A program made the translations under genes and the position numbers. Shown here one piece after another: positions 1 to 64,000 of a DNA stretch of 64,000 bases. Below the pieces are notes generated by a model, which was given only the letters and a program-made list of their open reading frames with translations, did no database searches and had not been told where the DNA came from. Each line of letters begins with the position of its first letter. The first letter of the stretch is position 1. The DNA is from Jezberella montanilacus (GTDB lineage: Bacteria > Pseudomonadota > Gammaproteobacteria > Burkholderiales > Burkholderiaceae_B). The stretch lies in NCBI RefSeq assembly GCF_003003055.1, contig NZ_PVTV01000011.1:310001-374000 (forward strand), in the 5' to 3' direction.

Positions 1-5
1 CGCTG

Positions 6-806
6 ATGAGCGCCGGCGGCCGACGCATCCCAGAGGCCGTCATCGAACGCGATTACGTACTGGCTTGGTTCCTGACCGGTCTGGCCGGACATCCGCTGCG
101 CGAGGTGCTGGCATTCAAAGGTGGCACGGCCCTGCGACGTTGCTGGTTTGAGGACTATCGGTTTTCGGAAGACTTGGATTTCACATTGACCCGTCCGATC
201 ACCCTTGCAGATATCCTTGATGGGTTGGGCGAAATCTTTGCGGCGGTTGAGACCGCCTGCGGCTTGCGGATCGCTTTCGACCGCGAAGACCGCCATAGCC
301 ACCAGAACAGCCACACGTTTTATCTTCGCTACCAGGGGCCGCTGCCCGCTGCAAACGACGTGAAGGTTGATATCACGATCACCGAAGTCCTGTGCTTCCC
401 TCTGCAAGATCGCCCGATTCATCGCACTTACCACAGCTTTGACGATTTACCCGAAGGGCCAACCGTGAAGGTCTACGCCATCAAGGAAATCGTGGTTGAA
501 AAGCTGCTGGCCTTGAGCGACCGGGCGCGTAATGAGCCGCGCGACTTGTACGACCTCTGGTATCTGTTCGGCTCTACCGACTTGCGCGTTGCTGAAATGC
601 GCGCCGAACTCGACACCAAGTTGGCGCTGCGGCAGCGCGTCGTTGCAGGCATGGAGCAAGCAATCGCCGCCAAGGAAGATCGTTTGCGGCGACTCTGGAC
701 TGCCCGCCTCGCGCACCAGATGAATCAACTGCCACCGTTCGATGATGTCTTTCGGGAAGTGCTGCGTGCTGTTCGCACCGCCGACTTACCGAAGGCGGGC
801 GGCTGA
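6..806 (+). CDS. AbiEii/MenA-like nucleotidyltransferase toxin
   Basis: Nucleotidyltransferase-fold protein of the AbiEii/AbiGii toxin family (266 aa). The core motif is visible: GGT at residues 39-41 followed by SEDLDF at 54-59 (catalytic D56 and D58), a third acidic site in the VDITIT strand near 122, and the C-terminal K...R...RDLYDLW signature near 158-185. Family members transfer nucleotides, for example to tRNA 3' ends, and act as toxins or phage-abortive factors. The ATG overlaps a TGA in another frame (bases 4-6, TGATGA), as expected if an antitoxin gene ends just upstream, outside the window. The frame stays open to the window edge, so an earlier start cannot be excluded. Toxin function is inferred from family only. 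Confidence 0.8.
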   Translation: MSAGGRRIPEAVIERDYVLAWFLTGLAGHPLREVLAFKGGTALRRCWFEDYRFSEDLDFTLTRPITLADILDGLGEIFAAVETACGLRIAFDREDRHSHQNSHTFYLRYQGPLPAANDVKVDITITEVLCFPLQDRPIHRTYHSFDDLPEGPTVKVYAIKEIVVEKLLALSDRARNEPRDLYDLWYLFGSTDLRVAEMRAELDTKLALRQRVVAGMEQAIAAKEDRLRRLWTARLAHQMNQLPPFDDVFREVLRAVRTADLPKAGG

Positions 807-872
807 TCGGTTAGCTCTTCACACGCAACATCAAAATCTAGAGAAACAACCAAGTTTAAAGAAGGATGAGCT

Positions 873-1730
873 ATGCCTGGTCAAATGGTTCTGCGAATCT
901 GGGATGTCGCCCACGGCGCGTGCGCCATGCTGACCCACCACCATGACGGTCGCGATGGCCGCATCGCGATGATTGATTCGGGAAGCACGGTTGGCTGGAA
1001 TCCCAGCACCTGCATTCGCAACGGTTTGGGGCGCTCAACGCTGGACTACTTGTTCATCACGAATGCTGACCAGGATCACATGGACGACTTGCAAGGGTTG
1101 TGGGACCAGAATATCGCGGTGACGACACTGCTCCGCAACCCCAGCTACACCGGCGAAGATATGAGACGACTCAAGCGGCAGAGCGGGCCGCTCACCAATG
1201 ATGCGCAGCGGTACACGTCTGCCTGCGAGGTCTACAACCAGCCCGTGACCGAACCATTCAACGCCTACATGGGCGGCATCACGGCGACCACCTTTTGGAA
1301 CAACTACCCTGCTTTCCAGAGCACGAACGATCTCAGCCTGGTGATCTTCATTCAGTACGCAGGTGTGAAGATACTATTTCCCGGCGACTTGGAGAAGCCC
1401 GGCTGGAGGGCATTGCTGCAGCGTCCAGATTTTTGCGCCGAGCTGCACAACCTTGACTTCCTCGTGGCATCTCATCACGGGCGCGAGAACGGTTTCTGTC
1501 CTGAACTATTCAACTATTGCCGCCCCGATGCTGTGATCATTTCAGATAAGCCCATTGAACATGAGACTCAACAGACGGTGCCCGACTACCGCGCGGTGAT
1601 AGGGCGCGGGGTACCTGTCAGAACGACCAACAAGAGGAGACACGTGCTCACGACGCGGCGCGACGGCTGGATACAGATCACAGTTTTCGACAATGGTTGG
1701 TACGCGTTCGATACGGAAAAGCGAGGGTAG
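873..1730 (+). CDS. ComEC/Rec2-like metallo-beta-lactamase-fold protein
   Basis: Soluble 285-aa protein with a metallo-beta-lactamase fold of the ComEC/competence type. Visible landmarks are VAHGACAML near residues 12-20, MIDSG at 33-37, the metal motif region ITNADQDHMDDL at 62-73, LFPGDLEK in the middle, SHHGRENGF, and a C-terminal ISDKP strand. In the usual T-H-x-D-x-D-H motif the first His is Asn here (TNADQDH), so only part of the first metal site is kept. No membrane segments are present, unlike true ComEC. The start has AAGGATGAG upstream at good spacing. It follows the nucleotidyltransferase gene by 66 bp and is probably co-transcribed with it as element cargo. The substrate is unknown; nuclease or phosphodiesterase activity is possible. 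Confidence 0.72.
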   Translation: MPGQMVLRIWDVAHGACAMLTHHHDGRDGRIAMIDSGSTVGWNPSTCIRNGLGRSTLDYLFITNADQDHMDDLQGLWDQNIAVTTLLRNPSYTGEDMRRLKRQSGPLTNDAQRYTSACEVYNQPVTEPFNAYMGGITATTFWNNYPAFQSTNDLSLVIFIQYAGVKILFPGDLEKPGWRALLQRPDFCAELHNLDFLVASHHGRENGFCPELFNYCRPDAVIISDKPIEHETQQTVPDYRAVIGRGVPVRTTNKRRHVLTTRRDGWIQITVFDNGWYAFDTEKRG

Positions 1731-1754
1731 GTACCGAGGTCATATTTGCAGTAG

Positions 1755-2660
1755 CGTAATGCGGGAACACCCGCGCAGACCGGGCGCATTGCGCAGCCAG
1801 GCGATGTCGAAGAGGCGGCACGTTCGGGGGTTTTCTTTCGCAGCGGAGCGGTCAAGGCAGCGCCGTCGTCCACTGCGAGTACGGCCATGCCCGATCCAGT
1901 ATCGGGCAACCAGCCATTCAATCCGATGACCCCTGCGGTCGCATCGGCGCAACCGACTGACCCGACGGCGGTGCAAAACCGGCAGGATCAGAAGCAGGCG
2001 TTTGTCGCCAATGGCGGCGACACCGCCACCCGCAATCCGGCCAGCTTGCAACTGCCAGCCTCTCCCTACCAGGTGATGGCGGGCACCATCATCCCGGCAG
2101 CACTGGTAACGGGCATCAATTCCGACCTGCCGGGACAGGTCATCGCCAACGTCACCGAGTCGGTCTACGACACGGCGACAGGTCGCTTCCTGCTGATTCC
2201 GCAGGGCTCACGCCTGATCGGCCGCTATGACAGTCAGGTGTCATTTGGTCAGCGGCGCGTGTTACTGGTGTGGACACGGTTGATCCTGCCCGATACCTCA
2301 TCCATTTCGCTCGACCGCTTGCCCGGCATCGACCCGGCGGGTTATGCCGGACTGGAAGATGGCGTTGATTGGCATTGGGACCGCATCCTCGCCGGTGCTG
2401 CGTTGTCCACGCTGCTCGGAGTCGGTGCCGAACTGGCTGCGCCTGATCGAACCGGCAGCGATAGCAAAATCATCATCGCCACGCGCCAGAGTGGGCAGGA
2501 CACAGTGAACCAGGTCGGTCAGGAGATCACCAAACGCAATGTGAGCATCCAGCCGACGCTTACTATCCGGCCCGGCTTCCCAATGCGGGTTATGGTGAAC
2601 AAGGATCTGATCCTGCGGCCGTATCAGCCGCTGTTCTTCCAGAGGGGATCGTCGCAATGA
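1755..2660 (+). pseudogene. trbI: 5'-truncated trbI, conjugal transfer protein
   Basis: TrbI/VirB10 is the inner-to-outer-membrane scaffold of the mating-pair type IV secretion channel. The C-terminal TrbI domain is intact (PYQVMAGTIIPAAL, RFLLIPQGSRLIGRYDS, RLPGIDPAGYAGLEDGVDWH, then the GFPMRVMVNKDL end). The family-like frame continues upstream of the ATG at 1887, through EEAARSGVFFR, to a stop at 1752-1754. The coding sequence has therefore lost its N-terminal cytoplasmic and membrane-spanning part, roughly 150 residues by comparison with usual TrbI length. The ATG at 1887 has no ribosome binding site. The breakpoint lies just behind the metallo-beta-lactamase-fold gene, so cargo insertion or deletion probably destroyed the gene. 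Confidence in the family is high; loss of function is inferred. Confidence 0.82.
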
Positions 2661-2968
2661 GCATATCCACCAACAAGCTGCGGCTGGGGCCGCTGCCCAA
2701 GACCGCGACCATCAAGGTCACTTTCGCCTGCACGAGTGCGCTCAAGACGGAGTTGGACCGATATGCGGCGTTGCATGCGAAGACCTTCGGCGAGCCAATC
2801 GACACCGCCACGCTGATCCCGCACATGCTGGAAGCATTCATGGAGCGTGATCGAGTGTTCAAGCGATCCAGTCGGTCGGGCCAATCCAGCCCCCTGATCA
2901 TCCATGCCAAGCCAACGCATCATGTGAGCGATTCGGATACACCTGAACCAGTTCATTCGAAGAAATGA
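2657..2968 (+). CDS. DUF2274 protein of Tn4371-type elements
   Basis: 103-aa protein with the DUF2274 pattern: LRLGPLPKTATIKVTF near the N-terminus, then ELDRYAALHAKTFGEPID and LIPHMLEAFMERDRVFKR, followed by a polar tail of about 35 residues with no recognised motif. The start overlaps the trbI stop by four bases (ATGA), the normal arrangement at the end of trb operons of Tn4371-family integrative conjugative elements. The biochemical function is unknown. With trbI broken and no other trb genes after it, the gene marks the terminal part of a decayed or rearranged element. Confidence 0.85.
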   Translation: MSISTNKLRLGPLPKTATIKVTFACTSALKTELDRYAALHAKTFGEPIDTATLIPHMLEAFMERDRVFKRSSRSGQSSPLIIHAKPTHHVSDSDTPEPVHSKK

Positions 2969-3068
2969 AAAATACGCTGGCTGGCTTCGCCACAGTACGC
3001 CTACGTGAGTTTCCAGTCGAGACCTTCTGAGTCAATCTGAGGGCATGGTCACTTTCTCAGGATTCGCC

Positions 3069-3332
3069 ATGTCTCTCGCACAACCTGCCGACCACTACGG
3101 CCGTAACATACCGATGGTGGCCCCGGCATTCTTCCGCATGGCCGACGTGATACGCATTACTGCGTTAAGCCGCGCCACCTTGTACCGACGCATTGCAGAA
3201 GGGAAATTCCCGCCACCCGTTCATCTCGGGGGACGGGCATGCGGCTGGACGCCGACAGCGCTCCAAGCCTGGGTCGATGATCCGGCAGGCTATTCGATCG
3301 CCATTGCCCCATCCCAACACCTGGCCGAGTGA
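3069..3332 (+). CDS. AlpA-family helix-turn-helix regulator
   Basis: Small DNA-binding protein of the AlpA/excisionase-like family. The core reads MADVIRITALSRATLYRRI then GKFPPPVHLGGRACGWTPTAL, the standard AlpA helix-turn-helix plus wing, with QAWVDD following. I place the start at 3069 because AGGA lies six bases upstream; the in-frame ATG at 3045 has only a GAGGG touching the start codon. Proteins of this type control excision or integrase expression in prophages and integrative elements, so it probably belongs to the mobile element. No integrase gene is visible in the window. Its exact partner is unknown. Confidence 0.8.
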   Translation: MSLAQPADHYGRNIPMVAPAFFRMADVIRITALSRATLYRRIAEGKFPPPVHLGGRACGWTPTALQAWVDDPAGYSIAIAPSQHLAE

Positions 3333-3384
3333 AATTGGCTTACCGCCCAGGCGGCCAGACTCATACCGCAATTTGCACACGATT

Positions 3385-3417
3385 GCTATGTGATGATGGG
3401 ATAATGCGACACATAGC
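3385..3417. repeat. 8-bp inverted repeat GCTATGTG / CACATAGC
   Basis: Perfect 8-base arms at 3385-3392 and 3410-3417 separated by 17 bases, downstream of the AlpA-like gene and inside the GC-rich element. The spacing would suit an operator or a recombination-directionality site near an attachment site, but nothing in the sequence decides between these. Confidence 0.4.
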
Positions 3418-3489
3418 GTTACAACCGCTGCCCCGAAGACTCATCGGGCATCGTTGCGCTGAGAAAATCGTGGTACGTATCTGTAGCAG

Positions 3490-3512
3490 CCGGCGTGCGT
3501 CACGCAAGCCGG
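3490..3512. repeat. Imperfect hairpin near the element end
   Basis: CCGGCGTGCG and CGCAAGCCGG pair at 9 of 10 positions around a TCA loop, giving a GC-rich stem at the end of the GC-rich region. It could be a terminator stem, but no T-tract follows it on either strand. Confidence 0.4.
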
Positions 3513-3550
3513 AACCCACTCAATAAGCCGTGTTTCAGGTCAAATTCATT

Positions 3551-3570
3551 TGGGGGTATGCGTGGGGGTA
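3551..3570 (+). repeat. TGGGGGTA direct repeat at the element-chromosome boundary
   Basis: Two copies of TGGGGGTA lie at 3551-3558 and 3563-3570 with a 12-base period. Base composition changes here: sequence before is GC-rich, sequence after is AT-rich up to the xth start. This makes it a candidate for the attachment end of the integrative element, or for integrase arm sites. The 291 bases from 3333 to 3623 hold no gene that I can support. Confidence 0.35.
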
Positions 3571-3623
3571 CTATCAAAGCAGAAGAAAATTAAATTCAAT
3601 ATAATCAATTACTTACTTGAATA

Positions 3624-4400
3624 ATGAAACTCGCCACCTGGAACGTCAACTCCCTTAAAGTCCGTCTGCCTCAGGTCCTCGACTGGCTGGCAGCTAATCC
3701 CGTAGACGCGCTGTGCTTGCAGGAGTTAAAGCTCGATCAAGATAAGTTCCCGCTGCAAGCGTTCACAGATATCGGTTATCACGCCGACTGGGCAGGTCAA
3801 AAAACCTATAACGGGGTCGCCATCTTATCCAAAGTGGCTGGCACAGAAATCGTTAAAAACATCCCGGGCTTTGAGGATCATCAACAGCGAGTGATTGCGA
3901 CCACCCTGCCCTACGGAGAATCGACCATCAGGGTGATCAGTGCTTATTGCCCAAACGGCCAATCGCTTGATAGCGACAAGTATCAATACAAGCTAGGCTG
4001 GTATGCCGCCTTTAAAGCCTGGCTGGCAGAAGAAATCAAGCAACATGAGCGCGTTGCGGTGCTAGGCGACTACAACGTCGCCCCGGCCGACGAAGACGTT
4101 CACGATCCGGCTAAATGGGTTGGACAAGTCTTGGTGTCTGAACCTGAACGTGAAGCATTCAGAGAACTCATCAATCTGGGCTTAACCGACTCATTCAGAC
4201 TCTTTGAGCAAGCGCCTAAATCGTTTAGCTGGTGGGATTACCGCATGAACGGTTTCAAGCGCAACGCCGGGGTGCGAATTGATCACGTCCTGTTATCAAA
4301 GGTTCTCGTCCCACACTGCACCGCTTGTATCATTGATAAAGCACCACGGGCAAATGAACAGCCTTCTGATCATACGCCCGTTGTCGCCACCTTAGTTTGA
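3624..4400 (+). CDS. xth: Exodeoxyribonuclease III
   Basis: AP endonuclease/3'-exonuclease of the EEP superfamily (258 aa), acting in base-excision repair. Visible active-site landmarks: TWNVNS at residues 5-10, the metal-binding Glu34 in LQELK, the GDYNVAP block past mid-protein, the IDHVLLS block, and the catalytic Asp249-His250 pair in SDHTPVV. Length matches the family. It begins directly beyond the end of the mobile element, so the native upstream neighbour has been displaced from this side. It converges with the NIPSNAP gene, leaving 13 bases between the stops. No ribosome binding site stands out before the ATG. Confidence 0.93.
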   Translation: MKLATWNVNSLKVRLPQVLDWLAANPVDALCLQELKLDQDKFPLQAFTDIGYHADWAGQKTYNGVAILSKVAGTEIVKNIPGFEDHQQRVIATTLPYGESTIRVISAYCPNGQSLDSDKYQYKLGWYAAFKAWLAEEIKQHERVAVLGDYNVAPADEDVHDPAKWVGQVLVSEPEREAFRELINLGLTDSFRLFEQAPKSFSWWDYRMNGFKRNAGVRIDHVLLSKVLVPHCTACIIDKAPRANEQPSDHTPVVATLV

Positions 4401-4413
4401 GCAAGACAAGCAA

Positions 4414-4731
4414 TTACGGATGCGGACCCCAAGGTGCTGCCAGCATTAATTTGTTTTCTTGATGCTTGAGCAAAGGCCGCAGTTGCTTTGCAAAAGCCAT
4501 GAACTGATCATCACCGAAAACACCGTTCCAGAAACTGCGGCGATCTGCGTCGTCGTCGAATTTCCAGAGATGGATGATCTCGTTGATCGCGCCAATATCA
4601 CCCGTGAAATAGCCAACCAGCTTTTGCGGATGCTTTGCCAGCGCTGGCCAGCCCAGCGATTTGTATAGCTCGGTCACTTCACCCATTTTGCCGACCACAA
4701 CACTGTATGTGCGTAATTCATAAATAGCCAT
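4414..4731 (-). CDS. NIPSNAP family protein
   Basis: 105-aa ferredoxin-like alpha/beta-barrel protein of the NIPSNAP family, recognised by MAIYELRTYSVVVGKM at the start, the central LVGYFTGDIGAINEIIHLW and the C-terminal LMLAAPWGP. The start at 4731 is preceded by GGGGA at good spacing; the ATG 24 bases further upstream lacks one. NIPSNAP proteins are small dimeric proteins often found next to catabolic genes, but no catalytic role is established for most. It lies 65 bp downstream of rmuC on the same strand and may share its transcript. Confidence 0.85.
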   Translation of the reverse strand: MAIYELRTYSVVVGKMGEVTELYKSLGWPALAKHPQKLVGYFTGDIGAINEIIHLWKFDDDADRRSFWNGVFGDDQFMAFAKQLRPLLKHQENKLMLAAPWGPHP

Positions 4732-4796
4732 ATTGATGTCCCCTTTTTTTGTCATGAATGATTTTGGCTAATTTAGATTACCCCAAGCATGGCTGA

Positions 4797-6056
4797 TCAC
4801 TCAAGAGGATTGTGATCAGTCTCGTGCAATAAGCCAGCAGGCATTGACTTCGTCGGTTTGACCCCTAATTGCTGGAGTTTCTGTGCCTGATAAACCAAAG
4901 AACCTCTGCCTGTCAGTTTCGTGTGCGCCGATTCGTAGCTTGCTTGAGTCTGTTTGATTCGATCACCGATTTTTTCCAGATCAGCAGCAAAAGCGGTGAA
5001 TTTGTCGTAAAGCACGGCACCTTGTTTAGCGATATCCTGCGCATTAGCACTCTGCTCTTGCTGTCGCCACAGATGGGCAACCGTGCGAACCACAAACAGT
5101 AAAGTCGATGGGCTTACCAACAATACATTCTTTTCCCACGCGTCCATGAACAGTTCGCTGTCGTGGGTGACGGCCAGCATAAAGGCGGGTTCAATTGGGA
5201 TAAACATCAAGACAAAATCAAGTGACTTCAATTGATACAAGTCTTGATAATTCTTGGGTGACAGGCCTTTGATGTGCGCACGAACAGAATCCAGATGCAG
5301 CTTGGCGGTGGCCTCGCGATCTCTATCGTCTGCCGCCAAGGCATACTTCTCGTAGGCAGTCAGAGACACCTTGGCATCCACCACCAGATGACGGTCTTCA
5401 GGCAAATGGATCACGACGTCGGGCTGCAGGCGACTCCCGTCTTCAAGCGTGTGGCTTTGCTGAACGTCATACTCATAACCCTTGCGCAGACCAGAGTTCT
5501 CAAGCACACGAGCAAGAATCATTTCACCCCAGTTACCTTGAGTTTTGTTGGATCCCTTCAGTGCGCTGGTCAGATTTTGAGCCTCGTCACTGAGCTGTTT
5601 GTTCATTGCCATTAGCTCGCGTACTTGAGCAGCCAAGGCGCCGCGTTGAACGTTCTCGTCAACGTATGACTTTTGCACCTGCTCCTGGAAATCTTTAAGT
5701 TTGGTTTGCAGTGGCTCAAGAATTTGCCCGATGTTCGTTTTATTCTGCTCGGTAAAGCGTTGCGACTTGTCTTCAAGAATCTCTTGCGCGAGTGTTTTGA
5801 AGCGGTTGGACATGTCATCTTTGGCCTCTTGCAAAAACGTCAGGTTTTTTGCGGCTTGGGTGCGCTCAAACTCGAACTGTTTACGTTCGGCATCGAGCTG
5901 ACTGGCTAACCGAATGACTTCACCGCTCAGCTCTGCACGGATTGTTGCTTCTGCAAGTTTCACGTTAGCCGTGATACGGCCATTAACAAGTACCCAGGTG
6001 AACCCCGCACCGAAAATCAGGCCCACAGCAAGAAAGAGCAGATCAAGTAAGTTCAT
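4797..6056 (-). CDS. rmuC: DNA recombination protein RmuC
   Basis: RmuC limits recombination at inverted repeats and carries a nuclease-like domain. The protein has an N-terminal membrane anchor (about residues 3-23), a long coiled coil to about residue 150 (heavy in Q, E, K), then the RmuC domain with GNWGEMILARVLENSGL, VVDAKVSLTAYEKY, and FIPIEPAF followed by LVSPSTL. The ATG at 6056 is preferred; a TTG four codons upstream is possible. Length (419 aa) is normal for the family. It is followed on the same strand by the NIPSNAP gene. The catalytic mechanism in bacteria remains poorly defined. Confidence 0.9.
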   Translation of the reverse strand: MNLLDLLFLAVGLIFGAGFTWVLVNGRITANVKLAEATIRAELSGEVIRLASQLDAERKQFEFERTQAAKNLTFLQEAKDDMSNRFKTLAQEILEDKSQRFTEQNKTNIGQILEPLQTKLKDFQEQVQKSYVDENVQRGALAAQVRELMAMNKQLSDEAQNLTSALKGSNKTQGNWGEMILARVLENSGLRKGYEYDVQQSHTLEDGSRLQPDVVIHLPEDRHLVVDAKVSLTAYEKYALAADDRDREATAKLHLDSVRAHIKGLSPKNYQDLYQLKSLDFVLMFIPIEPAFMLAVTHDSELFMDAWEKNVLLVSPSTLLFVVRTVAHLWRQQEQSANAQDIAKQGAVLYDKFTAFAADLEKIGDRIKQTQASYESAHTKLTGRGSLVYQAQKLQQLGVKPTKSMPAGLLHETDHNPLE

Positions 6057-6156
6057 ATAGTTTGGCAAATAAAAACAGTGTGATTTAGTTATAGTTTACT
6101 TAGTGGCTCGTAGCGTGATAGCGCTTTACTTCTTGGCTTTAATGCCTGGCTTTAGA

Positions 6157-6774
6157 TTAGCCAAAATTCAAATCAACAAAAGCAGTGAACAGACCCAGGG
6201 CGACAAAAGCACCCCCTGTTAGGTATCGGCCAATGGTTCGGCCTCGCTGCGATGAGGCAAAATCAGGCTTGATCTTATTTGCCAGCAACACATAGCTCGC
6301 ATCTGTTAGTGCTGCAGTGATCACAAAAATAAAACCCAGCAGGATAGTTTGCACTATCACATGGTCGTGATCCTGCAAAAACTGTGGCAAAAATGCGGTG
6401 TAAAAAACGGTGGTCTTAGGATTTAAAAGTGCGACTAGAAATCCGTCTTTGAAAATTTGTTGATCCGACTGTTGTTTGAAACTTGCGGTTGCCTCGGCTG
6501 GAGCATGATTAAGCCAGGCGACAAGACCCATGTAAACGAGATAGGCTGCGCCCACGTACTTGATCACGATGAAGGCCCAGGAAGACATTGCGAAAATGCC
6601 AGCTAATAAAAACGAAGCGAAAATGGCGTTGCCTAAATTACCCACTGCCACGCCCGCCACTGAGACGAGACCACCACGCCTGCCTTGAGACAGGGTTCTG
6701 GTGATGACATAAAAAACCCCGGGCCCCGGGGTGACGGCCAACACAATACTTGCAAGCAGAAACGTCAAAATCAT
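6157..6774 (-). CDS. LysE/RhtB-family amino acid exporter
   Basis: 205-aa inner-membrane protein with about six hydrophobic segments. The family signature VTPGPGVFYVITRTLSQGRRGG sits in the first helix-loop, and LLNPKTTVFYTAFLPQF lies past the middle. The RhtB group exports amino acids or derivatives such as homoserine, threonine and lysine. The ATG at 6774 overlaps the stop of the M14 peptidase gene in an ATGA, so the two are probably translationally coupled. In that context it may discharge amino acids released by the peptidase after peptide or conjugate uptake. An upstream in-frame start at 6804 would lie inside the peptidase gene and is less likely. Confidence 0.88.
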   Translation of the reverse strand: MILTFLLASIVLAVTPGPGVFYVITRTLSQGRRGGLVSVAGVAVGNLGNAIFASFLLAGIFAMSSWAFIVIKYVGAAYLVYMGLVAWLNHAPAEATASFKQQSDQQIFKDGFLVALLNPKTTVFYTAFLPQFLQDHDHVIVQTILLGFIFVITAALTDASYVLLANKIKPDFASSQRGRTIGRYLTGGAFVALGLFTAFVDLNFG

Positions 6775-8618
6775 TGTGTGGGATCCGACATCAATTGCCA
6801 CCAAATCGTGCTGGCAAGTTTGACTGTCTCGGTATGCACTTCATGAGCAAAGGTGAACGCTTCGCCATAAATCGTTTCATCGGGGATTTCAGTCACGATG
6901 ACGACACCTGGGGTTTGTTTGTCGTTTCGGGTAAACAGGCAGGGGATGCCGCGCTTGACCTCAAAGGGTACAGGGCCTGAATACGTTTCATAACGCTTAA
7001 GTTGTTCAGCGTTATAGGCGGATAAGCCCGGAACAGCGGCCAAGCCCTCAACTAATTTATCGAGCAATATGGCCGCCTTTTCCTGCCATCCGTCACGGTA
7101 ACGCACGATCAGAAAAAAGCCTTTGGGCACGCTCCAGAGTTCGAAGCCGCGCGGCAGGTAGCCGCTGAAGGGTCTGGTCCATTCGTGTGCGGGGTAACCG
7201 TGCAGACTAAGATGCAATTGTGCATCCGTTACGCATAAAGCGTGCATACGACCTTGACGCTCGAACCAGGGAGCTCTTTCACGGTACTCTTGATCATCAC
7301 CGAGAGCGGTGTAGCGTGCTGCATGATTGATGTGGCGTGGATGGATCGCGCAGTATTCGTGAAACAGTTGATAACCGTCGGGGTTTTCGAGCGGGACAAC
7401 CGCAAAATTTGCCTCGGCGACGCTCTCCAACCACTGGGCACCGCGCAAGGCACCCACTACTCCAGTCGATTCGTTGGCGTGCTGACCACCTGTCACGACA
7501 ATACCGGGAAGCGAGCCTGGCCGATGCTTGCCATGCAGTGTTCTGCCTTGCCAGGATTCAAACGCGAAGGCGTCACCGCTAATATGGTTGAGCGCATCAT
7601 CTACTTGCCGATGCGTTAAAGCCTGATCAACTGCACCCAGCGCCCCCGAAGCACTAACGTCAGCCAACTTGGCCGGAAGAGCGATTAAGGGTTCGATCGA
7701 CCCTTTCGTCTCGAAACAAGTGATCTGAATCGAGACTTCATTTATCCCAATGGCTGATCCATCACCTGCACCGGTCACCCTAATATCGGGCACGATTTGC
7801 CCTGGCTGCAAGCCTCGATCACCGGTCGGTCTGCCCGAATAATGCTGAAAGAATTCAAGAATCGAGAAGTACAAATCTTCATGCAAAGCTTCGTAGGTGC
7901 TCGCCAAAAAATCCTGCTTCGCGCTGAACACCTCGGATCCAGGCAAGTCCACTCTGATATGCAGACGCTCGAAATAAGGCTCGTGTGTGCCCCAAGCATG
8001 ATCCTTGATCGCTTGCATAATCGAATGATAGGCAAGCTGGATTTCAGTGTGCAGGGCGAGTGACTGCAACACGTGCCCAGTCGTCTTATTCATCACCTTG
8101 AGATATCCGGTCGGTGCCAAGGTGTCGATGTTTAAATGATCTTTAAAACTCTCGTTAGGTGCAAAAACGGTAAACGAACGGGTCGCACCATCCTCATAGG
8201 TAAATCGCACCTGATACTGATGCTCAGCCGAAGGGGCCAGAGCAACCCAACTAAGGGGGACCTCAGGGCACAGCAAATCCAAAGGATACGCTTCAGACAA
8301 AAACCGTAACCGATCTGTGACAGGATCAACAGGATAGCTAATCTCGATAGAAGCAAGGTTTTGATCCAGACCGGTCGCGTGAACCTCTTCAATAAACCAA
8401 TGCAAAAGCGGCTTATAAGCACTACGGATAAGGACTTGAACGCCCAAGGCATTGAACTGTTCGGTTAAGGCCTGCCGAGCAAATGCTCCCTCGTACAACC
8501 ATAATTCGATTGCCTTATCCTGCCAGGAATGCGGATCCTGTTTGATTTGCTCGACCAATAAGGAGCCAGTGGTGGCAATGTCCTGCTGATAAATGATGGT
8601 CTTGGCCGATTCAATCAT
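6771..8618 (-). CDS. M14-family zinc metallopeptidase
   Basis: 615-aa protein whose C-terminal half is a zinc carboxypeptidase-like (M14) domain: GGQHANES gives His380 and Glu383, SLHGYPAHE gives His473, and TEIPDETIYGE near 576-584 supplies the likely general-base Glu. The N-terminal ~340 residues match nothing I recognise and show no signal peptide or membrane helix, so the enzyme probably works in the cytoplasm. It is embedded in an operon of peptide-type ABC importer genes and an amino acid exporter, which fits hydrolysis of an imported peptide, N-acyl amino acid or amide. The exact substrate is not readable. It sits 9 bp after the upstream permease gene. Confidence 0.82.
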   Translation of the reverse strand: MIESAKTIIYQQDIATTGSLLVEQIKQDPHSWQDKAIELWLYEGAFARQALTEQFNALGVQVLIRSAYKPLLHWFIEEVHATGLDQNLASIEISYPVDPVTDRLRFLSEAYPLDLLCPEVPLSWVALAPSAEHQYQVRFTYEDGATRSFTVFAPNESFKDHLNIDTLAPTGYLKVMNKTTGHVLQSLALHTEIQLAYHSIMQAIKDHAWGTHEPYFERLHIRVDLPGSEVFSAKQDFLASTYEALHEDLYFSILEFFQHYSGRPTGDRGLQPGQIVPDIRVTGAGDGSAIGINEVSIQITCFETKGSIEPLIALPAKLADVSASGALGAVDQALTHRQVDDALNHISGDAFAFESWQGRTLHGKHRPGSLPGIVVTGGQHANESTGVVGALRGAQWLESVAEANFAVVPLENPDGYQLFHEYCAIHPRHINHAARYTALGDDQEYRERAPWFERQGRMHALCVTDAQLHLSLHGYPAHEWTRPFSGYLPRGFELWSVPKGFFLIVRYRDGWQEKAAILLDKLVEGLAAVPGLSAYNAEQLKRYETYSGPVPFEVKRGIPCLFTRNDKQTPGVVIVTEIPDETIYGEAFTFAHEVHTETVKLASTIWWQLMSDPTQ

Positions 8619-8627
8619 CCCAATGCC

Positions 8628-9473
8628 TCAATTTTGGCTGGTTGGATCAGTTTTATCTCGCAACCAATCACCGAGCAGGTTTAAGCCGAGCACACACGAC
8701 ATGATGGCAAGGCCTGGAAACACACTCACCCACCAAGCTGTCTGCAAATAATTACGCCCATCGGCAAGCATGCCGCCCCAACTTGGGGTGGCTGGATCAA
8801 CCCCCAAACCCAAGAAAGTCAGGCTACTTTCAAGCAAAATATTGTGGGCGATATTCAAGGTCATCAAAACGATGATTGGGCCCAACAAGTGAGGTAACAA
8901 ATGCCTCCAGATGATTAAGAAATCACCCACACCAATCGCCCGAGCCGCAACAATGAATTCGCGCTCACGTAAGGTTAAGACTAATCCTCGCACCAAGCGA
9001 GCATATTGCACCCACTGTGAAATAATCATAAAAAAGATAATGTTAAACAAGCCACCCCCCAGAATCGAGATAAAGGTGATGGCGATCAGAATAAACGGAA
9101 GCGCCAATTGGATATCGGCACAACGCATCAGGATGATTTCCCAAATGCCCCGGTAATAACCAGCGATCAGACCGATAAAAACCCCCAATACAGACGCTCC
9201 TGCCACCGATACTAAGCCCACAGTGAGCGAAACACGCCCCCCAACCGCCAAACGCGCCAATACGTCTCGACCCAGTGGATCTGTCCCCAGCATATGCAAC
9301 CATGACTGAAACGGCTTCTGCAACCGTGCCGCCAGATCCATGCCCATGCCTTCATCCGGAAATATCCATCCCGACAAAACCACCAGCGCAAAAAGACCAC
9401 CTGTTAACCAGGCACCGAGCGCTAACTCAAGTGAGACACGCGGCCTGATCCCTGCCGACACTTGCTCGCTCAT
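8628..9473 (-). CDS. Peptide/nickel-type ABC transporter permease (DppC-like)
   Basis: 281-aa inner-membrane permease of the DppC/OppC family. It has an N-terminal hydrophobic helix, the typical periplasmic stretch HMLGTDPLGRDVLARL, several membrane helices, and the EAA loop reading AARAIGVGDFLIIWRHLLP, which would dock onto an ATPase subunit. The start overlaps the DppB-like stop by four bases. Together the two permeases form the channel for substrates delivered by the family 5 binding proteins encoded upstream. No ATPase gene is present in this operon. Confidence 0.92.
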   Translation of the reverse strand: MSEQVSAGIRPRVSLELALGAWLTGGLFALVVLSGWIFPDEGMGMDLAARLQKPFQSWLHMLGTDPLGRDVLARLAVGGRVSLTVGLVSVAGASVLGVFIGLIAGYYRGIWEIILMRCADIQLALPFILIAITFISILGGGLFNIIFFMIISQWVQYARLVRGLVLTLREREFIVAARAIGVGDFLIIWRHLLPHLLGPIIVLMTLNIAHNILLESSLTFLGLGVDPATPSWGGMLADGRNYLQTAWWVSVFPGLAIMSCVLGLNLLGDWLRDKTDPTSQN

Positions 9474-10393
9474 TTGATACGCACCCTTGGGTCAACCAAG
9501 CCATAGACAATATCCGTGAGCAAGTTCACGGTCACAATCAACAACGCAAGAACCGTCACCGTTGATTGCAAAACAGGGTAATCGCGCCCAGAGATCGCCT
9601 CAAAAGCCAGGGTACCAAGTCCTGGCCAGTTAAAGACTTTTTCAACAACTACAATCCCGCCGATCAGGCTGCCGAACTGCAAGCCAATAAAAGTGATCAA
9701 CGGGATTGCACAATTACGTAACGCGTGCTTGTATAAAACAACTTTTTCACGCAAGCCTTTGCTGCGGGCCACCGTGATGTACTGAGCTGACAAAGTCTCA
9801 AGCATCGCGGTTCTGACCAGACGTACGTTTGTCGCAGTCAAAATAATTCCCATTGTGATCGCAGGCAATACCAAGCTCGACAAACCATCCATCCCTGAGG
9901 GAGGAAAAATCGGGATCGCAATTGAAAAAATAAGCACCAGCATGATTGCCAGCCAGAAGTTAGGAAAAGACAATCCCACTAAGGAGACAATTCTAATAAG
10001 CTGATCCGACCAACCGCCTTTGTTCACCGCAGCTTGAATGCCGAGTGGAATCGACAACAACAAGGATAAAAACAAGGAGCAAAAGGTCAAAGCTAACGTG
10101 GCTGGAAGGGCATCGCCGATTAAAAGCGTGACCGACGTACCGCCGAGGAAGCTGCGCCCGAAGTCACCGTGCATCAGGGCGTAAATGAAGCTTAAATACT
10201 GTTGCGCGAAAGGCTGATTGAGCCCAAGACCTTGACGAATATTGATCAAGTCTTGCTCAGTCACGCTGCCAGCGCCCTGAATGAGCATGAGGGCAGGATC
10301 GCCCGTCATACGCACAGCCCAGGAAACCAACAACGTCACCACAAAAACAACAAATACCGTTTGCAATAACCGCTTAGCGATGAACCCGGTCAA
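9470..10393 (-). CDS. Peptide/nickel-type ABC transporter permease (DppB-like)
   Basis: 307-aa permease of the DppB/OppB family. It starts with the usual cytoplasmic-to-membrane segment (FIAKRLLQTVFVVFVVTLL), continues with a periplasmic loop carrying GLNQPFAQQY and HGDFGRS, and has the EAA loop ARSKGLREKVVLYKHALRN for ATPase contact. The last helix ends near DIVYGLVDPRVR, as is normal for the family. It is located 22 bp after the binding-protein gene and overlaps dppC by four bases, so the genes form one transcription unit. Substrate specificity lies in the binding proteins. Confidence 0.92.
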   Translation of the reverse strand: MTGFIAKRLLQTVFVVFVVTLLVSWAVRMTGDPALMLIQGAGSVTEQDLINIRQGLGLNQPFAQQYLSFIYALMHGDFGRSFLGGTSVTLLIGDALPATLALTFCSLFLSLLLSIPLGIQAAVNKGGWSDQLIRIVSLVGLSFPNFWLAIMLVLIFSIAIPIFPPSGMDGLSSLVLPAITMGIILTATNVRLVRTAMLETLSAQYITVARSKGLREKVVLYKHALRNCAIPLITFIGLQFGSLIGGIVVVEKVFNWPGLGTLAFEAISGRDYPVLQSTVTVLALLIVTVNLLTDIVYGLVDPRVRIK

Positions 10394-10415
10394 TTGACTT
10401 CACCCGAATACATCA

Positions 10416-11939
10416 TTACTGAATGGATTCGTTGATAAAGCGAAACCGACCATCTGCGGGCAAGGTCAGGTTTTGAACTCGTTTGTTAATCCCATATATC
10501 GTGTTCAAGCTATACAAGGGCATTTCTAAAGCCTGATCGGAGACGTACTGAGCGATTTCTCGCAAGGTCTTTTGACGGGCCTGTTGATCGTAGGTGTCTC
10601 GCTGAGACTCAAGCAACTTATCAAGCGCTGCATCTTTGTCATATGGGTTCCAACGCTGACCACTGTGGTACATCGCGTAGGCAGTGTTGTCATAATCGAA
10701 GGTCCAACCGCCCCACTGGTTCTGCCACATTTCACCGGTTTTGCCGTTAGGGATGATGTCATTCAGTAGCACTGACGTCTCGTAACCCTTTAAGTTAGCT
10801 TTGATTCCAACCGCTTGCAGATAACCTGCAATAGCTTGTGCCACTTCACGGAAGTTGCTGTCAGGGCCACGGAAATCAATCTGGACGGCAGCGCCAGCCG
10901 GTACACCAGCAGCTTGTAACAACTTCTTAGCACCAGCCGGATCAAACGGTACAGATTTGAGTGCAGGATCAAAACCGAAAGATAGCTTGCCCTGAAAACT
11001 TGCGACTTGCTCGGCATTACCACCCAGAATCTGGCTGACAATAGTCGACCGATCAACCGCCATGACAAGCGCTTTACGCACGTTCACATCTTTGGTGATG
11101 CCTTCTTTCGTGTTAAAGCGAAGCGCCAGAGTGACGGGCCCGTTAATGCTCGCCACTTTTAGCTTGGCGTCTTTGGCGACCACATCAAGCATACTGGTTG
11201 GGATCGTTGTTGCGATGTCCAAACGGCCCGCTTGCAACTCGGCTACCTGAGTTGCTGGCTCGGTGATGAAGCGATAAACCAGACCATCAAGCTTCGGTGC
11301 ACCATCCCAGTAATCAGCGTTACGAGCAAGTGTCAAACTGACTTTGGGTTTGTATTCAACAAACTTGAAAGGCCCGGTTCCAACAGGATTGGCGTTAAAA
11401 AACTCGTCGCCCTTCTCTGTCAAATATTTGGGCGGGACGATCATGCCACCATATCCAGCCAGTTTGGTGAGCAAGACTGGATCTGCTCTGGACAACAGGA
11501 AATCAACGGTAAAGGGGTCAATGACTTTGACTTCTTTAATCGCGTTGTAATTCGATTGCTGTGCGCCCTTTGCACCTTCAGGACCGAGCAAACGATCAAA
11601 TGTGAATTTCACCGCCTCAGCGTTAAACGGCTCGCCGTTGTGAAACTTCACGTTCTGACGCAATTTGAAGCGGATTCTTGAATCTTTGTCCAACATCTCC
11701 CACGAGGTTGCAAGGCCAGGTACCAGCTTCATGTCAGCCGTGCGCATCGTCAGGCCATCATAAATCTGACTGCCAACGCCGCCCCAGGTAACTAAAAAGG
11801 TATCAATCGGATCCCAGCTACCCGGATCACCTGCGCTTGCAGCAATACTAAGCGTGCCTGCAGCGTGGCTAGCGGGCGCAACCGCAACACCCAGAGACAA
11901 CAGGCCAGCAAAGACAGCGTATTTGAAAGGAATCATCAA
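10416..11939 (-). CDS. ABC transporter solute-binding protein, family 5
   Basis: 507-aa periplasmic binding protein of the oligopeptide/nickel (SBP family 5) type. A Sec signal peptide is clear (hydrophobic core to about residue 25, ending SHAAG). The fold landmarks are SWDPIDTFL, IYDGLTMR, the LATSWE..LRFKLRQNVKFHNGEPFNAEAVKF segment split around residues 78-112, and VGTGPFKFVEYKP. It lies directly upstream of the permease pair and downstream of the aldo/keto reductase gene, all on the minus strand. It is one of two family 5 receptors in the operon; which ligands they take (peptides, glutathione, amino acid conjugates, opines) cannot be read. Confidence 0.92.
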   Translation of the reverse strand: MMIPFKYAVFAGLLSLGVAVAPASHAAGTLSIAASAGDPGSWDPIDTFLVTWGGVGSQIYDGLTMRTADMKLVPGLATSWEMLDKDSRIRFKLRQNVKFHNGEPFNAEAVKFTFDRLLGPEGAKGAQQSNYNAIKEVKVIDPFTVDFLLSRADPVLLTKLAGYGGMIVPPKYLTEKGDEFFNANPVGTGPFKFVEYKPKVSLTLARNADYWDGAPKLDGLVYRFITEPATQVAELQAGRLDIATTIPTSMLDVVAKDAKLKVASINGPVTLALRFNTKEGITKDVNVRKALVMAVDRSTIVSQILGGNAEQVASFQGKLSFGFDPALKSVPFDPAGAKKLLQAAGVPAGAAVQIDFRGPDSNFREVAQAIAGYLQAVGIKANLKGYETSVLLNDIIPNGKTGEMWQNQWGGWTFDYDNTAYAMYHSGQRWNPYDKDAALDKLLESQRDTYDQQARQKTLREIAQYVSDQALEMPLYSLNTIYGINKRVQNLTLPADGRFRFINESIQ

Positions 11940-11961
11940 GAAATCTCCTCAGTGAATGGGT

Positions 11962-13029
11962 TTAGTAGGCTGGATCGCGGATGTCGAAACGAATCTCGTC
12001 AATCGCTGCCAAAACCTCTGGACTGAGTGTGATATTAAACGCATCCAGATCCTCGTCAAGGTGAGCGACAGACGTCACCCCAATGATGGTGCTCGCCACG
12101 TGCCAATTGTGATAACAAAAAGCCAAAGCCATCTGCGTTGGCGTCAAACCGTGATCGCGCGCCAAATTGTTGTACCGCAGCGCTGCATCAAACGCGATTT
12201 GGCGACCCCAGCGTTGCTTGCGCACACTCTCATAACCAGACAGCCGGGTACCCGGCGGCGCGTCAGGGCCAAGAATGCCGCTCTTGTCATACTTGCCCGT
12301 CAGTAAACCGACGCCAAGGGGCGAATAGGCGAGTAAGCCGACACCGAGACGATACAAGGTCTCGTCCAAGGCATTTTCAACGGTTCGGTTAAGCAAACAA
12401 TAGGTATTTTGCACGCTCGCCACCCGGGGCAAGCCATGCTTTTCACTCAGTTGAATAAATTCGTGAACACCATAAGGTGTCTCGTTGGATAGCCCGATAT
12501 GCCTAACCTTGCCAGCCTTGACCAATCTACCCATGGCTTCGAGCTGCTCAAGAATCGGAGTCAGGTTTTCACCATCCTTAGCTGGATCGAAATACATCGT
12601 GCCGAACGCTGGTACATGTCTGACGGGCCAATGAATTTGGTAAAGGTCAATGTAATCAGTTTTCAATCTTTTTAAACTATCGTGGCACGCTTGTTCGATG
12701 TCAGCCGCGGTGAGATTTGGTTTACCCTCACGAATCCAGGCCATCCCTCTCGACGGCCCAGCAACCTTAGTGGCGATCACGATTTTTTCTCGGACACCCG
12801 GCCGCTGTTCGATCCAGTTGCCGAGTATCTTTTCAGTCAAAGTAAAGGTCTCAGCTTTCGTCGGCACCGAGTACATCTCTGCCGTATCCAGAAAATTGAC
12901 TCCTCTTGCAAGTGAGTGATCCAGAATCGTGTGAGCCAGAGGCTCAGTGACTTGTTCGCCAAAGGTCATCGTTCCCAAACAAATCGGGGTAACTTGAAGA
13001 TCGGATTGCCCTAACTGAAGCGTTTTCAT
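11962..13029 (-). CDS. Aldo/keto reductase (Tas/YajO-like)
   Basis: 355-aa NADPH-dependent oxidoreductase with a TIM-barrel fold. The catalytic tetrad is visible: Asp48 and Tyr53 (LDTAEMY), Lys88 (ATKVAG) and His133 (QIHWP). The N-terminal LGQSDLQVTPICLGTMTFG and the length place it with Tas-like reductases. It sits between the two solute-binding protein genes in the transporter operon, 22 bp before the next start, which suggests reduction of an aldehyde or ketone formed from the imported compound. AGGTTATATCCA precedes the ATG. Substrate is unknown. Confidence 0.9.
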   Translation of the reverse strand: MKTLQLGQSDLQVTPICLGTMTFGEQVTEPLAHTILDHSLARGVNFLDTAEMYSVPTKAETFTLTEKILGNWIEQRPGVREKIVIATKVAGPSRGMAWIREGKPNLTAADIEQACHDSLKRLKTDYIDLYQIHWPVRHVPAFGTMYFDPAKDGENLTPILEQLEAMGRLVKAGKVRHIGLSNETPYGVHEFIQLSEKHGLPRVASVQNTYCLLNRTVENALDETLYRLGVGLLAYSPLGVGLLTGKYDKSGILGPDAPPGTRLSGYESVRKQRWGRQIAFDAALRYNNLARDHGLTPTQMALAFCYHNWHVASTIIGVTSVAHLDEDLDAFNITLSPEVLAAIDEIRFDIRDPAY

Positions 13030-13101
13030 TGGATATAACCTGAGTGTTTAAAGAGTGGGTGAAAGCTTAGCACTCTAACCATGTCAGGCTCACTCGTTAG
13101 G

Positions 13102-14685
13102 TCAATTCTTCTTCAGGTTCCAGAACACATTGACGGGTGCGTAGAGCAAGCCAGTGACCACCCCCTTGCGCAGGACCGAGTTGTAGTTGTAATCACCCAC
13201 CTTGGCCAGAATGCCGGTTTCATAGTTCTGCAATTGCAGCGCAACAGCAACTTTCTTTCGCGCTTCCTGATCGGGAGCCATCATGAAATCAGTTTTAAGT
13301 TGTTGCAGCTTCGGATCGGTCGTCCAACCAAACCAGCCCTTCTCTCCGTTGCCAGTCAAGGGCGGGAAAAACAACGGGTTCATCATATCGGGATAGCCAA
13401 ACCCAGTAATGAAGACATTCCATCCACCATTTTCAGGCAAGTCTTTTTTAGCGCGCCTTGTTTGCACGGAGGCCCAGTCCATGGCTTGCAAATCAACATT
13501 GAAACCCGCCTGTTTGAGCAACTGCGCCAAGACGGGTGGAAATTTATTGATCGTCGCAAGATCGGTGGGATAGAGCAACAAAACTGGCTTGCCATCGTAG
13601 CCCGCTTCTTTAAGCGCCTTCTTTGCCGCTTCAAACTGCGGTTTGCCTGTGAAATAACTCGTCTCCGAAGACATCAGCGGTGAACCGCAAGGGTAGATCG
13701 AGGTGCAGGTACGATAAAGATCCTTATTGACGAATTGGGCTCTCATCAAGGCTTCCTGGTTGAGGGCCATGATCGCCGCCTGGGCTATCTTCGGATTATC
13801 GAAAGGCGGAATCAAATGGTTCAGATGCATAAAAGCAGCACCCGAGGGCATAGGTTTGATGATCTCTAACTTAGGATTGGCTTTTAAGTTTGCGTACTGC
13901 TCGGGTGGCATGAGCTCAATCATGTCAACTTCCCCGTTCGCAATAGCGTTAGCCTGTGTTTGTGCGTCTTTCAGCACTACCCATTCCAGCCTGTCGACAA
14001 AGACACGCTTAGCTCCGGCCGTCCCCGAAGGCTTTTCTGAGCGGGGGATGTATTTCTCATTTTTTAGATAGACGATCTTTGAGCCAGGTTTGTATTCATC
14101 CATTTTGATGACATAAGGACCCGAACCAATGTAATCCTTAATCTGCTGATCCGCAGGGGTCAGCGCAACACGCTTAGGCATGATGAAAGACGGGCTTCCG
14201 GATTGTTTGGAGAACGCATCCAGCACCATCGGGAAAGGCGTCTTGAACGACATTTTGAAACGCGTATCGTCAATCGGCTCAAAAGTCGTGAGCTCTTGCA
14301 TCATCACCTGACCAAAAACGTCGCGTTTGGCCCAACGATTAATGGAGGCAATGACGTCATCCGAGGTAACTGGTGCGCCATCGCTAAAAACGAGGCCCTT
14401 TCGCAAAGCGAACGTCCACTCTTTGAAATCAGGAGATTGAGTGAACGTATCGACCATCTGGGGCTGGATTTTCCCCTGTGCATCGATACCAAATAATTGG
14501 TCGTAAACCATGAAGCCGTGATTACGGGTAGTAAAACCGGTCGTCCAGATCGGATCGAGAATCTTCAGATCGCTTTGAGGCACCAGACGCAAGACCTTGA
14601 CCGAGTCCTCACCAATGGCTGGGCCAGTGAGGCTAACCAAGGCGATGATCCCGCTAATTAGTCGATACTTAAGATGATGGAACAT
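13102..14685 (-). CDS. ABC transporter solute-binding protein, family 5 (second)
   Basis: 527-aa SBP family 5 receptor, first gene of the minus-strand operon. The start at 14685 gives a proper signal peptide (FHHLKYRLISGIIALVSLTG followed by PAIGEDS), and an AGAGA lies upstream; an in-frame start at 14733 would put a charged stretch before it. Landmarks are LDPIWTTGFTTRNHG, the WTFALRKGLVFSDGAPVTSDDV region and IGSGPYVIKMDEYKPG. It is clearly diverged from the receptor encoded at 10416-11939, so the operon carries two receptors of different specificity for a single permease pair. A short AGAGTG/CACTCT inverted repeat lies between its stop and the reductase gene. Confidence 0.9.
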   Translation of the reverse strand: MFHHLKYRLISGIIALVSLTGPAIGEDSVKVLRLVPQSDLKILDPIWTTGFTTRNHGFMVYDQLFGIDAQGKIQPQMVDTFTQSPDFKEWTFALRKGLVFSDGAPVTSDDVIASINRWAKRDVFGQVMMQELTTFEPIDDTRFKMSFKTPFPMVLDAFSKQSGSPSFIMPKRVALTPADQQIKDYIGSGPYVIKMDEYKPGSKIVYLKNEKYIPRSEKPSGTAGAKRVFVDRLEWVVLKDAQTQANAIANGEVDMIELMPPEQYANLKANPKLEIIKPMPSGAAFMHLNHLIPPFDNPKIAQAAIMALNQEALMRAQFVNKDLYRTCTSIYPCGSPLMSSETSYFTGKPQFEAAKKALKEAGYDGKPVLLLYPTDLATINKFPPVLAQLLKQAGFNVDLQAMDWASVQTRRAKKDLPENGGWNVFITGFGYPDMMNPLFFPPLTGNGEKGWFGWTTDPKLQQLKTDFMMAPDQEARKKVAVALQLQNYETGILAKVGDYNYNSVLRKGVVTGLLYAPVNVFWNLKKN

Positions 14686-14850
14686 ATTGATATCTCTATA
14701 AAGAAGCTGAATTTTTTTGCGTTGATAACCCACTGCAATTTTCGTGCCATCGTGTTTCTATCACGCTCAATTGCCTGAATGAGTTGTCCGGCTTAGTGGT
14801 TCTGAGATACGCTTGACGCTTCTCACCCCTCGTATAGAAAACCAGAAATC

Positions 14851-15681
14851 ATGAACGAAGCAGTCGAACGTGAATTTAATCCTCGAGTTTCGGTACCTGA
14901 TACTGAACCCTACATCAAACGAGGCGCCGAGCAGAGTGCTAAAGCATACGCGACCCATGAGCATCAGTCTGACCTCAGCTATGCGCCGGGCGACTTAACC
15001 ACGCTGGATTATTTCCCCTGTGGTCAGCCTGGCAGGCCTCTTTTCGTGTTTATTCACGGTGGTTTTTGGCGCGGCAGGGATAAGAAAGACTTTGCCTATG
15101 TGGCGAATTCGATGCTACCGACTGGCTGCAATGTTGCGTTGATGAACTACGATCTTTGCCCCACAGTCACGGTCACACAGATTACTCAACAAATCAGAGA
15201 TGGACTTGTCTGGTTATCGAGTCAGGCGACTAAGCTCGGATTCAAGTCTGGATTGCTGGTGGCAGGGCATTCAGCAGGCGCGCATTTGTTAGCCATGACC
15301 TTGGCAAAAACTGGACAGAGCTATCAACTACCCGATCAGGTAGTCAACAAGGCCTACCTCATCAGCGGCATCTACGACTGTTCTCCGGTGCTCGAAATTT
15401 CGGTTAACGAAGAAATTAGAATGACTGAGCAAGAAGTCCCCTTAATGAGTCCGATACGATTTGCCATGCCCGCTGGGGTTCAGTATGAAGTGCTTGCTGG
15501 CGGTGCAGAGCCAGCGGGATGGGTCAAACAATCGACCGACTTTGCCGAGCACTTACACCGACACGGTTGCAATGTGAACATGCAGCTTAGACCTGGCCTG
15601 AACCACTATTCCATCCTGCAAGAGTTTGAGACGAGTGACGGCTATTTACCCCAACTTATCCAACGCGACTTAAAGGCTTAA
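14851..15681 (+). CDS. Alpha/beta hydrolase, kynurenine formamidase-like
   Basis: 276-aa alpha/beta hydrolase. HGGFW at residues 69-73 forms the oxyanion-hole motif of the BD-FAE/kynurenine formamidase-like group, the nucleophile elbow is GHSAGAH with Ser141, and the C-terminal GLNHYS supplies the likely catalytic His. No signal peptide is seen, so it is cytoplasmic. It is divergent from the transporter operon and sits one base before the Bug receptor gene. It could cleave an ester, formamide or carbamate in the catabolic pathway that follows. Exact substrate is unknown; the kynurenine link is only by fold family. Confidence 0.82.
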   Translation: MNEAVEREFNPRVSVPDTEPYIKRGAEQSAKAYATHEHQSDLSYAPGDLTTLDYFPCGQPGRPLFVFIHGGFWRGRDKKDFAYVANSMLPTGCNVALMNYDLCPTVTVTQITQQIRDGLVWLSSQATKLGFKSGLLVAGHSAGAHLLAMTLAKTGQSYQLPDQVVNKAYLISGIYDCSPVLEISVNEEIRMTEQEVPLMSPIRFAMPAGVQYEVLAGGAEPAGWVKQSTDFAEHLHRHGCNVNMQLRPGLNHYSILQEFETSDGYLPQLIQRDLKA

Positions 15682-15682
15682 C

Positions 15683-16693
15683 ATGTTGCTGCTTAAAAAA
15701 GTCATGTGCCGTCAGCCTTCCCTCGTGGGCGCGCTGCTGGCGGCCCTGACAGTTTTATTAACCGTGCTTGTCCCGAGCCTCGCGTCCTCGCAGACCTATC
15801 CCAACAAACCGATCAGGCTGGTCGTGCCTTTTGCACCGGGCGGCGTGACTGACGTGAGTGGTCGAATCGTGGCAAGTGCGCTGGCAAAAAGACTAAATCA
15901 ACAAGTCGTGGTTGAAAATAAACCTGGAGCTTCCGGCAACATTGGCGCTCAACTCGTTGCCAAGGCCGAGCCGGATGGCTATACCCTGCTCTTGGTACTC
16001 GACGGTACGTTGGTGATTAACCCTCATGTTTACGAACAAATTGGTTTCGATGCGCTGAAAGATTTTGCGCCTGTCGCAAAGATTGGCAATTCAATCATCA
16101 TCATCGTCGCGAACCCAGGCGTCTCTGTTAAGACGCTGGCCGACGTGGTGGCTTTATCCAAATCCAACGGCAAAGGCCTCGAGTACGGCACCTCTGGCAA
16201 CGGCAGCATCACCCACGTTGCGGGCGAACTGTTAAAACAACAATCTGGTGCCAACTTGGTTCACGTACCGTACAAAGGTGGTGGTCCAGCGGCTGCCGAC
16301 GTGCTGGCCGGGCATATTCCGCTCGCTTTTGCCTCGGCTTCGTCGGTAACCCAGTACATCGACGCGGGGCGACTCATTCCGATTGCTGTACCGAGCGCCA
16401 AGCGGTCTGTCGTGTTTCCGAACGTGCCAACTTTTGTCGAGTCAGGAGTGAACGACGTCGAGCTTAATTCTTGGGTAGGCGTATTGGCCCCTGCTAAAAC
16501 GTCACCTGCGATTGTTGAGTTTTTGAATAAAGAGATCAACAGCCTCTTGAATACAGATGAAGTCAAAGAGCAGTTGCAAATTTCGGGCATTATTGCAAGC
16601 CCCGGCACGCCCGAGGCATTCGCAGCTGAGATCACCAAGGACTTTAACGTCTATGGGCCAGTCACCAAGAAGGCGGGGATAAAAGCCAACTAA
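15683..16693 (+). CDS. Bug-family tripartite tricarboxylate transporter receptor
   Basis: 336-aa periplasmic receptor of the Bug/TctC family. It has a signal peptide ending around SLASSQTYP, the conserved YPNKPIRLVVPFAPGG block, VVENKPGASGNIGAQLVAKAEPDGYTLL, and VPYKGGGPAAADVLAGH further on. No TctA or TctB membrane genes are nearby; solitary receptors of this kind are very common in Alcaligenaceae and usually bind small carboxylates or other organic acids. It begins one base after the hydrolase stop and is followed 36 bp later by the SDR gene, so it probably belongs to the same catabolic transcript. Confidence 0.92.
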   Translation: MLLLKKVMCRQPSLVGALLAALTVLLTVLVPSLASSQTYPNKPIRLVVPFAPGGVTDVSGRIVASALAKRLNQQVVVENKPGASGNIGAQLVAKAEPDGYTLLLVLDGTLVINPHVYEQIGFDALKDFAPVAKIGNSIIIIVANPGVSVKTLADVVALSKSNGKGLEYGTSGNGSITHVAGELLKQQSGANLVHVPYKGGGPAAADVLAGHIPLAFASASSVTQYIDAGRLIPIAVPSAKRSVVFPNVPTFVESGVNDVELNSWVGVLAPAKTSPAIVEFLNKEINSLLNTDEVKEQLQISGIIASPGTPEAFAAEITKDFNVYGPVTKKAGIKAN

Positions 16694-16729
16694 AAATAGA
16701 CGATAATGACAAAAAATTAGAGACAACGT

Positions 16730-17518
16730 ATGACTGATAAAAACAATTCACAACCCGTCGCTTTTGTAACTGGTGCGGCAAGGGGCATTGGTCTGGCGAT
16801 CGCCAACTGGTTTCTGGCCCATGACTACCGGGTCGCCCTCATTGATATTGACTCGGCTACTTTAGCCAAAACAGCAAGCGAGCTCAATACCGAACGCGCC
16901 CTAACCTTGGTTTGCGACATTTCCAAACCAGAGCAGGTGCAGCAAGCGGTCGATCAAGTGGTAACCAAATTCGGGCGAATTGATGCGCTCATTAACAATG
17001 CTGGTGTCGCCGTGTTCAAACCGATTACTGAAACAACTTTCGAGGAGTTTCGGTACGTGCTGGGCACTAATCTTGACGGTGCATTCCTCTGTTCACAAGC
17101 TTGTATTCCGGTGATGCGCCAAGGTGGCAAAGGTGGTGCAATTGTCAACATTGCGTCGATTTCAGGTTTGCGCGCCAGCACCCTGCGAGTTGCTTACGGC
17201 ACCAGCAAAGCAGCCCTCTTGCATCTGACCAAGCAGCAGGCAGTTGAATTGGGAACCGAAGGCATACGATCCAACGCAGTCTGCCCGGGCCCAGTCGATA
17301 CGGAGATGGCAAAGCTAGTGCATAGCGTTGCGATTCGATCGGATTACTATGATGCTATCCCGATGAATCGTTACGCGACCACAGAAGAAATCGCGAACGC
17401 GGTAGGATTTTTATGCAGTGAAAATGCAGCTTTCATCAACGGTCAGTTTTTAGCCGTCGACGGCGGCTTCGACGCCTCTGGCGTAGGCATACCCACACTC
17501 AGGAGCAATCAATCATGA
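16730..17518 (+). CDS. Short-chain dehydrogenase/reductase
   Basis: 262-aa classical SDR. The cofactor motif TGAARGIG is at residues 14-21, NNAG at 89-92, and the catalytic Ser (143 or 145), Tyr156 and Lys160 (YGTSK) are intact. The C-terminal INGQFLAVDGGFDASG is the usual SDR ending. Its ATGA overlap with the thiolase gene suggests coupled translation and a beta-oxidation-like job: oxidising a 3-hydroxyacyl-CoA or alcohol before thiolytic cleavage. Cofactor choice is not certain. Confidence 0.92.
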   Translation: MTDKNNSQPVAFVTGAARGIGLAIANWFLAHDYRVALIDIDSATLAKTASELNTERALTLVCDISKPEQVQQAVDQVVTKFGRIDALINNAGVAVFKPITETTFEEFRYVLGTNLDGAFLCSQACIPVMRQGGKGGAIVNIASISGLRASTLRVAYGTSKAALLHLTKQQAVELGTEGIRSNAVCPGPVDTEMAKLVHSVAIRSDYYDAIPMNRYATTEEIANAVGFLCSENAAFINGQFLAVDGGFDASGVGIPTLRSNQS

Positions 17519-18681
17519 ATCAGCCCTATATCGTTGGTTGGGGTCACACCCCCTTTGGCAAACTGGACAACATGACGCTCGAACAGTTGATTCGCGATGC
17601 GGTGTATCCAGCACTCGACAGCGCAGGGCTTGAGCCTGGCGATATCGATGCGATCTATATGGGCCACTTCAATAACGGCTTCGTACCGCAAGATTTCAGC
17701 GCGTCACTTGCTGCCGTTGCCATTCCGGAGTTTCGACACACGCCTGCCGTCCGCTTGGAAAATGCCTGCGCAACTGGATCGGCCGCGATCCACAATGCGT
17801 TGGATGCGCTCGCCAGTGGTCGTATCCGCCATGCCTTGGTGATCGGAATGGAAAAGATGAACACCCTGCCTAATCAGCAGATCGGTGACATCTTGCTAAA
17901 AGCTTCATACGTTCAAGAAGAAGGCCACACGCCGGGCGGGTTTGCCGGCGTGTTTGGTCAGATCGCTCAAGAGTATTTCAACCGCTTTGGTGATCAGTCT
18001 GACGCGTTGGCTGCGATCGCTGCAAAGAATCATGCGAACGGTGTGCATAACCCCTATGCCCATCTGCGCCGCGATCTTGGCTTTGATTTCTGCCGCAACC
18101 CGTCTGAGAAAAACCCGTTTGTTGCAGGGCCGCTGAAGCGCTCGGACTGTTCGCTGGTGTCGGATGGTGCTGCAGCGCTGGTGTTATCCAACCAACCACT
18201 AGTTGGTGCCAAAGTGCCGGCCATCAGATGGCGTTCGCGCACGCAAGTGAACGAATTTTTACCGTTATCACGTCGCGATCCGACCAAGTTCGAAGGCACC
18301 GCCATGGCGTGGGCCAAGGGTTTAAAAGACGCGGCGCTAACCCTTGATGACATCAACTTCGTCGAGACACACGATTGCTTCACCATCGCCGAGATGCTTG
18401 AATATGAAGCCATGGGTTTGGCTAAACACGGTGAAGGCGCGCACGTCATTCTTGATGGCATCACGCGCAAAGACGGCAAACTGCCCGTTAATCCATCGGG
18501 TGGTTTGAAGTCTAAAGGCCATCCCATCGGTGCCACGGGTGTTTCGCAACACGTGATGGCAGCCATGCAATTATCCAATACAGCTGGGGACATGCAGATC
18601 GAAAACGCCCGCGTCGGTGCTGTCTTTAACATGGGCGGGGCTGCTGTTGCCAACTACCTGAGCGTGCTGGAGGCGACTTGA
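17515..18681 (+). CDS. Thiolase-family acyl-CoA acetyltransferase
   Basis: 388-aa thiolase-superfamily enzyme. The nucleophile is Cys85 in ENACATGSAAIH, and the C-terminal GGLKSKGHPIGATG block supplies the conserved His and Gly residues. The N-terminus (IVGWGHTPFGK) and overall shape resemble the SCP-x/lipid-transfer-like thiolases rather than PhaA or FadA. It overlaps the SDR gene by four bases and the ligase gene by four bases (TTGA), so three enzymes are translated as a unit. A role in cleaving a 3-ketoacyl-CoA is inferred. Confidence 0.9.
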   Translation: MNQPYIVGWGHTPFGKLDNMTLEQLIRDAVYPALDSAGLEPGDIDAIYMGHFNNGFVPQDFSASLAAVAIPEFRHTPAVRLENACATGSAAIHNALDALASGRIRHALVIGMEKMNTLPNQQIGDILLKASYVQEEGHTPGGFAGVFGQIAQEYFNRFGDQSDALAAIAAKNHANGVHNPYAHLRRDLGFDFCRNPSEKNPFVAGPLKRSDCSLVSDGAAALVLSNQPLVGAKVPAIRWRSRTQVNEFLPLSRRDPTKFEGTAMAWAKGLKDAALTLDDINFVETHDCFTIAEMLEYEAMGLAKHGEGAHVILDGITRKDGKLPVNPSGGLKSKGHPIGATGVSQHVMAAMQLSNTAGDMQIENARVGAVFNMGGAAVANYLSVLEAT

Positions 18682-20267
18682 ACCCAGCGCAAGTCATGAA
18701 CTTGGGTCGTCTGCTGACCCACACTGCAAAGCTCTATCCGCATCACACAGCCTTAAGACAAGGCGAGCAGGTTTGGACCTGGTCGCAGGTCAATGCTCGG
18801 GTCGATGCGATGGTCAATGCACTACGCGCCCTCGGCATCAACAAGGGCGATAAAATCTTGATGCAATCCAGAAACAACCTGCAGATGTTTGAATTCTGCT
18901 GGGTTGCATTCAAGATGGGTTGCGTTTGGGTGCCCACCAATTTTCGACTGACGCCCAATGAAGTGGCCTATCTGGGCGCCTCAAGTGATTCGATAGCAAT
19001 CGTTGTCGAGGATATTTTTGCCGGACACGTGGACGCGCTGCTTGCTGAGTCCAAGCTTATCCGACATGTGATCACGATCGGCACCCCACGTGCAGGCGAA
19101 CTCAGCTACGAAGATCTTATTGCCGCCCATCTTGGCGAAACTGCCATCGATGCGACGGTTGCCGCTGACGATCCTTTATGGTTTTTCTATACGTCAGGTA
19201 CGACAGGCAAGCCCAAAGCAGGTGTCTTGACGCATGCGCAATTAGCGTTTGTCGTTACTAACCATTTGGCTGACCTGGCTCCAGGTACCACCGAGAAAGA
19301 TGTATCGATAGTCGTCGCACCGCTTTCGCACGGCGCGGGTGTGCACGCCCTGCTGAACGTGGCGCGAGGTGCTGCTTCAATACTGATGCCAAGCGAGCGC
19401 TTTGACCCCGAGCAATTCTGGCAACTAGTCGAACAACACCGAGTCACTAATCTGTTTACCGTACCGACTATTGTCAAGATGCTGGTCGAGCATCCTGCCG
19501 TGGATCAGTACGATCACAGCTCTTTGCGCTATATGATTTACGCTGGCGCGCCGATGTACCGGGCCGATCAGAAACGTGCCTTACAAAAACTGGGCAAAGT
19601 ATTGGTGCAATATTTTGGCCTAGGCGAGGTAACAGGCAACATCACTGTTCTGCCACCCGACATGCATTCGGCGGAGGACGACGATCCAAACGCTAATGTG
19701 GGCTCTTGCGGCAGACCCCGCACAGGTATGGAAGTTGCAATTCTCGACACCGACTGTCAACCCGTTGCAACAGGAGAGATTGGTGAAATCTGTTGCCGGG
19801 GTCCGGCTGTTTTTGTGGGCTATTACGGCAACGAAGACGCAACAAAAAAGGCGTTACGTGGTGGTTGGTTTCATACTGGTGATTTGGGCAAACTCGACGA
19901 CCGAGGTTTGCTCTACATCACGGGCCGCGAATCAGATATGTATATCTCAGGTGGCTCAAACGTTTATCCAAAAGAAGTAGAAGAGGTTTTACTCACCCAT
20001 CCCGCCGTCGCTGAAATCGCGATACTCGGGGTTCCCGATGAAAAATGGGGTGAGATCGGTGTCGCAGTCATCGTGTTGCGGGACAATGCAAAAGATGTGA
20101 CTGATGCCGAACTACTTGCTCACCTTGAAGATCGTTGCGCCAAATATCGTTGGCCCCGTAAATTTTTTTTCTGGGACACAATGCCGAAATCAGGTTACGG
20201 CAAAATTGTGAAAAAAGACATCAAACGCTTGCTGCTTGAAAGAGGCGAAATCGTCGAACTGATGTGA
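18678..20267 (+). CDS. AMP-dependent acyl-CoA synthetase/ligase
   Basis: 529-aa member of the ANL superfamily that activates a carboxylic acid with ATP and CoA. The P-loop TSGTTGKPK is at residues 172-180, YFGLGEVTG follows mid-protein, the hinge region has GWFHTGDLGKLDDRG, and the C-terminal catalytic Lys is in KSGYGKIVK. The TTG at 18678 overlaps the thiolase stop and has GGAGG four bases upstream, so I prefer it; ATG at 18696 is an alternative without a good binding site. It would activate the acid imported by the Bug or TRAP receptor for the SDR/thiolase steps. The acid is not identifiable. Confidence 0.92.
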   Translation: MNPAQVMNLGRLLTHTAKLYPHHTALRQGEQVWTWSQVNARVDAMVNALRALGINKGDKILMQSRNNLQMFEFCWVAFKMGCVWVPTNFRLTPNEVAYLGASSDSIAIVVEDIFAGHVDALLAESKLIRHVITIGTPRAGELSYEDLIAAHLGETAIDATVAADDPLWFFYTSGTTGKPKAGVLTHAQLAFVVTNHLADLAPGTTEKDVSIVVAPLSHGAGVHALLNVARGAASILMPSERFDPEQFWQLVEQHRVTNLFTVPTIVKMLVEHPAVDQYDHSSLRYMIYAGAPMYRADQKRALQKLGKVLVQYFGLGEVTGNITVLPPDMHSAEDDDPNANVGSCGRPRTGMEVAILDTDCQPVATGEIGEICCRGPAVFVGYYGNEDATKKALRGGWFHTGDLGKLDDRGLLYITGRESDMYISGGSNVYPKEVEEVLLTHPAVAEIAILGVPDEKWGEIGVAVIVLRDNAKDVTDAELLAHLEDRCAKYRWPRKFFFWDTMPKSGYGKIVKKDIKRLLLERGEIVELM

Positions 20268-20294
20268 ACGACGTATTCATTTGCGTCAAAGTCA

Positions 20295-20310
20295 CTAGGG
20301 ACAACCCTAG
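20295..20310. promoter_or_regulatory. CTAGGG-ACAA-CCCTAG inverted repeat upstream of the TRAP genes
   Basis: Perfect 6-base arms with a 4-base spacer, in the 116-base gap between the ligase gene and the TRAP receptor gene. No T-tract follows, so a regulator-binding site is at least as likely as a terminator. No regulator gene lies nearby. Confidence 0.35.
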
Positions 20311-20383
20311 AACGTCAATAAAGTAGGCCCTCAAGCGATATTGGTCATGTTAAAAACGTCTCATTATTCAGGAGACAAAAAAA

Positions 20384-21394
20384 ATGACTATCAATCGTCG
20401 CACTCTTATTCTTGGCGCTGGCGCTGCAGCAGTTGTATCACCGTTTGCAGCAAGCTTTGCTCAGAAAGCAAAATTCAACTACAAGTACGCGCACAATTTG
20501 CCTGTCACTCATCCCCTGCACAAAGGTGCAGAATCAGTCGCTGCCGCAGTGAAAGCAGGCACAGCCGGCTTAGTTGAAATTCAAGTTTTCCCCAATAACC
20601 AATTGGGTAACGACACCGATATGTTGAGTCAGGTGCGTAATGGCGGCATTGAAATTTTCTCAATCGCCAGTCTGATTTTACAAACGCTCGTGCCTGCGGC
20701 AGGCATCTCTGGTTTAGGTTTCGCCTTCCCGGACTACCCTGCTGTCTGGAAGGCCATGGATGGCGATCTCGGCGCCTACATGCGTTCAGAAATTGGCAAA
20801 AAAGGCTTGTTCGCTCAAGAAAAAATCTGGGACAACGGATTTAGACAGGTCACAACTTCGACCAAACCAGTCAAAACGGCGGCAGACTTGGACGGGATGA
20901 AGCTGCGCGTGCCGCCCTCGCCTTTGTGGACCTCCATGTTTAAAGCGTTTGGCGCCGCACCGGCTTCGATCAACTTTGCAGAGGTGTATTCAGCGCTACA
21001 AACAAAGATCGTTGAAGGTCAAGAAAACCCACTTGCTGTCATCGAGACGGCAAAGCTCTACGAAGTTCAGAAGTATTTATCTTTGACCAATCATATGTGG
21101 GATGGCTACTGGCAATTAGTCAATCAAAAGGCCTGGGATCGTCTGCCCGACGACGCGCGCAAAGTCATGGCTAAAGCAATGGAAGAGGCAGCAATCTTAG
21201 AACGCGCTGAAGTTGCGGCTCTTAATGGATCGCTGCAAGCTGTCTTAGAAAAGAATGGCATGGTCGTCAATCAAGTGGATAAAGAGTCGTTGCGTCAGAA
21301 ATTAATCTCAGCTGGTTTTTATTCCGAGTGGAAGACCAAGTTTGGTGATGCCGCTTGGGCGACCCTCGAGAAATACACAGGTAAGCTTGCATGA
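20384..21394 (+). CDS. TRAP transporter solute receptor (DctP family)
   Basis: 336-aa periplasmic receptor of a TRAP transporter. The leader has a twin arginine (INRRTLILGAG) before a hydrophobic stretch ending SFAQ, so Tat export is possible. DctP landmarks: YAHNLPVTHPLHKGAE, GNDTDMLSQVRNG, and the ligand-clamp region DGMKLRVPPSPLW with the conserved Arg, then INFAEVYSALQTKIVEGQENP. AGGAG precedes the ATG. It overlaps the fused permease gene by four bases. The carboxylate-binding Arg implies an organic acid ligand. Confidence 0.92.
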   Translation: MTINRRTLILGAGAAAVVSPFAASFAQKAKFNYKYAHNLPVTHPLHKGAESVAAAVKAGTAGLVEIQVFPNNQLGNDTDMLSQVRNGGIEIFSIASLILQTLVPAAGISGLGFAFPDYPAVWKAMDGDLGAYMRSEIGKKGLFAQEKIWDNGFRQVTTSTKPVKTAADLDGMKLRVPPSPLWTSMFKAFGAAPASINFAEVYSALQTKIVEGQENPLAVIETAKLYEVQKYLSLTNHMWDGYWQLVNQKAWDRLPDDARKVMAKAMEEAAILERAEVAALNGSLQAVLEKNGMVVNQVDKESLRQKLISAGFYSEWKTKFGDAAWATLEKYTGKLA

Positions 21395-23265
21395 CGGTGG
21401 CGCATCATGGCTCTCACGAGCCTCAAGACCAAGTTGACGCTCACCCTTTTTTGACTAAGCTAGATCGCACGCTGGGATGGATGGTAGAAATCCCAGCTGC
21501 GTTGCTGGTTTTGGCCGACATTGTTGTGCTGTTAGCTGGCGTGATCTTTCGATTCGCTCTGCACCACCCTTTAGTCTGGTCAGATGAGTTGGCATCTATT
21601 TTGTTCATCTGGATGGCGATGATGGGCTCTGTCGTTGCCTTTAGACGCGGCGAGCACATGCGGATGACCGCCTTAGTCAGCAGTCTGTCGGCACAACGAC
21701 GCGCCTTACTAGAGGCCGTCGCCTTGGTCGCGTCGCTAGCCTTCTTAGTACTGATTGCCTGGCCAGCATTAATCAACTCGATAGAAGAAATTGATATCAC
21801 CTTACCAGCACTGGATATTCCAAACAGCTGGCGCGCAGCCGCACTGCCGGTAGGCGTCTTGTTGATGGCTCTGTTCGCTCTCATCAGACTGGGGCGAACC
21901 TCAACACCCAAACAGATGATCCAAGCGGCTGCTATTGTCGGCGCGATCATCGGCGCGTTCTGGCTTGCCGAGCCGCTTTTTGAAGATCTGGGTCGTATCA
22001 ATCTGCTGATCTTTTTTGTGGGAGTCGTTGGTGCCACGGTATTTTTAGGTATTCCGATCGCCTTTGCTTTCGGCTTAGGCACCTTGAGCTACCTGGCGTT
22101 AAGCACCAGCACTCCTTTGTCTGTGATGATTGGTCGAATGAACGATGGCATGTCTCATCTGATTTTGCTGGCGGTACCGCTCTTTGTGTTTCTCGGATTG
22201 TTAATTGAAATGACGGGTATGGCCAAAGCCATGGTCGAATTTCTTGCTAGCATCTTGGGGCGTGTCAAAGGCGGCTTATCTTACGTGCTAATCGGTGCGA
22301 TGTATCTTGTATCAGGGATTTCTGGGTCTAAGGCCGCTGATATGGCAGCGGTTGCCCCTGCCCTGTTCCCTGAAATGAAAAAGCGTGGCGCCTCCGAAGG
22401 AGACTTAGTGGCACTCTTGTCTGCCACCGGTGCTCAAACTGAAACCGTGCCGCCAAGCCTCGTATTGATCACCATCGGATCGGTGACAGGTGTATCAATT
22501 GCCGCCTTGTTCACAGGCGGCTTGTTACCAGCCGGCGTGCTTGGCGCGATGTTGTGTTTGGTCGTCTGGTTTCGCAACCGCAATGAGGATATCCGTGGTG
22601 TCAAAGCGACTCCATTACTGAGAATTATCAAACTGTTTTTGATTGCCTTCCCAGCACTTGCCTTGCCCTTTGTAATTCGAGCGACCGTGATTGAGGGCGT
22701 CGCTACCGCCACCGAAGTCTCAACGATCGGCATCGTTTACGCTATCGTTGCTGGCATCGTTGTCTATCGACAATTTGATTACAAGCGACTGATTCCGATG
22801 TTGGTCAGTACGGCATCCTTATCTGGTGCCATCCTGTTAATTATCGGCACCGCCACTGCAATGGCTTGGGGCTTGACCCAATCAGGTTTCTCAAAATGGC
22901 TTGCTCAATTAATGGCAGCGCTACCTGGCGGTGCAGGCATGTTCATGGCCGTATCGCTTGTCATCTTTGTGGTGCTGGGTTCTGTGCTTGAAGGGATACC
23001 TGCCATCGTTCTGTTCGGGCCACTCTTGTTTCCAATTGCCAAGCAATTGGGCATACACGAGGTGCATTACGCGATGGTTGTCGTGCTTTCGATGGGTCTT
23101 GGTCTGTTTGCACCGCCCGTTGGTGTCGGCTATTACGCTGCTTGTGCGATCGGCAACGTGAGCCCTGATGCAGGCATTAAACCGATTCTGGCCTATTTAC
23201 TAGCCCTTTTCATCGGTATCGTGATTGTGGCTTGTGTGCCCTGGATTTCTATCGGATTTTTATAG
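21391..23265 (+). CDS. Fused TRAP transporter permease (DctQ-DctM)
   Basis: 624-aa membrane protein in which the small (DctQ, about residues 20-185) and large (DctM, about 205-624) TRAP subunits are joined. The DctQ part shows FALHHPLVWSDELASILFIWMAMMGS and FRRGEHMRM; the DctM part has FLGIPIAFAFGLG, SGSKAADMAAV and the late GLGLFAPPVGVGYY block. It would use an ion gradient to bring in the ligand of the receptor encoded directly upstream. Fused QM proteins are a known arrangement. The gene ends the catabolic run and is followed by a hairpin shared with the converging gene. Confidence 0.93.
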   Translation: MTVAHHGSHEPQDQVDAHPFLTKLDRTLGWMVEIPAALLVLADIVVLLAGVIFRFALHHPLVWSDELASILFIWMAMMGSVVAFRRGEHMRMTALVSSLSAQRRALLEAVALVASLAFLVLIAWPALINSIEEIDITLPALDIPNSWRAAALPVGVLLMALFALIRLGRTSTPKQMIQAAAIVGAIIGAFWLAEPLFEDLGRINLLIFFVGVVGATVFLGIPIAFAFGLGTLSYLALSTSTPLSVMIGRMNDGMSHLILLAVPLFVFLGLLIEMTGMAKAMVEFLASILGRVKGGLSYVLIGAMYLVSGISGSKAADMAAVAPALFPEMKKRGASEGDLVALLSATGAQTETVPPSLVLITIGSVTGVSIAALFTGGLLPAGVLGAMLCLVVWFRNRNEDIRGVKATPLLRIIKLFLIAFPALALPFVIRATVIEGVATATEVSTIGIVYAIVAGIVVYRQFDYKRLIPMLVSTASLSGAILLIIGTATAMAWGLTQSGFSKWLAQLMAALPGGAGMFMAVSLVIFVVLGSVLEGIPAIVLFGPLLFPIAKQLGIHEVHYAMVVVLSMGLGLFAPPVGVGYYAACAIGNVSPDAGIKPILAYLLALFIGIVIVACVPWISIGFL

Positions 23266-23284
23266 CCCGTAGAGGACCCAGGGC

Positions 23285-23317
23285 CTCACGATCAGCCAAA
23301 TTACTGCTGATCGTGAG
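23285..23317. terminator. 12-bp hairpin between convergent genes
   Basis: CTCACGATCAGC and GCTGATCGTGAG form a perfect 12-base stem around a 9-base loop. It lies 20 bases after the TRAP permease stop and includes the stop codon of the converging CMD-family gene. It can act as a bidirectional transcription end, although there is no clear T-run on either side. Confidence 0.5.
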
Positions 23318-23825
23318 AATGGATTTGCAGGGCTTCAAGAAAGCGCGAAACCATGTTGTACGCACCAACCGTTGCGGTAAGTTCAACTAGCTGACGATCA
23401 TTTACGGATTCTTTGACCTTCGCAAACACGTCAGCAGGCACTTGTACATTCTTGGTCATGGCATCGGTATAGGCCAACACAGCGCGTTGCACCGCATCAA
23501 ATTTTTCTGATTCAGACCATTTATCCAAATCATCTAGTTGAGCCTGAGTGACGCCTTCTCTCAAGGCAATCGGCGCATGTTGCTCAGCCTCGTAGGGCGC
23601 ACCGTTAATCACGGCAACACGCATGATGACCAATTCGCGCAAAGCCGGTGGGAGCGTACTTTTTTGACGGATTGCAGTTAGAAAGTTCAACCAGCCTTCA
23701 GCCACTGGCGGTGCGTTAAGCAGCATTTGATAAAGATGTAGTACTTTGCCTCGCTCGGCAATGATGCGATCAACTAGAGGTTTGGTTTCAGCGTGGTTTA
23801 GATCTGCGTAGTCAATGCGCGCCAT
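23301..23825 (-). CDS. Carboxymuconolactone decarboxylase (CMD/AhpD-like) family protein
   Basis: 174-aa all-helical CMD-family protein. The conserved core reads LRELVIMRVAVINGAPYEAEQHAPIALREGV. AhpD-type enzymes have a CxxC at this site; here it is PYEAEQH, so the redox cysteines are missing and peroxidase-reductase activity is unlikely. The Glu and His are retained, as in many uncharacterised catabolic members. It converges with the TRAP operon and may still belong to the same physiology, for instance a decarboxylation or isomerisation step, but this is not shown by sequence. Confidence 0.85.
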   Translation of the reverse strand: MARIDYADLNHAETKPLVDRIIAERGKVLHLYQMLLNAPPVAEGWLNFLTAIRQKSTLPPALRELVIMRVAVINGAPYEAEQHAPIALREGVTQAQLDDLDKWSESEKFDAVQRAVLAYTDAMTKNVQVPADVFAKVKESVNDRQLVELTATVGAYNMVSRFLEALQIHSHDQQ

Positions 23826-23892
23826 GATTGTCTGCTCTCTGGAAACGGTAAATTAAAATTATCACTGAATCATCCCCTAAATGGCCTCTAAG

Positions 23893-23912
23893 ATCAAGCT
23901 TGCGGGCTTGAT
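23893..23912 (-). repeat. ATCAAGC/GCTTGAT hairpin
   Basis: Perfect 7-base stem with a 6-base loop, located about 26 bases beyond the stop of the minus-strand membrane protein gene. It is a candidate weak terminator for that gene; no T-tract is present. Confidence 0.35.
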
Positions 23913-23937
23913 TGCCAAGACGTTTCGAATAAGACGA

Positions 23938-25287
23938 TTACTTTCTAGGTCGGCGTCCGATCAACATCAGCGGAGGCAGTAATAGCAACCATGACACTCT
24001 GGCCTGATACCGATCATGAGGTTTCGACAAGGCACCTGTCGCCAATGCGTTCGCTACAAAGCCCACACACAGCATCACCACCAAAGGGCCTGCAAACTTA
24101 GGCTGGGTAAGCAGCAGATACAACGACAGGGCAAGAGATAAACAAACAACACCTTGCATCACCAAGTTGTAGCGTTCAAATTGTCCGAACAAGCCCTTTG
24201 TGAGCAATTCGTTGTGGGCTTGAAGCGAGGATTGAAAACGTTGTACCTCAGCGTCCGGGAAGTATTCCCGCAGGACTTTTTCAACCGTCAAATCCAGATA
24301 ATCTGAATGCAGCGTATCCCCCAGTTTGATCATGCTCATCTGGTTAACCGTATTCTTTACAGAAGATACAAGAACTTGTAACGGTCTCTCAGTGACAACC
24401 GCCCGAACGATTTCAGAGGCTTCGGGTGCCAATCCTATTGGCCCGTCGGGATGACTCCAGACAACGCCTGTTCCGTCCCACAGAAACCTATCGCTGTCCG
24501 TTGGCAAGCGCTCTGACCACTCACACAGATGCCACGTTCTGCTAGCACAATACTTATCCAGTATCGGTTGAGTATGACCATCTGCAGATAATCGAGCAAG
24601 CATAAAGACCGAACCGTGTGGCGACACCGAGAATTTGCCAAAGGCGAGATAGCTTGTCCCTACGAGGGCAACTAATGCGATCAGCAGCGGGACTAAGGCC
24701 AGTAAAAACCGCCTTGGCCGAAACAAAAGCACGACACAAAGACAGGTCGCAGCGATGATCAGATGAGACAGATGCACTGCAATGGCTAACGACGCAACAA
24801 TCACCACCCACCGCTTTAACCAAGTAGAAATCGCTCTATCAAATCCCAACACAAACAAGGCAAGCACAGCAAGGCCAGCAAAAATATCTGGCATTAAAAA
24901 CGACGCAAACCAAGGCGCTGTGCTCACGAGTCCGAGAGCGAAGCAGGTCAGCAAATGACGGTGCAGCGCTCGTCGAGCGACGCACGCAGCGGTCAGCCAG
25001 AGTAACTGTGAGAGCAATAAAGCTTGGGCAGCTGCCACCCACCATAAAGAACGCCAACTATGGAGCAACAGCATCCAGGGACCGTAAATAAAAGGCTTAT
25101 CCCAATTAAAAAAACCAGGCGCAGGCTGAGCAATAAAAACGTGAGTATCACTGAAAACCAAGGGATAGCCGTTAAGCAACGCTGGCCAGATAAAGGCCAA
25201 AGCGCCGATACAAACGGCAACGAGGCTCATCACCGTGTTTGCAAACCGAGGATGATCTTGCTCAATCGCCACAGGCAGTATTTGCAT
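23938..25287 (-). CDS. Polytopic membrane protein, possibly GT-C glycosyltransferase-like
   Basis: 449-aa integral membrane protein with roughly ten hydrophobic segments and one large soluble loop between about residues 215 and 365. The layout (first helix, then an extracytoplasmic loop with an acidic FSDTHVF motif near residues 45-51, many helices, large hydrophilic loop, two or three last helices) resembles GT-C enzymes such as the ArnT/PMT families, but I recognise no diagnostic motif. The loop has Cys residues (YCASRTWHLCEWS) that could pair. It stands alone between the CMD and dehydrogenase genes. Function unknown. Confidence 0.6.
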   Translation of the reverse strand: MQILPVAIEQDHPRFANTVMSLVAVCIGALAFIWPALLNGYPLVFSDTHVFIAQPAPGFFNWDKPFIYGPWMLLLHSWRSLWWVAAAQALLLSQLLWLTAACVARRALHRHLLTCFALGLVSTAPWFASFLMPDIFAGLAVLALFVLGFDRAISTWLKRWVVIVASLAIAVHLSHLIIAATCLCVVLLFRPRRFLLALVPLLIALVALVGTSYLAFGKFSVSPHGSVFMLARLSADGHTQPILDKYCASRTWHLCEWSERLPTDSDRFLWDGTGVVWSHPDGPIGLAPEASEIVRAVVTERPLQVLVSSVKNTVNQMSMIKLGDTLHSDYLDLTVEKVLREYFPDAEVQRFQSSLQAHNELLTKGLFGQFERYNLVMQGVVCLSLALSLYLLLTQPKFAGPLVVMLCVGFVANALATGALSKPHDRYQARVSWLLLLPPLMLIGRRPRK

Positions 25288-25358
25288 AAAATTTAAATCC
25301 AGCGCAGCTATTGCAAAATCTCAGTCGGTTCGCAGCAGGTGTCGAAAAAATACGATGA

Positions 25359-26243
25359 TTATTCGGTGTAATTACGAATAACTGCCGCATCATCGAGTTT
25401 GCCTAAGCCGTGTCCGCTGCTCTCGAGGAACTGCAGAAATGCAGTGTGTGCCATGGGTGCGGCGAAGCTCGCTTGCTTGGCGGAGTCCAGCACCAAACCA
25501 AGGTCCTTCACGAAGATATCAACCGCAGACTGCACATCATCAAAAGAATCGGCAATCATGCGCGGCCCGCGATCACCAAGCATCCAGGAAGACGCCGCAC
25601 CGCTTTTCAAGATTTCGAGGGTGGTGTCGAGTGGTAGACCATGTTTTTTTGCCATCGCCAAAGCCTCGGCAGCAGCCGCGATATGCACACCGCACAATAA
25701 CTGGTTGACGACTTTCATCTGAGCGCCCATCCCAGCTTCTGTCCCCAGAAAGAAAATTTTGCCTCCAATCGATTTCAAGATCGGTTGAATACGCTCGTAG
25801 ATAGCAGTCGGCCCAGCGGCCATGATAGTCATCGTGGCATTCTTGGCGCCTATCTGACCACCGGTAACAGGCGCATCCATGAGATGAACGCCGATCTTGG
25901 CCAGACGCACTGAGAGTTCTCTCAAGAACTTGGGAGCCATCGTGCTGCACGCGATAAAAACCGTGTCAGGGCGCATTGTTTTCGCAAGCCCGTTTTCGCC
26001 AAAGAGCAAAGCCTCTGTTTGAACGTCGTTCACGACAAAGCTGATAACAACATCGCAAACAGACGTCACATCACTTGCCTCACGCGAAGCAACGCCACCG
26101 ATTGATTCAAGCCATTTAAGTGCATCAGCGCTGACATCACGACCAATAACCTGATAGCCATTTTTAATCAGATTCTCAGCAACGCCCCTGCCCATAACCC
26201 CAAGGCCTACCAGGCCAATTGCTTGCTTCTTTTCAGGTAACAT
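25359..26243 (-). CDS. NAD(P)-dependent beta-hydroxyacid dehydrogenase
   Basis: 294-aa member of the 3-hydroxyisobutyrate dehydrogenase/GarR/GlxR family. It has the Rossmann motif GLVGLGVMGRGVAENL near the start, the substrate-binding DAPVTGGQIGA block, and the catalytic Lys in GAQMKVVNQLL. The start at 26243 has AAGGA eight bases upstream, better than the two in-frame ATGs before it. It is divergent from the acyl-CoA dehydrogenase gene. Likely substrates are 3-hydroxyisobutyrate, tartronate semialdehyde or similar; sequence does not decide. Confidence 0.9.
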   Translation of the reverse strand: MLPEKKQAIGLVGLGVMGRGVAENLIKNGYQVIGRDVSADALKWLESIGGVASREASDVTSVCDVVISFVVNDVQTEALLFGENGLAKTMRPDTVFIACSTMAPKFLRELSVRLAKIGVHLMDAPVTGGQIGAKNATMTIMAAGPTAIYERIQPILKSIGGKIFFLGTEAGMGAQMKVVNQLLCGVHIAAAAEALAMAKKHGLPLDTTLEILKSGAASSWMLGDRGPRMIADSFDDVQSAVDIFVKDLGLVLDSAKQASFAAPMAHTAFLQFLESSGHGLGKLDDAAVIRNYTE

Positions 26244-26352
26244 CAGTCGCATCCTTTTCATTTTGTTTGATCAGCCATCATAGAAGAAAATCGATCGGAC
26301 TGACTCAATGACAATCGATGCACTTCAAATATAAATAATCCGGGGCTTAGCA

Positions 26353-27531
26353 ATGCAAGATTTGTTTTACAGGGATCTCACCACCGAACAACAAGCGATT
26401 GTCGACGCAGTCAATCAGACTTGCTCGCCTTTTGGTGAGGACTATTGGCTTGCGCGCGATGAGGATGCTGTCTTCCCGCATGAATTTCATGCGGCAATGG
26501 CCAAAGCCGGTTGGTTAGGGATCGCCATGCCCGAGGCCTACGGCGGCTCAGGGCTGGGGATGACTGAAGCGACCCTGCTCACACAGACTGTTGCAGAGAC
26601 AGGTGCCTGCTTGTCGGGTGCCTCAGCCATTCATATGAATATCTTTGGCCTGAACCCAATTGTTGTTTACGGTACCGAAGCGCAAAAACAAAAATATTTA
26701 CCACCTGTGATTGATGGATCCGAAAAAGCTTGTTTCGGCGTAACCGAACCTAACACGGGGCTCAACACGACCGAGCTCAAAACTCGAGCTGTCTTGAAAG
26801 GTGATCGCTACGTAGTTCATGGTCAGAAAGTATGGATATCGACAGCTCAAGTCGCCGACAAGATACTTTTACTAGCCCGCACGACGCCTATCGAGGACTG
26901 CAAGAACAAGACTCACGGTTTGTCGCTGTTTTACACTGATCTCGATCGAAGCAAAGTTCAGGTACGTCTGATCCACAAAATGGGAAGACATTCAGTCGAC
27001 TCAAACGAATTATTTATCGACGGCCTGGAAATCCCTGTTGAAGATCGTATTGGTGAGGAAGGCCAGGGCTTCAAATACATACTGCATGGCATGAATCCCG
27101 AACGGATGCTGATCGCTGCTGAGGCAATTGGCATTGGTCGCATCGCCTTACGCAAGGCAACCGCGTATGCCAATGAACGCGTCGTGTTTAACCGCAAGAT
27201 CGGTCAAAATCAGGCGATTCAACATCCGTTAGCGAAGAACTGGATGGAGCTCGAGGCAGCGCGGTTAATGACCATGAAAGCAGCCGCGCTCTACGATCAG
27301 AACAAAGATTGTGCCGCTGAGGCTAACGCAGCCAAATATCTGGCCGGCGAAGCGGGTTTTCATGCATGTGAACAGGCTGTCATGACGCATGGTGGCTTTG
27401 GTTACGCTCGCGAGTACCACGTCGAGCGCTACTTCAGAGAAGTCATGATCGCGCGCATCGCCCCGGTCAGTCGCGAACTGATTTTATCTTACGTTGCAGA
27501 GCGTGTTTTAGGTCTGCCCAAGTCGTACTGA
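26353..27531 (+). CDS. Acyl-CoA dehydrogenase
   Basis: 392-aa flavin enzyme of the acyl-CoA dehydrogenase family. Visible blocks: GWLGIAMPEAYGGSGLGMTEA, CFGVTEPNTGLNTTELKTRAV (FAD and substrate contact), VHGQKVWISTAQVADK, and the C-terminal THGGFGYAREYHVERYFREV with the flavin-binding Arg. It catalyses alpha,beta-dehydrogenation of an acyl-CoA using an electron-transfer flavoprotein. Divergently placed from the hydroxyacid dehydrogenase, it could supply the first oxidation for the thiolase/SDR pathway encoded nearby. Chain specificity is not predictable. Confidence 0.93.
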   Translation: MQDLFYRDLTTEQQAIVDAVNQTCSPFGEDYWLARDEDAVFPHEFHAAMAKAGWLGIAMPEAYGGSGLGMTEATLLTQTVAETGACLSGASAIHMNIFGLNPIVVYGTEAQKQKYLPPVIDGSEKACFGVTEPNTGLNTTELKTRAVLKGDRYVVHGQKVWISTAQVADKILLLARTTPIEDCKNKTHGLSLFYTDLDRSKVQVRLIHKMGRHSVDSNELFIDGLEIPVEDRIGEEGQGFKYILHGMNPERMLIAAEAIGIGRIALRKATAYANERVVFNRKIGQNQAIQHPLAKNWMELEAARLMTMKAAALYDQNKDCAAEANAAKYLAGEAGFHACEQAVMTHGGFGYAREYHVERYFREVMIARIAPVSRELILSYVAERVLGLPKSY

Positions 27532-27553
27532 TAAGGGGATTCACCCCTTATCA
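27529..27553 (+). terminator. Hairpin at the acyl-CoA dehydrogenase stop
   Basis: TGATAAGGGG and CCCCTTATCA form a perfect 10-base stem with a 5-base loop. The stem contains the stop codon of the acyl-CoA dehydrogenase gene. No T-run follows, so it may end transcription only weakly or protect the transcript 3' end. Confidence 0.5.
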
Positions 27554-27558
27554 TCCGA

Positions 27559-27590
27559 TTAATGGCCTGAACAACACAGGTGGCCATTAA
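27559..27590 (-). terminator. Hairpin at the end of the RND efflux operon
   Basis: TTAATGGCC and GGCCATTAA form a 9-base stem with a 14-base loop that covers the stop codon of the RND pump gene. Located between two convergent genes, next to the hairpin at 27529-27553. Confidence 0.45.
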
Positions 27591-30500
27591 TTGCCGTTGC
27601 CATTCACTTCATCAGCCGCGTTTTTAAACATCCGACGAAGCGCGTCATCATTCAACGCGGGCGAATTATTGATCTCGTCTAGCTGATCGACTGCGATGTT
27701 TGCAGCGAGTTCCTGAACTGATTCAGGCACTGGTTCCGGCACTGCCTCTGCAACCGGTTGTAACGCCGCTTGTGGCACAGGCTCAGCAGCGTTTCTGAAC
27801 ATCTGACGAAGTGCGTCATCATTGAATACAGTCGGATTGTTTGCCACTTCAAGCGGGCTGACTGCAACGTTTTCAATTACTGCCTGATCTGGTTCAGTCA
27901 CCGCCTGTGGCACCGGAACTGGCTCCGCGACCAGCAGAGTTACTGGCTCAACAACAGGCGCTACGACAGGCTCAGCCACTGGCTCGGCGACTGGCAACGG
28001 CTCAACAACAGGCGCTGTAACAGGCTCCGCCAGACCCTCCGTCACCAACTGTGTTTCGCTTGCGAAAGCAGGCTGTTCTGAATCAGTGAGGAAATCCTCT
28101 GCAAACGACGGTAGCTCAGATGCGCCAGGCAGCTCCGCTGACTCAGCAGGTAGATCCTCAACCGGGTCGGGCGCGATGTCAATTGCAACGCTCTCGCTCG
28201 GTTCAACTATTGGACTCGGGTCAGGACTCGTCTCACCGGGCTCTATTTCAGCAATCTGCTCAGGGGAGGCAACCTCATCCAGGACGCTCGCAACGAGTTC
28301 ACTGCTCGTCTCTGCCTCACTTCCGATCCCATCAGAATTTGTCAGTTCATGAGCAATTTCCGGGTCTGCTGACTGTTTGTCGGACATTTCATCCGTGATC
28401 GCAAGCTCATTCTCTGCAAGGTCAAGGCGTCTTAAAATGACTTCACCGAGACTGATGTCGGTGAGTTCATTCTCACTAGCATTTTTATTTTTTGATACGC
28501 CAGAGGTTTCCGTCGTGCCATCCTCCGATCTTGCATCGACTACCGCCCAGGCCAAGGCTCTCGCCTTTCTCTCTGCGGATTTTTTGGCTCTTGCCTCAAA
28601 AAAACCTTCGATCTGCACAAAGAATATCGGCACCAGCGCGACCGCAAAAACAGTTGAAGCGATCATGCCGCTGAACACTGTTAAGCCAATTGAGATTCTC
28701 GAGGCCGCGCCAGCACCCGAAGATGTCAATAGCGGCACCACACCTAGAATAAAGGCAATCGAGGTCATCACAATAGGCCTGAAGCGCTCATGCGAGGCTT
28801 TCAGGGCAGCGTCAATCAGACTCAGCCCGTGATGTCGTCTCTCTTCGAGTGCCACCTCGACAATTAAAATCGCGTTCTTTGAAGCCAGCGCAATCATCAG
28901 CACCAGCCCAATCTGAACGTAAATATTGTTCGGCAAACCCGTCAAGAATAGCGCAGCCACCACGCCGACTAAGGCCAGCGGTACAGCCAGAATCACCGCA
29001 AATGGTGCAACCCAAGACTCATATTGTGCGGCCAGTACTAAGTAGACCAATAAGATCGACAGCGCAAACACAAGCACTACTGTGTTACCGACGAGTTTTT
29101 CTTGGTAAGACATTGCTGTCCAGTAAAAACTGACACCAGGCGGCAACACCTCTTTGGCTACTTCTTCGACTGCAGCCATCGCCTGGCCTGAGCTATAGGC
29201 ACCGTTTGCGGCACCAAGCAAAGCTGCTGTCGGGAACAAGTTGTACTGAGAAGCAATACCTGGGCCTGTCGTCTCAGTAATGTCGACGAAGGATCCTAAC
29301 GGCACCATGGAGCCTGTCGAGCTCTTGACATATAGTTTGCCAATCTGATCCGTAGATACCCGATCTTTGCCATCAGCCTGAATATAGACCTGATACGTTT
29401 GACCAAAGGTAAAAAACTGATTCACATAGGTGGAGCCAATCGAATTCTGCAAGACATCGTAGGCGTCGCCCAGAGACACCCCTAAGGTCTCAGCTCGCGC
29501 AGCGTTGAACTTCAGTTCGTATTGAGGCACCGTTGCCCTAAATGGCGTAAAGGCAAGCATCACTTCAGGGCGCGCTGACACAGCGTGCGCAAGGGCATCC
29601 GTGGCACGAGCAAGCTTTTGGTAATCATTGCTCAAATCAGTAAGCACGACTTGCATTTGAAAGCCGCCCGACAGACCTAAGCCAGGAATTGCCGGGGGCA
29701 ACAAGACATTCACTGTCGCCTCTTGTACTGACTGCATTTTGGCACTCAGTCCAGGGAAAATACTTCTTAGATCCTCACCTGGTGACTTAGCGCGTTCGTC
29801 CCATGGTTTCAGGATGACATACATGACACCAGCGTTAGCCTGAGAGGCGCTATTGTTCAGTGCGTTAATGCCGCCAACGGACACGACTTTTTGAACACCA
29901 GGTACGGTTTCAATGATTTTGGCAACATTTGCCATCGTCTCAGTTGTCCGCTGCAGCGAGGACGCGTTAGGTAACTGAACCGACACAACCAAGTAACCTT
30001 GATCTTCATTGGGAATAAACCCTGTTGGGACTTTGACTAAGCCATAGATAGCAAAGGCAATCAAGGCGAAACCCACTGTCATCGAAATCTTCCGATGACT
30101 CATCAGGATTTGCATCAATCCTGCATATGAATTCGAAATTTTCTCGAATCCTTGATCAAACTTTTTAAAGAACCAGTTCTTCTTCACCACGCCAAGTGGC
30201 TTAGGTTTGATAAACGTGGCCGCCTGCGTCGGCTTAAGCGTCACCGCATTGATGCCACTGATCAAGGCCGTTGCAGCAATCACCAGTGCAAACTGCCGAT
30301 ACATCTGCCCCGTGATGCCCGAGATGAAAGAAGCAGGCAAAAACACAGCCATCAATACCAGCGTGATACCAATAATGGGACCCATCAATTCGGTCATTGC
30401 GTTGACGGCTGCGTCGTGAGGCGTTTCACCATGTTCAACCTTCTTCGCCACGCCCTCTACTACCACGATCGCATCGTCAACGACAATACCAATACAAAGC

Positions 30501-31702
30501 ACAATCGCAAACAGGGTCAACAGATTGATCGAAAAGCCTAAGGATGCCATGGCAGCAAATGCGCCAATAATGGTCACCGGCACCGTCGTGGCTGGGACCA
30601 ATACTGCACGCCAATCCTGCAAAAAGATCATGATGACTGCAAGAACAAGGAAGCCTGCTTCGAACAGGGTGTGATAAACCTCGTCAATCGACGCCGTCAC
30701 GAACATCGTCGTGTCAAACGGGATTTCCCAACTCATGTCTTTAGGGAAGGTTTGGGCGATCGCTTCCATCTCTGCTCTGACGGCTTTCGCGGTAGCAATT
30801 GCATTGGCACTAGGCAACTGATAAATCGCAATACCGCCGGCAGGCTTGTCACCCAATTTAAAAAACTGGCTGTAATTTTGACTACCTAATTCAACACGTC
30901 CAACATCCTGTAATCGGGTAATTGCGCCTTGATCGTCAACCTTGACCAAAATATTGCCAAACTCTTCGGGACTATTCATGGCGCTCAGCACATTGAGTGT
31001 GTACTGAAAATCCTGACCATTCGGAACTGGTGGGGCACCAATCTGACCACCCGCCAACATCACATTTTGACGGCTAATTGCATTCGAAATGTCCGAGGGC
31101 GTCAGTGATCGTGCGGCCAATTGAGCCGGATCCAGCCAAATCCGCATGCTGTAGTTACCAACACCAAACACATTGGCAGCCGCAACGCCTTTAATCCGCG
31201 CCAAACGATTCTGCATCTGCAGGTTGGCGAAATTACTCAAGAACAAGGCGTCGTGAGACGGATCGTCGGATGTCAGGGTGACAAACTGCAAAATTGCCGT
31301 CGACTGCATCTTGGTCGTGATACCTTGCTTTTGCACGGATTGCGGCAAACCGGGTACTGCAATCGCGACTCTGTTTTGAACATTAACCTGGGCAATATTT
31401 GGATCAGTACCGACCTCGAAAGTGACGGTCAATGTGTAGCGACCGTCGTTTGTCGAATCAGACTGCATATAAAGCATGTTCTCAACGCCGTTAACTTGCG
31501 TCTCAATACTGCTCGCCACCATTTGCTGCATCATCGCAGCGCTGGCGCCAGGCCAACTTGTCGACACCTGAATAGTTGGGGGCGTCATGGGCGGATACTG
31601 GGAAATAGGCAACCCGAAAATGGAAACCGCACCCAATATCATCATGATGATAGCGATGACGTTCCCGAGAACCGGGCGTTCGATAAAGTATTTAGAAAGC
31701 AT
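27587..31702 (-). CDS. RND multidrug efflux pump (HAE1/AcrB type) with long C-terminal tail
   Basis: Inner-membrane proton antiporter of a tripartite drug efflux system. The AcrB-like core spans about residues 1-1041: MLSKYFIERPVLGNVIAI start, the GIVVDDAIVVVEG helix with the two proton-relay Asp residues, the SFISGITGQMYRQFALV block, and a second permease half ending FFVQIEGFFEARAKK. Usual length is 1,030-1,060 aa; this protein has 1,371. The extra ~330 residues are acidic and Pro/Val/Glu-rich, with AEPV-type repeats and a duplicated NDDALR.MF.NAA motif, and would lie in the cytoplasm. It follows the adaptor gene by 18 bp. Pump assignment is firm; the tail's role is unknown. Confidence 0.93.
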   Translation of the reverse strand: MLSKYFIERPVLGNVIAIIMMILGAVSIFGLPISQYPPMTPPTIQVSTSWPGASAAMMQQMVASSIETQVNGVENMLYMQSDSTNDGRYTLTVTFEVGTDPNIAQVNVQNRVAIAVPGLPQSVQKQGITTKMQSTAILQFVTLTSDDPSHDALFLSNFANLQMQNRLARIKGVAAANVFGVGNYSMRIWLDPAQLAARSLTPSDISNAISRQNVMLAGGQIGAPPVPNGQDFQYTLNVLSAMNSPEEFGNILVKVDDQGAITRLQDVGRVELGSQNYSQFFKLGDKPAGGIAIYQLPSANAIATAKAVRAEMEAIAQTFPKDMSWEIPFDTTMFVTASIDEVYHTLFEAGFLVLAVIMIFLQDWRAVLVPATTVPVTIIGAFAAMASLGFSINLLTLFAIVLCIGIVVDDAIVVVEGVAKKVEHGETPHDAAVNAMTELMGPIIGITLVLMAVFLPASFISGITGQMYRQFALVIAATALISGINAVTLKPTQAATFIKPKPLGVVKKNWFFKKFDQGFEKISNSYAGLMQILMSHRKISMTVGFALIAFAIYGLVKVPTGFIPNEDQGYLVVSVQLPNASSLQRTTETMANVAKIIETVPGVQKVVSVGGINALNNSASQANAGVMYVILKPWDERAKSPGEDLRSIFPGLSAKMQSVQEATVNVLLPPAIPGLGLSGGFQMQVVLTDLSNDYQKLARATDALAHAVSARPEVMLAFTPFRATVPQYELKFNAARAETLGVSLGDAYDVLQNSIGSTYVNQFFTFGQTYQVYIQADGKDRVSTDQIGKLYVKSSTGSMVPLGSFVDITETTGPGIASQYNLFPTAALLGAANGAYSSGQAMAAVEEVAKEVLPPGVSFYWTAMSYQEKLVGNTVVLVFALSILLVYLVLAAQYESWVAPFAVILAVPLALVGVVAALFLTGLPNNIYVQIGLVLMIALASKNAILIVEVALEERRHHGLSLIDAALKASHERFRPIVMTSIAFILGVVPLLTSSGAGAASRISIGLTVFSGMIASTVFAVALVPIFFVQIEGFFEARAKKSAERKARALAWAVVDARSEDGTTETSGVSKNKNASENELTDISLGEVILRRLDLAENELAITDEMSDKQSADPEIAHELTNSDGIGSEAETSSELVASVLDEVASPEQIAEIEPGETSPDPSPIVEPSESVAIDIAPDPVEDLPAESAELPGASELPSFAEDFLTDSEQPAFASETQLVTEGLAEPVTAPVVEPLPVAEPVAEPVVAPVVEPVTLLVAEPVPVPQAVTEPDQAVIENVAVSPLEVANNPTVFNDDALRQMFRNAAEPVPQAALQPVAEAVPEPVPESVQELAANIAVDQLDEINNSPALNDDALRRMFKNAADEVNGNGN
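27605..27829 (-). repeat. Duplicated NDDALR motif in the RND pump tail
   Basis: Two copies of an 18-residue motif, VFNDDALRQMFRNAAEPV at about residues 1292-1309 and ALNDDALRRMFKNAADEV at about 1349-1366, lie 57 residues apart. The DNA of the two copies is also closely similar, pointing to a rather recent internal duplication. The second copy is almost at the C-terminus. Confidence 0.8.
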
Positions 31703-31720
31703 GAGTTATCTCGTCGCCTA

Positions 31721-32851
31721 TCAGTCGTGCAACTTGGGTAACGGATCGAGCGTGATCATCGACGGGTTGACTGTCTGGCCTTCTCTGACGTTGACAAAAC
31801 CATTCACCAAGACATCCTGTGACGCGGTCAAGCCCGAGGCGACTTCTGCTAACTTGCCGAATTTTTGTCCCAACACAATATTTTGGCGATGCGCTTTTTT
31901 TGCATCATCGACGATATAAATATAATTACCTTGCTGATCGGTCTCGATTACCGAACTGGGGATCAGCACCGCCTTGTGTGGCGTACCATATTCAACCATC
32001 ACTCTGGCGTAATAGCCCGGCAGCAAAGCCAGATCAGCATTCGGCAGCTCAGCCCGCAATTGCAACGTACCGGTGCTGGTGCTCAGCGTATTCGATGCAA
32101 AGTCGAGCGTACCGTGATGCAAAAATCCTTTCTCGTTCTGCAACGCTACGTGAACCTGCAATTTATTGACCATACTTTTCTTGACAGCATCGTCAGCATA
32201 CTGCTTGCGGAACTCCAGCACTTCTCGCTCGTTCACTGAAAAATACACATAAACCGGGCTGATCTTATCGATCGACGCGAGCTTAACGCCACCAGCAGTG
32301 CCATTCAGGTAATTGCCAACATCCACCAGGTGCCGGCTCATCAAACCGTCAAAGGGTGCACGGATTTCTGTGTAGCTGAGATTCAGCTTCGCCAGTTTGA
32401 GGTTGGCATCTGCTTGCGAATAGGCTGATACCGCATTGTCCACTGAAGCCTGCGACGTGGCGTTTTGTTTAAGCAGATTTTGTTGTCTGTCGAGCTCGAT
32501 CTTCGCTTGCGTGTAGACCGCTTGTGCCAAATTCACTTGTTGCTGATACTGATCTTGCTCGATCACAAACAGCGGCTGATCCTTTTTAACGTAAGCGCCG
32601 TCAGAAAACGTAATCTTTGACAAATAGCCAGAAACACGCGCGGTCAAATCAACGCTCAGCAATGCCTGCACATTACCATCGAACAGTTTGTAGCTCACAA
32701 CATCTTGGTACAGCGGCTTGGCAACGGTCACGTCGGCGATAACCGGCGGCCGTTCCGTTTTTTTGTCACAACCGGCGATCAGTGCCAGCACCCCAAGACA
32801 ACCGACTGTTAACAGCTTACGCGTCAGCGAAATACGTGTAATTGTGCTCAT
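31721..32851 (-). CDS. RND efflux periplasmic adaptor (membrane fusion protein)
   Basis: 376-aa lipoprotein adaptor that bridges pump and outer-membrane channel. A lipobox LIAGC places the lipidated Cys at 28. The lipoyl-like region shows VTARVSGYLSKITFSDGAYVKKDQPLFVIE, followed by an alpha-hairpin rich in Q, A and L, and the second lipoyl half LNLSYTEIRAPFDGLMSRHLVDVGNYL. Length and layout are those of AcrA/MexA. It overlaps the outer-membrane factor gene by four bases and precedes the pump gene. No TetR or MarR regulator gene adjoins the operon. Confidence 0.93.
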   Translation of the reverse strand: MSTITRISLTRKLLTVGCLGVLALIAGCDKKTERPPVIADVTVAKPLYQDVVSYKLFDGNVQALLSVDLTARVSGYLSKITFSDGAYVKKDQPLFVIEQDQYQQQVNLAQAVYTQAKIELDRQQNLLKQNATSQASVDNAVSAYSQADANLKLAKLNLSYTEIRAPFDGLMSRHLVDVGNYLNGTAGGVKLASIDKISPVYVYFSVNEREVLEFRKQYADDAVKKSMVNKLQVHVALQNEKGFLHHGTLDFASNTLSTSTGTLQLRAELPNADLALLPGYYARVMVEYGTPHKAVLIPSSVIETDQQGNYIYIVDDAKKAHRQNIVLGQKFGKLAEVASGLTASQDVLVNGFVNVREGQTVNPSMITLDPLPKLHD

Positions 32852-34419
32852 TGAATCATCTCACTTGACTTCATTAAACGAGGGTCTGCCTTACCATCCA
32901 GCGCATTACCCCAATCGGTTCGTTGTTTCATCTCACTCGAAAGCGTTGTCGTTAACTGCGGCAAGTTCAACTCACCTGACCAACCTCCACCTAAGGCTTT
33001 GAAGGCGGTGACATAACCTAACAAGTTGTTATTGCTCGTTTGCACAAAAGAACTCTCGACAGAGAGTAGTTGTTGTTGAGCCAGGATCACGGTGTTGTAA
33101 TCAGCCTGGCCCGCTTTGTATCTTTCTTGAGCAAGCCGAGCTGCATTTTGCGCAGCCGTCACGGCTCGAGCAAGCGCGTCAGCCGAACTTCGAGTCGTCG
33201 AAATCGTCATTAATGCATCATCAACTTCTTTTTGCGCCTGCAACACCAAGTTTTGGTAGCTAAGCACGCTCTGCTGAAAAACTGCGTCTTGCACACGAAT
33301 CTGCTCAACAATCGCGCCACGATAAAAGATCGGGAAGCTGAACGCACCACCACCACTGACCACTTTGTTATCCCACGAGAACAGCGGACTGCCGGTCACA
33401 CCGCCGTAGTTAACCGACTGAAAACCGAAAACACCAGATAAAGAAAAACTAGGATACAGAGCGGCCGTGTTGACGCCGATCAATGCGGATTGTGCGGCAG
33501 CGGCAAACTCTGCCTGCCTCACATCAGGACGACGACGTAAGAGCTCTTTGGGAATAGCCACCTGGAGCAAGGGCGGTGCCGACAAGCTAGCGTGGCTCTG
33601 GCCGAATTGTTTGGTGTAGAAATCGGGTGCTTCGCCCAGCAGCACGCTGATAGCGGTCTCATTTTGTCTCAAACTGGCTATCAAAATCGGGATTTGCGAC
33701 TTCGTCTGCTCATATTGGGATTGAGCTTGACTCAAATCCAGTAACGATGTCTCACCGTATTGATAACGAACCTTGGCAATCCGCAAGCTCTCAAACTGCA
33801 ATGCTAAGTTTCGCTTTGATACATCAATAAGTTGGTTGTAGTTCTGGATGGTAATGTAAGTGCTGGCAACGCTGGAAGCCAGCGAGGTTTGTGCCGAATA
33901 ATAGGCAGACGCTGAGGACATGTAGCCAGCGACAGAGGATTCAACCCCTCGTCGCAATTTACCCCAGAAGTCAAGCTCCCAGCTCGCCTGCAAGGCCAGT
34001 GCAGTCGCGGTGGACAGGTTTGAAGTGTTGAGCGATTGAGCCGCAAGGCTAGCCTGATTAGCCTGAGTTGCTGACCCCGTTGCATTCACTGTCGGTAGCA
34101 AAGTTGCATCGGTAATGCCGAGCTGTGCCCTCGCTTGATAGACCTGCACCGCCGCAGCCTGAAGGCTCAAGTTCTGCTGAGCCGACTTTTCTAATAACCT
34201 TAGCAGCACCGGATCTTTAAAACTGCCCCACCATGCCACTGGATCAATCGCGTGCTCGAGGTCAACCTTGGTGCCGTCCGTAAATTCGGATTCAGCAGGT
34301 GCGTCATAGCTGTTTTGAAGACGTGAGACAGGCGTACTAAAGTCAGGGCCAACCATGCAACCAGTCAAAAGCGCTGCAAGCATCGTGATTGCGAAAACTC
34401 GGGGATAATTTTTTGTCAT
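32848..34419 (-). CDS. Outer-membrane efflux channel (OprM/NodT family)
   Basis: 523-aa outer-membrane factor of the TolC superfamily. The start at 34419 gives a compact lipoprotein signal with lipobox LLTGC (Cys at 21), followed by MVGPDFSTP. Two repeats of long helical hairpins are visible, with LQASWELDFWGKLRRGVESS in the first half and FPIFYRGAIVEQIRVQDA and YKAGQADYNTVILAQQQLL in the second. It is the first gene of the operon, with order channel-adaptor-pump. An ATG six codons upstream is possible. Transport of several drugs is inferred from family. Confidence 0.92.
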   Translation of the reverse strand: MTKNYPRVFAITMLAALLTGCMVGPDFSTPVSRLQNSYDAPAESEFTDGTKVDLEHAIDPVAWWGSFKDPVLLRLLEKSAQQNLSLQAAAVQVYQARAQLGITDATLLPTVNATGSATQANQASLAAQSLNTSNLSTATALALQASWELDFWGKLRRGVESSVAGYMSSASAYYSAQTSLASSVASTYITIQNYNQLIDVSKRNLALQFESLRIAKVRYQYGETSLLDLSQAQSQYEQTKSQIPILIASLRQNETAISVLLGEAPDFYTKQFGQSHASLSAPPLLQVAIPKELLRRRPDVRQAEFAAAAQSALIGVNTAALYPSFSLSGVFGFQSVNYGGVTGSPLFSWDNKVVSGGGAFSFPIFYRGAIVEQIRVQDAVFQQSVLSYQNLVLQAQKEVDDALMTISTTRSSADALARAVTAAQNAARLAQERYKAGQADYNTVILAQQQLLSVESSFVQTSNNNLLGYVTAFKALGGGWSGELNLPQLTTTLSSEMKQRTDWGNALDGKADPRLMKSSEMIQ

Positions 34420-34576
34420 TATTGGATGCCAAAACATCGCGCAAAATAAACTGAGGTGAACATTACTACAATCGTCTACAAGAAATATTACATTCTTTAC
34501 AATTTTTTGCTCAAATGAGGCAGTTCTTCGCTAGTTTGAACTTAATTCATTGGTTTTTTCAGCATTTCATTGAAAT

Positions 34577-35599
34577 TTAAATCAAACCAACTGCGCAATC
34601 GTGACAGTTTCCAGCATACGCTGGCGACTCAATTTGCAAGGTCGCATGTTTAATTCCAAAGCCGGTGTCGAGTGCTTCTTGAGCAAGACGCAAAACCTCG
34701 TCCTGACAAGTTGCTTCATCGCTAACCACCAAGTGTGCGGTCAGAGCGACCTTGGAAGTCGCCAGCGCCCAGACATGAACATCGTGCACGGCCGCAACCC
34801 CTGCAACGCGCTTTAACGCTAAGATGATTTGATCAATATCGATGTGGACAGGTACTCCGTCAAACAGCAGATGCAAGGATTGTTTAAACAGTGACCAAGT
34901 ACCCCAGACGATGACCATTGCGATCAGCAGACTCACGAGCGGGTCAATCCAAGCCCAGCCTAACCAGAGATAAAGCGCAGCAGCAATGATCACCCCGACC
35001 GACACGACTGCGTCTGACAGCATATGCAAAAAGGCGCCGCGAATATTTAGATCGTGACGACTGCCCGCCATAAACATCCAAGCAGTCAATCCATTCACCA
35101 TAACACCTGCAGCAGCGACGGCCATTACGGGGATCGCGTCAAATGGCTCTGGTTGTTGCAGGCGCAAGATGGCCTCCCAAGCAAGCGAGCCCATGGCGAA
35201 CAGCAAGATAACCGCATTAACAAAACTGGCAATGATGGACCCTCGTTGCCAACCGTAGGTAAACCGAGGGGTTGGTAGGCGCTTAGCGACAATAATGGCA
35301 GCCCAGGCCAACACCAAACCCGCTACATCACTGAGATTGTGAGCAGCGTCTGCGAGCAATGCTAATGAACTAGCCCGCCAGCCTATCAGTGCCTCAATTA
35401 CAACAAAAACCAAATTCAGCGAGATACCAATCGCGAATACTCGACCAAAATCCGTTGGCACATGGTGATGACCGTGATCAGCATGATGGTGACCGGCATG
35501 CGACTGGTCGTGATCATGATGATCATGGGCATGGTCATCAGGGTGGTCTCCGGGACCAACTTGAGCCGTCAGGTTGCGGTGGTCGTGTACCGTAGCCAT
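34577..35599 (-). CDS. Cation diffusion facilitator, CzcD/ZnT type
   Basis: 340-aa inner-membrane metal/proton antiporter. The N-terminal ~46 residues carry 16 His, a cytoplasmic metal-binding extension. Six membrane helices follow, with the metal-site motif LLADAAHNLSDVAG in helix 2 and FLHMLSDAVVSVG (HxxxD) in helix 5, and a C-terminal cytoplasmic domain with VHDVHVWAL. The His and Asp arrangement is typical of zinc/cobalt/cadmium exporters. It lies beyond the RND operon on the same strand and four bases after the D-2-hydroxyacid dehydrogenase gene. No metal regulator is seen. Confidence 0.92.
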   Translation of the reverse strand: MATVHDHRNLTAQVGPGDHPDDHAHDHHDHDQSHAGHHHADHGHHHVPTDFGRVFAIGISLNLVFVVIEALIGWRASSLALLADAAHNLSDVAGLVLAWAAIIVAKRLPTPRFTYGWQRGSIIASFVNAVILLFAMGSLAWEAILRLQQPEPFDAIPVMAVAAAGVMVNGLTAWMFMAGSRHDLNIRGAFLHMLSDAVVSVGVIIAAALYLWLGWAWIDPLVSLLIAMVIVWGTWSLFKQSLHLLFDGVPVHIDIDQIILALKRVAGVAAVHDVHVWALATSKVALTAHLVVSDEATCQDEVLRLAQEALDTGFGIKHATLQIESPAYAGNCHDCAVGLI

Positions 35600-35603
35600 T
35601 GCG

Positions 35604-36518
35604 CTAGCCTAACGCTGCAATGCGACGGCAATGCTCTAGCGAGGCCTCAATCAAATTATCGCTTGCCTCAGGGGTCCTGAAGGCTGAGTGAGCCGATAGT
35701 GTGACGTTGTCTAGTCTCGTCAAGGCGTGGTCAACCGGTAATGGTTCAATATCAAATACATCCAAACCTGCGTGTCCGATTCTGCCTCGCGCTAGACCGT
35801 CGATCAATGCATTTTCATCAATCACAGCCCCTCGAGCGGTATTGATCAAAATCACGCCATCCTGCATCTTGGCGATTCTGTCAGCTGATATAAAACCGCG
35901 AGTCTGATCGTTTAACAACAGATGCAAAGAAATAACGCGACTTTGGGCGAGCAATTCGTCCAACTCAACAAAAGTCACGCCCGGATGCGTCTTCGCGGAT
36001 CGATTCCAGGCCAACACCCGCATCCCCACGCCGTTAGCAAGTCGCGCCATCTCGGCTGCAATACCACCAAAACCGATTAACCCAAGCGTTTTCCCGGTCA
36101 ACTGCAGGCCTTCGGTGCGCAACCACTGCCCCCCCCTCACACCTCTATCCATTTTCGCAAAGCCTTTGGCCGCCTCCCACATCAAAGCAAAGGCACATTC
36201 CGCAACGGCAGTGTCACCGTAGCCTTTGATGATGTGAACTTGTATACCAATATCAGCGAGCGCTTCAGGATTCATGTAAGAGCGAGCACCAGTACCGAGA
36301 AACACCACATGCTTGAGCTTCGCACAGCGCTTCGCGACATCGGTCGGAAGGTTGGTGTGATCAACGATCAGGATATTGGCGTCGCCCATGACGTCAGGAA
36401 TCTGATCTGGTGTGATGTCAACCTGCTGATTGACGGTTAACGGGATGTCGTCACTTCTGTGCAAACGATCAAATATCTCAGCAAGTGCGCTGGTTGCATC
36501 AATAAAGACAGCTCTCAT
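35604..36518 (-). CDS. D-2-hydroxyacid dehydrogenase, NAD-binding
   Basis: 304-aa NAD(P)-dependent dehydrogenase. The nucleotide-binding motif is GLIGFGGIAAEMARLANG, and the catalytic residues are the Arg in NTARGAVIDE, the Glu in FDIEPLP and the His in LSAHSAF. This is the Arg-Glu-His set of the family that includes glycerate, phosphoglycerate and formate dehydrogenases. The start at 36518 leaves MRAVFIDATSALAEIF as the N-terminal strand; the ATG ten codons upstream adds a polar stretch. Substrate is likely a 2-hydroxy/2-keto acid. It sits between two metal exporter genes without obvious functional link. Confidence 0.88.
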   Translation of the reverse strand: MRAVFIDATSALAEIFDRLHRSDDIPLTVNQQVDITPDQIPDVMGDANILIVDHTNLPTDVAKRCAKLKHVVFLGTGARSYMNPEALADIGIQVHIIKGYGDTAVAECAFALMWEAAKGFAKMDRGVRGGQWLRTEGLQLTGKTLGLIGFGGIAAEMARLANGVGMRVLAWNRSAKTHPGVTFVELDELLAQSRVISLHLLLNDQTRGFISADRIAKMQDGVILINTARGAVIDENALIDGLARGRIGHAGLDVFDIEPLPVDHALTRLDNVTLSAHSAFRTPEASDNLIEASLEHCRRIAALG

Positions 36519-36626
36519 CACGTCATTCTCATTGTTGGCCGATAACAAAATGTAAAGGATATTGCCACATCATAACTGTAGCCGAAGCCATTACAATCAA
36601 ATGAGAACTGACAACAAGGAAGTCGC

Positions 36627-37577
36627 ATGAATTTTACTGAACCCACCGCCGAGACCGACAACGCGCTCAGTGCTGGCGAAAGATCTGATGCCGCGCGCAA
36701 AAGCACCTTAGTCAGCGTCTTTGTCAATTTATTCATGTCGATATGTCAAATTGCAGTGGGCGTGTTCGCTCACTCACAAGCGCTGATTGCGGATGGTGTT
36801 CACTCGTTATCTGATCTGGTGTCGGACGGCATTGTTTTGTTTGCGAACCACCACAGTCAAAAGGGAGCTGACGAAGACCATCCCTATGGCCATCACCGTT
36901 TCGAGACCGCTGCCTCGGTTGCCTTGGGATTAATATTGCTTTCTGTCAGCGTCGGCATGCTCTGGTCAGCAATCGAAAAACTCAAACATCCCGAAGAGAT
37001 TCCATCCGTGCACAGCATTGCACTCGGCATTGCGGTGGTTGCCTTGATTGCAAAAGAGTCTCTCTTTAGATACATGCTCAAAGTTGCCAAGCGTGTCCGC
37101 TCCAGCATGCTGATCGCCAATGCCTGGCATGCGCGGTCTGATGCAGCATCCTCCTTGGTCGTTGGTTTCGGTATCGTTGGCAATTTAATGGGTTATCCCA
37201 TCCTGGATCCGATTGCGGCCCTCATTGTGGGTCTGATGATAGGCAAAATGGGTTGGGAGTTCGGCTACGAAGCGGTTAACGACCTGATGGACAGATCGGC
37301 AGACGAGCGCGATGTACAGGCGATATCCTCAACGATTCGGGCCACCCCTGGCGTGATGGGACTACATGATATGAAAACCCGCAAAATGGGCGATATGATC
37401 GTGGTCGATGCCCACATTGAAGTCAATGCCACCTTAACGGTTGAACAAGGTCACGATATTGCATTCTCGGTGCAACAAGTCGTCTTAAAAAACCATCGCG
37501 TCCTCAGTGTCATGACACACGTTGATCCCGTTCACCTCGACACTCACACATTAGTAGACCAATGCCACTCCCTTTAG
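36627..37577 (+). CDS. Cation diffusion facilitator, FieF/MamB-like
   Basis: 316-aa six-helix metal/proton antiporter, clearly distinct from the CzcD-like neighbour: no His-rich extension, helix 2 motif LIADGVHSLSDLVSDG (the FieF-type DxxHSxxD), loop DEDHPYGHHRFET, and helix 5 AWHARSDAAS (HxxxD). The cytoplasmic C-terminus shows RATPGVMGLHDMKTRKMGD and VDAHIEV. Iron, zinc or manganese export is plausible. AAGGAAGTCGC precedes the ATG. The 3' end overlaps the CoA transferase gene by 16 bases. Confidence 0.92.
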   Translation: MNFTEPTAETDNALSAGERSDAARKSTLVSVFVNLFMSICQIAVGVFAHSQALIADGVHSLSDLVSDGIVLFANHHSQKGADEDHPYGHHRFETAASVALGLILLSVSVGMLWSAIEKLKHPEEIPSVHSIALGIAVVALIAKESLFRYMLKVAKRVRSSMLIANAWHARSDAASSLVVGFGIVGNLMGYPILDPIAALIVGLMIGKMGWEFGYEAVNDLMDRSADERDVQAISSTIRATPGVMGLHDMKTRKMGDMIVVDAHIEVNATLTVEQGHDIAFSVQQVVLKNHRVLSVMTHVDPVHLDTHTLVDQCHSL

Positions 37578-38752
37578 AAGGTCTCAAGGTTATCGAACTT
37601 GGGCAACTGATAGCAGGCCCGTTTGCGGCAAAGATTTTGGCCGAATTCGGTGCTGATGTGATCAAAATTGAATCGCCCATTGACGGCGACCCTTTGCGAA
37701 AGTGGCGCATGTTGCACGAAGGCACTTCGGTTTGGTGGGCCGCCCACGCACGCAATAAACGTTCTGTCACGCTCGATTTGCGACAACCTGAAGGCCCAGA
37801 GGTCATACGCAAACTGGCGGTTGATGCCGACATATTGATAGAAAATTTTCGCCCAGGCACAATGGAGAAGTGGGGCTTAGGTTTTGCTGACTTGCACCGT
37901 ATCAACCCCAGACTCATCATGCTCAGGGTTTCGGGCTACGGTCAGACAGGCCCCTATCGTGATCGCCCAGGCTTTGGTGTGATCGGGGAAGCGATGGGAG
38001 GCTTGAGGTATTTAAGTGGCGAACCGGGCCGTCCACCCGTTCGAGTAGGCGTATCGATTGGCGACACCTTGTCGGGGCTGCATGGTGTCATTGGTGTCAT
38101 GATGGCCTTGCGTCATCGAGATCAACAAAGTGGATTAGGGCAAGAAGTAGATGTTGCCCTTTACGAATCCGTCTTCAATATGATGGAAAGTCTTCTTCCT
38201 GAATACTCAAAGTTTGGGGCAGTGCGGCAGCCTTCAGGATCGTCTCTTCCCGGAATCAGCCCATCCAACGCTTACTTATGCCGCGACGGCAGGTACGCGT
38301 TGATCGCTGGTAACGGCGACAGCATCTTTAAAAGACTAATGAAAACAATTGGGCGAGAAGATCTTGCAGCTGACGCACAATTTGCGAACAACGAAGGTCG
38401 AGCAGAACAGGCTGAGTTGCTGGATATAGCTATTTCGGCATGGACAATACAGAAGGATCTTGACGAGATACTCGATTTGATGGAAAAAAGTGGGGTACCT
38501 GCGGGACGCGTGTACGACGCGGCTGACATCGCCAATGACGCTCACTACAAGGCAAGAAATATGTTGCTTCAAGCAGAACTGCCAGACAAAACAAAAGTAA
38601 CAGTGTCTGGCATTGTGCCAAAATTAAGTTTAACGCCCGGTGAGGTCAGAACGCCCGCACCTTCGTTGGGTCAACACACTGCAGAGGTACTGTCTGCGCT
38701 GGGAATTGACGAAGAAACCAGGTTGGACTGGCAACGTCGTCAAATCATCTAA
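37562..38752 (+). CDS. Class III CoA transferase (CaiB/BaiF family)
   Basis: 396-aa CoA transferase. Landmarks: LEGLKVIELGQLIAGPFAAK at the start, ADVIKIESP, NKRSVTLDLRQPEG, ADILIENFRPGTMEKWGLG, and the catalytic Asp in VSIGDTLSGLHG. It moves CoA between carboxylic acids via an aspartyl-CoA thioester intermediate. Overlap of 16 bases with the preceding metal exporter suggests shared transcription without an evident functional tie. The substrate acid is not predictable. Such genes are abundant in Alcaligenaceae alongside Bug receptors. Confidence 0.92.
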   Translation: MPLPLEGLKVIELGQLIAGPFAAKILAEFGADVIKIESPIDGDPLRKWRMLHEGTSVWWAAHARNKRSVTLDLRQPEGPEVIRKLAVDADILIENFRPGTMEKWGLGFADLHRINPRLIMLRVSGYGQTGPYRDRPGFGVIGEAMGGLRYLSGEPGRPPVRVGVSIGDTLSGLHGVIGVMMALRHRDQQSGLGQEVDVALYESVFNMMESLLPEYSKFGAVRQPSGSSLPGISPSNAYLCRDGRYALIAGNGDSIFKRLMKTIGREDLAADAQFANNEGRAEQAELLDIAISAWTIQKDLDEILDLMEKSGVPAGRVYDAADIANDAHYKARNMLLQAELPDKTKVTVSGIVPKLSLTPGEVRTPAPSLGQHTAEVLSALGIDEETRLDWQRRQII

Positions 38753-38779
38753 TAGCCGTGCGTTAGGTCGGTACTCTGC

Positions 38780-39835
38780 TTATTTTGCTGCCCGCAGCTT
38801 ATCTAACTCTGCATTTTTTTGCTCGATTACAGCGCCCAAATCAGCACGCAGTTTATCTAGCTCAGCGTTTTTCTGCTCGATGATAGCCCCGACGTTCACT
38901 GCAGCCGCTTGCTGTTCAAGCTCGCTAACCGACTGTTGGCTGACGGCGGCACTATGTCGGAGTGTTTCAAGCTCGACTGCATTCTTAGACTCACTCGAAC
39001 GCAAGCGGGTAAGCTCTTCGGCTTGTATTTCTGAATAAGCCAGCGAGTTGTCCAATTTCGATTTGAACACTGCCAGCTCTTCTTTGAGTGCCTGAATCGA
39101 CTGCTGACTCTTTTCGAGAGCGCCGCGTGCTTCTTGACCTGCGTCGACTGCAGCCCTTAAACGATTCAGTTCAATGCTCTGTTGAGACAGCTGGGCTTCG
39201 CTTCCTACAAGTTTCGCGGCTGTGACCGCTGCTTCTTGCTCAGCTTTTCCTCTCGCCTGCTGAGCTGCGTTCACGACTGCGCGCACTCGGTCAATCTCAG
39301 CTTCAAGGTGAACAATACGATCTGTTTGAACTTCAACTTTAAGCCTGGCGGTGGCTGCCTCAATGCGCACGCTCTCAACGACAGCATGTTGCCGCTGGAT
39401 CGTTTCAGCCTGGGCAGCTAACTCAGCCGCTTGCTGCTCACTTTTACCCACAAAAGTGTCTCGCTCACGGGTCACCGCAGCAATTTTTTCGATTAACTGG
39501 TCACGCTCGATTTCAAGCTGCTCACCAGACACCGCCAATTCAGCAGCCTCATTCATCGCCTCGGTCAGGCGCAGCTCTATCTGCGTTCGTACATCCGCCG
39601 TAGCGCGTTCAATCTCGTGGATGATGGCAAACTGTATCTGACGTGGCAATTCGAATACACCTACATTCGGAGCAGGCAAACTTGCCCGCCAGGTAGTCAG
39701 GTGCTTATGAATGGTGTTGGGGCTGCCTGTGCCCAACCGCTCACGAATAGCTCGGATCGTCGGCTGCTGGCCGGTTTTCAGCAAATCTTCGGCCGCAGCG
39801 GAAACTTGCTCAAATGTAATCCCTTCACGTGCCAT
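38780..39835 (-). CDS. KfrA-like coiled-coil DNA-binding protein
   Basis: 351-aa protein with a KfrA N-terminal helix-turn-helix domain (residues 1-55: ITFEQVSAAAEDLL, PTIRAIRERLGTGSPNTIHKHL) and then an almost continuous coiled coil of A, E, Q, R and L to the end. KfrA proteins of plasmids bind operators at their own promoter and can assist plasmid maintenance; chromosomal relatives are little studied. The C-terminus carries two copies of an 18-residue unit (GAIIEQKNAELDKLRADL and a near-identical one). AAGGAATTTTC precedes the ATG. The leader between promoter and gene holds a GATACA array that may be its operator. No partition genes are nearby. Confidence 0.88.
   Translation of the reverse strand: MAREGITFEQVSAAAEDLLKTGQQPTIRAIRERLGTGSPNTIHKHLTTWRASLPAPNVGVFELPRQIQFAIIHEIERATADVRTQIELRLTEAMNEAAELAVSGEQLEIERDQLIEKIAAVTRERDTFVGKSEQQAAELAAQAETIQRQHAVVESVRIEAATARLKVEVQTDRIVHLEAEIDRVRAVVNAAQQARGKAEQEAAVTAAKLVGSEAQLSQQSIELNRLRAAVDAGQEARGALEKSQQSIQALKEELAVFKSKLDNSLAYSEIQAEELTRLRSSESKNAVELETLRHSAAVSQQSVSELEQQAAAVNVGAIIEQKNAELDKLRADLGAVIEQKNAELDKLRAAK
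38783..38890 (-). repeat. 54-bp tandem repeat at the 3' end of the kfrA-like gene
   Basis: Two units of 54 bases, each coding for 18 residues of coiled coil (xIEQKNAELDKLRA core). For example, CGCAG at 38793 recurs at 38847. The copies differ at scattered third-base positions. A length of 18 residues is not a whole number of heptads, so each unit would shift the coiled-coil register. Confidence 0.75.
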
Positions 39836-39863
39836 GAAAATTCCTTAAGCTAATTTTCGAAAC

Positions 39864-39952
39864 GATACAGTTGCTCGATACAGTTGCGCGATACAGATAC
39901 AGATAGATACAGATAGATACAGATACAGATACAGATACAGATACAGATACAG
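39864..39952. repeat. GATACA hexamer array in the kfrA-like leader
   Basis: Eleven GATACA hexamers plus two bare GATA units lie between the gene and its upstream neighbour. Copies at 39864 and 39877 are parts of 13-base units (GATACAGTTGCTC, GATACAGTTGCGC); from 39890 the hexamers run head-to-tail at 39890, 39896, 39906, 39916, 39922, 39928, 39934, 39940 and 39946, with GATA at 39902 and 39912 producing two 10-base steps. On the coding strand this reads TGTATC repeatedly. Known KfrA proteins bind repeated sequences at their own promoter, so this may be an operator; it may also simply be a slippage-prone microsatellite. Confidence 0.85.
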
Positions 39953-39982
39953 TATACACGCTGATATTAACAACTTAACAAG
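39952..39982 (-). promoter_or_regulatory. Candidate promoter of the kfrA-like gene
   Basis: On the minus strand TATACT (39957-39952) makes a good -10 hexamer directly abutting the GATACA array, with TTGTTA 19 bases upstream as a weak -35. If right, the whole array lies in the transcribed leader, downstream of the promoter. Judged by eye only. Confidence 0.35.
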
Positions 39983-39987
39983 AAATT

Positions 39988-40686
39988 TTAGCTAACGCAA
40001 ACCTCAAAATCGCCTAAACCAGCAATGTGACCAACCATTTTGTCGCCTTTGACTACAGCACCTACCCCTTCAGGCGTGCCAGTAAAAATCAAATCCCCAG
40101 CCTTCAGTTCGAATAAACCTGATAAGTAAGTAATCGTCTCTGGCACGGCCCATATCATCTGGCTCAGATCGCTACTTTGGCGTTGTACTCCATTGACCTG
40201 AAGCGTAATGGCGCCTTTATCAAGCGTACCCACTACATCACGAGGATGGATAGGACCGATCGGCCCTGACTCATCGAACGCTTTGCCGATTTCCCAAGGT
40301 CTGCCTTGTTTTTTACATTCATTTTGTAAATCACGACGAGTCATATCCAAACCCAGCGCGTAGCCAAAGATACAATCATTGGCCTGCTCGACAGGAATAT
40401 CGACACCGCCTTTTCCTAAAGCAACTACGAGCTCCATTTCATAATGAAGATTAGCTGTTTTCGATGGGTATTTAATATGACCGGGCTTACCTGAGGGTAC
40501 GGCGACTAGCGCATCAGCTGGTTTGCAGAAGAAGAAGGGATCTTCGCGACCTGTAAAACCCATCTCTTTTGCGTGTTCTGCATAGTTGCGCCCCACGCAA
40601 TAAACGCGTCGAACCGGGAATAAGTCGCTACTGCCAACAATGGGCAAGCCAACAACGGGGGATGCAGGGATGACATACGTGCTCAT
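39988..40686 (-). CDS. Fumarylacetoacetate hydrolase family protein
   Basis: 232-aa FAH-fold enzyme. The family start VYCVGRNYAEHAKEMG, the metal ligands Glu and Glu in HYEMELVVALG and Asp in GLDMTRRDLQ, the KAFDESGPIGP block and the C-terminal IFTGTPEGVGAV are all present. Members hydrolyse fumarylpyruvate or decarboxylate/isomerise related keto acids with a divalent metal. The short length and lack of an N-terminal domain match fumarylpyruvate hydrolase or acylpyruvase rather than true FAH. It lies 36 bp or more beyond hemY on the same strand. Substrate unknown. Confidence 0.9.
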   Translation of the reverse strand: MSTYVIPASPVVGLPIVGSSDLFPVRRVYCVGRNYAEHAKEMGFTGREDPFFFCKPADALVAVPSGKPGHIKYPSKTANLHYEMELVVALGKGGVDIPVEQANDCIFGYALGLDMTRRDLQNECKKQGRPWEIGKAFDESGPIGPIHPRDVVGTLDKGAITLQVNGVQRQSSDLSQMIWAVPETITYLSGLFELKAGDLIFTGTPEGVGAVVKGDKMVGHIAGLGDFEVCVS

Positions 40687-40721
40687 TGTTTTTACTCCTG
40701 AAGGGCCGAGATTATCGACAG

Positions 40722-42242
40722 TTAGTTTTGCTTATCGGGTAAGTTTTCATTATCTGGGTTCGTGGCACGCTTGATAGCGGTCACAGTAGCTGGTTGGCCT
40801 AAGCCTGCTACGGGCGCACTATCAAAGAACTCATCATCCGCATCATAACCATTGGCGAGCGTGACGGAAGGAGCTGAAGCGTTGGCAACTGAGGCATGAG
40901 CTGCTGAAGCGTTTAGTGGCGTCCCCGCGTCACCTGCCCCAAGGGGCACCGAATCGAAATCGTGCAATTCATCCCAGACCTCCCCTTTCAGAAAATCTGG
41001 GTCTTCTCGCGTGTCCGCTGCTGGTAAAACAGAGTCTTGAATAATGGGCGGCAAACTTGCAGCAACATTAGTGGCTCGTCTCCATTGGCTGGCAGCTTCT
41101 TCTTTACGGCCCAGACGATCGTAGAGGCTTCCAAGCAAGGCGTGCACTCGAGAGTCATCGCGCTGTTTTAAACTACGTTGCAGATAATGCTCTGCTTGCC
41201 CCCAGATTTGTCCCGCGAGGCAAAGCATACCCAGTGTCGCCAATAGCTCAGCGTCATGAGGTTTGCTTGTGAGCCAGGCTTCTGCCTTAAGAAGTCGACG
41301 AGCAGTTTGAGAAGGCTCGGCTCTCGCGTAAGCCGCCAAAATTCTGGTGTCAAAGGCGACAGCCAATGACTGCTCAAGCACTTTCGATGCTTCGTCCAAC
41401 TCGCCAATTGACTCAAAGGCAACAGCTGCAGCTAAGGCGATTTCCGGCAAGGTCTTTTCAGAAATGCTCAGGTCTTTCCAAACTTCTCGCCACTGCCCGT
41501 TATCCATGGACTCTCGGATACGGGCAGCCGCAGAAAATTCAATCAATTGAGTCGCTTCAACATCACTCAAGGCAGATCGGCGATTCAAGCTTCGTGCCAG
41601 TGCAAATACTTGGTCGTGCCGATTCAGTTGTCGATATGCTCGCAATAACAATCGCATAGTATGCAAATGCCTCGCCCCTTTGGCTTGTAGCGGGGCTAAC
41701 CGGTCCAACGCTTGCTGAGCATAACCTTGATCTAACAACAAATCTGCCGCAGCAGCCGCCACGGCGTCGCTCAAGGACACATCGTTCGCCGCCTTCGCTT
41801 CAGCTTGTTCGAGCAACTTATCCCGACGATCAAACTCGCTCATTGCATGAGCGGCCCGCGCGGCAGATAAGGCGGCAAGCACCTGCTGACTCGCGTTGCG
41901 ACTACGCCCCACTACCTTGGTCAGATCTTTCTCAGCTTTTGCATAACGACCTTCGAGTAACTCGGTCCAACCCAATTCAAGCAACTCGTGGTCGCGACGG
42001 ACCAAGCGCCGTAGATGCCAATCTCTAATGCGCAGTGGGATTTCAGTTAACCAAACAAGCAGTCGCAAACCCATGTAGAGCAGCACAAATGACAACAGGA
42101 CCGCCAGCACGACGAAGGCAAGAGAGACTTGGATTCGTGTGTGCCCGACAAAGACAAGAACATTACCGCCAAGTTCTTGCAGCTTGACCGCGCACGCCAC
42201 GGCCACCGTAGTGAGCAGGAGCGTCCAAAACCATGTCCGCAT
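40722..42242 (-). CDS. hemY: HemY, TPR membrane protein of the heme cluster
   Basis: 506-aa protein of the proteobacterial HemY family (not the Bacillus protoporphyrinogen oxidase). Two N-terminal membrane helices (about residues 3-20 and 35-60) are followed by the HemY_N region with RRDHELLELGWTELLEGRYAKAEKDL and then many TPR-like helical pairs. A low-complexity Ala/Asp tail of about 80 residues ends the protein. The start at 42242 follows the hemX stop by four bases, so translation is probably coupled. Role in heme supply is inferred from conserved linkage to hemC and hemD; mechanism is unclear. Confidence 0.88.
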   Translation of the reverse strand: MRTWFWTLLLTTVAVACAVKLQELGGNVLVFVGHTRIQVSLAFVVLAVLLSFVLLYMGLRLLVWLTEIPLRIRDWHLRRLVRRDHELLELGWTELLEGRYAKAEKDLTKVVGRSRNASQQVLAALSAARAAHAMSEFDRRDKLLEQAEAKAANDVSLSDAVAAAAADLLLDQGYAQQALDRLAPLQAKGARHLHTMRLLLRAYRQLNRHDQVFALARSLNRRSALSDVEATQLIEFSAAARIRESMDNGQWREVWKDLSISEKTLPEIALAAAVAFESIGELDEASKVLEQSLAVAFDTRILAAYARAEPSQTARRLLKAEAWLTSKPHDAELLATLGMLCLAGQIWGQAEHYLQRSLKQRDDSRVHALLGSLYDRLGRKEEAASQWRRATNVAASLPPIIQDSVLPAADTREDPDFLKGEVWDELHDFDSVPLGAGDAGTPLNASAAHASVANASAPSVTLANGYDADDEFFDSAPVAGLGQPATVTAIKRATNPDNENLPDKQN

Positions 42243-42246
42243 AAGA

Positions 42247-43446
42247 TTAGTCCTTTGACGAACGAGCAAGGGTTCCGCGCGTGGCCTCTAGGGCGCCAAA
42301 ACTGCCTGCAATGTCTGGCAATGCGGTCAGAACGGGAACGGCTTGCAATTCATGGACCAAATTAATCGCCGCCAGCGTGTCGTAAGATTTTGGATCAAAT
42401 CGAGATTGCACGACTGACTCTACCAACAACAACTCATCTCGCCAGACATTGGGCTGACGCATGAGCAAAGATAATTGAGCTGTGAGTAAGCGGGCCCTCA
42501 AATTCTCTCGCAACTGAGCCCCCTGCTCTGGAGACAAAAGGAGTGCGTTAGGGTCATTTACCCGTTGAATGCTCACGACGCCCGCCAAGTCTTTCGCTAC
42601 CACAGACGCAACCGTAGTACCCCATGAAGCAAGCTTGTCGTATACGACGTCCCACCAAGAGCTGTTGGCGTCAGTCGATGCTTGACCGACCTCAGCAGTT
42701 TTGTCGGACGTCTGCACATGATTTGATCTAGCCTCGTTTGATTTGGTCTCAATCACCGCCGGCTCACCGCCAGACCGTTGCAGTTTAACGAGGGGCGCTG
42801 CCCCATCAGGCACAAGCAGGGGTGCGCGACTGGTAAGCGTAATCAACAGTTCGAGTCGGGTTGATAGCAATGATAAATCAACGCTGGGGGCCGTTCGTAA
42901 GCGCTCAATGTCGAGGCTAATGGCCCGGTGCAAAGACACGAACTCTTGCCTGTTGGCTCTAATTAACTCAGCCTGCGCTGTCTCAAGCGCCAAGAGCGCA
43001 CTATTAACATTGCCCGCCAAACGCAGTTGTTGGTTCGCAAGAGTCAGCAATCTGTCTGCATCGTTAAGCAATAGGCCATTGTCCATGCCATTGTTAAACG
43101 TTTGCCATGCCTGGTCGAGAGAATCGAACTGCTCTTGTGCAGCACGAAGTGAAGCCTCAAGCTGAGCGATGCGACCAGACTGCGATTCAGCGAGATCCGT
43201 TGCCTTCTTGGCATCCCGCTGCGTCATATCAAGCTGCGAACTTAGTGCTTGTATTTGCGTCGCAACAGCCTTACCGGAAGACTCAAACCGCTGTTCAGCG
43301 AACCATAGTGCCGCACCGAGTAAAACGCAAATGATACATAAGCTAATTAACAGGTTAGTCTTCAACGACGACTTTGATCGCTGGGACGAAGTAACGCCTG
43401 ATTCGCCTTGATGGTGACCCGCACTTGACATTGAATTCTCGCTCAT
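42247..43446 (-). CDS. hemX: HemX, membrane-anchored heme-cluster protein
   Basis: 399-aa protein of the HemX family, annotated elsewhere as uroporphyrinogen-III C-methyltransferase-like although it lacks the methyltransferase domain. A polar cytoplasmic N-terminus of about 29 residues precedes one membrane helix (LLISLCIICVLLGAALWF) and a periplasmic coiled coil with LLTLANQQLRLAGN and a C-terminal helical region. The ATG overlaps the hemD stop (ATGA). Its exact job is unknown; the context suggests a scaffold for heme pathway enzymes together with HemY. Confidence 0.87.
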   Translation of the reverse strand: MSENSMSSAGHHQGESGVTSSQRSKSSLKTNLLISLCIICVLLGAALWFAEQRFESSGKAVATQIQALSSQLDMTQRDAKKATDLAESQSGRIAQLEASLRAAQEQFDSLDQAWQTFNNGMDNGLLLNDADRLLTLANQQLRLAGNVNSALLALETAQAELIRANRQEFVSLHRAISLDIERLRTAPSVDLSLLSTRLELLITLTSRAPLLVPDGAAPLVKLQRSGGEPAVIETKSNEARSNHVQTSDKTAEVGQASTDANSSWWDVVYDKLASWGTTVASVVAKDLAGVVSIQRVNDPNALLLSPEQGAQLRENLRARLLTAQLSLLMRQPNVWRDELLLVESVVQSRFDPKSYDTLAAINLVHELQAVPVLTALPDIAGSFGALEATRGTLARSSKD

Positions 43447-44270
43447 GGCGCTATTGTAATCTTAGGTGTGTGCAAACGCGTCAAAAAACACTGAACAATT
43501 GACGAATCGTCCGGTCTACAAATCGCCATATTCTGGCGATTCAATTTAACATTGAGCACGGAGAATCGTTGTTGTAGATGCGACTGAAATTTTTCGTGGG
43601 TCAGTACGAAAGTGCAATTGGATAACCACGACAATACATTTTGAGGTAATTCCTGCGCAAGTAAAACGTCAATCGACTGGGTACTGGTCAACAGCCAAAC
43701 AACAGATTGCTCAGCACCAACCCACTCCCGAAGATAGCTCCTTGCTTGGACGTCGAGCTCGACAGGCAGTCGCTGATAGGACGCATGAACCGCGGTTTCA
43801 ATACCAACAGCGGTCAGCTTGTCGATGAGCCAGTCTCTCCCGTCCTGCCCTCTAACAAGCAACACACGTTTTAGTGGCGTCTCGAGTCGATCCAATTCTG
43901 CCCACAGGGACTCGGAGTCTGCCTGGCCGCCACCAGGACAAATAATGGGCTGAGTGGTAACAAACACGTTCTTAACAGCGCTAGCTGTAGCGGATCCAAC
44001 TGTTGCGATCATACAACCGTCTGGCCACTGAAAAGCTGGTCCGAGCTGACGGGAATACCCTTGAACGGCGGTGCGGCTCGCAAAGATGACCAAGTCGAAA
44101 TCCTTTGGCTGAGCCAGAACCTGATCCACCTTTAGCATGGTGGGTTCAACGGTCAAAAGGGGGATCTCGAACACCTGCCAGCCATGCTCACTCAATTGCC
44201 TATTGACCATCTCGCTACGTCCCGATGGTCGAGTCAAAACCGCAATCCGAGAGGCATGTTCTTCTGACAT
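43443..44270 (-). CDS. hemD: Uroporphyrinogen-III synthase
   Basis: 275-aa enzyme that cyclises and inverts ring D of hydroxymethylbilane to uroporphyrinogen III. The family is poorly conserved; useful signs are AVLTRPSGRSEMVNRQL at the start, FASRTAVQGYSRQL, ATVGSATASAV, the RVLLVRGQDGRDWLIDKL strand-loop and LLTSTQSIDVLL. The ATG at 44270 has GAAG six bases upstream; a TTG four codons earlier is less likely. It follows hemC by 31 bases and overlaps hemX, giving the standard hemCDXY order. Confidence 0.92.
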   Translation of the reverse strand: MSEEHASRIAVLTRPSGRSEMVNRQLSEHGWQVFEIPLLTVEPTMLKVDQVLAQPKDFDLVIFASRTAVQGYSRQLGPAFQWPDGCMIATVGSATASAVKNVFVTTQPIICPGGGQADSESLWAELDRLETPLKRVLLVRGQDGRDWLIDKLTAVGIETAVHASYQRLPVELDVQARSYLREWVGAEQSVVWLLTSTQSIDVLLAQELPQNVLSWLSNCTFVLTHEKFQSHLQQRFSVLNVKLNRQNMAICRPDDSSIVQCFLTRLHTPKITIAP

Positions 44271-44301
44271 CAGCAACTTCAATCAATTAAGCGGTGAAGC
44301 C

Positions 44302-45234
44302 CTAAGCTTGAGGTTCACTTAGTGCGGCAAGTATTTTGTCTGCACCTTGGCTAATAAGCTCACTGGCTACTTGCTCACCTAGCTCGACGGCGATCCCCAG
44401 ACCACCACACGCTTCGGCTCGGTATATCGAGCGTCCCGTGGGCGTCGCCACTAATCCCCGTAGCCTGAGGACTCCGTCGTCGACTCGCGCATAGGCAGCC
44501 AACGGCACCTGACACGAACCACCCAGCATTTTAGAAACGGTTCTCTCAGCTATTGCACAGGCCGTCGTTACCTCGCATCCAATGGGCTGAAGCAGGCTCC
44601 TGAGAGCCATCCGTGACGCGAGGATTTCTATCCCTAGCGCGCCTTGCCCAGCCGCCGGCAAAGAATCTTCAACGTCGATATGATGTTTAATCCGATGGGC
44701 TAATCCCAAACGATCCAAGCCTGCAGCCGCGAGAATGATTGCTGCATATTGGTCGTTGTCTAACTTAGACAGACGAGTATCCAGATTGCCGCGAAGCGGT
44801 TCGATCTGCAGATGCGGAAAACGAGATCGCAGTTGCGCTTCTCTACGCAGACTAGATGTCCCTACAATAGCACCGGCCGGTAGCTCGGCTATCCGAGCAT
44901 ATCGATTCGAAACGAATGCGTCTCTGCAATCTGCTCTCGCCAAAATAGTTGAAAGTTCAAAGGGCTCTTGTAAATCAACGGGAACATCTTTTAACGAATG
45001 AACAGCTAAGTCCGCCCTGCCGTCTAGCAGCGCCAATTCAAGCTCTTTGACAAACAGGCCTTTGCCACCCACTTTGGACAAGCTGCGATCAAGGATTTCG
45101 TCACCTCGTGTCGACAACTTAAGCAAATCAACTTGTACATTGGGATAAAGCGCTTGCAATCTGACCTGAACGTGCTCTGCCTGCCACAGCGCTAAGCGAC
45201 TTGCGCGTGTAGCAATCACCAACCGCTCAGACAT
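44302..45234 (-). CDS. hemC: Hydroxymethylbilane synthase (porphobilinogen deaminase)
   Basis: 310-aa enzyme that polymerises four porphobilinogen units onto a dipyrromethane cofactor. The cofactor-bearing Cys241 is in [12 protein letters not shown]; the active-site segments VHSLKDVP (with catalytic Asp83), [11 protein letters not shown] and RGNLDTRL are intact. AAGGGAAATTCA precedes the ATG. First gene of the hem operon; upstream is a short region with a small membrane ORF. Cytoplasmic. Confidence 0.96.
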
Positions 45235-45279
45235 TGAATTTCCCTTTGATCATTGACGACGATCGTCTATCAAAAACAA

Positions 45280-45399
45280 TCATCTTATGTAGTGCGCGGC
45301 GATTGCAAGCAGCACACCAATGGCTGCAAGCAGAGACAACCGTTGCAAGAGCGTTCTGCCTTTGCGTTCAGGCATTTTTTTCGATTCTTCTGTTGTCAT
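45280..45399 (-). CDS. Small membrane protein, 39 aa
   Basis: Short ORF between sucD and hemC on the same strand. The product begins MTTEESKKMPERKGRTLL, a charged start, followed by a single hydrophobic helix of about 18 residues (LSLLAAIGVLLAIAAHYI) and a terminal Arg, the look of a one-pass membrane peptide. No strong ribosome binding site is visible (GATGTC lies before the ATG). It lies just beyond the sucD terminator, 45 bases before the hemC start. I do not recognise the family; a chance ORF cannot be excluded. Confidence 0.5.
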   Translation of the reverse strand: MTTEESKKMPERKGRTLLQRLSLLAAIGVLLAIAAHYIR

Positions 45400-45412
45400 G
45401 ACATCAACTTTT

Positions 45413-45447
45413 AAATAAAAACGCCTACCCTGTTAACCGGGTAGGCG
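45413..45447 (-). terminator. Rho-independent terminator after sucD
   Basis: CGCCTACCC (45422-45430) and GGGTAGGCG (45439-45447) form a perfect 9-base stem with an 8-base loop. On the minus strand it is followed by TTTTTATTT (45421-45413), so it terminates the sucCD transcript about 43 bases after the sucD stop. Confidence 0.85.
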
Positions 45448-45489
45448 CTGTCGATCGATCAAACCCTGATCAATCTGTCACCGGACAAA

Positions 45490-46371
45490 TTACAGGACCG
45501 ATTTCAACAACGTACCCATCTCGGATGGATTTTTCGTTGTGCGAATACCGCATGCTTCCATGATTTCGAGCTTGGCATCGGCTGTGTCAGCCCCACCAGA
45601 AATTAAAGCGCCGGCATGACCCATTCTTTTGCCTGCCGGTGCTGTGACCCCAGCAATAAAACCAACTAATGGTTTCTTCATGTTGTCTTTGGCCCACAGC
45701 GCAGCGTTGACTTCGTCAGGCCCACCAATTTCACCAATCATGATAACAGCATCGGTATCGGGATCATCATTAAACATCTTGAGCACATCAATGTGCTTCA
45801 AACCGTTGATTGGATCACCACCAATACCCACTGCGCTTGACTGCCCCAATCCAAGTTCGGTGACTTGGGCGACCGCTTCGTATGTCAGCGTGCCTGAACG
45901 GCTGACAATGCCAACACGACCTTTGCGATGGATGTGTCCTGGCATGATACCAATCTTGATTTCATCAGGGGTAATTAATCCTGGGCAATTGGGACCTAAC
46001 AGAAGGGTTTTGCTACCGATGCTTTGCATGCGATATTTGATCTCGAGCATATCCCGGACCGGGATACCTTCAGTAATACAAATGACCAAGTCCAGCTCAG
46101 CTTCGACCGCTTCCCAAATGGCTGCTGCAGCACCAGCCGGTGGCACATAAATAACAGAGACATTAGCACCGGTTTCGTTCTTTGCATCTTTGACAGAAGC
46201 AAAAATCGGTATGCCTTCAAAATCCTCACCCGCTTTCTTAGGGTTGACGCCCGCCACGAAACAATTTTGGCCATTGGCATAGGCACGGCTGGTACGGGTA
46301 TGGAATTGACCCGTTTTACCCGTAATGCCTTGTGTAACAACTTTCGTATCTTTGTTAATCAGAATCGACAT
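45490..46371 (-). CDS. sucD: Succinyl-CoA synthetase, alpha subunit
   Basis: 293-aa TCA-cycle subunit that binds CoA and carries the phosphorylated His. TQGITGKTGQFHT near the start is the CoA-binding loop, GPNCPGLITP lies mid-protein, and the active His252 is in KRMGHAGALISGG. It follows sucC by 18 bases and ends before a strong terminator. Length and motifs are normal. The complex makes ATP or GTP from succinyl-CoA in the cytoplasm. Confidence 0.97.
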   Translation of the reverse strand: MSILINKDTKVVTQGITGKTGQFHTRTSRAYANGQNCFVAGVNPKKAGEDFEGIPIFASVKDAKNETGANVSVIYVPPAGAAAAIWEAVEAELDLVICITEGIPVRDMLEIKYRMQSIGSKTLLLGPNCPGLITPDEIKIGIMPGHIHRKGRVGIVSRSGTLTYEAVAQVTELGLGQSSAVGIGGDPINGLKHIDVLKMFNDDPDTDAVIMIGEIGGPDEVNAALWAKDNMKKPLVGFIAGVTAPAGKRMGHAGALISGGADTADAKLEIMEACGIRTTKNPSEMGTLLKSVL

Positions 46372-46389
46372 TTCAGCATCCTTGGCGAA

Positions 46390-47550
46390 TTATTTGGCAG
46401 CTGCAACAACACGAGTAGCCGCCTCGGCCATCGTGTCAGCACTGATAATAGGCAGACCAGAGTCTACGAGCAACTGCTTGCCTAACTCTTCGTTCGTACC
46501 TTTCATCCGGACGACGAGAGGAACGCTCAGGTTGACCGCTTTACATGCAGTAATCACGCCCTGCGCAATGACGTCGCACCGCATGATGCCGCCGAAAATA
46601 TTGACCAAAATCGCTTTGGTCCCTTTGTTTGCGAGCATGATCTTAAAGGCTTCAGTAACGCGCTCTTCTGTTGCGCTACCACCCACATCCAGGAAGTTCG
46701 CAGGCTCACCGCCAAACAACTTAATGGTATCCATCGTGGCCATCGCCAAACCGGCACCGTTAACCAGACAACCAATATTGCCGTCTAGCTGGATGTAGGC
46801 GAGGTCATGCTTACTTGCTTCGACTTCAGCTGGATCTTCTTCATCAATGTCGCGATAAGCAACAATCTCTGGGTGGCGGAACAAGGCATTGGTATCAAAA
46901 TTGAACTTTGCATCAAGGGCAATAATGTCACCGCTACCCGTCAGAATCAATGGATTGATCTCGGCCAAGGACGAGTCAGTATCCCAATAGCATTTGTAGA
47001 GTTTTTGAAACTCGGCCGCTGCCTTTTTCACCGATGTTTCGGGAACACCAATGCCGCGTGCCAGGTTTTCAGCTTCACCATCGGTCAGGCCTGTGCCTGG
47101 ATCGACGAATACTTTGAGGATTTTTTCAGGATGGCTTTCAGCCACTTCTTCGATATCCATGCCCCCTTCGCTGGACGCCATGACGCAAACACGCTGCGTG
47201 CCGCGGTCAGTAACGATGCCGACGTAATACTCTTTCTTAATGTCAGCACCCTCTTCGATTAACAGACGGCGAACTTTTTGCCCTGCAGGACCGGTCTGAT
47301 GCGTAATCAATTGCATCCCCAAAATCTCTGTCGACAGCTGACGCACCTCGTCGACCGAGCGGGCAAGCTTTACGCCCCCCCCTTTGCCGCGACCACCAGC
47401 GTGGATCTGGGCTTTAACGACCCAGACTGGTCCGCCAAGCTGCTCAGCTGCAGCAACGGCTTCTTCAACGCTAAACGCGGGGATGCCACGGGGTACTGTG
47501 ACACCGAACTTTCTTAGCAATTCCTTGCCTTGATACTCATGGATCTTCAT
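46390..47550 (-). CDS. sucC: Succinyl-CoA synthetase, beta subunit
   Basis: 386-aa nucleotide-binding subunit. It begins [17 protein letters not shown] and contains the ATP-grasp fold ([20 protein letters not shown]), [13 protein letters not shown] with metal-binding residues, and the [25 protein letters not shown] block shared with the CoA-ligase domain. First gene of the sucCD unit. The preceding DUF2889 gene lies 47 bases upstream on the same strand, so read-through from the recA side is possible. Confidence 0.97.
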
Positions 47551-47597
47551 GGGAATCCTGTCAGTTTTATTGAAGGGTAAATATCTTTCGTTAAGGT

Positions 47598-48191
47598 TTA
47601 CTCGTTGCCACTTTTGGCCTCAACCGTCTCTTGCACTTCAGACGTTGGTCCTTGGTACCACTGGGGGTAAAACTCTTTTGTGACGGGACCATCCAAGCGC
47701 CAAGCGTGACAACCGCCAAGCATGAAAGGTTTTTTCGCCGTTTTGTTTGGATCCTTGCGACGCCGACCAGACATGGATTGAATTGCGACGGTCGGCAAAA
47801 CAGAAGTTAACTCGCTAACATGGGTACAACCCGAGGTCGTACCGAAACGTTCTTTGACTTGTTGGCGGAAACTTTTTAGTAAATTCATGCCCACCAAGTC
47901 TTGATAGACTGGGGCAATCTCGGTACATCTACCGTCAAAGGGGGCCGAGTCGTAGGCGGCCTCTGCCTCAAGGATTTGAAAGGTATCATCAATGGTGATA
48001 CGAACGTGCATGTGATGAAAGGCGAACCCTGCGGGCCTAATCCCACCGTCATTTCGGTTGAAATCATAAGACTTCGTATCGATTAACTCTGCCTCAATAT
48101 CCCACAAGCCGTCTTCTCGTTCAAAAGAATGAACCTGAATAGACCGATTGTGCATCGGTTTTCTGGCAACGGTAGGCTGAGAAAGAGGCAT
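47598..48191 (-). CDS. DUF2889 domain protein
   Basis: 197-aa protein of family DUF2889. The core shows [61 protein letters not shown] and [18 protein letters not shown]. No signal peptide or membrane helix remains when the start is taken at 48191 ([10 protein letters not shown]); the longer ORF adds a hydrophobic but poorly conserved-looking stretch. Its place between recX and sucC is a conserved arrangement in Alcaligenaceae such as Bordetella. Function is unknown. The Cys and His residues in GCTHVSEL might bind a ligand. Confidence 0.85.
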
Positions 48192-48272
48192 AGGCAAGAA
48201 TATCGACAAAAAAATTCGCAGGCAAGCAAGACGCATACTGCAACGCAACAATTCGAAGAGTATAGCGCAAGG

Positions 48273-48776
48273 CTAAACCGTATCGTCCCCTTGCGAGCCT
48301 AACTTCAAAATCTTGCGAATTACTTCAGTAGAGAAGCCACGGGCGGCTAGAAACCGCCCTTGTCTGGCGTAGTCAGTGGCGTTAAGCGGTAGCCCATCGC
48401 GGCCGAAGCGCTTGACCCAAACACCTAAGCCTCGATCGTACTCGGTATTTTTTAGCTGTTCTTTGGCATCGGCGATCTGTTGATCCGAGATCCCTTGTGC
48501 TTTGAGCGCTTGCACAATGCGCAAGTTGCCATGGATACCTGCCTTGCGATGAACAAGACCCTGAGCATATCTCGTATCCGATTGCCATCCGGCCGCAGCC
48601 AGGTCGTCTAACAGTTTTTCAATTTGCGCTGGGTCATCACAATGAACACGCAACTTGTTGGTCAATTCGGCTCGGCTGTGTTCACGGCGTGACAAAAAGG
48701 ACACGGCCCTAGCCTTGAGGGACAGGCCGGGCCGTTTTTTTGCACCAGATTCAGGCACAAACTCGTCCTCTGACAT
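48273..48776 (-). CDS. recX: RecX, regulator of RecA
   Basis: 167-aa RecX: three-helix tandem repeats visible in AVSFLSRREHSRAELTNKL, LLDDLAAAGWQSDTRYAQGLVHRK, and GLPLNATDYARQGRFLAARGFSTEVIRKIL. RecX caps RecA filaments and inhibits strand exchange. It lies eight bases after recA on the same strand, so it shares the SOS-controlled transcript. The N-terminal MSEDEFVPESGAKKRPG is polar and probably disordered. Confidence 0.94.
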   Translation of the reverse strand: MSEDEFVPESGAKKRPGLSLKARAVSFLSRREHSRAELTNKLRVHCDDPAQIEKLLDDLAAAGWQSDTRYAQGLVHRKAGIHGNLRIVQALKAQGISDQQIADAKEQLKNTEYDRGLGVWVKRFGRDGLPLNATDYARQGRFLAARGFSTEVIRKILKLGSQGDDTV

Positions 48777-48784
48777 CGTGCAGC

Positions 48785-49912
48785 TTAGCCTTCGTCATCC
48801 ATGGCTGGATTTTCAGCAACAGCTGCTTTACTCGCTTTGGATGCTTTGGTCGGAGCACCCGCTGCTGGGGCATCGGCCGTTGCCCCACCAACCCGAAGCG
48901 ACACCCCAAGTTTCTCACGCACCTTGTTTTCAATATCGATCGCCATAGCCGGACGCTCTCGAAGGTACTCACGCACATTATCTTTACCTTGGCCGATGCG
49001 CTCGCCGCTATAACTGAACCACGCACCTGCCTTATCAACCACCCCGGCCACCACCCCCAAATCAATGATTTCGCCCTCGCGGGATATGCCCGAGCCATAC
49101 ATGATATCGAACTCAGCTTGCTTAAACGGTGGTGCAATCTTGTTTTTCACTACCTTGACGCGAGTCTCATTACCGACGACCTCGTCGCCCTTTTTGATCG
49201 AGCCGATACGTCTGATATCGAGGCGGACTGAAGCATAAAACTTAAGCGCATTACCACCAGTTGTGGTCTCGGGACTACCGAACATGACGCCGATTTTCAT
49301 GCGAATCTGGTTAATAAAAATAACCATGCAGTTAGTGCGTTTGATACTGGCTGTCAATTTGCGAAGTGCTTGGCTCATCAGTCGTGCTTGAAGGCCGGGT
49401 AACGAATCCCCCATCTCACCTTCGATCTCGGCCTTGGGCACGAGGGCCGCAACGGAGTCAATCACGATCAAATCCACAGAACCTGAACGAACGAGCGCAT
49501 CAGTGATCTCAAGCGCCTGTTCGCCCGTATCCGGCTGAGAAATCAGTAAGTCGGTCAGATTAACGCCTAACTTTGACGCGTACTGCACGTCAAGTGCATG
49601 CTCAGCGTCGATAAAAGCGCAGGTGCCCCCTACTTTTTGCATTTCAGCGATGACCTGTAAGGTAAGCGTTGTTTTGCCGGAGGACTCAGGGCCATAAATC
49701 TCGACCACTCGGCCGCGAGGCAAACCGCCGACGCCCAGTGCAATATCTAAACCGAGAGAACCGGTGGACACGACCTGGATGTCATGCTCGATTTCGTTAT
49801 CGCCGTAACGCATGACGGAACCCTTGCCAAACTGCTTTTCAATCTGCGAGAGCGCAGCAGCCAATGCCTTGCCCTTCTCGGAGGAGCCGGCCTTCAGGGT
49901 TTTATCGTCCAT
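48785..49912 (-). CDS. recA: RecA recombinase
   Basis: 375-aa RecA. Walker [10 protein letters not shown] is at residues 74-82, the Walker B-type strand [15 protein letters not shown] follows, and loop 2 is within [20 protein letters not shown]. The C-terminal tail is acidic (ENPAMDDEG). It performs homologous strand exchange and activates LexA self-cleavage. AAGGA stands seven bases before the ATG, and a LexA box lies about 75 bases upstream. Confidence 0.98.
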
Positions 49913-49987
49913 TTATCTATCCTTAACTTTGATCAGTGCGCAGACACCGCTGTCTGTAGCATCAGGGGAATTATCACATCCAGATAA

Positions 49988-50007
49988 TACTGTATATAAC
50001 AACAGTA
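49988..50007 (-). promoter_or_regulatory. LexA (SOS) box upstream of recA
   Basis: The 16-base core CTGTATATAACAACAG at 49990-50005, flanked by TA on each side, matches the classical LexA consensus CTGT-N8-ACAG. It lies 76-95 bases upstream of the recA ATG and probably overlaps the recA promoter. The rest of the 310-base gap from 49913 to 50222 contains no gene; it must also hold the promoter of the DUF485-actP pair. Confidence 0.9.
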
Positions 50008-50222
50008 TGCATAAAAATTCTTCGCAAAAATACGTTTGCACCGGTCATTCGATGGGTAAATACATCAATTTAGGGGTAATACCGATAGGACATACCCTGC
50101 AAAACACCAAGAACAACTTATTAAACAGGTGTGTATCAGTTTATTGTGACACTTAAATGTAATGATCCACAAAAAAATAAAGTGCTGTAAAAAAATATAA
50201 GCAGGACCAAAAGGAGATGGAA

Positions 50223-50531
50223 ATGATCGACCCCACCATTGCCCGAATTCAGGCAAATCCCAAGTACTTGGAACTCAAGCGAAGACGCAACACCCTAGGA
50301 TGGACTTTAGCTGCTGCCATGTTAGTGGCCTATTACGGCTTTATCTGTCTGATTGCCTGGAACAAAGCGTTCCTGTCAACGCCGATTGGCGCTGGGGTCA
50401 CCACCATTGGGGTTCCGATTGGCTTAGGACTGATTGTCTTCACCATCCTCATTACCCTCTATTACGTCAACCATGCCAACAAAGAGTTTGATGGGTTGAC
50501 TGCCGAAATCCTTGAGGAGGCAAAAAAATGA
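50223..50531 (+). CDS. DUF485 membrane protein (YjcH-like)
   Basis: 102-aa protein with two membrane helices (about residues 24-48 and 58-82) and the DUF485 pattern [40 protein letters not shown]. These proteins are nearly always encoded immediately before the acetate symporter ActP and probably assist it. AAGGAG lies six bases before the ATG at 50223; an ATG at 50217 touches the binding site. Its stop overlaps the actP start by four bases. Confidence 0.93.
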
Positions 50532-52252
50532 AATCAATGATTAAAGTACTGGGCGGCTCGGCACTGCTCGCGGCCACTAGTGCAAGTTTTGCTGCAGTTG
50601 ATGTCGGTCAGTCTGACAAGCAAGCAACAAACTGGGTCGCCATTATTCTTTTTGCATCATTTGTGGCCTTGACACTCTGGATCACTAAATGGGCAGCAGC
50701 CAGAACAAAATCTGCTTCTGATTTTTATACGGCTGGTGGTGGCATCTCTGGTTTTCAGAATGGTTTGGCCATCGCGGGTGACTATATGTCCGCAGCGTCC
50801 TTTTTGGGTATTTCGGCAATGGTGATGGGTGTCGGCTACGACGGCATCATCTACTCGATCGGTTTTCTGGTTGGCTGGCCTGTCCTGACGTTCTTAATGG
50901 CTGAGCGCTTGCGTAATCTAGGCAAGTTCACTTTCGCAGACGTTGCAGGTTATCGCTTCAAGAATGGTCCGATTCGCACGTTTGCAGCTGCTGGTACGCT
51001 CGTGACGGTCGCGTTTTATCTGATTGCGCAAATGGTCGGCGCAGGTCAACTGATCAAACTACTTTTCGGTCTGGATTATTACGTCGCGGTGATCATCGTT
51101 GGCGCCCTCATGATGGTTTACGTGCTGTTTGGTGGGATGACGGCCACGACATGGGTGCAGATCATCAAGGCGGTGATGCTGCTCAGTGGCGTCACATTCA
51201 TGGCGTTTATGGTGCTGCTCCATTACGGCTTTAGCCTCGAAGCGTTGTTCGCCGACGCAGTGAAAGTCAAAACCACGGTCGCGATGAACAGCGGTAAATC
51301 TGCGGCTGAGGCCGCCACCATTGGCGGATCAGTGATGCGCCCAGGTGGGTTCATCAGCGATCCAGTTTCAGCAATCTCTTTTGGTATGGCTCTGATGTTC
51401 GGCACTGCCGGTTTGCCACACATCTTGATGCGCTTTTTCACTGTGCCGACAGCGAAAGAGGCTCGCAAATCAGTCTTGTGGGCGACCACGTGGATTGGCT
51501 ATTTTTACGTGCTCATCTTCATTATTGGCTTCGGTGCGATCACCATGGTTCTGACCAATCCAGACATGGCTGATGTCGCGAAAGGCGTCATTAAGGGCGG
51601 GGCCGGTACGGCTAATATGGCTGCGGTGTTGGTGGCCGAAGCGGTCGGTGGCAATGTGTTCTTCGGCTTCATTTCTGCTGTTGCGTTTGCGACGATTTTG
51701 GCGGTAGTGGCTGGCTTGACTTTGTCAGGTGCGTCTGCTGTCTCGCATGATCTTTACGCCACGGTCTTTAAGGGCGGCAAGGCTGACAGTGCAGCAGAAC
51801 TGCGGGTGTCGAGAATCACAACGCTTTGCCTGGGTGTGGTCGCTGTGGTCTTGGGGATCGCCTTTGAAAAGCAAAATATCGCTTTCATGGTGGCCTTGGC
51901 TTTTGCGGTTGCAGCTTCAGCAAACTTCCCCGTACTCTTCATGTCGGTACTGTGGAAGAACTGCACCACACGGGGTGCTGTCATCGGTGGCTTCTTGGGT
52001 TTGATTTCTTCAGTTGGCCTCACCATCGTCTCCCCAGCCGTCTGGGAGGCTGTGATCGGGAATCCAAAAGGATCGGCTCTGTTCCCTTACGCATCACCTG
52101 CGCTATTTTCAATGACAATAGGCTTCGTCGGTGTCTGGTTCTTCTCGATCACGGACAACAGCGCACAAGCGGCGAAAGAGCGTGAGCTCTTCGCAGCACA
52201 GCAGGTTCGCTCAGAAACAGGTCTGGGTGCCTCTGGCGCATCGGGCCACTAA
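50528..52252 (+). CDS. actP: Cation/acetate symporter
   Basis: 574-aa sodium:solute symporter-family transporter. An N-terminal signal-like segment ([15 protein letters not shown]) precedes the transport core with [32 protein letters not shown]-like helix regions and a late [30 protein letters not shown] is a typical loop of ActP. It imports acetate and other short-chain acids. It is translationally coupled to the DUF485 gene and followed by a good terminator. Confidence 0.92.
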
Positions 52253-52312
52253 ACCAACAACAATAACAACAACATCCACACCCGGGCAAACGAGTTTGCC
52301 TTGGTAAGGTTA

Positions 52313-52334
52313 AGCCCCTCAGGGGGCTTTTTTA
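52313..52334 (+). terminator. Rho-independent terminator after actP
   Basis: AGCCCC and GGGGCT pair around a 4-base loop (52313-52328), followed by a run of T residues to about 52334. It ends the plus-strand DUF485-actP transcript about 60 bases after the stop. Confidence 0.85.
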
Positions 52335-52369
52335 TTTGTAATTTTTTTGCTTGTTGTGATGCAGTCGCG

Positions 52370-52804
52370 CTAAGCCGACATCCGCTTGCGCAACCACCTC
52401 AAGACTGGTCCTAAAAGTGGCACTTTTTCGTAGACCTGTTTTGCCGCATCCCAGTAGTCACGATGCAAAGTAACCAGGCCGTGATCATCCAATTCGAAAT
52501 GCGTCACGCCAGCAATCCGATGACTTTGCCCAGACAACTGAAATTCAAACGTCCAAAGCACAAAAGCGCTCATGTCTTCAGTCAGAATACGATCAAGCAC
52601 AAAACGCGGGTTGTCCAGGGTAGCGAACATATGTGCGTAGACAGCTTTTACCCGATCAATACCAACCACATCATTAAAGGGATCTGAAAAGGCCGCCGAA
52701 GGGCTGTATATCGTGTCTATCGTATCCAGGGACTTAAGCGTCAACTGCTCGAACCAACGAGCAATCATTTTGTAGCGTTCTTGAGGGGAGACTGATTCGC
52801 TCAT
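52370..52804 (-). CDS. NTF2/SnoaL-like protein
   Basis: 144-aa protein with a nuclear transport factor 2-like cone fold: helical start (SPQERYKMIARWFEQL), SAAFSDPFNDVVG, and FELDDHGLVTLHRDYWDAAKQVYEKVP, then a basic amphipathic end LRWLRKRMSA. The start at 52804 follows the SDR stop by seven bases; the frame is open further upstream but lies inside the SDR gene. It is the last gene of the lipid-related operon. NTF2-like proteins may be enzymes or ligand binders; here the catalytic residues are not identified. Confidence 0.8.
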   Translation of the reverse strand: MSESVSPQERYKMIARWFEQLTLKSLDTIDTIYSPSAAFSDPFNDVVGIDRVKAVYAHMFATLDNPRFVLDRILTEDMSAFVLWTFEFQLSGQSHRIAGVTHFELDDHGLVTLHRDYWDAAKQVYEKVPLLGPVLRWLRKRMSA

Positions 52805-52811
52805 GCGTGAC

Positions 52812-53612
52812 TCACATTCTGGTTGTCTTGTGCAAAATCGAAAAACGGATCCAGTAAGGCAAACGGCTGATGAAGCGAAGCAAGCCGCCGAAAATCCTGG
52901 GAAATCTAATCTCAAACTGGCCTTTTTCGAACCCAACCATCATGGCACGGGCGGCCTCTGCTGGTGTCATCAAACCAGGCATTTCAAAATCATTGCCTGA
53001 GGTCATGGGAGTTTTCACAAAACCGGGACTGACAAGATAGATAGCCAAACCTTTGGGTGCGAGTTCAAAATAAAGCGTTTCGGCCAAGTTATTCATGGCA
53101 GCTTTAGTCGCGCCATAAATCATCGCGCGGGGCAAACCGGTGTAACTGGAAATACTGCCAATCATCGCGATCCCGCCGCGTCGTTGTTCAAGAAAATAAG
53201 GGATGACGCAGGCCAAACCTCGATAGATACTGACCACGTTCAAGTCGAAACTTTTTGAAGCGCTAGCAATATCTGTAGATTTGAAATCCCAGCTGTGCAC
53301 GGGGTCATAGCGAGCCGCCCCCATCACGATCAGATCAAGCCCTCCCATCAGGCTCAACGCCTCAGCCATCGCAACAGGCCAGGCATCAGCGTCACTCGCG
53401 TCAAGCGCGACCACGTGGGCGTTTGAATTGGCCCCAACCACTTTTGCCAGTTCGTCAGTGCGGCGAGCAGATACTGTTACCGTCGCCCCAGCGTGAAGCA
53501 TGGCCTGAGCTAGCGCGGCTCCAATGCCACTCGACGCGCCGATTAGCCAGACTCGCTGTCGAGTCCAGTCCAAAATCGGCTCGTTAAGCGGCTTAAGCAA
53601 AGAGGCGATCAT
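52812..53612 (-). CDS. Short-chain dehydrogenase/reductase
   Basis: 266-aa SDR with LIGASSGIGAALAQAML as the cofactor loop, the Ser in IGSISSYTG and the YGATKAA catalytic pair Tyr/Lys. The C-terminal part (GLLRFISRLPYWIRFSIL) is hydrophobic and basic and may associate with membranes, as in SDRs acting on lipids. The gene overlaps the DUF3833 gene by four bases and is followed by the NTF2-like gene. A lipid or fatty-acid-derived substrate is inferred from context. Confidence 0.88.
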   Translation of the reverse strand: MIASLLKPLNEPILDWTRQRVWLIGASSGIGAALAQAMLHAGATVTVSARRTDELAKVVGANSNAHVVALDASDADAWPVAMAEALSLMGGLDLIVMGAARYDPVHSWDFKSTDIASASKSFDLNVVSIYRGLACVIPYFLEQRRGGIAMIGSISSYTGLPRAMIYGATKAAMNNLAETLYFELAPKGLAIYLVSPGFVKTPMTSGNDFEMPGLMTPAEAARAMMVGFEKGQFEIRFPRIFGGLLRFISRLPYWIRFSILHKTTRM

Positions 53613-54190
53613 TTGCCATCCTTGTTTGTCGGGCCTGCTGATGGGGCCGCCGCGTTATCCGGGCGTTTGCGAAAGAACAGGGTGACCTCACCCAGATCAA
53701 AACCAAACTTGGACATGGTGGAACGATTCAGCATGGTTTGACCATCCATTTGCCACATCCAGTCATCAAAATTAACCTCATAAATCTTACCGTCAACCGG
53801 CAACTTCAACACGTACTTCCAATGCAGAGCATTACCCGACACATGCCCGATGGCAACACCGACGACATCGTCTGCAGTGCCCTGCCAGCTGCCGTCAGTT
53901 TGTCGTTTTAGCGTCCAAACTCGGCGCTGTTTTTCACCGTCAGCGTACAGAAAATGCTCATCAAGCGTCCCTTCGTCAGGTGATTTCCAACTGGCTTGAA
54001 TATCAACAGTGAATCGTCGAGCGACTTCACCCGAGCGTTTTTGAAACACACCCCAAGCGTCGATGGAACCATTCAAAAACAGTGGCAAATCCAGTTTGGG
54101 GGTTTCATTGACATATTGAGTCACATCTACCCCGCTACAGGCTGTCAGCATTGCAGCAGATAGGGATGCAAAGATCGCTTTAAGTTTCAT
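53609..54190 (-). CDS. DUF3833 lipoprotein
   Basis: 193-aa lipoprotein with lipobox LTAC (Cys at 18). The DUF3833 core includes LPLFLNGSIDAWGVFQKRSGEV, FTVDIQASW, GTLDEHFLYADGEKQRRVW and NFDDWMWQMDGQTMLNRSTMSKFG. The predicted beta-rich, lipocalin-like body suggests handling of a lipid, but the family has no defined function. It overlaps the MFS gene by 11 bases and the SDR gene by four. It is usually found in the same type of cluster with DUF1365 and cyclopropane synthase-like genes. Confidence 0.87.
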   Translation of the reverse strand: MKLKAIFASLSAAMLTACSGVDVTQYVNETPKLDLPLFLNGSIDAWGVFQKRSGEVARRFTVDIQASWKSPDEGTLDEHFLYADGEKQRRVWTLKRQTDGSWQGTADDVVGVAIGHVSGNALHWKYVLKLPVDGKIYEVNFDDWMWQMDGQTMLNRSTMSKFGFDLGEVTLFFRKRPDNAAAPSAGPTNKDGK

Positions 54191-55451
54191 TGATCAACTC
54201 CTTTTGTTTTCGATGCTCCGGCAGAATGTCGGGATGCATGATCCAAATTGCCAGCACTTTAAATACTGCAGGTAAAAAGGCGTAAATAACGGCAACCCCG
54301 CGGGCTGTCGCTGGAAAACCCGGCACATACCCGGTTGCCTGAAGCAAAGGCAAGCTCATGCCCGCAGCAAATGCGAGGGCCAGTTTTCCAATTAGTGCCC
54401 ACAGCCCCAGGTAAAAACCGGTGGTATGCCGATGCGTGGCCGGGATTGCATCGGCCAACATGGCTATCGGTAGAACAAGATCAGCGCCCAATGCTGCGCC
54501 GGCACATACGCAAACCAAGGCATAACCAAGCAAGGAACCCGAATCCAGAAAAAACACGGAGGACAGAGACAGGATCGAAACAAGCGACCCGAACAGCCAC
54601 GTGCGAGGTTTGCCGAACCGCGCGGCTAACCAAACCCAGCCGGGCAAGCCTACTAAGCCGAAAAAGAAATACAAGCCTAAAAAAAGTGCAGTCCATTCTT
54701 GTAAAACCAGCACGTCGTCAATGTAAAACAGCACCAGCGTTGCAGGGATCGCGACCGAGATCGCATTGCAAAGGTAGAAGCACAATACCTGTCGAATGGC
54801 AGACGGCGCTAAAGCCAGCTTCCAGCCGTCAAACACTTGGGTTGCACCTTTGCTCGGTCGCTCAGCGCCTGTCAGCGTGAAGATAGACCCAACAACGAGT
54901 AATGCAACAAACACCCACGAAAAAACCTGATAACCCACTCTTGCATCCAGGCGGCTAACCCATATGCTCGGCAAGATCGAAGCAAGCAAGACACCCACTA
55001 ATCCGGCTGTCTCACGCCATCCAGCGACACGAGTCCTGTCGTTCGTGTTGTCCGATAACCGAGTACCCCAAGTCAGATAGCAAATATTGATCAGGCTATG
55101 GGAGGTGTAAACAATGATCAGGGAAACCGATAGCCAGACCAGCAAACCCGTTTGAGCAAGGTCTGGCGGAGAGAAGAGCATGACAAACCCACACGACAAA
55201 GTAACCGTCGCGAAACAAACAAGCATCGACCAGCCGTGCCGCTTGCTTTGCAAGGCATCAACGAGTCTGCCTATCCAAGGGTCTTGCGCTGTATCCAGTA
55301 TACGCGTGGCAAACAAGACGAAGCCAAGAGCCGATAAACTGACCCCGAGTGTATCGCCATAGAATTTCGGCGAAATCATGTAAATGGGTAACATCGCCAT
55401 GGCGAGGGGCAAACCCAACATCGCATAGGCAAACAAGCGGGTCAGTCTCAT
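54180..55451 (-). CDS. MFS transporter, MelB-like
   Basis: Twelve-helix permease with the sugar-cation symporter-like pattern FAYAMLGLPLAMAMLPIYM, FATRILDTAQDPWIGRLVD and a loop with RVAGWRETAGLVG. The start at 55451 gives a 423-aa protein with a normal N-terminus; the open frame extends to 55568, overlapping the cyclopropane synthase-like gene and adding about 39 residues of uncertain status. Members found in this type of cluster may move lipids or small solutes; the substrate is unknown. It overlaps the DUF3833 gene by 11 bases. Confidence 0.83.
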   Translation of the reverse strand: MRLTRLFAYAMLGLPLAMAMLPIYMISPKFYGDTLGVSLSALGFVLFATRILDTAQDPWIGRLVDALQSKRHGWSMLVCFATVTLSCGFVMLFSPPDLAQTGLLVWLSVSLIIVYTSHSLINICYLTWGTRLSDNTNDRTRVAGWRETAGLVGVLLASILPSIWVSRLDARVGYQVFSWVFVALLVVGSIFTLTGAERPSKGATQVFDGWKLALAPSAIRQVLCFYLCNAISVAIPATLVLFYIDDVLVLQEWTALFLGLYFFFGLVGLPGWVWLAARFGKPRTWLFGSLVSILSLSSVFFLDSGSLLGYALVCVCAGAALGADLVLPIAMLADAIPATHRHTTGFYLGLWALIGKLALAFAAGMSLPLLQATGYVPGFPATARGVAVIYAFLPAVFKVLAIWIMHPDILPEHRKQKELINET

Positions 55452-55543
55452 TCGCTTTGCCCCAGGAAACACCGCACTCAAGTCCGGCACAGCCTCTGCC
55501 CGAGCCGTGCCGCCAAGCCAGCCCATCGTCAACCAGGCGATGA

Positions 55544-56761
55544 CTAACCGGCGACGCGCAGGGTCCATTGTTTGACGTCCGTTCGTTTTTCGCGAAAACC
55601 TGCCTCACAGTAGGCAAGATACATCCTCCAAATGCGGATAAAGGCGTCGTCAAAACCTTGTTCACGAACCGTATCCAGCCGTCCTTCAAACTGTTGCGCC
55701 CAGCGTTTAAGGGTTTCAGCGTAATCAAGTCCCATCGATTTGACGTTTACCTCCTGCAAACCAACTCGTTCGCATTCATGCGAAAAGCGCGAAGGACTGG
55801 GGAGCATCCCACCAGGAAAAACAAACTGCTGAATAAAGTCCGTGCCCATCCGATAGGATTCAAAACTCTCATCCTGAATATCGATTGTTTGCACAACAAT
55901 GCGCCCTCTTGGGCGACAGGCTTTCACCAACACTCTAAAGTAACTCGGCCAATGCAGCAGACCGACGGCCTCGAACATTTCAATTGAAACAATATGGTCA
56001 AACTGTTCGCTGACGTCTCGATAATCTTGCAGCCTGATTTCTACCAAATCAGACATCCCCAAGCGTTGCATGCGCGCGCGTGCAAACTCAAGCTGCGCGT
56101 CCGACAAGGTAAGACCAACGACTCTGACGCCCCGAATCGCGGCGCGCTCAGCAAACCCGCCCCAACCACAACCAATCTCAAGAATACGTTGACCTGGTGT
56201 CGCCTCAAGCTGATCCAAAATACGATCGTATTTGCGATCCTGAGCCGTTTTCAAGTCGAGCGACAAATCACCGTCGAAGAGTGCGGCTGAATAGGTCATT
56301 GAGTCATCGAGCCACAACTGATAAAACCGATTACCTAAATCGTAGTGACTCAAGATGTTTCGACGACTTCCGCGGCGGCTGTTATCGCGCAAAATCCAGT
56401 GCTTAAGTCGTTTAAAGATAAGCGCCCATTGATGGCCATTGACGGCACGAGTCAGTGCTTCGTTGCGCAAGGCCAGCGTGAACAAGGCAAGCAAGTCATG
56501 CGAATCTATCCAGCCGCGTCGCAGGCTTTCAGCAAAGCCAACATCGCCTTGTCGCATGATGAGACTGGCTGCACGCCAGTCATATATCTTAAGTTCTGCA
56601 TGGGGTAACTGTCCTGAGTGGCCGAACAAAAGAGCAGAACCATCGGGTACAGTGAGCGTCAACGATCCAGTCGACAGCCGCGTCAACAGATGAGTAAACA
56701 GTCGCGCAGTCCAAGGCAGCGACTTCAGGCGGGGCGTAAGCCCATACTCATTGGCTCTCAT
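55544..56761 (-). CDS. Cyclopropane-fatty-acid-synthase-like methyltransferase
   Basis: 405-aa S-adenosylmethionine-dependent enzyme acting on unsaturated acyl chains in phospholipids. It has the CFA motifs HYDLGNRFY (139-147), SMTYSAALF (154-162), the SAM loop EIGCGWGGFAE (195-205), HIVSIEMFEAVG and FVFPGGMLPS. The N-terminal ~120 residues form the extra domain typical of the family. Products could be cyclopropane, methyl-branched or methyl-olefin acids; the linked FAD oxidoreductase and DUF1365 genes favour a two-step modification. The start overlaps the DUF1365 stop (ATGA). Confidence 0.9.
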   Translation of the reverse strand: MRANEYGLTPRLKSLPWTARLFTHLLTRLSTGSLTLTVPDGSALLFGHSGQLPHAELKIYDWRAASLIMRQGDVGFAESLRRGWIDSHDLLALFTLALRNEALTRAVNGHQWALIFKRLKHWILRDNSRRGSRRNILSHYDLGNRFYQLWLDDSMTYSAALFDGDLSLDLKTAQDRKYDRILDQLEATPGQRILEIGCGWGGFAERAAIRGVRVVGLTLSDAQLEFARARMQRLGMSDLVEIRLQDYRDVSEQFDHIVSIEMFEAVGLLHWPSYFRVLVKACRPRGRIVVQTIDIQDESFESYRMGTDFIQQFVFPGGMLPSPSRFSHECERVGLQEVNVKSMGLDYAETLKRWAQQFEGRLDTVREQGFDDAFIRIWRMYLAYCEAGFREKRTDVKQWTLRVAG

Positions 56762-57561
56762 TGCGATACACCTGCGTTATCTGTCATTTCTTTATCCGGT
56801 AGCGCTGGAACAGGATGATATTTTGCACCCTTTCTCCATAGCTTGAATGCCTGCCAGTGAATGCGGGCCATCACACCAAAGGTCATCATGGGCATGGTAA
56901 TCAGCATTTTGAGCAAGCTCCGTTTTGTATAGGGAACCGGCTGTGTCACCAAGGCCGTTAGCAGCACGGCATGGGCATCGTCCGGTGGATCAAAATAATT
57001 GATAGCGATTCGGTTAGCTAATCCAATGGTTTGCATCTTGAACTGGTATCGACCCGAAACAGGGAAAAAGGGCGACACGTGAAAAACCTTGGCACATTCA
57101 AGGACCGAGTGCTCGTCGATCCCCCCGGTGTCCGCCGCCACCAAGAGGTATTGATGTCTTTGTCCAAAAGTATTATTGACTTCAGCCAGAAGTGCGCGCA
57201 ATGCCCCCTCGCGATCGTGCACAAACCAAAAGCTAACCGGGTTAAATACATAACCGAACAAACGCGGAAAACATTGCAACCAGACTGCACCCACATCAAT
57301 GGCAACACCGGCCTCAAGCAAACGAGCCCGCAACCATGACATCAAATCGCTTCCATCCCTCGCGCCATGGTCACGTGATTGAAAGCTGACTATGCTCGAT
57401 TGATCAACGCCAAAGAGCCAGGAATTAAATTGCTTGAGTTCCTGCAAACGATCAACGCGATACCGCATGCAAAAAACGCGATAAGCGAACCGGTGCACAA
57501 ATGGACGCAATCTTGCATGAATGACTTGTCCTTGAGCGATTTCCAGCAGCGTGTCAGGCAT
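56758..57561 (-). CDS. DUF1365 protein
   Basis: 267-aa protein of family DUF1365, recognised by MPDTLLEIAQGQVIHARLRPFVHRF, RVFCMRYRVD, RLFGYVFNPVSFWFVHD, LRALLAEVNNTFGQRHQYL and the late AFKLWRKGAKYHPVP. The start at 57561 overlaps the stop of the FAD oxidoreductase gene by eight bases; the longer ORF lies inside that gene. DUF1365 genes are nearly always beside a CFA-synthase-like gene and a FAD oxidoreductase, implying a shared lipid-modifying path. Its biochemical role is not established. Confidence 0.92.
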   Translation of the reverse strand: MPDTLLEIAQGQVIHARLRPFVHRFAYRVFCMRYRVDRLQELKQFNSWLFGVDQSSIVSFQSRDHGARDGSDLMSWLRARLLEAGVAIDVGAVWLQCFPRLFGYVFNPVSFWFVHDREGALRALLAEVNNTFGQRHQYLLVAADTGGIDEHSVLECAKVFHVSPFFPVSGRYQFKMQTIGLANRIAINYFDPPDDAHAVLLTALVTQPVPYTKRSLLKMLITMPMMTFGVMARIHWQAFKLWRKGAKYHPVPALPDKEMTDNAGVSQ

Positions 57562-58873
57562 ACACAGGCTCCCAAGGGGGTTGCACACCGAAGTGACGAA
57601 CCACACGCAACGCCGATTTCAAACCATCTTCGTGAAAACCATAGCCTGTCCAAGCGCCGCAGAACCACACGCGATCCAAACCCTGAATTGCTGGCAATTG
57701 TTTCTGCGCGGCAACTACAGTCTGATCCAGAACCGGATGATCGTATTCAAAACGCGCGATGATCTTATCGGCAGCCGGTTGTTCAAAGGGATTGAGCGTC
57801 ACCACAACAGGTTGTTTGAATGGCAGCGGTTGAAGCAAGTTGATCAAATAACTTACCGCCACGGGTCTATCGATGCCCACGCCTGGTTGGCTGAGGTAAT
57901 TCCAGGCGGACCAGACTTTTTTTCGCCTCGGCAGCAAGGCTGCATCGGTATGCAAAACGGCATCATTAGGTTGATATTTGAAGCAACTCAATACTGCTCG
58001 TTCATCTGGGTGAGCGTCAAGAAGTGCAAGCGCTTGAGGGGCATGACACGCCATGACGACTGCGTCAAATACCTCTTCGCCCCGCTCCGAAAAAACTGAA
58101 ACACCTGCTGCAGCGCGACTGACACGTTGGACGGCGACGCCAAGCCTGACATCAGTCATTTCCTTCAGCATTTCTTGCACATACACTCGTGAGCCACCGA
58201 GTACTGTGCGCCATTTTGGTCTGTTTTCAATTTGAAGCAAACGATGATTTAAGCAAAAAGCCAAAAACGATGAGGCCGAAAATTGCAGAATATCTTGAAT
58301 GGATGATGACCAAATCGCGGCTGCCATGGGCAGAAGATACCAATCCCGCATGGGGGCTCCGTAGCCTTCGCGATCGAGCAACTCGCCCAGAGAGACTGGG
58401 CTTACCAAGGACTGATCCAGATACCGTTGCGCTTGGCTATTAAAACGCATGATGTCACGAAGCATTCCCCAAAACCTGGGCCGAAGCAAATTGGCTCGCT
58501 GTGCAAAGACCGTTGCCAGATTGGTGCCTGCCCATTCCAGATCGGGCTTGGCTATTGACACACCGAATGACATGTCACTTTCGTGCACTGGTATGTTGAA
58601 ATGTCTGAACAGTTCGATCAAATTGGGATAAGTCAGATCGTTGTGAACTAAAAAGCCCGTATCAACCGGGGCAGTTACGCCATCGAGCGTCACATCAACC
58701 GTGTTGGAGTGCCCACCAAAATACCCTTGAGCCTCAAATAAACTAACCTGATATTTTTGCCCTAGCAACCAAGCAGCGCTCAGGCCTGAAATCCCGGCAC
58801 CGACCACTGCGATCCGACTGCCTGGGGCAATGCGAGTTGGATTGTTCGCTGCCTGTGGCGTCAAGTTACTCAT
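57554..58873 (-). CDS. FAD-dependent amine-oxidase-like oxidoreductase
   Basis: 439-aa flavoprotein. The dinucleotide fold IAVVGAGISGLSAAWLLG (residues 21-38) is followed by EAQGYFGGHSNTVDV and GFLVHNDLTYPNLIELF; the C-terminal RVWFCGAWTGYGFHEDGLKSAL binds FAD. It resembles the desaturase/oxidoreductase partner of CFA-like genes rather than a true amine oxidase. The ATG overlaps the stop of the chalcone-isomerase-like gene (ATGA). It is thought to act on acyl chains before or after methylation; this is inference from conserved neighbourhood. Confidence 0.9.
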   Translation of the reverse strand: MSNLTPQAANNPTRIAPGSRIAVVGAGISGLSAAWLLGQKYQVSLFEAQGYFGGHSNTVDVTLDGVTAPVDTGFLVHNDLTYPNLIELFRHFNIPVHESDMSFGVSIAKPDLEWAGTNLATVFAQRANLLRPRFWGMLRDIMRFNSQAQRYLDQSLVSPVSLGELLDREGYGAPMRDWYLLPMAAAIWSSSIQDILQFSASSFLAFCLNHRLLQIENRPKWRTVLGGSRVYVQEMLKEMTDVRLGVAVQRVSRAAAGVSVFSERGEEVFDAVVMACHAPQALALLDAHPDERAVLSCFKYQPNDAVLHTDAALLPRRKKVWSAWNYLSQPGVGIDRPVAVSYLINLLQPLPFKQPVVVTLNPFEQPAADKIIARFEYDHPVLDQTVVAAQKQLPAIQGLDRVWFCGAWTGYGFHEDGLKSALRVVRHFGVQPPWEPVYA

Positions 58874-59421
58874 TCTTGTTCTAAACCTAACAAAGCAGCA
58901 CGCAAGGTTTGACTGCGTGTCTGCGGATCTAACCAAATGGCGGCAAATGCCGAGGCAAACTCCGGACTCATCACGTCACCTAATGGCGCACGAGCGGAAA
59001 AAAACTTAACGCCTTGCAAAGGTAAGAACAAGCCAATCAAGCGATCACTCAACTTGACATCAGGCAGGATTTTCAGCAACTCAACAGACCAAGCTGACAA
59101 CCAAAGAGAGTCGGACGGTCGCAATCGCTCTATCTCACTCATCGTGGTTTCGACAATCTGTGTTGCCTGAATGGTGCGCAGGTATAACAGGTCGAGCGCA
59201 AAGGGCTTGGCCGGATCAAAGTAATCAGGCGCATAGAGGCTCGCACGATAGAGCTTAAAGACGCTCCAGGTGAAAACGCCGCTGCCGCAGCGCCGCCAGT
59301 CGGCGTGCAAACAATCTGTTACCACGGCGGGCAACCCGATTGAATCAACAGTCAACTCAATACTTGCTGGATCTTTAGAGATAATTACCGCCGAGTATAA
59401 AAAATGACTGATTGGTAACAA
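58870..59421 (-). CDS. Chalcone isomerase-like protein
   Basis: About 183-aa protein of the chalcone isomerase-like fold found in this kind of operon: SIGLPAVVTDCLHADWRRCGSGVFTW, FKLYRASLYAPDYFDPAKPFALDLLYLR and a late APLGDVMSPEF block. The true start is uncertain. The open frame runs to 59553, but that would overlap the divergent TetR gene, so I take TTG at 59421, with AGG five bases upstream. The resulting N-terminus is short and hydrophobic (LPISHFLYSAVIIS). First gene of the eight-gene operon. Bacterial members are not shown to isomerise chalcones. Confidence 0.72.
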   Translation of the reverse strand: MLPISHFLYSAVIISKDPASIELTVDSIGLPAVVTDCLHADWRRCGSGVFTWSVFKLYRASLYAPDYFDPAKPFALDLLYLRTIQATQIVETTMSEIERLRPSDSLWLSAWSVELLKILPDVKLSDRLIGLFLPLQGVKFFSARAPLGDVMSPEFASAFAAIWLDPQTRSQTLRAALLGLEQE

Positions 59422-59442
59422 CTTAGCCTGATTAGAATATAA

Positions 59443-59454
59443 TTGAGATCTCAA
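59443..59454. promoter_or_regulatory. Palindrome TTGAGATCTCAA, candidate TetR operator
   Basis: Perfect 12-base palindrome located between the TetR gene start (59470) and the likely start of the divergent operon (59421). TetR regulators normally bind a palindrome between themselves and a divergent target, so this is the best operator candidate. Judged by sequence symmetry and position only. Confidence 0.5.
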
Positions 59455-59469
59455 GTCAAGGTAAACCGC

Positions 59470-60096
59470 GTGCAGGACACCACTCAGAAAACCTCTTTTA
59501 AAGCTCAGCAACTCAAATTTCGTGAAGATGCGATCCTCGACGTCGTCAATCACCTCTTAGCGCGCAAAGGTTTTGACTTGATGACAATGGACGAAGTCGC
59601 TGCCGAGGTAGGCATCGCCAAGGCAAGCCTTTATAAACACTTCGCTTCCAAAGAAGTACTTGCCGCTGCATCAATGACCCGCTTGATTGATCGTGCGCTG
59701 GCTGTTGTCAACGACCTGTCTGTCGAGCTCGACCCGCTTGAAAAGTTAAAAGGCTTAGTCAGATGGGCTGTCACTGCTCATCTTGCAAACACCATGCCTT
59801 TGCTGCCGTCCACCCGATCGAGTATTCAACAAAGCCTGACCAATTATCCCCCTTACATGGAGAAAGTAGGCAGACTGATCGAAGCGGTCGGCACTTGGAT
59901 CGAACAAGCACAAACCAGTGGATTACTCTCGGCGAGTTTGCCAGGTGAAGTTATCCTTTATACGGTTTTTGCACGATCTTGCGATCCTGTTGCTGACTTT
60001 CTTAAACTTGGTGGTGCTTTCAGCGACCCCGAGATCGTAGAAATGTTAGTTAAAACCTGTTTCGACGGTATGAGCCAAGACAAATCCACCCTGTGA
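59470..60096 (+). CDS. TetR-family transcriptional regulator
   Basis: 208-aa regulator. The N-terminal domain reads REDAILDVVNHLLARKGFDLMTMDEVAAEVGIAKASLYKHFASKEVLAAA, the classical TetR helix-turn-helix; the rest is a helical ligand-binding domain. GTG at 59470 has AAGG eight bases upstream, better supported than TTG at 59443, which would lie inside the palindrome. It diverges from the lipid-modifying operon and probably represses it. A fatty acid or acyl-CoA effector is plausible but unproven. Confidence 0.88.
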   Translation: MQDTTQKTSFKAQQLKFREDAILDVVNHLLARKGFDLMTMDEVAAEVGIAKASLYKHFASKEVLAAASMTRLIDRALAVVNDLSVELDPLEKLKGLVRWAVTAHLANTMPLLPSTRSSIQQSLTNYPPYMEKVGRLIEAVGTWIEQAQTSGLLSASLPGEVILYTVFARSCDPVADFLKLGGAFSDPEIVEMLVKTCFDGMSQDKSTL

Positions 60097-60162
60097 CGCA
60101 TGAGGGTGCCTCTGCATCCGCTAGAATCGAGTACTTTTTTTGTTACATCGATTGGATTGTTC

Positions 60163-61077
60163 ATGTGGTTTAAAAATCTAAAGCTGTACCGTCTGGCCTC
60201 CTCTTACACGTGGACTGCAGAGCAGATCAACGAATTACTTGCGAAAGAGGCCTTTGTATCCGCTGGTGCCGCTGCCGCACAATCCCAAGGATGGGTGGCA
60301 CCCATCGAGCAGGATGGTCGTCTGGCTTATTCTGTGGGTAAACAACTTCTGTGCGCCTTCCGGGTCGAGAAAAAACTGTTACCTGCCACAGTGATCAATC
60401 AATTCACCAAAGTTCGCGCTCAAGAGCTTGAGGAGCAACAAGGTTTCAAACCTGGGCGCAAGCAAATGAAGGATCTCAAGCTTGAGGTCACCGAAGCACT
60501 CATTCCGCGTGCATTCAGTCTGCAGCGAGATGCGAGATTGTGGATTGATCCTGTCAATCGCTGGGTCGCACTCGACACCGCCTCAGCCTCCAAAGCCGAA
60601 GAAATCCTGTCGGCTCTGGGCAAGGCGTTATATCCCTTCCCTGTCGAACCTATCCATGTCGAAATCAGTCCAACAACTGCCATGACAGAGTGGATTCTGA
60701 GTGGTCATGCTCCAAGCAACTTTTCAATCGACCAGGACGCCGAGCTAAGAGCCGCCGGAGAAAAAGCTGCCGTCGTGCGTTACGTCAAACACGCGCTAGA
60801 CAATGAGGATATCCAAAAGCATGTTCAATCAGGTAAACAATGTACGAGGCTTGCCCTGACTTGGAATGACCGCATTTCTTTTGTTTTGACCGAAAACCTC
60901 GATATCAAACGGATCGCCCCGCTAGATGTGCTGGATCAAGATGACACCAAAATGCCAGCAGACGAGTTAGAGAAATTCGATGCAGATTTCACTTTAATGT
61001 GCGCTGAACTCAATCTGATGCTTGGTGGATTGCTGGACGCGTTGAGAGAAAAATCCTTGATCAAGGCAGCAGCTTAG
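60163..61077 (+). CDS. rdgC: Recombination-associated protein RdgC
   Basis: 304-aa DNA-binding ring protein that competes with RecA on DNA. The start MWFKNLKLYRL is diagnostic; KQLLCAFRVEKKLLPATVIN and PGRKQMKDLKLEVTEALIPRAF follow, with VRYVKHALDNEDIQKHVQSGKQCTRLAL late in the protein. The ATG at 60163 lies well inside a longer open frame beginning at 60100. It follows the TetR gene on the same strand by 66 bases. Nucleoid-associated in the cytoplasm. Confidence 0.95.
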   Translation: MWFKNLKLYRLASSYTWTAEQINELLAKEAFVSAGAAAAQSQGWVAPIEQDGRLAYSVGKQLLCAFRVEKKLLPATVINQFTKVRAQELEEQQGFKPGRKQMKDLKLEVTEALIPRAFSLQRDARLWIDPVNRWVALDTASASKAEEILSALGKALYPFPVEPIHVEISPTTAMTEWILSGHAPSNFSIDQDAELRAAGEKAAVVRYVKHALDNEDIQKHVQSGKQCTRLALTWNDRISFVLTENLDIKRIAPLDVLDQDDTKMPADELEKFDADFTLMCAELNLMLGGLLDALREKSLIKAAA

Positions 61078-61085
61078 TGGACCTC

Positions 61086-61412
61086 ATGATCAAAAGTACC
61101 ATCGACAGCCTCGTTGAGCGCGGCGTCCTGCTTAACGTGGTCGCCGACGAGTTAATGGTCACGGCTTATGTTGTCATCGCGCCCACAGATCTCAGTTACG
61201 TTGAAACCCTGGTGCCGTCTCGCGTCTTTGAGAGTGGTGCTCAAGTGCACGTCGGCAATGTCACTGATGCTGGTGATCATAGCGATCAAGTTGTTCAGAT
61301 ACTGGAGAACATGGACCTCGGCGACGTCGCGGTTTACTTGTGCGAAAGCACTGTTGCCTACGGTCAGGCCCTAGCGGTTCTTGGCGTCAGTGAAAATCCG
61401 GTTCAACACTAG
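61086..61412 (+). CDS. Unknown 108-aa protein downstream of rdgC
   Basis: Predicted soluble, acidic protein of 108 aa (MIKSTIDSLVERGVLLN start, then alternating hydrophobic strands such as AYVVIAP and VAVYLCES). No family recognised. A GTG at 61077 overlapping the rdgC stop is an alternative start, which would couple the two. The 3' end overlaps the converging APC permease gene by 42 bases, which is unusual. Reality is supported by balanced amino acid composition and position; it could still be spurious. Confidence 0.5.
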   Translation: MIKSTIDSLVERGVLLNVVADELMVTAYVVIAPTDLSYVETLVPSRVFESGAQVHVGNVTDAGDHSDQVVQILENMDLGDVAVYLCESTVAYGQALAVLGVSENPVQH

Positions 61413-62747
61413 CGCGACGCACCCTGCCCCCATGACCCACAGAGATATATGGGCGGCATGTTGGCTGGCTGCATAGGTTACGCTTGAATAAGCGAGATAG
61501 CCGCAGGTGACACAAAAAAGGATGGGGGTGAAGGGGTAAAGCGGTACTTTAAAAGGCCGAACGGTGTGGGGTTCTCGCCAACGCATCACGAACAGAGATA
61601 AACCCACCAACAGCAAAAACACCCAGAAAACCGGCGCCGTAAACTCGACCATCACCTCAAATCCATCACGCTGCCAAAAACCGATACCAACCAAAGCCAA
61701 GCTCAGACTTGACTGGACAAGATAGGCGACAACCGGTGAACCGCGTCCTGCATTCCACTTGGCCATAAAGCGTAAGGCAGGCCAGTTAAGTCCCAAGGCG
61801 TAGTTTGACCTTGCGCCAACAATCATCGTGGCATTAATACTGGTAAAAGCAGACGCAGCCGCGAATAGTCCCAAAGCTTTGGCGCCCCAGACGCCAAACG
61901 CCCGACCAGTGATTTCAGAGGCGACCGCTTTGCTATCGGCCAGACCCGCCAGCCCTAGGCCGGACAGCAAGGCCATGTTGACAATCAAATACACAATAGT
62001 GATAAGTGAAATACTCAACACGATAATAGGCACGATGGCACGCCTGCCGCCTTTGACTTCAGCAGAAATGTAGGCGGCTTCATTCCAGCCGCCGTAGGTT
62101 AACAGGACGAAAACCATTGCCAAACCCATCAACCCGAGTGGCGGAGTCTGCGAAAACAAAGCCGGCGATGGAGGCGCTTCGTTGGAAACGACAAAACCCG
62201 CAATAGACACGAAAATCAGGCCCGTCACCTCGACCACGGTCAAAAGTGTTTGTACCCATGCTGCTGCGTGGATACCAACCAGATTCACTGCTGTCAACGC
62301 GACCACAATCAAGACGGCCCATATCGCGTTGGACTGAGGTCCCAGATAAACGACCTTGGACATATACTCGCCAAAAACAAAAGCCAACAAGGCAATCGAA
62401 CCCGTGTTGATGACAGTCGCTTTAGCCCACGCGTACAGAAAGGACACTTGCTGACCGAAGGCCAAAGACAAAAAATGATAGTCCCCCCCTGCATGGGGAT
62501 AAGTGGTCGCCAGTTCGGCATAACAAAGTGCGCCCGCGAGGGAAATCAATCCACCAAACGCCCAGACTGCTAGCATCCAGCCAGGGTCGCCTGTGATTTG
62601 GGCCACCATGGCTGGTGTCTTGAAAATACCCGCACCAATGACTATGCCGACGATGATTGCCACGGCACTCAGTGCGCTCAATCTTTTTTCCGGCTGACCA
62701 GCTGTGTGACCATCATTTTGGTCAGGGATGTTTGCCACGTCAGTCAA
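61371..62747 (-). CDS. APC-family amino acid permease
   Basis: 458-aa twelve-helix transporter of the amino acid-polyamine-organocation family. The first helix has the family signature AIIVGIVIGAGIFKTPAMV, followed by GGLISLAGALCYAELATTYPHAGGDYHFL; GGWNEAAYISAEVKGGRRAI comes mid-protein. It resembles the LAT-like branch. Substrate not predictable. It lies 19 bases beyond the Bug receptor gene on the same strand, so the two may be co-transcribed. Confidence 0.92.
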   Translation of the reverse strand: MTDVANIPDQNDGHTAGQPEKRLSALSAVAIIVGIVIGAGIFKTPAMVAQITGDPGWMLAVWAFGGLISLAGALCYAELATTYPHAGGDYHFLSLAFGQQVSFLYAWAKATVINTGSIALLAFVFGEYMSKVVYLGPQSNAIWAVLIVVALTAVNLVGIHAAAWVQTLLTVVEVTGLIFVSIAGFVVSNEAPPSPALFSQTPPLGLMGLAMVFVLLTYGGWNEAAYISAEVKGGRRAIVPIIVLSISLITIVYLIVNMALLSGLGLAGLADSKAVASEITGRAFGVWGAKALGLFAAASAFTSINATMIVGARSNYALGLNWPALRFMAKWNAGRGSPVVAYLVQSSLSLALVGIGFWQRDGFEVMVEFTAPVFWVFLLLVGLSLFVMRWREPHTVRPFKVPLYPFTPILFCVTCGYLAYSSVTYAASQHAAHISLWVMGAGCVALVLNRIFTDAKNR

Positions 62748-62766
62748 ATCCTAAAGAGGTTTCTGT

Positions 62767-63786
62767 TTAATCCACAGCTTGAAAGTCGATTGATTTGGCA
62801 GCCTTGATATATCGCTCAATTTCGGCTTCTTGAAATTTGCGCATCTCTTTGGGCCCCAAAGGCATGGGTTCAGCACTTGTCTTAACGATAAAGTCAATAC
62901 TATCTGGCTGCGCCAGGGCCTGCTGCATCGCATCTGCCAACACCTTGACAATATCATCTGGCGTTTTTGAGTTGACGAAAAATGCCGTCCAGCTGTAGTG
63001 GACTGCCTCAGGAAAACCACTTTCGACCAAGGTCGGCACATCAGGTAACTCGGGGTGCCGCTGAGTACCGGTGACCAATAACGCCCGGACCTTGCCAGAG
63101 ACTGCTGTCGTGACCGAGCCAGTCGAATCCACCACCCCAATATCGACCTGGTTACCCATGACGTCGGTCATCACTTGCGATAATCCTTTGTACATGACTG
63201 ACTGGCTATTGATATTTGCTTTAGCCGTTAATTGTGCCGCTGCAAGCTGATACCCGTAGGTGTAATACGCCATATTCAACGGGGGTTGCTGATGGCCGCG
63301 TTTCAGGAGGTCAGCCATCGTCTTCAGTGAAGAATCGTTACTCACCATGAAGACCGCCATGGATCTTGTCATGCCTGAAATTGGCCGAAAATCCCTGAGT
63401 GGGTCATAGGTCAGATTTTTTACCGTTGCGACATTGGCTGCCGCAGGGGAGTTGCTCCCCATAAATAACGTGTAACCATCCGCCGGGTTGGTCTTAATGG
63501 TTTGAATAGCAACGGTGCCCCCCCCGCCAGCTTTATTTTCAACAATGACGGGTACTTTTAGAATTTCAGACAGCTTTTTACCGAAAAACCGGCTGTACAA
63601 ATCACCACCACTGCCGGCTCCATAGGGCACAAGAATATAGATAGGTTTGTTAGGGAAACCTGAGTTTTGAGAGGTGATTTGAGTTGGACTTGAGGTTTGT
63701 TTTGACGTTGGCGTTGTTTGTGCCATCACGCTCGCAGCAGTTAACCCTAAGCAAACCAATAAGGCGCTAACTTTGAATATCTTCAT
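62767..63786 (-). CDS. Bug-family tripartite tricarboxylate transporter receptor (second)
   Basis: 339-aa periplasmic receptor. A signal peptide ending SVMAQ is followed by a Ser/Thr/Gln-rich linker of about 20 residues before the domain start FPNKPIYILVPYGAGSGGD. VIVENKAGGGGTVAIQTIKTNPADGYTLFMG and VPTLVESGFPEA are family blocks. No TctAB genes are near. It lies between the pyruvate kinase gene and the APC permease gene, all on the minus strand. Ligand unknown, probably a small carboxylate. Confidence 0.92.
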   Translation of the reverse strand: MKIFKVSALLVCLGLTAASVMAQTTPTSKQTSSPTQITSQNSGFPNKPIYILVPYGAGSGGDLYSRFFGKKLSEILKVPVIVENKAGGGGTVAIQTIKTNPADGYTLFMGSNSPAAANVATVKNLTYDPLRDFRPISGMTRSMAVFMVSNDSSLKTMADLLKRGHQQPPLNMAYYTYGYQLAAAQLTAKANINSQSVMYKGLSQVMTDVMGNQVDIGVVDSTGSVTTAVSGKVRALLVTGTQRHPELPDVPTLVESGFPEAVHYSWTAFFVNSKTPDDIVKVLADAMQQALAQPDSIDFIVKTSAEPMPLGPKEMRKFQEAEIERYIKAAKSIDFQAVD

Positions 63787-63813
63787 GATTTTGTCTCCGT
63801 CACGATTTTTATA

Positions 63814-64000
63814 TTATCTGGCTTTATCGTCTTCCGTAATGTAGGCGATCCTTAACAAATTCGTTGACCCGGTCACACCAAACGGTTGACCCGCAACAAT
63901 CAACAAGGCGTCTCCGGGTGAACCAAAACCGTGTTTAACCGCCGTTTGAGTTGCATTGTTAACGATCTCTTCCATGCTGGTTACATCTTGTGCCTGAATT
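63814..64000 (-). CDS. pyk: Pyruvate kinase, C-terminal end (partial)
   Basis: The last ~61 codons of a minus-strand gene that continues beyond the window. The peptide includes GFGSPGDALLIVAGQPFGV and TGSTNLLRIAYI, the characteristic C-terminal domain of pyruvate kinase (the GDLLVITAG..GxxGTTNLLR pattern). The enzyme makes pyruvate and ATP from phosphoenolpyruvate. The stop lies 27 bases before the Bug receptor start. Confidence 0.85.
   Translation of the reverse strand, partial: IQAQDVTSMEEIVNNATQTAVKHGFGSPGDALLIVAGQPFGVTGSTNLLRIAYITEDDKAR

Follow-up and report, generated by a model that had tools for sequence, protein, structure and literature searches.

The KfrA protein of the IncU plasmid RA3 represses its own promoter via five TGTATTGTA repeats (PMC7783346). 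Four of these repeats were sufficient for full repression and two caused weak repression, so that repression varied with repeat number between one and four; the orientation of the repeats was not critical, and dimer contacts were modelled on TAT (PMC7783346). Furthermore, KfrA of R751 and RA3 was described to polymerise into filaments with operator DNA (PMC7821693). KfrA proteins occur on many broad-host-range plasmids, and their role is still termed enigmatic (PMC7783346).

In the window, i.e. the whole 64-kb stretch of Jezberella montanilacus DNA analyzed in this study, a related arrangement was observed (Table 1). As in the RA3 operator OK, iterated TGTAT-containing repeats are located at the kfrA promoter beside the KfrA_N gene, and one operator locus is present per replicon. 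However, the RA3 operator is composed of 9-bp units (three in direct and two in inverted orientation) that cover the -35 and -10 boxes on a plasmid, whereas the window features approx. 13 units on the chromosome, which are mostly 6 bp long, all direct and mostly located downstream of a possible -10 box. Based on the motif shared within the clade of the encoded protein, an identical recognition helix and the similarity to the RA3 operator, the array very probably serves kfrA, the chromosomal gene next to it, as an autoregulatory operator in an expanded and homogenised form. Control of this kind is known from plasmids, but a repeat of such length and purity is not.

Table 1. Features of the kfrA locus; positions refer to the window.
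Feature	Position	Strand	Basis
kfrA-like gene, 351 aa, N-terminal KfrA_N helix-turn-helix, long alpha-helical tail	38780..39835	-	
Likely ribosome-binding site TTAAGGA / AAGGA, shortly 5' of ATG	39842..39848	-	read from sequence
Two 13-bp spaced TGTATC units, gene-proximal end of the putative operator	39864..39889	-	sequence; TRF period 13
Main array, nine TGTATC broken by two TATC (GATA on +), proposed KfrA operator	39890..39951	-	
Possible -10 hexamer TATACT, one-base overlap with the array edge	39951..39956	-	weak by consensus, inferred
Acquired segment of approx. 1.2 kb with kfrA and its putative operator, bounded by the stop codons of the convergent CoA-transferase and FAA-hydrolase genes	38753..39987	.	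congener loci

Between positions 39864 and 39951, 11 GATACA hexamers were counted on the forward strand, corresponding to TGTATC on the reverse strand, which is the sense strand of kfrA; in total, the reverse strand harbors 11 TGTATC and 13 TATC units. The composition given in an earlier note on this DNA, namely two hexamers in 13-base units and nine in a stretch interrupted by two GATA units, is therefore exact. The TATC cores are spaced by 6, 6, 6, 6, 6, 4, 6, 4, 6, 6, 13 and 13 bp, and the two 13-bp units read GATACAGTTGCTC and GATACAGTTGCGC on the forward strand. Allowing for one mismatch at most, GATACAGATACA matched eight times compared to 0.13 matches expected from dinucleotide shuffles, and none of 100 shuffles reached eight matches. 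The perfect hexamer run at 39915-39952 comprises 6.33 copies, and no other perfect tandem repeat with a period of 4-9 reaches three copies within the 64-kb window. The genome scan for further GATACA arrays proposed in the same note was carried out on the whole 3.16-Mb genome and yielded one additional exact GATACAGATACA dimer as well as scattered dimers carrying one mismatch.

Among 95 kfrA upstream regions, the array of the window is the longest and purest, followed by that of RA3 with approx. three copies of 9 bp. Slippage is the probable origin of the pure hexamer run, i.e. mixed plasmid-type units with 5-7 bp spacing would have been converted to a near-perfect hexamer array, presumably by tandem duplication. 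The locus resembles simple-sequence contingency loci underlying phase variation, which likewise contain a pure short tandem repeat in the promoter or leader; it differs from them in that its repeat unit is probably the very sequence to which the product of the downstream gene binds. It is conceivable, albeit rather unlikely, that the operator additionally acts as a mutable rheostat, in which slippage alters the unit number between cells and thereby tunes kfrA expression in the manner of phase or volume variation. The 6.33 perfect copies, by far the purest run in the compared upstream regions, and the dependence of RA3 repression on repeat numbers from one to four (PMC7783346) are in line with this assumption. 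However, about four units saturate the RA3 system, so that going from 13 to 12 units may matter little, which accounts for the low rating; moreover, the interruptions suggest an old, stable portion of the array. The copy number considered here was read from one genome of the species. Slightly more doubtful still is the wider proposal of a self-tuning autorepressor, in which a domesticated plasmid KfrA would act on a slippage-prone hexamer microsatellite, and cells within the population would differ in both filament length and number of KfrA sites.

The protein encoded next to the array matched the KfrA_N profile PF11740 with E=6e-13 and 49.9 bits, above the curated cut-off of 26.1, confirming an N-terminal KfrA_N DNA-binding domain. 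A single-sequence structure model of moderate confidence (mean pLDDT 78.9) predicted a three-helix head (residues 8-20, 27-34 and 39-52) and a tail of helices 65-208, 216-312 and 315-350 that is nearly continuous to the end of the protein. As judged from this model, the long alpha-helical (coiled-coil) tail typical of KfrA is present and the protein has KfrA architecture. A search of solved structures with the window protein returned chance coiled-coil matches only. At the C-terminus (38783-38890, reverse strand), a duplicated 18-aa stretch, GA[IV]IEQKNAELDKLRAD, was observed, the DNA copies of which have diverged; therefore, the length of the KfrA tail may also be changeable by duplication.

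The closest relatives found were KfrA proteins of small mobilizable IncP-6/IncP-type plasmids, showing 56-60% identity over residues 1-209 (58% for KfrA of pHS87a). They share the identical stretch RERLGTGSPNTIHKHL with the window protein, and their recognition helix, TGSPNTIHKHL, is identical to that of the window protein. Screening of genome-contig and viral-contig collections yielded no confirmed relatives of the protein, and none were found in phage records. A tree built from 81 KfrA_N domains placed the window protein in a 22-member clade together with plasmid KfrA proteins, where the fork beside the latter is drawn open (support 93/92). The chromosomal KfrA proteins of the bacterial family to which the species belongs form a clade apart from it. 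Members of the family's chromosomal clade possess the same domain and coiled-coil architecture and are likewise encoded on chromosomes, but they are distinguished from the window locus by their own clade, a GGATAAC...GTTATCC-like palindrome and AATACAT/GTATTA boxes.

Upstream of kfrA, the plasmid relatives feature iterated direct GTATC, ATATC, TGTATT and TGTATC units, e.g. TTGCATATCGTATCTGTATTGTGTATCATATCTGTATTGATACG, which span a TTGCAT-17-TATCAT promoter. IncP-6-type plasmids (pHS87a, pKAM376_4, pMRY16-414SMA_2 and others) thus correspond to the window locus in unit types, strand and recognition helix; they differ in having five to six mixed units with 5-7 bp spacing and no pure hexamer expansion. 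In alignments of the window with the plasmids, the repeat core is kept and the flanks do not align. The motif RTAWC was counted in the 110 bp upstream of kfrA. In the 22-member clade, a set that includes close plasmid copies, mean counts were 5.18 on the sense and 1.05 on the antisense strand, compared to 0.68 and 0.69, respectively, for the other 59 KfrA_N genes. For 20 of the 22 members, the kfrA upstream region is among the richest RTAWC stretches of its locus. Since the motif had been picked after part of the data had been viewed, a hold-out of 14 new plasmid loci was analyzed with the motif fixed beforehand; the kfrA promoter ranked in the top 1% of its locus for RTAWC in eight of these, and the hold-out loci lacking the motif mostly resemble other KfrA clades. 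Most clade members in this new set thus conformed to the pattern. As a specificity control, 31 further non-clade KfrA_N genes, drawn from 40 leftover KfrA_N matches nearly all of which belong to other clades, showed 0.42 sense and 0.52 antisense occurrences. Pooling all KfrA clades and both strands, shuffle tests for RTAWC were significant in 17 of 55 cases; this weak result is explained by the different operators of the clades, which were resolved by the tree. Within the clade, the motif is absent from two members (L304 and L315) and weak in a third (L403), and a Halomonas plasmid (L397) carries TGTATTGTA-like repeats in its place. Judging from these upstream regions, direct arrays with a period of approx. 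5-6 bp are characteristic of the clade of the window protein.

These comparisons also bear on the reading that the array is a neutral microsatellite or 5'-leader repeat whose proximity to kfrA is accidental. Slippage can generate hexamer runs, and unrelated genomes devoid of KfrA also contain short TGTATC arrays of a similar kind: among TGTATCx3 stretches found elsewhere (119 genome and 120 viral), KfrA_N was encoded near none of those examined, and the hexamer alone is therefore no marker for KfrA. However, the closest KfrA relatives possess a TGTATC-type unit at the same place despite diverged flanks, and the window contains a single repeat of this kind in 64 kb; accidental proximity is accordingly considered quite improbable. 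The operator reading is favored instead. The claim of a chromosomal kfrA autoregulation site held in so far as a kfrA-type gene is present and the array is its likely operator, with unit and place common to the closest relatives and resembling RA3; autoregulation itself would follow by analogy. Its premise that KfrA proteins bind repeats at their own promoter has a precedent in RA3 (PMC7783346).

With respect to operator architecture, at least two iterated TAT-centred repeats, and at least four for full effectiveness, are expected at a kfrA promoter, and 13 TATC units were found. Regarding coverage of -35 and -10 boxes, the weak TATACT at the array edge was the sole element seen. This hexamer does adjoin the array, as noted earlier, sharing one base with its edge. 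Its best -35 partner is TTGTTA, located 19 bp upstream, and no strong sigma-70 promoter with 16-18 bp spacing was found beside the array, so TATACT is a weak promoter candidate. We infer that neighbouring TGTATC/TATC units, each centred on TAT, are occupied by adjacent KfrA dimers via their N-terminal helix-turn-helix. Binding would be cooperative, possibly accompanied by filament growth via the helical tail, and KfrA would coat the edge of the promoter as well as the transcribed leader, thereby repressing its own transcription. Since the interval from the FAA-hydrolase gene to kfrA yielded no terminator, KfrA perhaps also acts as a road-block to read-through from this upstream gene, which lies on the same strand. 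If TATACT is the -10 box, the array is transcribed, and the leader repeat could alternatively control translation via RNA structure. However, folding of the leader was poorer than that of its shuffled versions (MFE -6.7 vs. a shuffle mean of -16.7, z = +3.6); leader RNA structure was rejected as the function, and an RNA-level element is hardly probable at all.

Nucleation of filaments by the window KfrA is plausible by analogy to R751 and RA3, the KfrA proteins of which form filaments with operator DNA (PMC7821693). A more far-reaching reading holds that the array mainly seeds the assembly of a filament or nucleoprotein complex by KfrA, serving in positioning or in DNA organisation on the chromosome beyond autoregulation. 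The unusual length of the array, its single occurrence in the genome and the long helical tail of the protein point in this direction. On the other hand, the chromosomal kfrA has lost its plasmid context, no KorB-family match was obtained in the genome and TrfA was not found in a search that had no working control. A predominant role of this kind is thus regarded as unlikely.

The locus was compared to other genomes of the genus. KfrA_N was found in none of the 31 congeneric genomes, all of which possess matches to the FAA-hydrolase protein. In 13 congener loci, the convergent CoA-transferase/FAA-hydrolase pair is kept, separated by a gap of 13-102 bp or by approx. 1 kb with a different gene. 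In some congeners (L052, L053 and L054), an HMGL-like gene was observed where the window has kfrA; the gap between both genes seems to accept genes. Since the 31 congeners lack KfrA_N and the flanking gene pair is conserved, comparative sequence data indicate that approx. 1.2 kb carrying kfrA and its putative operator was gained at this gap in the Jezberella montanilacus lineage. The base composition of the segment does not stand out. Based on the relatives identified, kfrA and its operator most likely came from an IncP-6/IncP-type plasmid. The locus would accordingly exemplify the capture of a plasmid stability gene, along with its own control region, by a chromosome. Moreover, a testable rule can be deduced: within this clade, KfrA proteins whose recognition helix reads GSPNTIHKHL or GSMxT are predicted to bind direct RTAWC/TGTATY arrays repeating every 5-6 bp. 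A natural operator of approx. 13 units is furthermore suited for measuring cooperativity and filament growth against site number.

Genes for a nucleotidyltransferase of the AbiEii type (PF08843) and for a conjugation protein resembling TrbI (PF03743) were identified at the left edge of the window (6-2660), which suggests that an integrative or conjugative element ends there. In the chromosomal KfrA clade of the family (L010-L036), a conserved palindrome-like element, GGATAACTTTTAATTATCC, was observed downstream of the AATACAT/GTATTA boxes; it is a different operator type as deduced from sequence, and no description of such a type was found. Furthermore, a Methylomonas plasmid (L402) features a further long array, composed of CATAACGTAA, upstream of kfrA with an exact 10-bp period, corresponding to about one helical turn, and the kfrA upstream arrays of L312 and L306 resemble it.
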